NCBI GenBank assembly: GCA_035571835.1
Contig: DATNBU010000035.1
Span: 1 to 35,375, forward strand
Length of the DNA stretch: 35,375 nt
Reading direction: 5' to 3'
DNA from: Candidatus Limnocylindrales bacterium
GTDB lineage: Bacteria > Desulfobacterota > Binatia > UBA1149 > CAITLU01
The translations under genes were made by a program, and so were the position numbers. The notes beneath the pieces were generated by a model. The model did not search any database. It saw only the letters and a program-made list of their open reading frames with translations, and was not told where the DNA came from. Positions 1-35,375 of this stretch are shown in pieces (the first letter of the stretch is position 1; each line of letters starts with the position of its first letter).

Positions 1-1334
1 CCTCCGCCGTAGGACGTGCTGCCGCGACTCGAAGCGCCGCGCTGGCTGGCTGCGCGATCGAACGACGAGCTGCCGGAACGATTGTATGCACCGCCGCCGG
101 CGCCGCCGCGCGAACCCTGCGACACGCTGCCGCGTCCCGAGGAGCTGCCTCCGCGACTGCCGGCACCCGACGCACGGTTGCTCGCGCCCGCGCCGCCGCG
201 ATTGCCGGCACCGCTGCTCATGCGGTCACTCGCACCGCCGCGATTTCCCGCGCCGCCGCTCATCCGATCGCCGGCGACGCCGCCAGCGCCGCGACCGCCC
301 GCACCGCCGCGATTGCCGGACATGCGATCGCTCGCACTGCCGCGGCCCTGCGTCGGAGAAGATCCGAGACGGCCTCCCTTCGAATCGGCAAAGCCGCGCG
401 CCTGATCGCGCGAGACGCGGTTCTGACCGCTCTTCGCTCCGAACTGCTGCGCAGTCTTCGAGTCGCGATAGTTCGCGCCCTTGCGATGCTCGGGATTGTG
501 GTTCCAGCGACCGCCCCCGGTGTTGTTGTTGCCACGGCCGCCGTTGATGTCGGTGCGGTTGTTGAAGTTGTTGAAGTTGTTGTTGTTGATGTTGATGTTG
601 TTGTTGCCGCCGTGCCAGTCGCCGCCGCCGTGCCAGCCGTTGTTCCAGTCGCAGTCGCCCCAGATCGCTGCACCGACAGCCATTCCGGCGCCGAACGCGA
701 GCAACCCGTATCCGGGCGGCGCATACATCGCCGGATAGTACGGCGCCGGATACGCCCACGACGAGCCGTAGACGACCTGCGGTGAGTACTGCGGAACGTA
801 GATCACTTCCGGGCTCGCCGGTTCGACGATGATGACCTGCGTGCCCTGCTCTTCCTTGACGACGACCTGCTGCTGCTCGGTCGTCTTCAGGTTGCCGGCC
901 TCGTACGCCTTCGAACGCATCTTCTGGACCGTGTCGAGTACTTCGCTCTGCTGCGCGAGGAACGCGTCGCCGAGGTCCTGCGTCCAGTCGAGATTGTCGC
1001 TCATCCTGTGAACGACGTCGGGAACGGCGCACAGGCCTTTGACGCTCGGATCCCACGCCTGCTCTTTCAGCGCGGCATCGAGCTTGTCGCCTTTGAGTCC
1101 TGGATTCTTCTTCAGCCAGCGGCTCGCCTCGACGATCTCGAGCGGATACGTCGACGCCATCAGGATCTGGGCCATCAGCGGATCCGGATACAGCGCGATC
1201 GGCGCGACGAGCTGTTCGAGCTGTGCTGCGCTGAACGGTTTTGCCGCCGGCGGATCGGCCGCACCGGCGCGGCCGGCGGCGAGAACGATCGCCGCCGCGA
1301 CCATCATGGAAGAAACGATTCCCTTGCGCTTCAT
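1..1334 (-). CDS. DUF3300 family exported protein (3' end cut by window)
   Basis: The reading frame starts at ATG 1334, preceded by AAGGAG five bases upstream, and stays open to the window edge (about 444 codons seen). It begins with a Sec signal peptide (MKRKGIVSSMMVAAAIVLAAG, ending near AGA). The next ~200 residues match the DUF3300 pattern: LVAPIALYPDPLMAQILMAS, then SRWLKKNP, then EVIYVPQYSPQVVYG. After this come a Trp/Gly/His stretch, an Asn-rich run (about residues 245-265, encoded by a GTT/GAT microsatellite at 550-605) and a long low-complexity Gly/Arg/Ser tail with repeated GNRGGASDRMS-like units. DUF3300 proteins are exported and their function is unknown. It follows the glycine-zipper gene by 44 bp on the same strand, so the two are probably co-transcribed. 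The C-terminus is outside the window. Confidence 0.88.
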   Translation of the reverse strand, partial: MKRKGIVSSMMVAAAIVLAAGRAGAADPPAAKPFSAAQLEQLVAPIALYPDPLMAQILMASTYPLEIVEASRWLKKNPGLKGDKLDAALKEQAWDPSVKGLCAVPDVVHRMSDNLDWTQDLGDAFLAQQSEVLDTVQKMRSKAYEAGNLKTTEQQQVVVKEEQGTQVIIVEPASPEVIYVPQYSPQVVYGSSWAYPAPYYPAMYAPPGYGLLAFGAGMAVGAAIWGDCDWNNGWHGGGDWHGGNNNININNNNFNNFNNRTDINGGRGNNNTGGGRWNHNPEHRKGANYRDSKTAQQFGAKSGQNRVSRDQARGFADSKGGRLGSSPTQGRGSASDRMSGNRGGAGGRGAGGVAGDRMSGGAGNRGGASDRMSSGAGNRGGAGASNRASGAGSRGGSSSGRGSVSQGSRGGAGGGAYNRSGSSSFDRAASQRGASSRGSTSYGG

Positions 1335-1378
1335 ATGTTCTCCTTGCTCGAACCTTTCTCGATTCGGTCGGGAAGCTC

Positions 1379-1861
1379 TCACTTCACGTCGTAGCCGCGG
1401 CCGATCAGGCACGAGCGGAATGCTGCGTCCGTTGCCTGATTCTGGCTGGCCTGCTGCTGCTGCGCCGCTTGTGCATTCCCGCGACGCTGCTGGCCCGCGC
1501 CGACGACGGCACCCACCGCCGCGCCCTTGCGTGCCTGGTCCTGGCGATACTCCTGCTTTACGCCGTCGGGAGCGCGGTCGTAGGCGGACCCGCCGTTGCG
1601 ATCGGCAGCGATGCCGCCGACGGCCGCGCCGCGCGCCGCTCCCCGCACTGCACCACCGCGCTGCGGAGCCGCTGCGGGCGGCGGCGCAGACGCAGCCGAC
1701 TGCTGCGAGATCGTCGTGCATTCGGACTTGTCGACGTTCATCTGATCTGCCGACTGTCCTTTCATCGGCGTGACCGTGACCGTCTGGGCGTGCGCGGAAT
1801 ACGCGGACATGACGATGGTCGTGAATATGGTGGAAGCAATTGCGGTGTGGATCGACTTCAT
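1379..1861 (-). CDS. Exported glycine-zipper protein
   Basis: The 160-residue protein starts at ATG 1861 behind a strong AGGAGG four bases upstream. The frame is open further upstream, but that stretch has no better start. It has a Sec signal peptide with probable cleavage after SAYSAHA. The mature part has a small Cys-containing segment (DKSECTTISQQ), a proline/alanine linker and a glycine-zipper region with two Gly/Ala helical hairpin segments (GGAVRGAARGAAVGGIAAD and KGAAVGAVVGAG). A Gln-rich stretch and a terminal Cys-containing segment (AFRSCLIGRGYDVK) follow. The two cysteines flanking the zipper could form a disulfide. The design resembles YMGG/glycine-zipper envelope proteins of Proteobacteria, which are thought to associate with the outer membrane. 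It is the first gene of a likely two-gene unit with the DUF3300 protein. The exact role is unknown. Confidence 0.82.
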   Translation of the reverse strand: MKSIHTAIASTIFTTIVMSAYSAHAQTVTVTPMKGQSADQMNVDKSECTTISQQSAASAPPPAAAPQRGGAVRGAARGAAVGGIAADRNGGSAYDRAPDGVKQEYRQDQARKGAAVGAVVGAGQQRRGNAQAAQQQQASQNQATDAAFRSCLIGRGYDVK

Positions 1862-2008
1862 GGTCCCTCCTCGTCTCTTCAGGGCAGATCGCCTGCTGCA
1901 TTCGTCGCACCGGAATCTATTCGTGACAAGCCCCACGGTGCAATTTCCCCGGGGATGCCGTCCGACCTGCGTTGAGTAACGGGATTCACGCGGATACACG
2001 TCGGCCGG

Positions 2009-2659
2009 ATGCTGTCGTTCGTCCGCAGAAATCTGGATCCGGCCGCCCGGCTCGGCGAGATTCTCTTTGGCCTCGTGATGGCGCTCGGCTTTACCGGCTC
2101 GGTCCGCCTCGGCCTCGAGGAAGCGGACAACCGCGAGCTGTTCGTCGCGATCCTCGGCTGCAACCTCGCCTGGGCGATCGTCGACGGCGTCATGTACGTG
2201 CTTGGCGAGCTTTTCGAGCGTGGCCGGCTTTCGAAGCTGGCACGCGAGCTTCACCGGCGCCCCGACGACGAAGCGCTGGCACTCGTCGCCGGCGAGCTCG
2301 ATGAGCGGCTGCCGATCGTTCAGCACGCGCCCGGCCGCGAGTCGTTCGAACGGTGGCTGCTCGACGTGATCCGCCGCAGCGAACCCGTCCACGGCGGAAT
2401 CCTGCGCGAGGACCTGGCCGGAGGGGCCGCGGTTTCCATCGTGATCCTGATGGCGACGTTCCCGCTGCTCGTGCCGTTTCTGGTCGTAGCGGATCCGAAC
2501 CTCGCCGTGCGGGCTTCCAACGCGATCGCACTGACGTTGCTGTTCGTACTCGGCGCACGCTGGGGACAGTTCATCGGCGGGAACCCGATCCGCATCGGAT
2601 CATCGCTCACGGCCGTCGGCGTCGTGCTCGTACTGATCACGATCGCGCTCGGAGGCTGA
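2009..2659 (+). CDS. VIT/CCC1-like integral membrane protein
   Basis: This 216-residue protein has about five hydrophobic segments: roughly residues 17-37 (GEILFGLVMALGFTGSVRLG), 44-66, 138-158, 166-184 and 195-214. The layout of two helices, a ~70-residue charged cytosolic domain rich in RR/EL, then three helices is that of the VIT1/CCC1 family, which includes Fe/Mn transporters. The first-helix segment and the ILGCNLAWAIVDGVMYVLGEL segment are the most family-like. The charged loop (ARELHRRPDDEALALVAGELDERLP) is where the metal-binding domain of VIT proteins lies, but the metal ligands are not obvious. ATG 2009 has only a weak ribosome binding site. The gene is divergent from the glycine-zipper gene (147 bp apart) and its stop nearly touches the stop of the convergent LOG-family gene. 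Substrate is unassigned. Confidence 0.78.
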   Translation: MLSFVRRNLDPAARLGEILFGLVMALGFTGSVRLGLEEADNRELFVAILGCNLAWAIVDGVMYVLGELFERGRLSKLARELHRRPDDEALALVAGELDERLPIVQHAPGRESFERWLLDVIRRSEPVHGGILREDLAGGAAVSIVILMATFPLLVPFLVVADPNLAVRASNAIALTLLFVLGARWGQFIGGNPIRIGSSLTAVGVVLVLITIALGG

Positions 2660-2661
2660 GC

Positions 2662-3384
2662 TCAGACTGCGAATCCCTTTCGAGCGCGATGCTCGCGCAC
2701 GATGCGCCGGACAGCCGTCGCGCGATGTTTCGCTTTCGTGACCGCGCGCACCAGCGCGACCGCTTCGGCCGGATCGTCCGTGGCCGTGTAGAGCGACAGA
2801 TCGCTGCGCGAGATTGTCCCGTGCCCGAGCATCGCGTTGTGCATGAACTCGCGAAGATGGCTCCAGAAGTCGATACCCATGACGACCACCGGCAGCAGCC
2901 GCGATTTGCTGGTCTGCATGAGCGTCAGCGCTTCGAAGATTTCGTCGAGCGTTCCGAGGCCGCCAGGCAGAAGAATGATCGCGTTCGAAGCCTTGCGGAG
3001 CATGTGCTTGCGGACGTGGAAGTATTTGAACTCCATGAACGCATCGACGTAGCGGTTCGGTTTCTGCTCGAACGGCAGCGTGATGTTGCAGCCGATGCTG
3101 CGCCCTTTGGCCTGCCTGGCGCCGCGATTGGCCGCTTCCATCAGGCCCGGACCGCCGCCGGTGATCACGCCGTAACCTGCGCGGGCGAATGCGAAGCCGG
3201 TGTCGCGTGCGAGGCGATAGTACTTGTGCCGGGGCGGGATGCGCGCCGAGCCGAACATTGTCACGGCCGGCTCGACGCTCTGGAGAAACTCCATCCCGCG
3301 AAGCGTCTCCTGGAAAATCTCCACCGCCATCAGCATGTCGTCGGCGGCGAGCGCGTGGGCACGGGGGCTTTCGGTTTTTCTCAT
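2662..3384 (-). CDS. LOG-family Rossmann-fold protein (TIGR00730-like)
   Basis: The 240-residue protein contains the paired LOG signatures: GGGPGLMEAANRGA around residue 93 and PGGLGTLDEIFEALT around residue 175. The second is the PGGxGTxxE motif that forms the nucleotide/phosphoribohydrolase site in cytokinin riboside 5'-monophosphate phosphoribohydrolases. In bacteria most members are cytosolic nucleotide 5'-monophosphate nucleosidases or are uncharacterised. The ATG at 3384 (MRKTESPR) has GGAAG three bases upstream. The frame continues to 3501, but that extension overlaps the terminator hairpin of the next gene, so I reject it. A ~35-residue helical N-terminal stretch precedes the Rossmann core (VTMFGSARI), as in the longer LOG subgroup. 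The gene lies downstream of the barrel gene but is separated from it by that terminator. Confidence 0.88.
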   Translation of the reverse strand: MRKTESPRAHALAADDMLMAVEIFQETLRGMEFLQSVEPAVTMFGSARIPPRHKYYRLARDTGFAFARAGYGVITGGGPGLMEAANRGARQAKGRSIGCNITLPFEQKPNRYVDAFMEFKYFHVRKHMLRKASNAIILLPGGLGTLDEIFEALTLMQTSKSRLLPVVVMGIDFWSHLREFMHNAMLGHGTISRSDLSLYTATDDPAEAVALVRAVTKAKHRATAVRRIVREHRARKGFAV

Positions 3385-3450
3385 GAGCTTCCGGTTCTGG
3401 CACGCGAGCAGAGATGGAGCCAGTTCGAATTGCGCGATGAACGGCGCTCG

Positions 3451-3501
3451 GAAAAAGAAGTCATGCCGGTGCCGGAGATCGCTCTCTGCCGGCACCGGCA
3501 T
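3451..3501 (-). terminator. Rho-independent terminator of the outer-membrane barrel gene
   Basis: ATGCCGGTGCCGG (3463-3475) and CCGGCACCGGCAT (3489-3501) form a perfect 13-bp stem with a 13-base loop. Reading the minus strand, the stem is followed by ACTTCTTTTTC (down to about 3452), a proper U-rich tail. It starts five bases after the stop of the barrel gene at 3507 and lies before the LOG-family gene. Confidence 0.88.
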
Positions 3502-3506
3502 TCGAA

Positions 3507-4166
3507 TCAGAACTTGTAGCGAAGACCGAGCGCGACGGTGATCAGATCCATGTTGTTCGCGTCGCCGAACGGCAGCACATAGGCCACCTCCGGTCCCATC
3601 GCGATGTGCTCGGTGATGCAGGCATCCATGCCGAGGCCGAAGCGCGTCACGAGATCGTTCCCGGGTCCGCTCCTGTCGACCACGTTGTGGCCGTTGATAT
3701 CGATGTAACCGACACCAGCGAGAACGTACGGCTGCCAGCGTCCCGTCAGGATGTACCCCTTGACGTTGAGCGTAGCCTGCCAGCCGTCGTAGTGATCAGT
3801 CGTGTGCGTGTTGCCGAGACGTCGGGCTTGGCCGTCGTTGTCGAACTCGAGGAAATGGTCGTACAGCGCTTCGATCGCGACGTTCGGATGAACGCGGTAG
3901 CCGGCGCGCACATGAAAGCCGCTGCTGTTGCCCACGTTTCCCGGGCCGTGATTGTCGAAGTTCTGGATCGCGTAGTTGCCGCCGACGCCGAGGTACGGAC
4001 CGACTCGCGCGTAGTCGTTCTCCTCTTCGTAGTGCATGGCGGCTGCCGACGCCGCCCGCGGCGATTCCTCGACCTGTTCGGTTTCGCCGTATGCGCCGGC
4101 ACGTGCACGGGTTGCGCTTCCGATCAGCGCAACGGCGCCGACGAGCAATACAAGATTACGTCTCAT
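3507..4166 (-). CDS. Outer-membrane beta-barrel protein (OmpA/OmpW-like)
   Basis: The 219-residue protein starts at ATG 4166, preceded by AAGGAGAG eight bases upstream. It has a signal peptide (MRRNLVLLVGAVALIGSATRARA). A short acidic linker follows, then about eight alternating amphipathic strands typical of a small barrel: ARVGPYLGVGGNYAI, GFHVRAGYRVHPNVAIEALYDH, WQATLNVKGYIL, WQPYVLAGVGYIDI, RFGLGMDACI, MGPEVAYVLPF. It ends LGLRYKF, and the terminal Phe is the usual BAM recognition signal. Length and strand pattern fit the OmpA/OmpW/Opa-like 'porin family' barrels with a periplasmic N-terminus and no peptidoglycan domain. It appears monocistronic: it has its own terminator and a 287-bp gap upstream. 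The role may be structural or in uptake of small hydrophobic molecules. I see no substrate clue. Confidence 0.85.
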   Translation of the reverse strand: MRRNLVLLVGAVALIGSATRARAGAYGETEQVEESPRAASAAAMHYEEENDYARVGPYLGVGGNYAIQNFDNHGPGNVGNSSGFHVRAGYRVHPNVAIEALYDHFLEFDNDGQARRLGNTHTTDHYDGWQATLNVKGYILTGRWQPYVLAGVGYIDINGHNVVDRSGPGNDLVTRFGLGMDACITEHIAMGPEVAYVLPFGDANNMDLITVALGLRYKF

Positions 4167-4453
4167 GATGGATCTCTCCTTGCTGTTTGCCGGGATGCGC
4201 CGACTGTCGAAGCGCCCCCGGTTCCTGAAGCCTGCAGCTGCGCGCAGGCTGACCGCCCCTCTTCCACTGACCGCAACGATATTCGCCATGATTGCGGGCC
4301 GCGTTCAAATTACGCGGCGCAAGAAGTGCATCACATCAGTGATCGAGGCGTGACAGCGGGGCTTATGCTGTGATGATCGTTTTGTGCGATCTGCGATATT
4401 GGAATGACCGGCATGACCTTACGGTCACCGGCCCATTTCCGACAACCTGGCGG

Positions 4454-4879
4454 CTACGGTTCGGCGACGCAGACGTAGTGGCACGTGTCGCAGATCTGTC
4501 CGTCTTCGCAGTCGGTGTTCTCGATGCATTCCACACACAGAGAACCCGTGCAGCGGTAACTGTCGGGGAACCCGCTGTCGACGCAGTCCTCGTCGTCGCC
4601 GAAGCACTGGTCGACGTAGGTGCAGCCGCACGCAAGCTCGGCGGGCAGGCCCACGGCGAAGCGAAGCAGAAGAAGCGCGTCGGCCGCAGTTTCCTCGTCA
4701 TCACGGTTGGCGTCGCAGTGCATGTCTTTCCTGCACGTGTCGACCGAGTCCTGAAGCGCGCTTAGCGCATCGACGGTCGTGACCTTGTGATCCCCGCTGC
4801 GGTCGCAATCGAAGTTTTCGTCGGCGAGGGCAGTGCCGACGATCAGAAAAAGAACGAGAATCGCCGTGGCGAAGTTCAT
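4454..4879 (-). CDS. Small secreted dockerin-like, cysteine-rich protein
   Basis: The 141-residue protein starts at ATG 4879, with AAGGAG six bases upstream. A signal peptide (MNFATAILVLFLIVGTALA) is followed by two EF-hand-like calcium loops of the dockerin type: FDCDRSGDHKVTTVDALSAL (about residues 22-41) and CDANRDDEETAADALLLLRFAVG (about 54-76). The C-terminal ~57 residues carry eleven cysteines (for example CFGDDEDC, CTGSLCVEC, CEDGQICDTC), consistent with a disulfide-stabilised extracellular module. No cohesin gene is visible, so this is dockerin-like rather than evidence for a cellulosome. It is divergent from the large Asp-box protein at 5146, which has a very similar CDANSDGNVTSTDALDVLRNAVG element, so the two may belong to one secreted-protein family. 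Function unknown. Confidence 0.8.
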   Translation of the reverse strand: MNFATAILVLFLIVGTALADENFDCDRSGDHKVTTVDALSALQDSVDTCRKDMHCDANRDDEETAADALLLLRFAVGLPAELACGCTYVDQCFGDDEDCVDSGFPDSYRCTGSLCVECIENTDCEDGQICDTCHYVCVAEP

Positions 4880-5145
4880 GACAAGCTCCTTGAACCGGCA
4901 GGAATGACATGGCAGCCGAATCCTTGTCGTCGTGGCTCTGCCGCCATTCAACGACCATGGCGATGAGTCGTTGGGCGATGCCGCAGGATCCTACTCTATC
5001 GCCGTCCTCGAGGTGAGCCGACTTTATTGTCACTGCGAGGGCGTTCACCCGTAAACCGGTGGTCCTGCGGTCCGGGAAGAGTCGCGGGAAATTCCGGGGG
5101 CGAACCGCATCGACATAGGCCTGGATTGCATGGTAGTCGGTCGAA

Positions 5146-8100
5146 ATGCGACCCTTGTCCGCTCTGACCCGGAGTTTCCGTCAATCGACGATGATCGCCG
5201 CAGTCTGCGTCTGCGCTCTACCCGTCCCGGCGCACTCCGATCCGACCATCGTGGATGGACCCGAGCGACGGTCCGCAGCGGCGGTCGATCTGTTGCCCCG
5301 CCATGAAGTAACCGTCTGCAGCGGGATCACGATCTCGGCCTCGACCGTACGAGACGGACAAGCGGCCGACCTATCGTCATCTGTCTCGGCGGCCGTCCTG
5401 CCAAATGCGTCGACCGCCCAGCGGCTGCCGACGATTGCGATGGAGGCACATGAGTCAGGCCTTCCCTCGGAGAACCGGTCGGAGTCGCGGACGACGACGT
5501 CGCAGGATGGAGTCACGTCGAGCACGAGCTATGCCGATGCCATAGGCGACGTTCTCGTCTCGATGCGCGATCCATCCGGTGACGCCGTCGGTGTGCCGTT
5601 TGTCGCCAACCAGAGCGCGGCCGCGTTCTACTACGGAAATGCCATCTCGGTGACGTGCGCGAGTCACGGCAACTTCGTGGCGACGTGGCTCCAGTCCGAA
5701 AGCGGTTGCGCCATGGCCCGCTCCTTCGACCAGTACGGGCGTGCGCTCGGCGAGGAAGCGACACTTCACTGTCCGGAGAGCCTGACCAATACGATCGTCG
5801 AGGGCGCCCGTGGCGGCGATCGCGAGACGTGGCTCGTGGTGGCCGAGGGAGACGTCGCCGGCGTTCTACGATTCGACGCGAGCACCAGCAGCGTGGTGGC
5901 GAACACGTACCGGAGCATCCCCGGGACGAGCTACGGCTGGCCCGTCATCGGAGCGCACGGAGACACCGCCGTCATCGCATGGGAGAACCGCGGCGTATGG
6001 GCCTCGATGGTTTCGCCGGACGGCGTCACCGACCTCACACGGATCGATGTCTATCCGTTCGGACAGAAATGGCGCATCGATGTCCAGCCGCTCTCCGGAA
6101 GCTTCCTCGTCAGCTGGCACAGCGATGAACAAGGTGGACGCGTGGGGCGCGAGGTTTCCCGCGTCCCGCTCGACGTGCCGAGCAGCACTCCGACGACGAC
6201 TCTCCCGATGGACGACGAGATCGAGTTCGGCGAGCCCATCGTCCTCGATCGCCGGGACGACAAGACGTGGATCGAACAAGGCGGGCGGCACGATCTCGCC
6301 ACCGATCACAGATCCGTCTGGCTGACGACATGGCGACGCAGCGACATCATTGCGGGACACGGCAATTTTCCTCTGGACGGAGTTGCCCACTCCTCGAACA
6401 ACGGCCGTTCCTGGAGCGAGGAGCCCGTTCGCGACTCCGAAGATTTGTGGGGTTGGTGGGATACGCTTGCTGCCGCCGACGGAGCCGGGTCTTGGCTGCA
6501 GGTCTGGAATGGCTGGGCGTCATCTCCTACCGGGGACGATGCGCTGTGGATGTCGCGCTCGACCAACGATGCACGCAGCTGGGAAGCACCGCGCATCCTC
6601 GACGCGCCGCCCGCGACCGACAGTGACTATCACGGGCATGTCATCTTCTCGGTCGTGAGTCCGAGCCCAAAGACATGGATCGTTCCGCTCCTTCGAACGA
6701 CGAACTCCAATGGCGGTGACACGACCGACAGCGCTTTTGTGGTGTATCGATCGCAGGACGATGCGGCGAGCTGGCAGAAAATCGCTTCCATCGAGGCCGG
6801 ACCCGCGGGCTACGCCGTGAGCGGCAGCGCAGCGGCCGCAGCCGACGGCAAAAGTTTCGTCGTATGGACGCAGGGCGGCGATCTTCGACTTGCAACCTCG
6901 CCGGACGGCGGTCGCACATGGGCAACGCCCCATCGTCTTCATTCCGACCGCGGGGTGAGTTATGGCGCCGTCAAAGACGTGCACGCGGCAATGACTCCCG
7001 ACGGAGTCGCGGTCGTCGTATGGCAGGCGACCGGTCTTTTCGGCGCCGATGCCGACATCGCCTTTTGCCGCAGCAAGGATGGCGGCCAGACGTGGAGCCG
7101 GCCGGCGCCGCTCGCGGACTACGCCGGATACGACGAAGACGCGGACGGCGAACCGAGCATTGCCGTCGATGCCAACGGGTATTGGGCCGCCGCGTGGGTC
7201 ACGCATTTCGATCGCGGCGGAGCGTGGGGGCTGGATGCCGACGTCGTCGTTTCCGAATCATCCGACGGCTCGCACTGGTCGCCAGCACGCCGCATGCGCC
7301 CGGATTCGGCCGGTGAGAACATCCTGGACATTCGTCCGCGAATTGCGGTCGCGGCGCCTGGTGTCTGGGGCGTGCTGTGGGTGCGAAAAACCCATCCGGA
7401 AACCGGCAGCTATGACAGCACCGGATGGGGCGACTACGACGAGTTGCTGTTCACGCGCTGGAACGAGAATTGTGGCAACGGTCGTATCGACGACGGCGAA
7501 GACTGCGACGATGGCAACACGATCGACGGCGATGCGTGCGACAGCGATTGCCGGCCGCCTTCGTGCGGCAACGGCATCGTCGACAGCGACGAAGAGTGCG
7601 ACGACGCGAACGACATCGACGCCGATGCCTGTCTCGGCACATGCCGCCGCGCGCGATGCGGAGACGGCGTTCTGTGGAAGGCCAACGAGGGGTGCGACGA
7701 CGGCAATCGCAATACACACGATGCGTGCACCAATAAGTGCAATCTCGCGCGCTGTGGCGACGGCATCGTTGAGACCGGAGCCGAAGAGTGCGACGACGAC
7801 AACGCACGCTGGACGGACGGCTGCCTGCCCGTGTGCCTCAAGGCACGCTGCGGCGACGGGATTCTCGAGACGGGCGTCGAGGATTGCGACGACGGAAACG
7901 ACGATGACACCGATTCGTGCACGAGCGACTGTACGTTCGGCCACGGATGCGTGAACCCGCTGCAGCGAACCGTAACGCAGGCACTCGGCGTTCTGGATTT
8001 CGCGATGGAGAAGTTGCCGATCTGCCCGATCGACGATTGCGATGCCAACTCCGATGGCAACGTCACCAGCACGGATGCGCTGGACGTCTTGCGTAACGCC

Positions 8101-8484
8101 GTCGGCCTCGCCGAGTCGGCGTGTGTTCCTTCGTACAGCTGGTTCGCGATACGGCTGCAGTCACCTGTCTCGCTGGGCGCGCTGCAGGTTCGCGTCGACT
8201 ACGACGGAGCGTTCGATCGAGTGGCGCGCAACGTCTTCGGCGCGCCCGACTGTTCCACGCCGCTCGAGAACGGCCTGCTGGCGGCGAACGACCTGGCGGG
8301 AGTGAGCGTCGATATCGGCCTGATCGCGACGACACCGTTTGCGGGACCTCGCGATCTCGTGTTGTGCCGAATCGAGAGCGATTTCGGAATCCACGGCGAT
8401 CTCGGCGTGACGATCGAGGATGCCTCGACAAGCGACGGCGACGCGATCGATCCTCCGCCGGTTGTGATCGCGGTTCCACGCTGA
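5146..8484 (+). CDS. Large secreted protein: Asp-box (BNR) propeller, DUF4215 Cys-rich repeats, dockerin-like tail
   Basis: This 1112-residue protein has an export signal (hydrophobic TMIAAVCVCALPVPAHS near residues 15-31). ATG 5146 has no good ribosome binding site and ATG 5191 (residue 16) is an alternative start. From about residue 375 to 725 there are at least six sialidase-type Asp-box motifs (SNNGRSWSE, STNDARSWEA, SQDDAASWQK, SPDGGRTWAT, SKDGGQTWSR, SSDGSHWSP), indicating a BNR beta-propeller. Residues ~775-935 are five 34-36-residue repeats of the type CGDGILETG..DCDDGN..DDDTDSCTSDC, the Myxococcus cysteine-rich repeat (DUF4215). A single dockerin-like calcium repeat (CDANSDGNVTSTDALDVL, ~965-982) and a beta-rich C-terminal domain follow. 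I see no classical FRIP motif or sialidase arginine triad, so enzymatic activity is doubtful. A surface adhesin or binding role is possible. Confidence 0.87.
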   Translation: MRPLSALTRSFRQSTMIAAVCVCALPVPAHSDPTIVDGPERRSAAAVDLLPRHEVTVCSGITISASTVRDGQAADLSSSVSAAVLPNASTAQRLPTIAMEAHESGLPSENRSESRTTTSQDGVTSSTSYADAIGDVLVSMRDPSGDAVGVPFVANQSAAAFYYGNAISVTCASHGNFVATWLQSESGCAMARSFDQYGRALGEEATLHCPESLTNTIVEGARGGDRETWLVVAEGDVAGVLRFDASTSSVVANTYRSIPGTSYGWPVIGAHGDTAVIAWENRGVWASMVSPDGVTDLTRIDVYPFGQKWRIDVQPLSGSFLVSWHSDEQGGRVGREVSRVPLDVPSSTPTTTLPMDDEIEFGEPIVLDRRDDKTWIEQGGRHDLATDHRSVWLTTWRRSDIIAGHGNFPLDGVAHSSNNGRSWSEEPVRDSEDLWGWWDTLAAADGAGSWLQVWNGWASSPTGDDALWMSRSTNDARSWEAPRILDAPPATDSDYHGHVIFSVVSPSPKTWIVPLLRTTNSNGGDTTDSAFVVYRSQDDAASWQKIASIEAGPAGYAVSGSAAAAADGKSFVVWTQGGDLRLATSPDGGRTWATPHRLHSDRGVSYGAVKDVHAAMTPDGVAVVVWQATGLFGADADIAFCRSKDGGQTWSRPAPLADYAGYDEDADGEPSIAVDANGYWAAAWVTHFDRGGAWGLDADVVVSESSDGSHWSPARRMRPDSAGENILDIRPRIAVAAPGVWGVLWVRKTHPETGSYDSTGWGDYDELLFTRWNENCGNGRIDDGEDCDDGNTIDGDACDSDCRPPSCGNGIVDSDEECDDANDIDADACLGTCRRARCGDGVLWKANEGCDDGNRNTHDACTNKCNLARCGDGIVETGAEECDDDNARWTDGCLPVCLKARCGDGILETGVEDCDDGNDDDTDSCTSDCTFGHGCVNPLQRTVTQALGVLDFAMEKLPICPIDDCDANSDGNVTSTDALDVLRNAVGLAESACVPSYSWFAIRLQSPVSLGALQVRVDYDGAFDRVARNVFGAPDCSTPLENGLLAANDLAGVSVDIGLIATTPFAGPRDLVLCRIESDFGIHGDLGVTIEDASTSDGDAIDPPPVVIAVPR

Positions 8485-8870
8485 GCATGCGCTTGTCGGC
8501 ACGACGGTCCTAATCGACAGGGCGCTGGACGAGTTCCGGGCCGGGGTCTGCTCGCTAATTTTTGCACACGAGTGCGCGAGAATGAGATACGCTTGGCGCG
8601 CCTCACGACACGCTGGGGAACAGCCCGCTCGCTCAAAACCCGAGTAATGCCAGCAAGATAGGGGCCGCAGACCGCCAACAACCGACTGAACTCAAAACCG
8701 CGTTTCACGCGCCAAAAACGACAAAACTCCTCGGCGGTTCTCCTGTCGCGAAGATGTTTCTCGCTTTGCTGGGTGCCTGCGACGCGCGGGGAACGTGACG
8801 ATTTCCGCTAGCGTCACAGCCGGTCGAGCAACATGATGCGGCATCGTCTTTCTGCAAGGGGATCCGTCAC
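8485..8870. other. 386-bp intergenic region with an inverted repeat
   Basis: No convincing gene or RNA is seen. The inverted repeat GTGACG (8795-8800) / CGTCAC (8812-8817), separated by 11 bases, lies 54 bp upstream of the RCC1-repeat gene and could be a regulator site. No clear -35/-10 pair and no terminator after the stop at 8484 could be identified. Confidence 0.4.
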
Positions 8871-11195
8871 TTGAAAAAACCTCTCATCGTCCTGGCTTCG
8901 GGACTAGTCGTGCTCGTCGCTACGGCCGGCTCTGCTCAAATGGAGCCGGAAGCAAAGTCGTGCCGCCACAGCGTCATCAAGGCCGCAGAGCGATATGCGG
9001 ATTCGCTGGTCGATACGGTCGCCGATTGTCTCGAGCAGCGTGTGAAGGGGAACCTCGCCTCGGGGACGGACTGTAGCGATCCAGCCCAAGCCGCGGCAGC
9101 GACCGGCACGGACTTGTCGCTCACAAACGCATTCGCAGATAGCCGGTTGTCGGGTGCGTGCGAATCGGTCGCTCCGTTCGACGCATATTACACCTCGTGC
9201 CCCGCGCCTTGCGACGGTATCGCGGTATCCGACTGGACGTCAGTGGGCGAATGCATGTCATGCATCGTTGCGTCGCACGTCGGATCGTTTGCCGATGCTG
9301 CGCTTGGCAGCGCGAGCGTTCCGCTCAACGAGCAGGAGGCGAACTGCGCGCTTTCGATGTATGCGACGGCCAGGGAAATGGTTTCGGCCGTTCTCCAAGC
9401 TCATCGCCGCTGCCAACAGCGGGCTGCGACCCCGAACGCCTGCCTCGAGCTTCCCAAATCCACCCGCGCAAAGCTGATGAAGGCTAGGCGCAAGATCTGG
9501 GACAACGTCAGCCCGGCATGCGATACCGCAAACTTCGCGGCTCTCGGGACGTGCGCCACCGGCCTTTCAGACTCGGGCTGCGTGTCGGCGTCCGCTGAGC
9601 GCTACGGTGCCCTGCTTGCCTACGACGGTGCCCGCATGCTCGGCGCGGTGCCGAATGATTCTCCGCTGACGACCTTGACCGACATCGGCACGACTGACGA
9701 CAACACATGCGGCATCCGAAGCGACGGTACAGTCGCATGCTGGGGCGCCAACATGTTCGCAGAATCTACGCCACCTCCCGGCACTTTCTCGAAGCTCTCA
9801 GTTGGTGGCGCAAACGTTTGTGGCCTCCGGCCTGACGGCTCGCTCGATTGCTGGGGTGCCAGAAATCTCAGCTCCGCACCGTCCGGCACGTTCGTACAGG
9901 TCTCGGTGGGGTACTTGAATAGCTGCGGTGTCCGTACGGATGGAAGCATCCAGTGCTGGGGTAACAACGAATACGGTCAAGGGAACGCTGCGTTGGGAAC
10001 GTTCACACAAGTCGGCGCCAGCCAGTCTTTCAGCTGCGGTCTTCGTTCCGACCAGACGATTGCGTGCTGGGGTGGACGAAACGGCCCGGTGACGCCGCCC
10101 ACTGGAACTTTCGTCGAACTCGCAGTCGGCGGCTATGCGTGTGCGCGGCGCGCCGATGGAACCGCCATTTGTTGGAGTGATGGCGCTGACCCGATTGGAC
10201 CCGAGCCCGACGAAACGTTCGTCGCAATTCGATCTCACGGGGCCCGGGCGTGTGGGCTGACTCCGGCAATGGACATCGAATGCTGGGGTCCCGACATTTA
10301 TCCTGCGCCCGGCGGGCCCTTCCAGGATTTCTCGGTCGGCTACTATGGAGGATGCGGGCTTCGTCCCGACGGCGGCGTCGAGTGCTGGGGACCTCGCGGC
10401 GAGACCGGGCTCGCGATCCCAAGACACGACTTCGTTCAGGTCGGCACTTCCCAACAGCAATTCTCCTGCGCGCTTGGCACCGACGGCGAGGTCGAGTGTT
10501 GGAGCGGAGTGGCTCCGATGTCTCTGCCGCCATCGGGCCCTTTTACGCAGCTTTCGACGGGAGACTGGCATTCGTGCGCGCTGCGAGCGGACCAGACGAT
10601 CGTCTGCTGGCAGGCATACTCTTACTCGACACCAATGGACGAGCCTTCCGGCGATCTGTTCTCGATGGTGTCGGCAGGAAATGAGTCCAACTGCGGCCTA
10701 CGCACGGACGGCACGGTGGAATGCTGGGAGAACGACACGTGGGATCCGCTGCCGGTGCCCGCAGGAACTTTCACGTCAGTGGCCGCAATGTCGGCGCATT
10801 CGTGCGGCATTCGGCCGGATGGTTCCGTCGAGTGCTGGGGAGCCAACAGCTTCGGGCAGGCATCGCCGCCGGCGGGGACGTTCACGCAAGTCACCGGTTC
10901 GTCGGCCTACTCGTGCGGAATCCGAAGCGACGGAACCGTCGCGTGCTGGGGACGATCGGACTACGGATCGACTCGGGCCCCTTCCGGCAAGTTCACGCAG
11001 CTCGCAGCTCGCTACTCTGCCGCTTGCGGTCTGCGACAGGACGGTTCGGTGGATTGCTGGGGCGATGACTTTGCGGGAGCGGTGTACGCACCTCCGGGCA
11101 CGTTCGTAAACGTGGCGACGAGCGCCGACTACAGTTGCGGCGTGCGCACGGACGGAGCCGTCGTCTGCTGGGGACGTCAGGCGCGCAATCTCTAG
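8871..11195 (+). CDS. Secreted RCC1-repeat protein (14 Cys-paired repeats)
   Basis: The gene starts with TTG at 8871, nine bases after AAGGGG. The N-terminus MKKPLIVLASGLVVLVATAGSAQ is a clear signal peptide. Residues ~25-275 form a helical, cysteine-containing domain (pairs such as CPAPC and CMSC) of unknown type. From about residue 280 to the end there are fourteen copies of a ~35-residue unit built as CGxRxDGxxxCWG, then PPxGTFxxxxxG. This is the RCC1/alpha-tubulin-suppressor repeat. Fourteen units would make two seven-bladed propellers. Nearly every unit has two cysteines ten residues apart next to an invariant Trp, unlike intracellular RCC1, suggesting one disulfide per blade after export. 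Units 5, 6, 8 and 9 are more diverged. Such secreted RCC1 arrays are common in delta-proteobacterial genomes; the ligand is unknown. Confidence 0.88.
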   Translation: MKKPLIVLASGLVVLVATAGSAQMEPEAKSCRHSVIKAAERYADSLVDTVADCLEQRVKGNLASGTDCSDPAQAAAATGTDLSLTNAFADSRLSGACESVAPFDAYYTSCPAPCDGIAVSDWTSVGECMSCIVASHVGSFADAALGSASVPLNEQEANCALSMYATAREMVSAVLQAHRRCQQRAATPNACLELPKSTRAKLMKARRKIWDNVSPACDTANFAALGTCATGLSDSGCVSASAERYGALLAYDGARMLGAVPNDSPLTTLTDIGTTDDNTCGIRSDGTVACWGANMFAESTPPPGTFSKLSVGGANVCGLRPDGSLDCWGARNLSSAPSGTFVQVSVGYLNSCGVRTDGSIQCWGNNEYGQGNAALGTFTQVGASQSFSCGLRSDQTIACWGGRNGPVTPPTGTFVELAVGGYACARRADGTAICWSDGADPIGPEPDETFVAIRSHGARACGLTPAMDIECWGPDIYPAPGGPFQDFSVGYYGGCGLRPDGGVECWGPRGETGLAIPRHDFVQVGTSQQQFSCALGTDGEVECWSGVAPMSLPPSGPFTQLSTGDWHSCALRADQTIVCWQAYSYSTPMDEPSGDLFSMVSAGNESNCGLRTDGTVECWENDTWDPLPVPAGTFTSVAAMSAHSCGIRPDGSVECWGANSFGQASPPAGTFTQVTGSSAYSCGIRSDGTVACWGRSDYGSTRAPSGKFTQLAARYSAACGLRQDGSVDCWGDDFAGAVYAPPGTFVNVATSADYSCGVRTDGAVVCWGRQARNL

Positions 11196-11425
11196 CACTG
11201 ACCTCCGCTGCGGATTGTCGTTCAGCGCCGCCGCACGCCGGTTTCCATCAGTGATCTGCGCGCTGGTCGATTACGTCAACTACCGGCGACGAAGCCGACG
11301 GTTCGCTCCGGGCACCGGACACGACCCAATGGCCGCCGGATGGACCGTGCGCGTGAAGTTGCCCGTCAGTTCCTGCGCCAAAACGACGCTTCCGAGAACG
11401 TGATGTAACTACGCGACAAGTAAGT

Positions 11426-11497
11426 GCGCCCGGCAAGAGTCGAACTTGCAACCCCCAGATCCGTAGTCTGGTGCTCTATCCATTGAGCTACGGGCGC
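11426..11497 (-). tRNA. tRNA-Arg (anticodon ACG)
   Basis: On the minus strand the acceptor arms GCGCCCG / CGGGCGC pair perfectly. The D stem is GCTC/GAGC, and the anticodon stem CCAGA/TCTGG encloses loop CTACGGA, giving anticodon ACG. The T arm is GCAAG-TTCGACT-CTTGC. The 72-base length is normal. CCA is not encoded (the following bases are ACT). A34 would be expected to be edited to inosine by TadA. Confidence 0.95.
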
Positions 11498-11632
11498 GCA
11501 GGGCCTCAGGACGAGGCAGCGGCCTTATAACGACGCTTATATTTCAGCGCAACTTTGCGGGATTCCGGTGACTTCGTGCGCAGCGCACGAACGCGACGTT
11601 TTCTCGACGAATACCGGCGCAAAAACCCGCAA

Positions 11633-12412
11633 TCAGAAGGAAGGATGCGCCTCGGTCGGCCCGGTGCTCTGCGGCGCGGGCATCACGGTCGGCGGCCTTT
11701 CGTTTCCGAGATGTGCGCCGCCGCCTTCGGGCGTGGTCCACGTCTCGCCGCTTCGCATCTGCTTGAAGCACTGCGGATAGAAGTGAAGCGAGCGCACCGC
11801 ATACACGAGCTCCGGGCTGTCGACGTCGGGAGCGTCGAGCTTCGCGGTTGCCCAGTCGAAGCTGATTACCCACGGATCGAGCCACAGGCTCGCGAGCAGA
11901 TGCCGCTGATCGGCAGGCTGCGGTTTGCCGACGCCTGCGCGGCGGCCGACGCGGCCTTCCCATCGCCACAGCGCCCACAGTCCGGTTTCGTTGGTGCGCA
12001 TGCTCGGAGCAGGCGACGTGTGCTTCTCGAACTTCGGCTTGATGAAATCGAGCTCGTACCCGATGAACGCGCGCAGCGCGTCTTCCGACGACATGCCGGC
12101 AACAGCGAACGCGATCGCGCGGTTGTCGGTCAGATAAACCTTCAGGGCGTAGTCGCCCTTGTGCCAGAGAACGTAGTCGGCGGTTGCGGACTGGAGAACC
12201 CAGTCCGGTCCGGGAAGATCGAGCGTGAAGCACGGACGGTCGACCCAGTTGTGCGCGTAGCGATAGCCGCCCTCGGTGGCCTCGGTGAAGTAGCCGGGCG
12301 CAAGGTCCGTTCCGTGTCCGCGGGCGCCGGACGGCACCGGCTGCGAGCCCGAGCAGCCCGCCACGAGGATCAGTCCGGCGAGGGTGCAGAAAGCCAGGGT
12401 TCGCTGTTTCAA
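11633..12412 (-). CDS. Lipoprotein of unknown function
   Basis: The 259-residue protein has a type II signal peptide: MKQRTLAFCTLAGLILVAGC with lipobox LVAGC and lipidated Cys20. It is therefore a lipoprotein, and the following SGSQP (no Asp at +2) favours the outer membrane. The start is TTG at 12412, about seven bases after AGAGGA. The mature domain looks alpha/beta, with a Trp-rich core (YRYAHNWVDRPCFTLDLPGPDWVLQ, ALWRWEG, LASLWLDPWVISFDWATAKLDA) and an extended hydrophilic, Pro/Thr-rich tail. I do not recognise the family. It lies between two tRNA genes on the same strand. The frame upstream of 12412 also stays open, but only the TTG puts a signal peptide at the N-terminus. Confidence 0.75.
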   Translation of the reverse strand: MKQRTLAFCTLAGLILVAGCSGSQPVPSGARGHGTDLAPGYFTEATEGGYRYAHNWVDRPCFTLDLPGPDWVLQSATADYVLWHKGDYALKVYLTDNRAIAFAVAGMSSEDALRAFIGYELDFIKPKFEKHTSPAPSMRTNETGLWALWRWEGRVGRRAGVGKPQPADQRHLLASLWLDPWVISFDWATAKLDAPDVDSPELVYAVRSLHFYPQCFKQMRSGETWTTPEGGGAHLGNERPPTVMPAPQSTGPTEAHPSF

Positions 12413-12468
12413 GCCGTGATCCTCTTGCTGGGCATTGGTCGGGGGGCCGAAGGCCGTTCGTGAATCTT

Positions 12469-12563
<95 letters not shown>

Positions 12564-12654
12564 GTCGGAAGAGCGCCCATACATACCTGACCGGCCCCTG
12601 ATCTCAACCAGGGTTACGCCTGCTGGTCGGGCACTGTCCGCGACGGTTGGCGCG

Positions 12655-13299
12655 TCAGTGGACGTCGGCCCCGACGATTCGATTCACGATGGTGATCGAG
12701 AACGGAAGCAGCGTCAGAAGGTCGCTGCCCTCGTTGGACAGCCAGTGGGCCAGGATGGGATGCGGGATTGCAAGAATGTTGGTGGCCAGCAGATCGGCCG
12801 GGATGCCGCGCTTGAAGACGCCTTCGTCCATTCCCTGCTGGCAGATGTCGGTCAGGCGCTTGTGGAACTCTCCCTGGCGCTGGAGCGCTTCGTCGGCGAG
12901 CTTGTTGCGCAGCTCCCACTGAAAGCCGTTGGTAGCCGAGACGTACAGACGGAACTGGCGCGAGTAACGGTGAAAGTGCTCAAAATAGTAGCCAACGACT
13001 GTATGGACTTTCTCGAGCGGGCCGCGCGCTTCGTTGACGCGCTCCTCGATGATGTCGAAGAAGTTATTCTGCGCGCGCGAAACCAGCGCGCGGTAGACGT
13101 CTTCCTTCGACCGAAACAGGTTGTAGAGGGTACCGACGGAGATCTCGGCCCGCTGGGCGATCGCCTCCACCGAGGCTCCAGCAAAGGAGGTCTCGGCGAA
13201 GACCTCTTCGGCGGCATCCAGAATCAGGTTCAGGCGGAACTGCTGCTCGCGTTCCTTCCGGCTGAGTTTCCGTACGTCTTCTGGAGTTTGCCCCGACAC
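12655..13299 (-). CDS. TetR/AcrR-family transcriptional regulator
   Basis: From the GTG at 13299, which has GGGGGA five bases upstream, the protein is 214 residues. The same frame extends to a TTG at 13338 that has no ribosome binding site. Residues ~22-70 are a TetR HTH: RLNLILDAAEEVFAETSF, then ASVEAIAQRAEISVGTLYNLFRSKEDVYRAL, with the recognition helix around SVGTLYNLF. The rest is the helical ligand-binding/dimerisation domain (for example YYFEHFHRYSRQFRLYVSA and LLATNILAIPHPILAHWL). TetR proteins repress genes in response to small ligands, often neighbouring or divergent ones. The only divergent neighbour is the unrecognised gene at 13757, 457 bp away. The ligand cannot be inferred. Confidence 0.87.
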   Translation of the reverse strand: MSGQTPEDVRKLSRKEREQQFRLNLILDAAEEVFAETSFAGASVEAIAQRAEISVGTLYNLFRSKEDVYRALVSRAQNNFFDIIEERVNEARGPLEKVHTVVGYYFEHFHRYSRQFRLYVSATNGFQWELRNKLADEALQRQGEFHKRLTDICQQGMDEGVFKRGIPADLLATNILAIPHPILAHWLSNEGSDLLTLLPFSITIVNRIVGADVH

Positions 13300-13756
13300 C
13301 GATCCCCCGTCTCTCAGAAAAATGAACTTGCGTTCCAAGCTCTATAGGCCAGGCGCAACAACCGAGTCAACTTGGCCTCCTGCCGTTCTAAACGCGCTGA
13401 ACTTAAGGGCACCCGCGACTCCTGCGTGCAGAGGTGCCACCAGGAATCTGGCAAAAATGCGAGGCCTGAGATCGCTCAAGCGTTCTTGCACGAATCGCCA
13501 ATGTCTGACCCATGCGGGATGGAACGACCTGACGCAAGGCATCAGCGAACAATCCAATCGCCAACCCCCCTTTTGCCGGAGCGCCCATTGTTATGCAATT
13601 TCAGTCATTTACCGGTGCAAATCGGCCGTGGCCTCGATGCGCGGTGGCCTCGTAACCATGTGAGGTGACTCAACTTCTGCACTACTTACACCCTGAAGAG
13701 AACCGGCACGGATCTTGTTAACCATGGTCCCAACCGAAAAAGGGGGATTGTGACCC
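13300..13756. other. 457-bp intergenic region between the TetR gene and the unrecognised gene
   Basis: No gene is supported here; short open frames lack ribosome binding sites and any recognisable protein pattern. The local composition is more AT-rich than the flanks, especially 13590-13620 and 13680-13750, consistent with promoter DNA. A possible sigma-54-like element at 13703-13719 is listed separately. Arms GGCCA/TGGCC around 13348-13378 are too short to call an operator. Confidence 0.4.
13703..13719 (+). promoter_or_regulatory. Possible sigma-54 (-24/-12) promoter
   Basis: CCGGCACGGATCTTGTT resembles the RpoN consensus TTGGCACG-N4-TTGCW. The -24 GGCACG is exact and the spacing is correct. 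The -12 element is TTGTT instead of TTGCW, which weakens the call. Transcription would start about 25-30 bp before the ATG at 13757. No enhancer-binding protein is in the window. Confidence 0.3.
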
Positions 13757-14395
13757 ATGAACCAAGGAACGACCGCCATGAACATGAAAACCTCAACGCC
13801 GACGGCCCAGCGCCGCGAGCCAAACCCGTACGGCGGCAACTTCATGCTGACCCCGTCGTTGATGGAATACCTGACGCCGGACCTTACGCTTCCGGAACAG
13901 TACTACATGCGTCACCAGGGCGACGACGGCATGGGCCCCGAACGGGCTCTGATGTACGCCGTCCTCAAGGACGCGATCCGTTCCTTCTATAAGAACGTCG
14001 GCGCCACCCGCCGGAAATACAAGAAGGTCCTGCTCGAAGCCGAAACCTGGCTGAGCGAAGACAGCTGGGACTACCCGTTCTCCTTCCTCGTCATCTGCGA
14101 CACCCTGAACATCGACGCCCTCTGCCTCCGCTCGCGGCTTTTCGCGTGGCGTGATGCCGAGATGCGCCGCCGCGCGATGACCGGCGAAGCCATCAGCCGC
14201 ACCACCGGCCGCAGCCCGTTCCCGAGCCCGATTGCCGAAGGCGATCTCGACCGTCTGTCGATCGACACCGATATCGACCTCGATCAGGACGCGGACCTCG
14301 GCTTTGGCGACGAGCGTGCGGACGAGTTCGACAGTGTATCGATGATCAGCCTCGACGACCTCGCATACGAAGAGTCGTCCGGAGTTGCCGCCTAG
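13757..14395 (+). CDS. Conserved-looking hypothetical protein with acidic tail
   Basis: I do not recognise this 212-residue protein. The ATG at 13757 follows AGGGGG at some distance; ATG 13778 (residue 8), nine bases after AAGGA, is an equally plausible start. There is no signal peptide or membrane segment, so it should be cytosolic. Residues ~30-135 form a compact helical domain rich in aromatic residues (EQYYMRHQGDDG, RALMYAVLKDAIRSFYKN, WLSEDSWDYPFSFLVICDTLN, CLRSRLFAWRDAEMRR). It is followed by a strongly acidic tail (IDTDIDLDQDADLGFGDE and onward). Basic patch KNVGATRRKYKK sits in the middle. The folded domain plus acidic tail recalls regulatory or adaptor proteins, but that is only a shape argument. 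It has its own terminator and a long upstream region, suggesting a separately regulated, probably well expressed gene. Confidence 0.75.
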   Translation: MNQGTTAMNMKTSTPTAQRREPNPYGGNFMLTPSLMEYLTPDLTLPEQYYMRHQGDDGMGPERALMYAVLKDAIRSFYKNVGATRRKYKKVLLEAETWLSEDSWDYPFSFLVICDTLNIDALCLRSRLFAWRDAEMRRRAMTGEAISRTTGRSPFPSPIAEGDLDRLSIDTDIDLDQDADLGFGDERADEFDSVSMISLDDLAYEESSGVAA

Positions 14396-14414
14396 GCAGC
14401 CGAGGCAGTTCCCC

Positions 14415-14455
14415 GCGGGGCGGGTCTCTTCCCCCAGAGACAAAGCCCGTCCCGC
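14415..14455 (+). other. GC-rich hairpin in the 3' untranslated region
   Basis: GCGGGGCGGG (14415-14424) can pair with CCCGTCCCGC (14446-14455) with one G-U, enclosing a second stem TCTCT/AGAGA around a loop of about six bases. It lies 20 bp after the stop of the unrecognised gene and before the true terminator. It has no U-tail, so it is more likely an mRNA-stabilising or attenuating structure than a terminator. Confidence 0.5.
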
Positions 14456-14482
14456 ATGCTTGCGTCTACGACGCGAGCCCTC

Positions 14483-14522
14483 GCGGCGACCCGCTCTCCC
14501 CGGCGGGTCGCCGCTTTCTTTT
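14483..14522 (+). terminator. Rho-independent terminator
   Basis: GCGGCGACCCGC (14483-14494) and GCGGGTCGCCGC (14503-14514) form a perfect 12-bp stem with an 8-base loop, followed by TTTCTTTT. This is a textbook terminator for the gene ending at 14395. No T-run follows in the other direction, so it should not act on the convergent PCMT-esterase gene. Confidence 0.93.
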
Positions 14523-14612
14523 GAAGACGCCGCTTCGCGAACCTTCACTCCGTCGCACACGTGATGCGTCGGACGCCGGCGGCTGCGTGGTCACGTCAGC
14601 AACAGCTGCGCG

Positions 14613-16613
14613 TCAAAGCCCGAACGGATACGTCTCCGGCAGCTGGCCGTGCGCATCGCGAGCCGGCGCGGGCAACGGCGAAACGGCGGTCGTGCGGTCG
14701 AACCAGATGTATTCGTCGAACTGCTGCGGAAGGCTCGCGTAGAAGTAATGGCTGCCGCGCTCGGTTTCGGGTCGATAGATCACTCCGATCGCGCGTTCGA
14801 GTCGCGACGGCATCAGCTCGTCACGGAGGTCCGCGCGCCGCGGCTCGCGCAGATGCGTGAGGAAGGCCGGCACGTCCGAATCATGGAACAGCCGTTCATA
14901 GCTTTCCTCGTGTGACGGCCGCACGGTCATGCGCTCGACCGGTTCGTCCCAGTTCGAAGCGGCCGCCACCGTGCCGTGGTCGGTTCCAAAACCGACGATA
15001 TAGACCTTGTCGCCGAACTTCTCGCGGCAGAGCTGGCCGACGTTGAGCTCGCCGCGCTCGCTCATTTCCGTCGCGCGCGCATCACCCAAGTGCGAGTTGT
15101 GCTCCCAGACGATTCCTCGCGATTGCGGGCCATAGAAGGCGAGAAGCGATTGCAGCGTGTCGAACATGTGCGAGTCGCGCAGGTTCCACGACGTCGCCGA
15201 TCCGTAATACATGGCCCGGTAATAGCGCTCGGCGTCGGCCACGACGCGCGCGTTCTGCACCGCGTCGAAGAATCGCTCGCCGTCCTTGAGCGCGTAATCC
15301 ATGCGCCGCTGCAGCAGATCACGCAGGATCCGCACGACCGCTTCTTCCGAGCTCGCGTAGCGACCGACCAGCACGGCCTTTCCGTATGCGGCAGGATCCT
15401 TCTGCCACGGAGTCAGCGTGCCGTATCTGGCGCGAGCCGCATTCGCCGCCGCAGGGTCCACGCCGCCGAGATATTCGAGAACGGCAGCCATCGACGTGAA
15501 CATGCTGTAGAGGTCGAGGCCGTGGAATCCGACTCGCTCGGCGCGATCCGTGCGGGAAAGATTGTACGCGCGGAGCCGTCCGACAAACTCGTCGACCTCT
15601 TCGTTGCGCCACATCCAGGCAGGGAACCTGCTGAACGGAGTGAACTTGAGACCGGAGCGCGGCGGCTCGCCGAGCACGTAAGTATCGATGCGTGCGGCAT
15701 CGGGCCAGTCGGCCTCGACCGCCACGAAATCGAACCCGCGCTTTTCGATCAGCTCCATCGTGATGCGGGCGCGCATCCGGTAGAACTCGCTGGTTCCGTG
15801 TGTCGCCTCACCGAGCAGAACGAGGCGCGCATCGCCGATCCGCTCGACAAGCGCTTCGACGCACGATGAATTCAGATCGGTGATCGGCTCGGCCGTCTCG
15901 GTGACGAGTCGTACGAGCGATGCGTCACCAGTACTCGAACGAACGCGGGCGATTTCGATGTCGCCTCGTTTGTCGTCGGCCCATCCCTGCTCTCCGATAA
16001 GAGGAACGAATCGCACCTCGGCAAGCCGCTCTTCCGTCAACTCGCCGGAAGCGTGTTTCGTGATTGTGAGCAGGACCTGCGATTCGGTCTCTCCGACCGG
16101 AATCACCAGCCGGCCGCCGCTTTTCAGTTGAGACAAAAGCGCTTCCGGAGGACGAGGCCCGCCGGCAGCGACAGCGATCGCATCGTACGGCGCGTGCTCT
16201 GGCCAGCCGAGCGTGCCGTCGCCGTGGAGCACTTCCACATTGTCGTAGCCGAGCCGTGCGAGCCGTTCGCGTGCGTCGTTCGCGAGCGATTCGTAGCGCT
16301 CGACCGTGAAGACTTTGCTGGCAACCTGACTGAGAATCGCTGCCGCGTATCCGGACCCCGTCCCGATTTCGAGAACGCGTTCTCCGCCCTTGAGATCGAG
16401 CGCATCGACGGTCATGGCGACGACATACGGCTGCGAGATCGTCTGCCCCTCTGCGATCGGCAGGGGCGCGTCGCGATATGCGAACTCCGCAAGCTCCGGC
16501 GGCAGGAATTGCTCACGCGGAACCCGCCGGAACGCTTCGAGAATCCGCGGGTTGCCGATACCGCGACGGGCGAGGTGATTTTCGACCATGCGAGCGCGTT
16601 CGTCGGTGCTCAT
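14613..16613 (-). CDS. Fusion of L-isoaspartyl methyltransferase (PCMT) and erythromycin-esterase-like domain
   Basis: The 666-residue protein starts at ATG 16613 with GGAGG six bases upstream. Residues ~1-215 are a PCMT: RVPREQFLPPELAEFAYRDAPLPIAEG, QTISQPYVVA, and the SAM-binding motif VLEIGTGSGYAAAIL near residue 80. These enzymes methylate isoaspartyl residues in damaged proteins so they can be repaired. Residues ~240-660 are an erythromycin-esterase-like domain. Its LGEATHGTSEFYRMR carries the family's catalytic Glu (~268) and His (~271), and WEHNSHLGDARA and GFGTDHGTVAAASNWDEP are further family blocks. There is no signal peptide, so it is cytosolic. The esterase domain has unknown substrate here; family members hydrolyse macrolide lactones or act as succinoglycan-biosynthesis-like hydrolases. 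The fusion suggests hydrolysis or repair of an ester, lactone or succinimide-like damage product, but that is inference. Confidence 0.9.
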   Translation of the reverse strand: MSTDERARMVENHLARRGIGNPRILEAFRRVPREQFLPPELAEFAYRDAPLPIAEGQTISQPYVVAMTVDALDLKGGERVLEIGTGSGYAAAILSQVASKVFTVERYESLANDARERLARLGYDNVEVLHGDGTLGWPEHAPYDAIAVAAGGPRPPEALLSQLKSGGRLVIPVGETESQVLLTITKHASGELTEERLAEVRFVPLIGEQGWADDKRGDIEIARVRSSTGDASLVRLVTETAEPITDLNSSCVEALVERIGDARLVLLGEATHGTSEFYRMRARITMELIEKRGFDFVAVEADWPDAARIDTYVLGEPPRSGLKFTPFSRFPAWMWRNEEVDEFVGRLRAYNLSRTDRAERVGFHGLDLYSMFTSMAAVLEYLGGVDPAAANAARARYGTLTPWQKDPAAYGKAVLVGRYASSEEAVVRILRDLLQRRMDYALKDGERFFDAVQNARVVADAERYYRAMYYGSATSWNLRDSHMFDTLQSLLAFYGPQSRGIVWEHNSHLGDARATEMSERGELNVGQLCREKFGDKVYIVGFGTDHGTVAAASNWDEPVERMTVRPSHEESYERLFHDSDVPAFLTHLREPRRADLRDELMPSRLERAIGVIYRPETERGSHYFYASLPQQFDEYIWFDRTTAVSPLPAPARDAHGQLPETYPFGL

Positions 16614-16829
16614 GGCGAACCTCCGCGTGGGTGAACCCCAACCGATCCGATCAGCCGAGAGCCAGAATCGCCCGAAAGCGAGCAAGAGTCACGCACTACC
16701 GGTCTTCAAGCCGCTTGTCCTCATGCACGCGAATCCACGCGGCGGGTTTGCGCATTTTTGCAGGCTTGCGGCGTCACTCCCGTCTTGTAGAAACCTCTGC
16801 ATGCCAGTAGCAACAATCGTAGAAACTTC

Positions 16830-19550
16830 ATGAGCCAATCGTTACCTGACGACGTCCGAAGCTATTCGATGGACGCGCTGCTGCGCGATGGTGGTTCCAT
16901 CCACGTACGGTCGATCCGCCCCGACGACAAGGAACTGCTGCGCGCGCATTTCCACACGCTTTCGCCGCGGTCGGTGTACACGCGTTTCTTCGGAGCCAAG
17001 CGCGATCTCACGCCGGAGGAGCTGGCCTATTTCACGGAGATGGACGGCGTCGACAGAGTCGGGCTCGTCGCCACGCTCCGCACGAGCGACGGCGAGAAGA
17101 TCATCGGCGTCGGCCGCTACTTTCGTCAGGGCAAGGCACGCGACTGCGCCGAGGTCGCGTTCGCAGTCTCCGACGGCCAGCAGCGGCGCGGAATCGCATC
17201 GATGCTGCTCGAGCACCTCGCCGGCATCGCCCGCACCCATGGAATCACCGAGTTCGCCGCCGACGTGCTCGGCGAGAACAATCACATGCTCCACGTATTC
17301 GAGCACAGCGGCTTCAAGGTTCATCGATCGATCGCCAGTGGAGTATTCCATGTGACGTTTCCGACCGAGGAGACGCCGGCCCACATCGAAGTAAGCCACG
17401 AGCGCGAGAGACGTGCCGCCGCCGAGAGCGTACGTCCGATCCTTGCGCCGAAGTCCGTCGCCGTCATCGGAGCATCGCGCAACCCGGAGAGCATCGGCGG
17501 GATGCTCGTACGGAACCTGATCCAGGGCGGGTTTCGCGGTCCGATCTATCCGGTCAATCCGCACGCCGACCAGATCGAAGGGCTCAAGGCATACCGGAGC
17601 GTGGCAGACATCGGGGCACCGATCGAGATGGCTGTGATTGCGACTCCCGCAGCTGCCGTTGCCGAAGTGGTCGCCGATTGCGCGAGAGCCGGAGTGCGCG
17701 GCGTCGTCGTGATCTCCTCCGGCTTCGGCGAGACCGGCGGCGGCATGGAACGCGACCGCGAACGCGAGCTTCTCGCGCTGGTGCGCGGCTCGGGAATGCG
17801 CATGGTCGGCCCCAACTGCATGGGCGTGCTCAACACGGAGCCGGCCGTCTCGATGAATGCGACGTTTGCGCCGAAGATGCCGCCGGGCGGCGGCGTCGCG
17901 ATGCTCTCGCAGAGCGGTGCGCTCGGGCTTGTCATTCTCGATCTGGCCGAGCAGCTCGGCATCGGGCTGTCCACGTTCATCTCCGCGGGGAACAAGGCCG
18001 ACATCTCGAGCAACGACATGCTCGCGTACTGGGTCGATGATCCGAACACGCGCGTCATACTTCTTTACCTGGAAAGCTTCGGGAACCCGCGCAAGTTCGC
18101 CCGGGTTGCGCCGGACGTCGCCCGCATCAAACCGATCGTCGCCATGAAGTCGGGCCGGTCGGCGGCCGGACGTCGCGCGGCGTCGAGCCATACGGCAGCG
18201 CTGGCAAGCCTCGACATCGCGGTCGAGACGCTTTTCGAACAGTGCGGCGTCATTCGCACCGATACGATGGCGCAGCTGTTCGACGTGACGGCGCTGCTTG
18301 CCACGCAGCCGGTGCCGCAAGGCGCGCGCGTCGGCGTCGTCACCAATGCCGGTGGGCCTGGCATCCTGCTGGCCGATGCATGCGACGCGCGAGGGCTCAC
18401 GCTCCCGGAGCTTTCGCCGGAAACCAGACTGAAGCTGAGCGAGTTCCTTCCCGCCCAGGCCGGGCTTTCCAATCCCGTGGACCTTCTGGCCGCCGCGACG
18501 CCCGAGCAGTACATGCGCGCCATCGAAGTGGTGGGAAACGATTCCTCGGTCGATGCTGTCGTCGTGATCTGCATTCCTGTCGTTGCGTCACAAACCGATG
18601 ACATCGCACACGCGATCGCGCGCGGAGCCGAACGCATTCCAGCCGACAAACCGATCCTCACCAACTTCCTGTCTTCCCGCGGCGCGCCGCGGGTGTTGTC
18701 GCAGGGAGCGCGCGGAGCCATCCCGTCGTTCGCGTTTCCGGAGGACGCAGCAATCGCGCTGTCGGCTGCGGCGCGCTACGGGGCGTGGCGCCGGAAACCC
18801 CGCGGAAAATTCGAAACGCTGACGGCGTTCGAGCGCGACGCCGTCCGGGCGGTCATCGACCGTGTCGTCGAAGGCGCCGACGGGCCGCGATGGCTCGGCA
18901 ACGAAGATCTGTCCACCGTGCTGCGGGCAGCACGCATTCCGTTTGCCGAATCGGTCGACGTCCGCACGGCCGACGCGGTGGCTGCGGCTGGCCGGCTCGG
19001 TTATCCGCTCGTCGTCAAGGTCAGCAGCCCGGCCGTTCTTCACAAGAGCGATGTGGGCGGCGTGATCCTTGGCGTGGAGAGCGACGAATCGCTCGCCGAA
19101 GCCATCGCGACGTTGTCGCGTCGCATGGAAGCTGCGGGCCATCGGCTCGAGCGCGTGCTGCTTCAGCGGCAGGTCATCGGCGGCGTCGAGAGCCTGGTCG
19201 GAGTGACGGTCGATGCCGTGTTCGGGCCGCTGCTCGTGGTCGGTATGGGCGGCGTGCTGGTCGAGCTGCTCGGGGACGCGTCGTTTCACCTGACGCCGGT
19301 CAGCGACCTCGATGCACGCGAGATGATCGACCGCCTGAGGTCGCGTGCACTGTTCGACGGATTCCGCGGAGCCGAGCCGGCCGATCGCGATGCGCTCGTT
19401 CATCTGGTGCTGCGGGTCTCTGCGCTGGTCGAAGCCGTTCCGGAGCTCGTCGAGCTTGATCTGAATCCCGTAAAGGTGCTCGCACGCGGAGCGGGCGCCG
19501 TCGCGGTGGATGGTCGAATGCGCGTAAAGCCGTACGCAACCAAGGGGTGA
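16830..19550 (+). CDS. GNAT acetyltransferase fused to ADP-forming acyl-CoA synthetase (Pat/ACD-type)
   Basis: The 906-residue protein has an N-terminal GNAT domain (residues ~20-180) with acetyl-CoA loop QQRRGIASMLLEHL. A CoA-binding Rossmann domain starts near 205 (SVAVIGASRNPESIGGMLVRNL). Succinyl-CoA-ligase-like domains follow, including PNCMGVLN and LSQSGALG. The SSHTAALAS block keeps the His (454) that is phosphorylated in ADP-forming acetyl-CoA synthetases. The C-terminal ~225 residues are an ATP-grasp domain (YPLVVKVSSPAVLHKSDVGGV). The domain order is GNAT first, opposite to the C-terminal GNAT of enterobacterial Pat. Such proteins acetylate lysines, often in acetyl-CoA synthetase. 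The retained His suggests the ligase half may also interconvert acyl-CoA, ADP and Pi with acid and ATP. The start has no clear ribosome binding site. The downstream PCMT start overlaps or nearly overlaps this stop, so they are co-translated. Confidence 0.9.
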   Translation: MSQSLPDDVRSYSMDALLRDGGSIHVRSIRPDDKELLRAHFHTLSPRSVYTRFFGAKRDLTPEELAYFTEMDGVDRVGLVATLRTSDGEKIIGVGRYFRQGKARDCAEVAFAVSDGQQRRGIASMLLEHLAGIARTHGITEFAADVLGENNHMLHVFEHSGFKVHRSIASGVFHVTFPTEETPAHIEVSHERERRAAAESVRPILAPKSVAVIGASRNPESIGGMLVRNLIQGGFRGPIYPVNPHADQIEGLKAYRSVADIGAPIEMAVIATPAAAVAEVVADCARAGVRGVVVISSGFGETGGGMERDRERELLALVRGSGMRMVGPNCMGVLNTEPAVSMNATFAPKMPPGGGVAMLSQSGALGLVILDLAEQLGIGLSTFISAGNKADISSNDMLAYWVDDPNTRVILLYLESFGNPRKFARVAPDVARIKPIVAMKSGRSAAGRRAASSHTAALASLDIAVETLFEQCGVIRTDTMAQLFDVTALLATQPVPQGARVGVVTNAGGPGILLADACDARGLTLPELSPETRLKLSEFLPAQAGLSNPVDLLAAATPEQYMRAIEVVGNDSSVDAVVVICIPVVASQTDDIAHAIARGAERIPADKPILTNFLSSRGAPRVLSQGARGAIPSFAFPEDAAIALSAAARYGAWRRKPRGKFETLTAFERDAVRAVIDRVVEGADGPRWLGNEDLSTVLRAARIPFAESVDVRTADAVAAAGRLGYPLVVKVSSPAVLHKSDVGGVILGVESDESLAEAIATLSRRMEAAGHRLERVLLQRQVIGGVESLVGVTVDAVFGPLLVVGMGGVLVELLGDASFHLTPVSDLDAREMIDRLRSRALFDGFRGAEPADRDALVHLVLRVSALVEAVPELVELDLNPVKVLARGAGAVAVDGRMRVKPYATKG

Positions 19551-19555
19551 TCGTG

Positions 19556-20395
19556 ATGACGCGAGAACGACGGTTGCACACTGCGTCCGCGCTATCGTCA
19601 GCCGCACTCGTCGTGCTGTTTTTTCCCGCGATCGCCGCGATCGCGGTCGATGCCCCTGGCACCTCGAACCACGATGGAGCAACGAGCACTTCTCCGGATC
19701 CCCGGGACGTCGCCCGCAACGAGATGATTGCGACGATTCGTCGCTACTCCGCTGCCGGGCCACATCCGATCAGCCGGCAGATCGAGGACGTGATGGCGCG
19801 TATCCCGAGAGAGCAGTTCGTACCGGAGAACGTGCGGGCTTCTTCGTACAAGGACATGCCGCTGCCGATCGGTCACGGGCAGACGATCTCGCAGCCGTAC
19901 ATCGTCGCGCTCATGACCGAGCTCGCAGCCGTCGACAAGGACGACGTGGTTCTCGAGATCGGCACGGGCTCGGGCTACCAGGCGGCAGTGCTCGCCGGCC
20001 TCGCAAAACAGGTCTACACGATCGAAATCGTCGAGCCGCTCGGACGACAGGCGGCGCAGACGCTGGGTCGTCTCGGATACCGGAACGTCGAGGTCCGCAT
20101 CGGCGATGGTTACAAGGGATGGCCGGAGCACGCTCCATTCGATGCGATCGTCGTCACGGCCGCGCCGGATCGCATTCCGGAGCCGCTCATCGCGCAGCTG
20201 CGGCCGGGCGGCAGGCTCGTGGTACCGGTCGGAGGCTCGCTCGCGGATCAGAACCTCACCGTGCTCGAGAAAAAGGCGGACGGTTCGACTACGACGCGGG
20301 AGGTTTTGCCGGTGCGGTTCGTTCCGCTGACACGCTCGAGCGATGAGAACGCCCCGGACCGCGCAGCCCAGCCAGGCCAGCCAGGCCAGCATTGA
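19556..20395 (+). CDS. pcm: Exported protein-L-isoaspartate O-methyltransferase
   Basis: A second PCMT in the window, about 279 residues from ATG 19556, which sits eight bases after AAGGGG. A GTG at 19547 overlapping the previous stop is an alternative start. Unlike typical Pcm it has a strong hydrophobic signal (SALSSAALVVLFFPAIAAIAV), so it is probably exported or membrane-anchored. The catalytic domain covers residues ~50-265: RIPREQFVPENVRASSYKDMPLPIGHGQTISQPYIVALM, the SAM motif VVLEIGTGSGYQAAVL, and GRLVVPVGG. The reaction is SAM-dependent methylation of isoaspartate. SAM supply outside the cytoplasm is a known puzzle for exported homologues. The tail contains a short Gln/Pro/Ala/Gly repeat (CAGCCAGGC copies at 20365-20390) of no obvious function. 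Confidence 0.87.
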   Translation: MTRERRLHTASALSSAALVVLFFPAIAAIAVDAPGTSNHDGATSTSPDPRDVARNEMIATIRRYSAAGPHPISRQIEDVMARIPREQFVPENVRASSYKDMPLPIGHGQTISQPYIVALMTELAAVDKDDVVLEIGTGSGYQAAVLAGLAKQVYTIEIVEPLGRQAAQTLGRLGYRNVEVRIGDGYKGWPEHAPFDAIVVTAAPDRIPEPLIAQLRPGGRLVVPVGGSLADQNLTVLEKKADGSTTTREVLPVRFVPLTRSSDENAPDRAAQPGQPGQH

Positions 20396-20474
20396 AGGCT
20401 GGGCGGCACGCGCGCGACGGCCGTGTCCTTGCACCACGCTCGCTCACAACCTATGGCATCGCATGGAGGTAGCT

Positions 20475-21119
20475 ATGGGATTTCCCGTGATCTGCATCTC
20501 GCACACGGACGGCTGCGGCGGTGAGAAGATCGGCCATGACGTCGCCGACCGGCTGGGCTATCGCTACGTGAACGAGGAGATCATCCTCGAAGCGGCGCGG
20601 CTTGCCCGCGTCGATCCGCACATCGTGGCGGCAGCAGAGCACAAGCAGTCGCTGCTCGAGCGGATTCTCGACAGCCTCGTCTCGGCACAGGAAAAACTTG
20701 GTCTGACCGCCCTCGCGGCGGGGATCGGCGTGCCGGCCTCGAGCGGTCCGTCTCAGCATGCCGACCGCGACGACCTTCGCAGCATGATTCGCGCCGCCGT
20801 CGGAGAAGTCGCAAAGGGCGGCAAGGCGGTGATCGCTGCTCACGCGGCATCGCTCGCGCTCGCCGGGCGACCTGGCGTGCTTCGGGTGCTCGTCACGGCG
20901 CCCGACGAAGCGCGCTGCAGCCGCATCGGGAACGAACGCAGCCTTTCGGCGGAAGAAGCTGCCGAAGCGGTCGCCGCGGGCGACGCGGGACGGCGGGAGT
21001 ACCTTCGTTCGTTCTACGACGTCGACGCCGAGATCCCGACGCTTTACGACATGGTGCTCAACACCGAGATCCTGACGCCGGAGCAGATTTCGACGATGAT
21101 TGTCGCGGCCGCGCAGTAG
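20475..21119 (+). CDS. Cytidylate-kinase-like family protein
   Basis: The 214-residue protein starts at ATG 20475, five bases after GGAGG; ATG 20463 is in frame but lies before this site. The N-terminus VICISHTDGCGGEKIGHDVADRLGYRYVNEEII matches the cytidylate-kinase-like family (Cytidylate_kin2): a modified P-loop with GCGGEKI, then the YVNEEII segment where bona fide kinases have YDKEII. Later blocks are AVIAAHAASLALAG, LRVLVTAPDEARCSRI and REYLRSFYDVDAEIPTLYDMVLNTEILTPE, also characteristic. Members are cytosolic nucleotide-binding proteins, mostly without proven activity. The lack of a canonical GKS/T in the P-loop leaves kinase activity open. It follows the exported PCMT by 79 bp and is the last gene before a hairpin between convergent genes. 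Confidence 0.82.
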   Translation: MGFPVICISHTDGCGGEKIGHDVADRLGYRYVNEEIILEAARLARVDPHIVAAAEHKQSLLERILDSLVSAQEKLGLTALAAGIGVPASSGPSQHADRDDLRSMIRAAVGEVAKGGKAVIAAHAASLALAGRPGVLRVLVTAPDEARCSRIGNERSLSAEEAAEAVAAGDAGRREYLRSFYDVDAEIPTLYDMVLNTEILTPEQISTMIVAAAQ

Positions 21120-21162
21120 ACCGGCGGCTGCGGCAAGACTGCGGCCGGCTATCGCTGGAGTG

Positions 21163-21192
21163 CGGCCGCACTCTCAAGGAAGAGTGCGGCCG
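21163..21192. terminator. Hairpin between convergent genes
   Basis: CGGCCGCACTCT (21163-21174) and AGAGTGCGGCCG (21181-21192) form a perfect 12-bp stem with a 6-base loop. It lies 43 bp after the stop of the cytidylate-kinase-like gene and 20 bp from the stop of the convergent basic-protein gene. Neither side has a T-run, so it may be a transcript-end stabiliser or a weak bidirectional terminator. The left arm overlaps the 16-bp palindrome GAGTGCGGCCGCACTC. Confidence 0.55.
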
Positions 21193-21212
21193 GGCAGTCC
21201 GGAACTCCGGAT

Positions 21213-21623
21213 TCAGGCGCCGATGGCCTTGCGGAAGCGCCGGATGACGACGTCGGCCGTCTTGCGGGCATCCGCGATGATGGAATCGGCACCTTTCTTG
21301 ATATCCCGCCACGACTCATCGGCGCCCGCGGTCAGGCGTTTCAGCACACGCCCTGCTTCGCGCTGCGTGGATTTGAGCGTCCCGAGCTGGGCGCGGGCAT
21401 CCTTGCGCAGCTCGCGAACCTTGGCGCGCGCATCCCGCTCGATCTTCTTCTCGGCCCGGACGAGCCCGCGCTGAATCTCGGCGATCGATTTCTCGAGATG
21501 CTTGACGCCCGAGGCGATCTCGCCATACGCGTCTTTTGCTTCCCGCGACATGGCGGAACCGGCCCTCGCCATCGCCATGGTTTTCTTCGTCGCGACTTTT
21601 TTCCTGGTGGATCTGGTGGCCAT
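21213..21623 (-). CDS. Small basic coiled-coil protein (histone-H1-like N-terminus)
   Basis: The 136-residue protein starts at ATG 21623 with a strong AAGGAGG five bases upstream. The N-terminus is Lys/Arg/Thr/Ala-rich (MATRSTRKKVATKKTMAMAR), resembling bacterial H1-like tails. From residue ~25 to the end it is predicted as nearly continuous amphipathic helix with heptad-like spacing (for example KHLEKSIAEIQRGLVRAEKK and RELRKDARAQLG), and no Pro or Cys residues. There is no signal peptide. Possible roles are nucleoid binding, or a phasin/apolipoprotein-like surface coat; the sequence alone does not choose between them. It is divergent from the HMA selenoprotein candidate, with 157 bp between their starts. 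Confidence 0.75.
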   Translation of the reverse strand: MATRSTRKKVATKKTMAMARAGSAMSREAKDAYGEIASGVKHLEKSIAEIQRGLVRAEKKIERDARAKVRELRKDARAQLGTLKSTQREAGRVLKRLTAGADESWRDIKKGADSIIADARKTADVVIRRFRKAIGA

Positions 21624-21701
21624 CTGGCCCTCCTTTGAACGAGGGCGGGGTGTTTTTTTGTTTCCCGCTCGTCGTATCGCCGACCCAACCTAGTCCCTGT
21701 C

Positions 21702-21714
21702 GTGACGTTGTCAC
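21702..21714. promoter_or_regulatory. Possible operator between divergent genes
   Basis: GTGAC-GTT-GTCAC is a perfect inverted repeat with 3-bp spacer, between the starts of the basic coiled-coil gene (21623) and the HMA selenoprotein candidate (21781). Its position 79 bp and 67 bp from the two starts suits a regulator site. It is short, so chance occurrence is possible. Confidence 0.35.
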
Positions 21715-21780
21715 CTCGATTGCGCCGTGAATCGCATCAGTGACTTTCCGATCGCTGCTACGGCTGATAACGATGGCTAC

Positions 21781-22128
21781 ATGATCAGGCCAAGGCAGAT
21801 TCTGCTTCCCCTGCTCGTTGCTGTCGCGCTTGCAGCGGCTTCGCCGGTATCGGCTACCGACGACGCGGCGCCGGCCGCGGCAACGGCAAAACAGGCGAAG
21901 TATCTTCTCCACGTCGACGGCATGACTTGACCCTCCGGCTGTCCCGCGCGAGTTCGCGCGGCTCTGTCGAAGATCGAAGGTGTCGAGTCGGTCGACGTGG
22001 ACATGGACAGCAAGACCGCAACCGTCACCGTGAAGGCGGGTCATACTTTGACGAAGGAAGCCTGTGACAAGGCTTTCGAGGGTACGAAGTATTCGGTCCG
22101 GACGTTCGAGAGCGCCGGCAGCAGCTGA
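21781..22128 (+). CDS. Exported heavy-metal-associated (HMA) domain protein, probable selenoprotein (TGA codon at 21928-21930)
   Basis: Read through one in-frame TGA, the frame gives 115 residues. Signal peptide MIRPRQILLPLLVAVALAAASPVSA is followed by a short Ala-rich linker and then a complete HMA/MerP-like beta-alpha-beta-beta-alpha-beta domain: YLLHVDGMT-U-PSGC, PARVRAALSKIEGVESVDVD, KTATVTVKAG, EACDKAFEGTKYSVRTFE. The TGA is codon 50, exactly where the first Cys of the conserved GMTC metal motif belongs; Cys54 is the second ligand and Cys95 a third Cys. Sequence similarity to HMA continues equally on both sides, and no frameshift is needed. A SECIS-like hairpin lies just downstream (listed separately). 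The upstream frame is open to a GTG at 21727, but ATG 21781 gives the proper signal peptide; no clear ribosome binding site is seen. The expected role is binding or transfer of a thiophilic metal, or redox chemistry, in the periplasm. The alternative is a recent nonsense pseudogene. Confidence 0.8.
21931..21961 (+). promoter_or_regulatory. Candidate bacterial SECIS element
   Basis: Directly after the in-frame TGA (21928-21930), CCGCGCG (21944-21950) and CGCGCGG (21955-21961) form a perfect 7-bp stem with loop AGTT. The loop begins 20 bases after the TGA and has G as its second base. Published bacterial SECIS models ask for a small apical loop with a G in its first two positions, about 16-37 bases after the UGA, so this fits. 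Folding energy and SelB binding are untested, and GC-rich coding DNA can form such stems by chance. Confidence 0.65.
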
Positions 22129-22187
22129 ACCCGGCGAATTGCCCGGCGCTGCGGCTCACGCCGGAGTCGCCGGGACTCGCCGCCTCT

Positions 22188-24554
22188 TCAGTACGGCCAC
22201 GTCCAGCCGGTGATCTCCGGTCGATCGGTGCCGTTCTCGTGCGCGTAGCGCATATTGTCGATGATCGCGTTCTTCATCTCTTCCTTGAGATGGGTGGCCC
22301 TGGTTCGCAGCTTCGGCACGCGTTCGATCACATCGATCACCAGGTGGAAGCGTGATGTCTCGTTGAGCATCGCGAGCTCGAGCGGGGTGTTGATGTTGCC
22401 CTTCTCCTTGTAGCCGCGCACGTGCAGGTTGTCGTGGCCGGCGAAGCGATACGCCAGCTTGTGGATCAGCCACGGGTAGCCGTGGAAATTGAAGATGATG
22501 GGCTTGTCGGTCGTGAACAGCCCTCCGATCTCCCGCTCGGTGGATCCGTGCGGATGCTCGGATCGTGGCTGTAGCTTGAACAGATCGACCACGTTGACGA
22601 AGCGCAGCTTGAGGTCCGACACGCGCTCGCGAAGGATCGCGGCCGCGGCCAGCGCCTCCATGGTTGCGACGTCGCCGCAGCTGGCCAGCACCACGTCCGG
22701 CTCCGCATCCGCATCGGTGCTGGCCCGCTTCCAGATGCCGAGACCCTTGGCGCAGTGGACCATCGCCTCGTCCATCGTCATGAACTGCAGGTGCTTCTGC
22801 TTGTCGGCGACGATGACGTTGATGCAGTCGCTGCTGCGCAGGCAGTGATCGGCGACGACCAGCAGCGTGTTCGCGTCCGGCGGCAGATAGATGCGCGTAA
22901 CCGACGGACCCTTGTTGGTGACGAGGTCAATGAAGCCGGGATCCTGATGCGAGAATCCGTTATGGTCCTGGCGCCACACGGTCGAGGACAGCAGGATGTT
23001 CTCCGACGCCACCGGCGCGCGCCATGCAACGTGGTTCTTCGAAATGTCGAGCCACTTGGCATGCTGGTTGAACATCGAGTCGATCACGTGCGCGAAGGCT
23101 TCGTAGGTGTGGAACAGGCCGTGGCGACCCGTCAGCAGGTAACCCTCGAGCCAGCCGAGCAGCGTGTGCTCCGACAGCATCTCCATCACGCGACCGTCAC
23201 GCGCGAGCTCGCCGCCGTCGGCGTCTTCCGGAAGATAATCCGCCATCCACGTCTTGCGGCTCGCCGCGTATACCGCCTGCAGGCGATTGGACGCGGTTTC
23301 GTCGGGCCCGAACAGCCGGAAGCTCGACATGTTCATTTTCATCACGTCGCGCAGATATTCGCCGAGCGGACGCGTGTTCTCGTATTCGACCGCGCCGCGC
23401 TCCGGGACGTCGACCGCATAGTCGCGAATGTCGGGAAGCTTGAGCTCCCTGCGCAGCACGCCGCCGTTGGCGTGCGGATTGGCGCTCATGCGACGCGTTC
23501 CCTTCGGTGCGAGCGCTTTGAGCTCGGGGATCAGCGCGCCGTTCGCGTCGAACAGCTCTTCGGGCCGGTAGCTGCGCAGCCAGTCGTCAAGCAGCTTGAG
23601 GTTGTCCGGATTGCTGCGGACTTCCGAGAACGGCACCTGATGGGAGCGCCACGAGCCTTCCACCTTGTGGCCCTTGATTTCCTTCGGTCCGGTCCATCCC
23701 TTGGGCGAGCGCAGCACGATCATCGGCCAGCGCGGACGCTGCGGCTCTTTCGATTCGCGTGCGGCTTTCTGGTGCGCGCGGATCTCGCCGATGGCCTCGT
23801 CGAGAGTCGCCGCCATTTTCTGGTGCATCTCGGCCGGATCGTCGCCCTCGACGAAGTATGGCTTGTATCCGTAACCGACGAACAGCGCGGTGAGCTCCTC
23901 GTGGCTGATGCGCGCGAGGATGGTCGGATTCGCGATCTTGTAACCGTTCAGATTGAGGATCGGCAGCACGGCCCCGTCGCGCGCCGGGTTGATGAACTTA
24001 TTGGAATGCCACGACGTGGCGAGCGGTCCGGTCTCGGCCTCGCCGTCACCGACGACGCACGCAACGATGAGATCGGGATTGTCGAGCACCATGCCGAACG
24101 AATGCGAAAGGCTGTAGCCGAGCTCGCCGCCCTCGTGGATCGAACCCGGAGTCTCCGGAGTGACGTGGCTGCCGATGTGGCCGGGGAACGAGAACTGGTG
24201 GAAGAAGCGGCGCATGCCTTCCTCGTCCTCGCTCTTGTCCGGATAGATCTCCGAATACGTGCCCTCGAGATAGGCGGGGCCGAGCACGCCGGGCGCGCCG
24301 TGCCCGGGACCGGCCACGAAGATCATGTCGAGGTCGTCGCGTACGATCAGCCGGTTGCAGTGCACCCAGGTGAACGACAACGCGGGACTTGCACCCCAAT
24401 GACCGAGCAGGCGGTGCTTGACGTTCTCGGCTTCGAGCGGCCTGCGGAGCAGCGGGTTGTCCTTCAGGTAGATCATCCCCACGGCGAGGTAGTTGCAGGC
24501 ACGCCAGTACGCGTTGATCAGTTCGAGTTCCCGGGCGTTCAGAGGTTTTTCCAT
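22188..24554 (-). CDS. xfp: Phosphoketolase (xylulose-5-phosphate/fructose-6-phosphate)
   Basis: The 788-residue protein, the usual length for the family, starts at ATG 24554 ([26 protein letters not shown]) with GGAGA five to six bases upstream; an in-frame ATG at 24566 is less well placed. Family blocks seen are [31 protein letters not shown] and [27 protein letters not shown]. The thiamine diphosphate region [21 protein letters not shown]...[10 protein letters not shown] is also present, as are [14 protein letters not shown] and [13 protein letters not shown]. The enzyme is cytosolic, uses TPP and Mg2+, and converts xylulose-5-P or fructose-6-P plus phosphate into acetyl phosphate and a shorter sugar phosphate. 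The acetyl phosphate links to acetyl-CoA metabolism, and the ADP-forming acyl-CoA synthetase upstream could connect, though the two are not one operon. The gene is divergent from the ABC transporter. Confidence 0.95.
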
Positions 24555-24662
24555 GGCTCTCTCCATTGCTGCGCGAGTTTCCTGACGTCGATGATCCGAC
24601 CTTCGCAATGAACGGCGTACCTATACACGAGCCGGAACCCGGCACGAGTCTGCATCGGGCAC

Positions 24663-24676
24663 TGCGGTAAACCGCA
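24663..24676. promoter_or_regulatory. Possible operator between xfp and the ABC transporter gene
   Basis: TGCGGT-AA-ACCGCA is a 6-bp-arm inverted repeat with a 2-bp centre, flanked by direct GCACTGC-like copies (CACTGC at both sides). It lies in the 233-bp divergent region between the two start codons. No matching regulator can be named. Confidence 0.35.
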
Positions 24677-24787
24677 CTGCGCCGGTGTCGTTCGCGCGGG
24701 CCGTCCGATAGAAATCGGCAGCTTGGAGACAATGACGAACAGAGCGGTCGCACCGATATCGCCATCGTGCGGGGAGTGACGGCGCGA

Positions 24788-26545
24788 ATGGCAGCTTCCA
24801 GCGATCAGGCGGTCTTCGGCCGGCGCTTCGCCAACAACCTGTGGCGGCTGATCCGCATCTACTGGACGTCGCCCGCCGGCAGAAGCGGCGGCGCGCTACT
24901 GGCAACCTGCATCTCCCTCGAATTCGGCGCGGTCTACGGCAGCGTGCTGATTGCGGCAGCCCAGAAGCGGGTCTTCGACGCCGTACAGGACAAGCAGATG
25001 GCCGCGTTCTTCGGAGCCATCGGCGGCTTTCTCGCCATCGTGCTGGTGTTCGTGCTGGTGTCGGCCTTCCGGATCTACGTCCGGCAATGGCTCGAGATGC
25101 ACTGGCGCCGTTCGCTGACCGCGCACTATGTCGAGCGCTGGATCGGCCCGCAGGCGTACACCCAGAGGGAGCTTCACCGCGGTGAAGCGGATAACCCCGA
25201 CCAGCGAATCGCCGAGGACATCCGCATCTTCGTGGCGAGCGCGCTCGGGCTCGCGCTGTCGCTGCTTGCAGCGCTCGCAACCCTCTTCTCTTTCGGCGGC
25301 CTGCTGTGGAGCCTGTCGGCCGACTGGCCGCTTCAGTGGTTCGGCAAGCCGATCCACATCCCCGGCCTGATGCTGTGGGTGGCCATCGTCTACGCGTTCG
25401 TTGCGATGAGCCTCACGCATTTTGTCGGGCGGCCACTGGTGCCGATCAACTTCCATCGCCAGCGCGTCGAGGCGGATTTTCGCTATGGCCTGGTACGCTT
25501 CCGCGACAACCTGGAAGCGGTGGCGCTGGCGCGCGGCGCCGTGTCCGAACAGCGTCGCGCGCTCGGACGCTTTCAGCACGTGGTCGAGAACTGGTGGCAG
25601 CTGATCGCCGCGCAACGGCGGCTGACGGTGCTTACGACGACGATCAGCCAGGTCAACGCGGTGGTGCCGCTGCTGATTGCAGCGCCGGCGTACTTCTCAG
25701 GATGGATGACGCTCGGCTCGGTCGCGCAGACGCGCGTCGCGTACATCCAGGTTGCCGGAGCGCTCGCCTGGTTCGTCTACGCATACCAGGAGATCGCGCA
25801 GTGGCGCGCGAGCATCGAGCGACTGTCGTCGTTCGCCGACGTGATCGATGCCGCGCATGCCGATCTCGTCCGCACCGATGGCATTCACGTGGAGCCGGTT
25901 GACGGCCGCGCGCTGCGCCTGCGCGGAGTTCGCCTGACTCTTCCGGACGGCAGGGTACTGCTCGAGTCCGCCGACGCGACGATCGAGCCCGGGCAGAAGC
26001 TGGCCGTGATCGCTGCGGCCGGCGTCGGCAAGACGACGCTGTTCCGGGCAATCGCCGGCCTGTGGTCGTTCGGCAGCGGCACGATCGAAATGCCTGCGCA
26101 GGCGCGAACGCTCTTCCTGCCCGAACGTCCGTATCTGCCCATCGGGACTCTTCGTGATGTCGTCTGCTATCCGTCGAAGTCCGGGGCGTTCGAAGACGCT
26201 GCGATCCGCGATGCGCTCGAAGCGCTCGGGCTCGAGCGCCTCGCCGTCCAGCTCGACAGCGAAGTGGACTGGGACAATCAGCTCTCCGGAGACGAGCAGC
26301 AACGCCTCGGCATCGCCCGCGCGGTTCTGCACGAGCCCGACTGGATCTTCATGGACGACGCGACCGCGGCGCTGGACGAAACCGTGGAAAAACGCGTCTA
26401 CGAGCTGCTGGCGACGCGTCTGCCTGGCGCCACCGTGGTCGCGATGACGCGGCGGCCGGCCGCCGCGCAGTACCTCGCGACGCGCTGGACGCTCACAGCG
26501 AACGACGCCGGCGTGGCGGCGCTCGAAATCGGGGACAGACACTGA
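24788..26545 (+). CDS. SbmA/YddA-type ABC transporter, permease-ATPase fusion with altered Walker motifs
   Basis: About 585 residues from ATG 24788; GTG starts at 24767 and 24776 are also in frame and the ribosome binding site (GGGGAG) is not decisive. Residues ~1-330 are the membrane domain of the SbmA/BacA/YddA type: FANNLWRLIRIYWTSP, WLEMHWRRSLTAHYVERWI, NPDQRIAEDIRIF, then VEADFRYGLVRFRDNLEAVAL. The C-terminal ATPase domain has AAAGVGKTT (about 409-417) as Walker A, with Ala where the first Gly of GxxGxGKT should be. The signature is LSGDEQQRLGIAR instead of LSGGEQQR. Walker B is WIFMDDATAALDE with Asp in place of the catalytic Glu. Family members transport peptides, cobalamin or long fatty-acyl compounds. 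The changes could slow ATP hydrolysis. The final codons come from the repeat at 26526. Confidence 0.87.
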   Translation: MAASSDQAVFGRRFANNLWRLIRIYWTSPAGRSGGALLATCISLEFGAVYGSVLIAAAQKRVFDAVQDKQMAAFFGAIGGFLAIVLVFVLVSAFRIYVRQWLEMHWRRSLTAHYVERWIGPQAYTQRELHRGEADNPDQRIAEDIRIFVASALGLALSLLAALATLFSFGGLLWSLSADWPLQWFGKPIHIPGLMLWVAIVYAFVAMSLTHFVGRPLVPINFHRQRVEADFRYGLVRFRDNLEAVALARGAVSEQRRALGRFQHVVENWWQLIAAQRRLTVLTTTISQVNAVVPLLIAAPAYFSGWMTLGSVAQTRVAYIQVAGALAWFVYAYQEIAQWRASIERLSSFADVIDAAHADLVRTDGIHVEPVDGRALRLRGVRLTLPDGRVLLESADATIEPGQKLAVIAAAGVGKTTLFRAIAGLWSFGSGTIEMPAQARTLFLPERPYLPIGTLRDVVCYPSKSGAFEDAAIRDALEALGLERLAVQLDSEVDWDNQLSGDEQQRLGIARAVLHEPDWIFMDDATAALDETVEKRVYELLATRLPGATVVAMTRRPAAAQYLATRWTLTANDAGVAALEIGDRH

Positions 26546-26603
26546 TTTCGGAAAATCGGTGTCTGTCCCCGATTTCGGGAAATCAGTGTCTGTCCCCGAT
26601 TTT
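26526..26603. repeat. GGGGACAGACAC-type palindromic repeat cluster (three copies)
   Basis: Three copies of a ~23-base unit lie back to back: AAATCGGGGACAGACACTGATTT (read forward from 26526), then two reverse copies at about 26552-26575 and 26580-26603 (AAATCAGTGTCTGTCCCCGATTTT). Copies one and two can fold into a long hairpin, as can one and three. The cluster exactly fills the gap between two convergent genes: the stop codon of the ABC gene (26543-26545) lies inside copy one and the GH94-gene stop begins at 26604. Units of this type are widespread, REP-like intergenic repeats in many bacteria. It may also serve as a bidirectional terminator. Confidence 0.85.
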
Positions 26604-29600
26604 CTACTGCAACTGCACTTCCAGCGTGTTCGCGTCAGCGAGTAGCGGGCTGAGCGTCGCCATCGACACGGCGGCGCCGCCGGGACGATACGGATTGGCT
26701 TGCCGATCGAACGGCAACGCGCTTCCGTTGAGCGTGAGAGCAGTCGGGCCCCAGCCTTTCGCGGCGACGCGGTAGACTACCGTCACCGGTTTTCCGGCAA
26801 GCTCGATTTCAGCGCTCAGTCCGTCGAGTGCCTTCGGCAGCACGGGATCGACGACGAGCGTGGAGACCGACCGGCGAACGCCGAGCAGACACTCGTGGAT
26901 GAGACGCACTGCGATGCCGGCGCCGCTCGAATACACGCGCCAGCCGCCCTCGAAATCGACTTCGCCGGTCTTCACGTTCGCGTAGTCGGCCAAGGCCGCG
27001 TAGCGGTCCGGGAACATTGCGTCCGAGCTCGAGTAGTAGCAGTTCGCCTGGCGCAGCCGCGCCGGCGCGATCACCGAGCGAATGCCGCACGGGTTGGCCT
27101 GCTGCAGTGCGAGGAAGAGGGCATCGGCGTCACCGAAGTGCGCCATCGCCTCCGCGTATCGGAGATGGGCGTGCATGTACATGATGCCGATCTCGCGGCC
27201 GAAGTACGTGCTGCTCTCGGCGCGCTGGAAATAGCGCTGCGGTCCGCCGTGATAGTCGAACGGACGGTCGAACAGGCGCGCACCGTCGAGCCCCAGCAGA
27301 TGCGTGCGGATCTGGTCGACGTGCGCACGCACCTGATCAGGAGTCAGCATGTCGTTGATGATGGCATGAATCATCGCGAGCACGCTGAAGTGGATGCCGG
27401 TGTTCGGGTCGCCCGGGTGCAGCAGGTAGTCGATGCGTCCATCTTCATGGAAATACGCGTAGCCGGTCAGCGTGCCGCCGACGACCAGCCGCTGCTGGAA
27501 CTCGTCGTAGATGCGACCGGCCTGTTCGTGGAGCGGCGCCGCAGCGGCGGCGCGACCGATGCGCAGGAGCGCGGCCGCGAGCGCCGTGAGCGTCTGATAG
27601 TGCAGAGTGACGGTCCACGCGCTGCACAGCCTCTCGCACATGCTGGCATCGACCGGCTGCAGCGAGTCGTTCCAGTCGCCGTGGCCGTACGCCACGAGCG
27701 CCGTCGCGGGAATGATGCGCCCGGCAATCGCCGACAACGCGCGTTGCACATGAACCTCGACGGTCGCCTGCTCCGCCTTGTCGTCGCCGTCGGGATGAAA
27801 GAACGGAGCAACCGCTTCAAGAATCGAAACGTCTTCGGTAGCGCGCAGATACTCGGCGAGCGCCAGCAGCGGCCAGAAGACGATGTCGCCGTGCGAGTCG
27901 TTCGGACGGATGCCGCGCTCGCGCTCGAAGAACATGAACCACTGCGGCCAGTCGCCGTCGGCGTTCTGCGCGCGGAAAACCCGCAGCAGCAGGTCGCGCA
28001 GCGGCTCCCAACGGCCGAGCGCCAGCATCAGCTCGACCGGCCCCTGGCAGACGTCGCGGGTTCCCCACCCGCCTCCCGAATACTGCTCCAGTCCGCGCGG
28101 CGCGAGGTAGTGGATCATCGCGTTGTGCGCGAACCACGGAAGGATCTCCTCGAGGCGCGCGACGCCGTCGCCGTCATCGGCGTCGCTGGCTGCGCGCAGC
28201 GCGAACGGACCCAGCAGACCCTGCCAGAACTGTTCGGCCGCGGCCTGGTCGCGAGCGAAGTCCGGTGTCTGCGCAGGAGCAGGAAGCGCGGCGATCGGAA
28301 GAAGGTGTCCCGTGATCCGCAGATGCGCACTCGCGGTTCTTTCGAGAAGCACGGTAACGAAAGGCTGATTGCGCGACTGTCCGTCGACGAAGACGAGCTC
28401 GTCGCCGCCGACTTTCTCGATGCTCGTACCGGCCAGCATGCCGATGCGGAAGCTGCCGTCGGGAAAGCGCCGTCCGACGTCGCAGTCGGCGACTGGTCGA
28501 ATGACGATGCCGTCCTCGTCGCGTGTGAGCTGGACAGGAGTCGCTTCGGCGCCATCGTCGCCGTTGATTGCGACATGATGTGCGATGAGGAAGCGCCGCG
28601 GCGGTCCGGCGAGCACGTCGACGGACAGGTGCAGCGCGTGGCGATCGGCCGGCGCCCAGCTGCGAACCTCGATCACGCCCGCGTGGTACTTGTAGAGCCA
28701 GCGACATCCGTTCGGCGCCATCTCGTAGGCCGACGGCACGTCGAGCAGATGGTAGCCGTCGTCCAGCTCGACGAAGATGCGCTGGCCGCCGGAGCGCACG
28801 AGCCCGAGATAGCTGCGCGACGTCGACAGCAGCCGGTTGATGCTGACGTGCCCCTGCGTGACCAGCGAGTGGAATACGCCCGCCATCCACGTCGTCGACG
28901 TCAGCGACGCCTCGTCCGGTACCACGTGATCGCCGGTGCGGATGAGATGACCGTGCGGGCGCAGGACCTGTCGCTCCTTCGCCTTCAGCACGACGTGCCG
29001 ATTGGTCCCGGTGAAGAACGACAGGACACTCCCGTCGTCGCGTTCGACGTGCCGAAGCTGCTGGCCGAACGCATCGGCGATCTCACCTGCGCTGAGATCG
29101 AGCGCGTCGACGAGCGGGCAGGCACTGAACAGCGTTGCCGATGTCTGCGCGTCGTCCGGCGCCGGGCTCCCGAAATTTGATATGACCGATGCACCAGCAT
29201 CGCCCGGAACTGCCGTCGCGGCCTCCGGCAGCGCCAGCAGCTGATCCACGAACGCGAGGTCCGTCGGCGACGATGCGTCCGCATGATCCGGCTCGAACCA
29301 TCCGAAGAAGCCGCGCTGTACGGTCTCGCCCGCGGCGAGGCGCACCTCGGCATCCTGGATCACTGCCATCGAGTGCTCGTGCTGCTGCCGTGTTCCCGGC
29401 AGCGCTGCCGCACGCAGCCCGTCGGCGACGTCACCGGCGCGCGTGGCGAGGCCGTGCAGTTGCAGCGCGTCGGTCGCGAAGCTGACTGCGCGACTCAGCG
29501 AACCGACCATCGCCCACGGATGACGGCCACCCATCGACAGGTTCTGGCGCACGGCGAGCACGCTGCCGCACTGCGGATGTTCGAGCGGCGTGTGGTCGAT

Positions 29601-30041
29601 GTACTGGCTGACGTAGTATTCGTTCATGCGCACGGTCCCGTAGTGCGCGAGCGCCATGTCCTGCGCGTAGACGAGATCGACGCTGACGGGACTGGCGCCG
29701 GTATTCTGGAGCGTCACGTGCCACAGCCATGCGGGCGTCGATTCCGGCAGGACCAGCCGCATCCGGAAGCGCACGTCTTTCCACTCGCCCTCGATACGAA
29801 GGCCATCCGCATCGACGCGCGCGACTCCCGGACCTGACGGCCCGAGCAGCGGAGTCGACTCGATGGCCGCGCCGCGGCGCCGTAGCCAGATATTGGCCGG
29901 CCCGCCCTCGACCTCCGTTCCGAGAAACAGATTGAGAATGATGTCGTTGTGATCGAGTCGCCGCACCGAGCCGTTGCGGTTGATCTGCACGCGCAGCCCC
30001 GACGGGCTTTCGAGCTGGGCTGGAAACGCCGGGGATGTCAT
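26604..30041 (-). CDS. GH94-type glycoside phosphorylase, possibly 1,2-beta-oligoglucan phosphorylase-like
   Basis: The 1145-residue protein starts at ATG 30041, with GGAG seven bases upstream. The N-terminal ~270 residues are a beta-sandwich of the GH94 N-domain (NLFLGTEVEGGPANIWLRRRG, VRFRMRLVLPES). The (alpha/alpha)6 barrel includes QYSGGGWGTRDVCQGPVELML, DGDWPQWFMFF and HGDIVFWPLLALAEYL. The catalytic block YGHGDWNDSLQPVD (Asp residues ~789-792) holds the conserved DWND general acid of cellobiose-phosphorylase relatives. Later blocks are HPGDPNTGIHFSVLAMIHAI and PYRPGGAAVSMATL. Length (GH94 cellobiose phosphorylases are ~800-820 residues; 1,2-beta-oligoglucan phosphorylases ~1,100) favours the latter subgroup, but donor specificity is not proved. 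No signal peptide, so it acts in the cytosol. It is the last gene of a three-gene unit with the discoidin-domain protein (53 bp upstream). Confidence 0.85.
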   Translation of the reverse strand: MTSPAFPAQLESPSGLRVQINRNGSVRRLDHNDIILNLFLGTEVEGGPANIWLRRRGAAIESTPLLGPSGPGVARVDADGLRIEGEWKDVRFRMRLVLPESTPAWLWHVTLQNTGASPVSVDLVYAQDMALAHYGTVRMNEYYVSQYIDHTPLEHPQCGSVLAVRQNLSMGGRHPWAMVGSLSRAVSFATDALQLHGLATRAGDVADGLRAAALPGTRQQHEHSMAVIQDAEVRLAAGETVQRGFFGWFEPDHADASSPTDLAFVDQLLALPEAATAVPGDAGASVISNFGSPAPDDAQTSATLFSACPLVDALDLSAGEIADAFGQQLRHVERDDGSVLSFFTGTNRHVVLKAKERQVLRPHGHLIRTGDHVVPDEASLTSTTWMAGVFHSLVTQGHVSINRLLSTSRSYLGLVRSGGQRIFVELDDGYHLLDVPSAYEMAPNGCRWLYKYHAGVIEVRSWAPADRHALHLSVDVLAGPPRRFLIAHHVAINGDDGAEATPVQLTRDEDGIVIRPVADCDVGRRFPDGSFRIGMLAGTSIEKVGGDELVFVDGQSRNQPFVTVLLERTASAHLRITGHLLPIAALPAPAQTPDFARDQAAAEQFWQGLLGPFALRAASDADDGDGVARLEEILPWFAHNAMIHYLAPRGLEQYSGGGWGTRDVCQGPVELMLALGRWEPLRDLLLRVFRAQNADGDWPQWFMFFERERGIRPNDSHGDIVFWPLLALAEYLRATEDVSILEAVAPFFHPDGDDKAEQATVEVHVQRALSAIAGRIIPATALVAYGHGDWNDSLQPVDASMCERLCSAWTVTLHYQTLTALAAALLRIGRAAAAAPLHEQAGRIYDEFQQRLVVGGTLTGYAYFHEDGRIDYLLHPGDPNTGIHFSVLAMIHAIINDMLTPDQVRAHVDQIRTHLLGLDGARLFDRPFDYHGGPQRYFQRAESSTYFGREIGIMYMHAHLRYAEAMAHFGDADALFLALQQANPCGIRSVIAPARLRQANCYYSSSDAMFPDRYAALADYANVKTGEVDFEGGWRVYSSGAGIAVRLIHECLLGVRRSVSTLVVDPVLPKALDGLSAEIELAGKPVTVVYRVAAKGWGPTALTLNGSALPFDRQANPYRPGGAAVSMATLSPLLADANTLEVQLQ

Positions 30042-30094
30042 CGTCTTGCTCCGTCAGGCCGCATCGGTTGTTCCATTCGTTGCGCGAGTCGCTT

Positions 30095-33000
30095 CTAGCG
30101 CATGATCACGTCGGCCGGCAGCTCACGGATGACGACTTCTTCGGCCGTGAAGCTGCGGGTCGCCGTGCCGTTGACGAGCACTTCCGTGGGCGCCGCGTCG
30201 AACGGCAGCCGTGCGACGATCCCGCCACGAGGCACGGCAAGGTCGCCGTCGATGTGCAGCTGCAGCTCTGATGCGCTCTCGCGTCGCAGCGTGTAGCTGA
30301 GTTTTCCGTACCACGTCGGCAGGCCGCGTACCTCGACTCCGCCGGCATCACTCAGCCATGCGGAGCTGAGGCCGGCGCCAATCACCAGCGACTCGTCGGC
30401 GTCGCGTTCGAACGCGAACATGCTGAGCAGCGAGAGCATGTACTCGGCGCCGATCCAGCTGTGCGGAAGATCGCCGAGGTGGCCCGGGCTCGTGGGATCG
30501 CGCCACGAAATTTCCGGCCACTGGTTCCACGGCACGGGACGCCGCTGGGAAAGAGCAAACTCGAACAGCTCCAGAGCGCCCTCTCGCTTGCCGATTCGCA
30601 CCAGCGCGCCGATCAGGCGGACTCCGTAGGGAGTGTAGTTCGTCCAGTCGATCGCGCCGGCGCGCTTGCTGCGGAAACCGGTGAAAAACTTCTCGAACAT
30701 CTGATCGACGACGTCGGCGGGCAGGTTGGCCGACTCGTCGAGCATCCCGAGCGCGTTGGACGTGGCCGTCGGATCGAAGTCGGCCCACTCGACGGAACCC
30801 GGAATGTAATCCAGCTTGCGCATGGAAATGGTGGTGCGAATCGATGCGTAGAGGTCCTTGGCAAAGTCCGCGTGCAGGCTGGTCAGGTGCTGCGCGTCCG
30901 CCGGATGATCGAGGATCGCAGCCATTGCGGCGGCGTCCTTGATCCCGCGAACGCCCCAGAAGTCGTCCCAGTACGAGTGTACGGGATGCGCAAGGTACCC
31001 TTCGTGGCTCGCGGACTCGGGCAACAGGCCGTAGCACGCGCGCATGTCGCCGGTCTGATACTCCGGCGTCAATCTCTCGCCGCGCAGCCGCTCAATGCAG
31101 CCGACGGCCTTGTGGACGACCGGCCACATCTCCGCGAGGAACGCGCGGTCGCCGGTGAGGCGATACTCCTCCATCACCGCATAGACGAGCTGGCCATGGC
31201 TGTCATGCTCGACGAGCCAGTCGACGCCGTCGCGATCGATTACGCACGGGACGAATCCGTCTTCGCGCTGAAAGGGCGCATACCAGCGGATGAACTCGCG
31301 CATCGCGTCGTCGCAGCCGACGCGCAACAGCGCAGCGCCCATGATCGCGCCGTCGCGGATCCACGAGCGTGTGTAACGCCGCGGTCCGGGCTGAAGCGCC
31401 GGCCCGTCGCGATTGATGAGGATGTGTGCTGCCGCGGTCCGGAGCGCGTCGATTGCGGAAGGTACCGCCGGAACGCGGATCTCGACTTCTCCGAGCGTCT
31501 CGCGCCACTGGTGAACGGCGAGCTCGAACTGCTCGGCGCCGCTGATTCCAGCCGGAAGCAGCGGTGCGTCGTGAATGTCGGCGGCGGCGCCGAACGGGAT
31601 GGCCAGATAGACGTCGCTCGCGACGCCGGGCTCAACGTCGAGCTCGTAGCAGAGCGCAGCCCAGCCGTAGCCGAAGTTGTCGCGCATGTCGTCGGCGTCC
31701 GGCATCGTCCTGGTTTCGATGCAGCCGGTGATGTCTTCGTCGAACGTCGCCGCTCCGTAGCGGCTCGGCTCCGTAAGCGGAACGACCGCCCTGCTGCGAT
31801 TGATCCAGATCCCGTTGGGGCGGCGGACGATCTCGCGCACGGGGCTGACGCCGCCGAGATTGCGAAAGCTCTGCCACGGAGGCGTCACCTGGAACGGACG
31901 CAGCGCAGCGAAAAGCCGCACCGCTTTCGATGTCGTCCCCGAATGCTCGACGCGATAACGGATGTAGAGCACCGCGTCTTTTGATGTCCCGGTCGCAAAG
32001 GCCGTGGTCCGGAGCGTGACGTCGCCGCATGTCCACAGCGACGACGGAATCGGAAGGTAGTCGTCCTCGAGCTGCTGGACAGGCGCGGCGTCCGCCCACG
32101 TGAACAGTTTGCCGCCTGTCGTAAGGAACGGTTCGATCGAGAACGTCCCCTCGTCGACTTCGACCATGCCTTCTTCGTTGAGAAGCGCACGTGCAACGCC
32201 GTCGGAAATGCCAACCGGCGTCCAGTAGGTCTGCTCCCGGCGCAGGTATTTCGGATAGTGTCCGCGCGGCTGGCCGGCCGCGACGTTGTGGAAGAACTCG
32301 TTGATCGAGCGCGAGAAATCATACGGCTGCAGCCGCACGCTCGAGATTCCGACACCTTTCGTCGCGTCAGCCGCTTCGAGCTCGATGCGGATGTAGCGCG
32401 AGTTGCCGGAGGGCAGGCTCGCATAGTTGCGCTTGGTGCCGGCGCGAGGCGCGGCATACGCCAGCTTCCACGACGCCGCGTCGTTCGACGTCTGCACGGA
32501 AAACCGGCGCGCCGGCGCGGCCGGATCCCAGTCGATGATCAACCCGCCGTATTCGTGTTCGTTCTCGAGGTCGATGAGGAACCACTGCTCGGCGGCGCCG
32601 GCGACGCTGCGCCACCTGGATTCCGGGTTCGCGTCGACGGCGAAGCCCGCTTCGTGGCCGGAGACAGCGGTCGATGCCGTGACGGTCGGCTCGGCCGGGA
32701 AGCTCAGGTCCTCCACTTCGAGCCGGCTGATCCACACGGTGCCCTTGCCTCCAGGGCCGGCGGTGATCGCGAACTCGATCGCCGCGACTTCCGCAGCAGA
32801 CCCGCCTCCGGCAGGTCCCCACGCGAACTCGAACTGGCTGCTGCCAATCCGCATCGGCTGCCAGTCCGCCGCAAAGTCGAACGCATCCTGCTGCCAGCGC
32901 CAGACATTCTTCCCGCTCGGATCAACCAGCTTGAGCTCGAACTTGTTACGCGGCGCCGCTCCGCGCACGTCGAAGTGAAACGCGTAGGTGTGAGCCAGCG

Positions 33001-33178
33001 ATAACGACACGACGCGACGGGCCACGACGAAACCGCCGCCGCCCTTGAAGTCGTAGTCCAGGCGCATGCACGGGCCGGCGGAATCCCGCTCGTGCGTCAG
33101 ACGCAGCTCGGCCAGGCCTGATGCGACGACTCCCCAATCCGACAGATCTTCGAACGGATCGAGAACAGAACGATTCAT
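30095..33178 (-). CDS. Discoidin-domain protein with (alpha/alpha)6 glycosidase-like domain
   Basis: The 1027-residue protein starts at ATG 33178 (MNRSVLDPFEDLSDW), with AGAGGTGG just upstream; the frame is open further back but that part overlaps the next gene. Residues ~1-155 look like a carbohydrate-binding beta-sandwich (FEDLSDW, WQPMRIGSSQFEFAWG). Residues ~160-300 are an F5/8 type C (discoidin/CBM32) domain (DANPESRWRSVAG, EQWFLIDLENEHEYGGLIIDW, SRYIRIELEA). The rest contains helical-barrel blocks: RYTRSWIRDGAIMGAALLRVG, DWLVEHDSHGQLVYAVMEEY, DDFWGVRGIKDAAAMAAIL, SWIGAEYMLSLLSMFAFERD. These resemble glucoamylase/amylo-alpha-glucosidase-like (alpha/alpha)6 hydrolases. The acidic RSWIRDG and EHDSHGQ sites are likely catalytic. 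There is no signal peptide, unusual for a CBM-containing enzyme, but it matches its cytosolic GH94 neighbour. Specific family and substrate are not established. Confidence 0.78.
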   Translation of the reverse strand: MNRSVLDPFEDLSDWGVVASGLAELRLTHERDSAGPCMRLDYDFKGGGGFVVARRVVSLSLAHTYAFHFDVRGAAPRNKFELKLVDPSGKNVWRWQQDAFDFAADWQPMRIGSSQFEFAWGPAGGGSAAEVAAIEFAITAGPGGKGTVWISRLEVEDLSFPAEPTVTASTAVSGHEAGFAVDANPESRWRSVAGAAEQWFLIDLENEHEYGGLIIDWDPAAPARRFSVQTSNDAASWKLAYAAPRAGTKRNYASLPSGNSRYIRIELEAADATKGVGISSVRLQPYDFSRSINEFFHNVAAGQPRGHYPKYLRREQTYWTPVGISDGVARALLNEEGMVEVDEGTFSIEPFLTTGGKLFTWADAAPVQQLEDDYLPIPSSLWTCGDVTLRTTAFATGTSKDAVLYIRYRVEHSGTTSKAVRLFAALRPFQVTPPWQSFRNLGGVSPVREIVRRPNGIWINRSRAVVPLTEPSRYGAATFDEDITGCIETRTMPDADDMRDNFGYGWAALCYELDVEPGVASDVYLAIPFGAAADIHDAPLLPAGISGAEQFELAVHQWRETLGEVEIRVPAVPSAIDALRTAAAHILINRDGPALQPGPRRYTRSWIRDGAIMGAALLRVGCDDAMREFIRWYAPFQREDGFVPCVIDRDGVDWLVEHDSHGQLVYAVMEEYRLTGDRAFLAEMWPVVHKAVGCIERLRGERLTPEYQTGDMRACYGLLPESASHEGYLAHPVHSYWDDFWGVRGIKDAAAMAAILDHPADAQHLTSLHADFAKDLYASIRTTISMRKLDYIPGSVEWADFDPTATSNALGMLDESANLPADVVDQMFEKFFTGFRSKRAGAIDWTNYTPYGVRLIGALVRIGKREGALELFEFALSQRRPVPWNQWPEISWRDPTSPGHLGDLPHSWIGAEYMLSLLSMFAFERDADESLVIGAGLSSAWLSDAGGVEVRGLPTWYGKLSYTLRRESASELQLHIDGDLAVPRGGIVARLPFDAAPTEVLVNGTATRSFTAEEVVIRELPADVIMR

Positions 33179-33234
33179 GGCCACCTCTGCCGCTACATAC
33201 GGGATTCGACTGGACGACTGGAACCCGGTTAGCG

Positions 33235-35375
33235 TTACCGGAGGCTTCGCGCAACATCCGCAGCGGTCCGCAGCTCGTCGTAGCGAGCAAGCGCCGCATT
33301 CGAATCGACGATCTCGAAGAACTCGAAGCGACGGATGCGGCCGCTGTCCACGAGCATGAGCACGAAAAACTCGCTCTCGTACTCGCCGCCGCCGCGAGGG
33401 ACCTTCCCGGTGCGCCGCGAATAAAAAACACCTCCGTTCGCGTCCGCGCAGAGCCAGAAGTTTTTCGCATCGAAGCGTGAATCCGGTGCGAGGGTCCAGA
33501 GCGCGGTCACGCTCTCCAGGTACGCCTGGGAACCTTCGAGGCGGCCGAGCCCACTGTGGCGGTGGTCTTCGAAGACGAGGTCTTCGGCGTACGCCTCGCG
33601 CAGCAGCTCGCAATCCTTGTCGTTCCACGCATCGACCACTTTGCCGAGCACCGTCGTCATGGAGCAGAGCGACGGATCGATCGCCGCCCAGCGCTTCCAT
33701 ACCTCACGCTGGGCGTGGCGACCGTCGTCGATATCGAACAGGACAATCGCCGCCAGCTGTCCCGCCTCGTCCGCCTCCTGCACGGCGAGGTACTCGATCT
33801 CGAACCGTCCGCCGGGCGGGCCGCCCGACCAGAGCATGTTCTGCAGGATCACGCGCTCGCCAGCCGTGCCGATGACTCGCGATTCCGGATGCGCACCGAT
33901 CGCAACGCGTTCGCGCGCCGAAGCGACCAGCATCTCGCTGCCGCCCGACACCAGCGCGAGGCGCCGGCGATCGTCGAAGACCATGGTCGGTGAGCAAAGC
34001 GCGCGCATCGGGCTCCAGTCGCCGGTCGCGAATGCATGCTCGAATGTTTCCTGCCATCGCTCCATGATTGCCGAGGCCACATTGCCTTTGCGCAGCGCTG
34101 CGAGCGGATCGCGCGGCGTCGCCTCACGAGCCCGCAGTTCCTCGAAACGGGCGCGCGCCTGCTCGAGTTGCTCCGGCGCGTAGACGTCCAGCCCCGCCGG
34201 GCATGCACCGCGCGACCGGATGATCTCGTCGAAACGAGCCAGCGCTTCGGCATCCTGCTCCGCTTCGAAGCAGTCGGTGCTCGCAAGGAGGCCGTCGGCT
34301 GCGAACTGAAACAGATTGCAGACTCGATTCTCGAACAGGCCGCCGCTCTCCCGGGACGTGCCGGAGAAGGTCACGCGGACGAGCAGCGCGTCGAGCTCGA
34401 GAGCAAGGATATCCTCGATTCGGGCGCTGAAGCCGGGGCTCGTCAGCTCCGCCTGCTGGCGCCAGTGCTGCATCTGCTGTTCACGGTTCTGCGCACTCCA
34501 GGTACCGAGCACGCGATGGTCCACGGTCTTCCCTGATGGGGAGATGCTCGCTTCCATTCGCTCCAGATCGATCGGCCCGTCCCAGACTGCATTGTGTGCG
34601 ATTGCCAGCGCGCGCGAACGCGCGACACCGTCCGGCTCTCGCTCCGCATACAACTCGTAGAGGCGCGTGATCGCCTGGCCGAGACGATCGCGAGCGAATA
34701 CTTCGTGACGCACGACAAGCCCCTGCTCGCCGACCTCGGCCACCAGGATCGTCTCGTTCTCGTATTCGCCGACGTCGAAGCGCTGTCCGCGAGTACCTCT
34801 CGCGTGAATGCGCCGGCGGCCGAGCATGAGGGAACCGAGCGTCGCGAGCGGCTCGACGCGGTAGCTCGCGTCGCTCGAGCGCAGGAATCGAACGATCGAC
34901 GCGCAGGCTTCCGTCTTTCCGTAGGTCGCTCCGGTCGGGTGATCGATCTCCACGTACGAAGGATGGCAGACGGCCGCGACGCCCTCAGCGTCACGCCGCT
35001 CGACGGCTGCGGACATTCGATCGGATGCGACGGTCGCAGCGTTCGGTCGCACGCGGCGCGGTGCCGTGAGCGGCCGCGAGCCAGCCGTGATCTCGCCGAA
35101 ACGAGCCAGCGCCTCGGCCTCGCACTCGGTTTCGAAAAGCTCTACGCCCGCATTGCGGCCGTCGGGTGCGAACGTGAGGATGGCGCAGATCCGGTTTTCG
35201 AAGGCCCCGCCGCTGTCACGACCGGTACCGAAAGCGGTAATGCGGACGAGAACTGCGTGGGGTGCACAGGCGAGAACGTCGTAGAAGCGCTGCGCAGCGT
35301 CCGGCGCAAGGTCACGCTGCAGGCTCCAGTGCCGCACGAACTCTTCGGGGCCGTCCGAAGACCACGTCGCAAGAG
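33235..35375 (-). CDS. Multi-module NTF2/SnoaL-like protein (5' end beyond window)
   Basis: The frame is open through the right window edge, so the N-terminus is missing; a GTG at 35337 (MRHWSLQRD) lies inside a module and is not the start. About 713 residues are seen, made of at least five repeating NTF2-like modules. Module pairs are recognisable: ATWSSDGPEEFVRHW...SGGAFENRICAILTFAPDG matches GTWSAQNREQQMQHW...SGGLFENRVCNLFQFAADG. Three others share a pattern of helix, CHPSYVEIDHPTG / CSPTMVFDDRRR / YAEDLVFEDHRH, then a RFDVGEYEN/RFEIEYLA/EYESEFFV strand and an ALARYDEL-like end. NTF2-like folds bind small hydrophobic ligands or serve in multidomain signalling proteins. Such arrays often form the C-terminus of large bacterial ATPase/cyclase regulators, but the diagnostic N-terminus is not here. 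It is the first seen gene of the operon with the two carbohydrate genes (56 bp). Confidence 0.75.
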   Translation of the reverse strand, partial: LATWSSDGPEEFVRHWSLQRDLAPDAAQRFYDVLACAPHAVLVRITAFGTGRDSGGAFENRICAILTFAPDGRNAGVELFETECEAEALARFGEITAGSRPLTAPRRVRPNAATVASDRMSAAVERRDAEGVAAVCHPSYVEIDHPTGATYGKTEACASIVRFLRSSDASYRVEPLATLGSLMLGRRRIHARGTRGQRFDVGEYENETILVAEVGEQGLVVRHEVFARDRLGQAITRLYELYAEREPDGVARSRALAIAHNAVWDGPIDLERMEASISPSGKTVDHRVLGTWSAQNREQQMQHWRQQAELTSPGFSARIEDILALELDALLVRVTFSGTSRESGGLFENRVCNLFQFAADGLLASTDCFEAEQDAEALARFDEIIRSRGACPAGLDVYAPEQLEQARARFEELRAREATPRDPLAALRKGNVASAIMERWQETFEHAFATGDWSPMRALCSPTMVFDDRRRLALVSGGSEMLVASARERVAIGAHPESRVIGTAGERVILQNMLWSGGPPGGRFEIEYLAVQEADEAGQLAAIVLFDIDDGRHAQREVWKRWAAIDPSLCSMTTVLGKVVDAWNDKDCELLREAYAEDLVFEDHRHSGLGRLEGSQAYLESVTALWTLAPDSRFDAKNFWLCADANGGVFYSRRTGKVPRGGGEYESEFFVLMLVDSGRIRRFEFFEIVDSNAALARYDELRTAADVARSLR

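Follow-up and report, generated by a model that had tools for sequence, protein, structure and literature searches.

An in-frame TGA at a ligand position of an exported HMA-domain protein: a probable U-x3-C selenoprotein and its relatives in several bacterial phyla

Selenocysteine (Sec) is best known from redox enzymes, and the usual metal site of HMA domains is a CxxC motif, though not in every HMA protein. Specifically, two described families combine Sec with a domain of this kind. NF041115 (UxxU metal-binding (seleno)protein) is a small HMA-like domain whose ligand position is taken by Sec, its motif having two Sec residues with two residues between them, while NF045683 (MerT/CopZ fusion-like heavy metal transport selenoprotein, MerT_CopZ_Se) joins an HMA/CopZ-like Sec domain to a MerT part. 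The selenoprotein table of PMC13188914 holds MerT-type selenoproteins and a UxxC cation P-type ATPase, the latter a metal transporter whose Sec-Cys motif is assumed here to lie in an HMA domain, and a Sec-containing MerP is listed without details in PMC2398784. MerP itself (TIGR02052; PDB 1afi and 1osd) is an exported single HMA domain with CxxC and no Sec.

The locus described here lies in a stretch of 35,375 nucleotides from a bacterium of the class Binatia (contig DATNBU010000035.1), and ‘the window’ denotes this whole stretch as it was analysed. Without recoding, the open reading frame list ends the gene at 21930, as the earlier note had said that ordinary annotation would. When the TGA is translated as Sec, the frame 21781-22128 gives a product of 115 residues containing U50, C54 and C95. 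The features are as follows.

21781-22128, forward strand: candidate selenoprotein gene (115 aa), an exported HMA-domain protein of the U-x3-C type, from translation and homology
21781-21855, forward strand: predicted signal peptide, approximately residues 1-25, ending in VSA (cleavage site placed by eye)
21907-22092, forward strand: HMA domain, residues 43-104, beta-alpha-beta-beta-alpha-beta, from PF00403 and an AlphaFold2 model
21928-21930, forward strand: in-frame TGA at codon 50, probably read as selenocysteine, from TGA or Cys in relatives and the Sec machinery
21940-21942, forward strand: codon of Cys54, putative second ligand three residues after Sec50, from conservation
21944-21961, forward strand: SECIS-like hairpin with a 7-bp stem and AGUU loop, the loop being separated from the TGA by 20 nt
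22063-22065, forward strand: codon of Cys95, possible third ligand, kept only in nearer relatives
22126-22128, forward strand: second TGA, the true stop codon, from translation

The most likely start codon is ATG at 21781, GTG at 21727 being possible, and the predicted signal peptide reaches a hydropathy maximum of 2.98 (12-residue window). The frame is open up to the second TGA, and PF00403 matches residues 43-104 (E 1.5e-13, 51.3 bits against a gathering threshold of 24.8, with Cys substituted for Sec in the search); the description of the frame as intact and HMA-like across a single TGA thus holds. The ligand site reads VDGMT-U-PSGC, so that the usual two-residue-spaced CxxC site is absent and three residues (PSG) lie between Sec50 and Cys54; translation bears out the U-x3-C site that had been proposed. 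An AlphaFold2 model for which 33 aligned Sec forms were used has a mean pLDDT of 81.2, with block means of 93-97 over residues 41-110, and the closest PDB folds are MerP and CopZ, the best being MerP 1osd, although the alignment to these CxxC structures needs a one-residue gap at the ligand site. The third Cys at position 95, pointed out in the earlier note, is indeed there and is shared by the nearest relatives, although of the 44 aligned members of the family approximately half lack any Cys beyond Cys54. By eye, the neighbours of the gene are kinase-like and phosphoketolase-like and give no functional clue. Elsewhere in the window, a long minus-strand frame (14613-16685) seems by eye to be fused from two parts, which we take from their motifs to be protein-L-isoaspartate methyltransferase-like and erythromycin esterase-like, and the long frame 8871-11195 carries many CWG-type repeats that, again by eye, resemble RCC1-like beta-propeller repeats.

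Homologues were matched in 12 of the 13 genomes of the order. TGA at codon 50, within GMTUPSGC, occurs in four of the 13, including that of the window (G000, G001, G002 and G009), the nine strong matches without TGA (L020-L028) all have GMxC-x3-C, and the weaker matches L030-L032 have CxxC. In G004, the sole other genome of the genus, selB is present and the homologue was not found. Among the 148 genomes of the class, six further ones carry U-x3-C (G079, G080, G087, G089, G090 and G091), which gives a class count of at least 10 of 148 Sec genomes, with at most 29 candidates scored per genome. Five other TGA matches (G007:C29, G056, G019, G013 and G018) were not counted; their TGA is not at the ligand but either precedes the probable start or falls at the end of the gene. 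All 20 class forms from the protein search (10 Sec and 10 Cys) retain Cys54, which is also invariant in alignment A2, although for most rows of the latter it was required by the search motif. Relatives thus have TGA or Cys in the column of the first metal ligand, where the TGA had been placed by the earlier note, and across order and class the downstream part is conserved, which is the pattern that the note had named as support for a selenoprotein.

For the part downstream of the TGA, comparison with the window gene gives a dN/dS of 0.22 for L018 (dN 0.24, dS 1.08), 0.35 for L019 (dN 0.31, dS 0.88) and 0.49 for L029 (dN 0.50, dS 1.02), while L018 and L019 differ from each other by dN 0.14 and dS 0.53 over the same part. 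Purifying selection after the TGA is clear in the near pairs and weaker in the far one (L029), and with downstream dN/dS below 1 the loss of selection past codon 50 that would speak against the gene is not seen. In the tree, the Cys rows stand in two places within the class group; since 21 of the 49 inner branches are drawn open, this is compatible with a single origin, which the Cys rows may have had.

Other HMA genes with in-frame TGA codons were observed alongside these. Two have U-x2-U with two TGA codons and are of the NF041115 type (L065 in G132:C293, scoring 92.1 bits against the NF041115 cut-off of 95, and L066 in G107:C570), and U-x2-C forms are found in G131, G118 and G132 (L064, L067, L068 and L069). 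G107, which is 81% complete, gave no selB match.

The genome of the window (5.46 Mb in 46 contigs, 98.4% complete) was searched for selA, selB, selC and selD, as had been suggested, and the machinery was found. More specifically, selB scores over its family cut-off, selA is directly upstream of it, selD begins directly downstream at the contig end and apparently continues on contig C6 (two pieces at contig ends), and the tRNA-Sec scores 68.5 bits against a cut-off of 47 and has the anticodon TCA (UCA in RNA). A second TGA gene is present (G000:C2:149084-149446, L149), the only one with an in-frame TGA among 22 AhpC-TSA matches of the genome; it is AhpC-TSA/TlpA-like with the active site WASWUGC, and PMC13188914 tabulates a UGC-containing TlpA family selenoprotein. 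Judging by this second gene, Sec seems to be employed by the organism in other proteins too. All eight molybdopterin matches of the window genome are free of in-frame TGA, so that no candidate for a Sec formate dehydrogenase was found among them. Across the class, selB is present in all 10 Sec genomes, but also in 118 of the 148 genomes overall; of the genomes with the Cys form alone it is found in seven of nine (no match in G007 and G076), a difference in the expected direction that is not significant (10/10 vs 7/9, p 0.21).

The hairpin that follows the TGA (CCGCGCG-AGTT-CGCGCGG; the fold of 21938-21965 has -14.2 kcal/mol) agrees in all four points with the bacterial SECIS model described in PMC13188914. 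A 7-bp stem with an AGTT loop at SECIS distance, as described in the earlier note, is therefore present, yet its weight as an argument for Sec is reduced. Qualifying hairpins occur in 39 of 41 Sec forms, yet also in seven of 10 Cys forms (the scan received 11 Cys loci, of which the CxxC locus L049 was dropped as it has no C-x3-C). Codon shuffling gave a mean z of -1.01 for the Sec vs -1.28 for the Cys forms, with p 0.050 for the window gene, and the hairpin-test Fisher p values of 6.4e-7 (41 Sec forms) and 0.028 (10 Cys forms) are too small, as related sequences were counted as independent. Two observations speak in favour of the element. Apical hairpins of -6 kcal/mol or lower, taken as strong, are found in 18 of 41 Sec and none of 10 Cys forms (Fisher p 0.009, likewise too small with related rows). 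Two Arg sites also lie over the hairpin; both are Arg in all 10 class Sec forms, against two and one of the 10 Cys forms, respectively. This pattern was judged on the class protein-search set alone (10 + 10 related rows, three of the Cys rows being near copies), because the motif of the wider scan demands Arg-Val-Arg-like codons. As neither the Cys controls nor the codon shuffles clearly separate Sec from Cys forms, the hairpin was rejected as proof of Sec, and it is weak evidence for this reading because many Cys homologues qualify too.

A scan of 84,980 species genomes with the motif GMT-U-x3-C-x2-R-V returned 51 loci. On reading the translations, 37 were judged to be HMA genes with GMT-U-x3-C, and 14 were set aside as chance matches (L083, L091, L092, L101, L104, L106, L108, L111, L115, L121, L122, L126, L127 and L132). 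By record title, the 37 comprise 18 loci from Planctomycetota, five from Kofleriaceae/Myxococcales, one from an uncultured delta proteobacterium, two from Poribacteria, one each from Armatimonadetes, Verrucomicrobiia and Eremiobacterota, three from further bacteria and five from genomes of the window’s class that were already counted in the class search. Two of the loci (L103 and L118) are in one genome, and L087, truncated at a contig end, was retained in the 37 because it resembles L110 and L125, but it entered neither the alignments nor the test on selB. The earlier argument that a chance nonsense mutation is an unlikely source of this TGA gains from the survey, given that a TGA at the same codon recurs in three further genomes of the order, six more of the class and the 37 scan loci, of which five belong to class genomes already counted.

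A profile covering the region beyond the second ligand and built from seven Cys forms gave 27 of the 37 loci at E 0.00016 or better (five of the 27 being from class genomes), with E-values of 0.0015 to 1.6 for the remaining ten. The 14 chance loci had E 5.6 or worse or were unlisted, and among 1020 shuffled sequences the lowest E was 0.00083. The six Myxococcal-type genes match this profile weakly (E 0.011 to 0.54), are mutually alike and form one supported tree group. Of 35 genomes that have a family gene, 28 contain selB, compared with six of 14 with a chance match (one-sided Fisher p 0.015); when the five class genomes are left out, the counts are 23 of 30 vs six of 14 (p 0.032). The seven family-gene genomes without selB at E 1e-60 all have record titles that call them MAGs. 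In the set of 44 aligned proteins, whose starts were chosen by hand and a few rows of which do not begin with a start codon, PF00403 matches 42, simple patterns find a hydrophobic N-terminal stretch in 42 and a lipobox in 19, and MerT (PF02411) matches one. Tandem pairs of U-x3-C HMA genes were observed in three Planctomycetota records (L110, L125 and L128). In an Armatimonadetes record (L116:4644-5189) the U-x3-C domain lies behind a MerT-like stretch, with E 4.5e-27 and 94.9 bits to MerTP_fusion, below the cut-off of 180, and no selB match was found in that genome.

From the sequence, it is very probable that the window gene encodes a genuine selenoprotein, with UGA codon 50 read as Sec, and is not a pseudogene, because of the Sec machinery in its genome, the same-codon TGA in relatives, the selection downstream of it, the Cys homologues and the spread of the family. 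SelB and Sec-tRNA(Sec) would decode UGA codon 50 as selenocysteine, probably assisted by the hairpin just downstream, and the TGA at 22126 would terminate translation. The 115-residue product would be exported by way of its predicted signal peptide and would fold as a single HMA domain, in which Sec50 and Cys54 would probably form a selenolate-thiolate site in the periplasm for a soft metal, e.g. Hg(II), Cu(I) or Ag(I); the protein would then serve as a metal carrier or sponge, like MerP or CopZ. With a selenolate as its first ligand, an exported HMA domain would be expected to hold soft metals more tightly than its Cys counterpart. Given that Sec is read, such a metal role for the pair is fairly likely, judging from the fold.

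The same selenoprotein might instead use Sec50-Cys54 as a selenenylsulfide redox pair or as an oxidant scavenger, with no metal site. This is a tentative alternative within the Sec reading, possible but on the unlikely side: the fold is that of HMA domains, nearest to MerP and CopZ and not to thioredoxin, and one family member (L116) has the MerT-like stretch in front, while according to PMC13188914 most uncharacterized selenoproteins are likely to be redox in function, the x3 spacing is unlike the CxxC of the aligned HMA structures, whose metal chemistry may not transfer, and inspection by eye revealed no metal-resistance gene beside the window gene. Among those frames around the gene that were listed in a survey of 32 loci, no recurring metal or redox partner was seen by eye.

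A further reading, in which UGA is a genuine stop that leaves a short signal peptide fragment as product, or is read through with another amino acid, takes its force from the fact that an in-frame TGA alone is no proof of Sec and that the hairpin is not diagnostic. It is nevertheless very unlikely, as the protein beyond the TGA is conserved and under selection, the homologues, including those of G007 and G076 without a selB match, have Cys, the analogue of Sec, at this position, and TGA also ends this same gene as an ordinary stop. A pseudogene, or an assembly error that turned a Cys codon into TGA, is extremely improbable, even though standard annotation ends at 21930 and homologues have Cys, since the same TGA is found in separately assembled relatives and at 37 loci from several phyla, with purifying selection past the TGA and the frame open to the domain end.

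Taking the window gene as a selenoprotein, its relatives would, with moderate confidence, make up an undescribed exported and often lipid-anchored U-x3-C family of selenolate metal-binding proteins in Planctomycetota, Myxococcales, Poribacteria, Verrucomicrobiia, Armatimonadetes, Eremiobacterota and the window’s class, in which selenium outside the cytoplasm may bind or detoxify a soft metal and whose genes would be missed by annotation that cuts them at the TGA. Indeed, U-x3-C genes are easily overlooked, as a gene caller that stops at the TGA leaves the signal peptide alone. If true, such a widespread exported metal-binding family would broaden the role of selenocysteine, and its natural Sec/Cys pairs would allow a direct measurement of how selenium changes the affinity and selectivity for metals.

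Compared with the described systems, the window protein lies under the cut-off of all 18 NCBIfam families that it matches at E up to 1, and the best E-values of the other 43 aligned members suggest that these reach no NCBIfam cut-off either. NF041115 is matched by all 44 (E up to 0.001), the window protein scoring 40.7 bits against a cut-off of 95; with its two Sec residues at a spacing of two, this family differs from the window protein, which has one Sec and a Cys, three residues between them and a signal peptide. Its match to NF045683 (E 7.4e-10, 38.7 bits, cut-off 375) starts at position 140 of the 235 of the model, the window protein being without the MerT part. The UxxC protein is a P-type ATPase, whereas the window protein is an exported single domain with U-x3-C. 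MerP shares this exported single-domain layout and is the best fold match, but has CxxC and no Sec, and the window protein stays below its model (38.3 bits against 92.55 for TIGR02052) and has no mer operon that was recognised by eye. There is no U-x3-C HMA entry in the selenoprotein table of PMC13188914, and no paper pairing UxxxC with selenocysteine was found in a literature coverage that is partial, so an earlier description is possible. The nearest homologues are the C-x3-C HMA proteins of the order and class, which have the architecture and spacing of the window protein with Cys in place of Sec. With no model or paper found for them, the U-x3-C spacing and export mark a subfamily of the known HMA selenoproteins of the UxxU and UxxC types.
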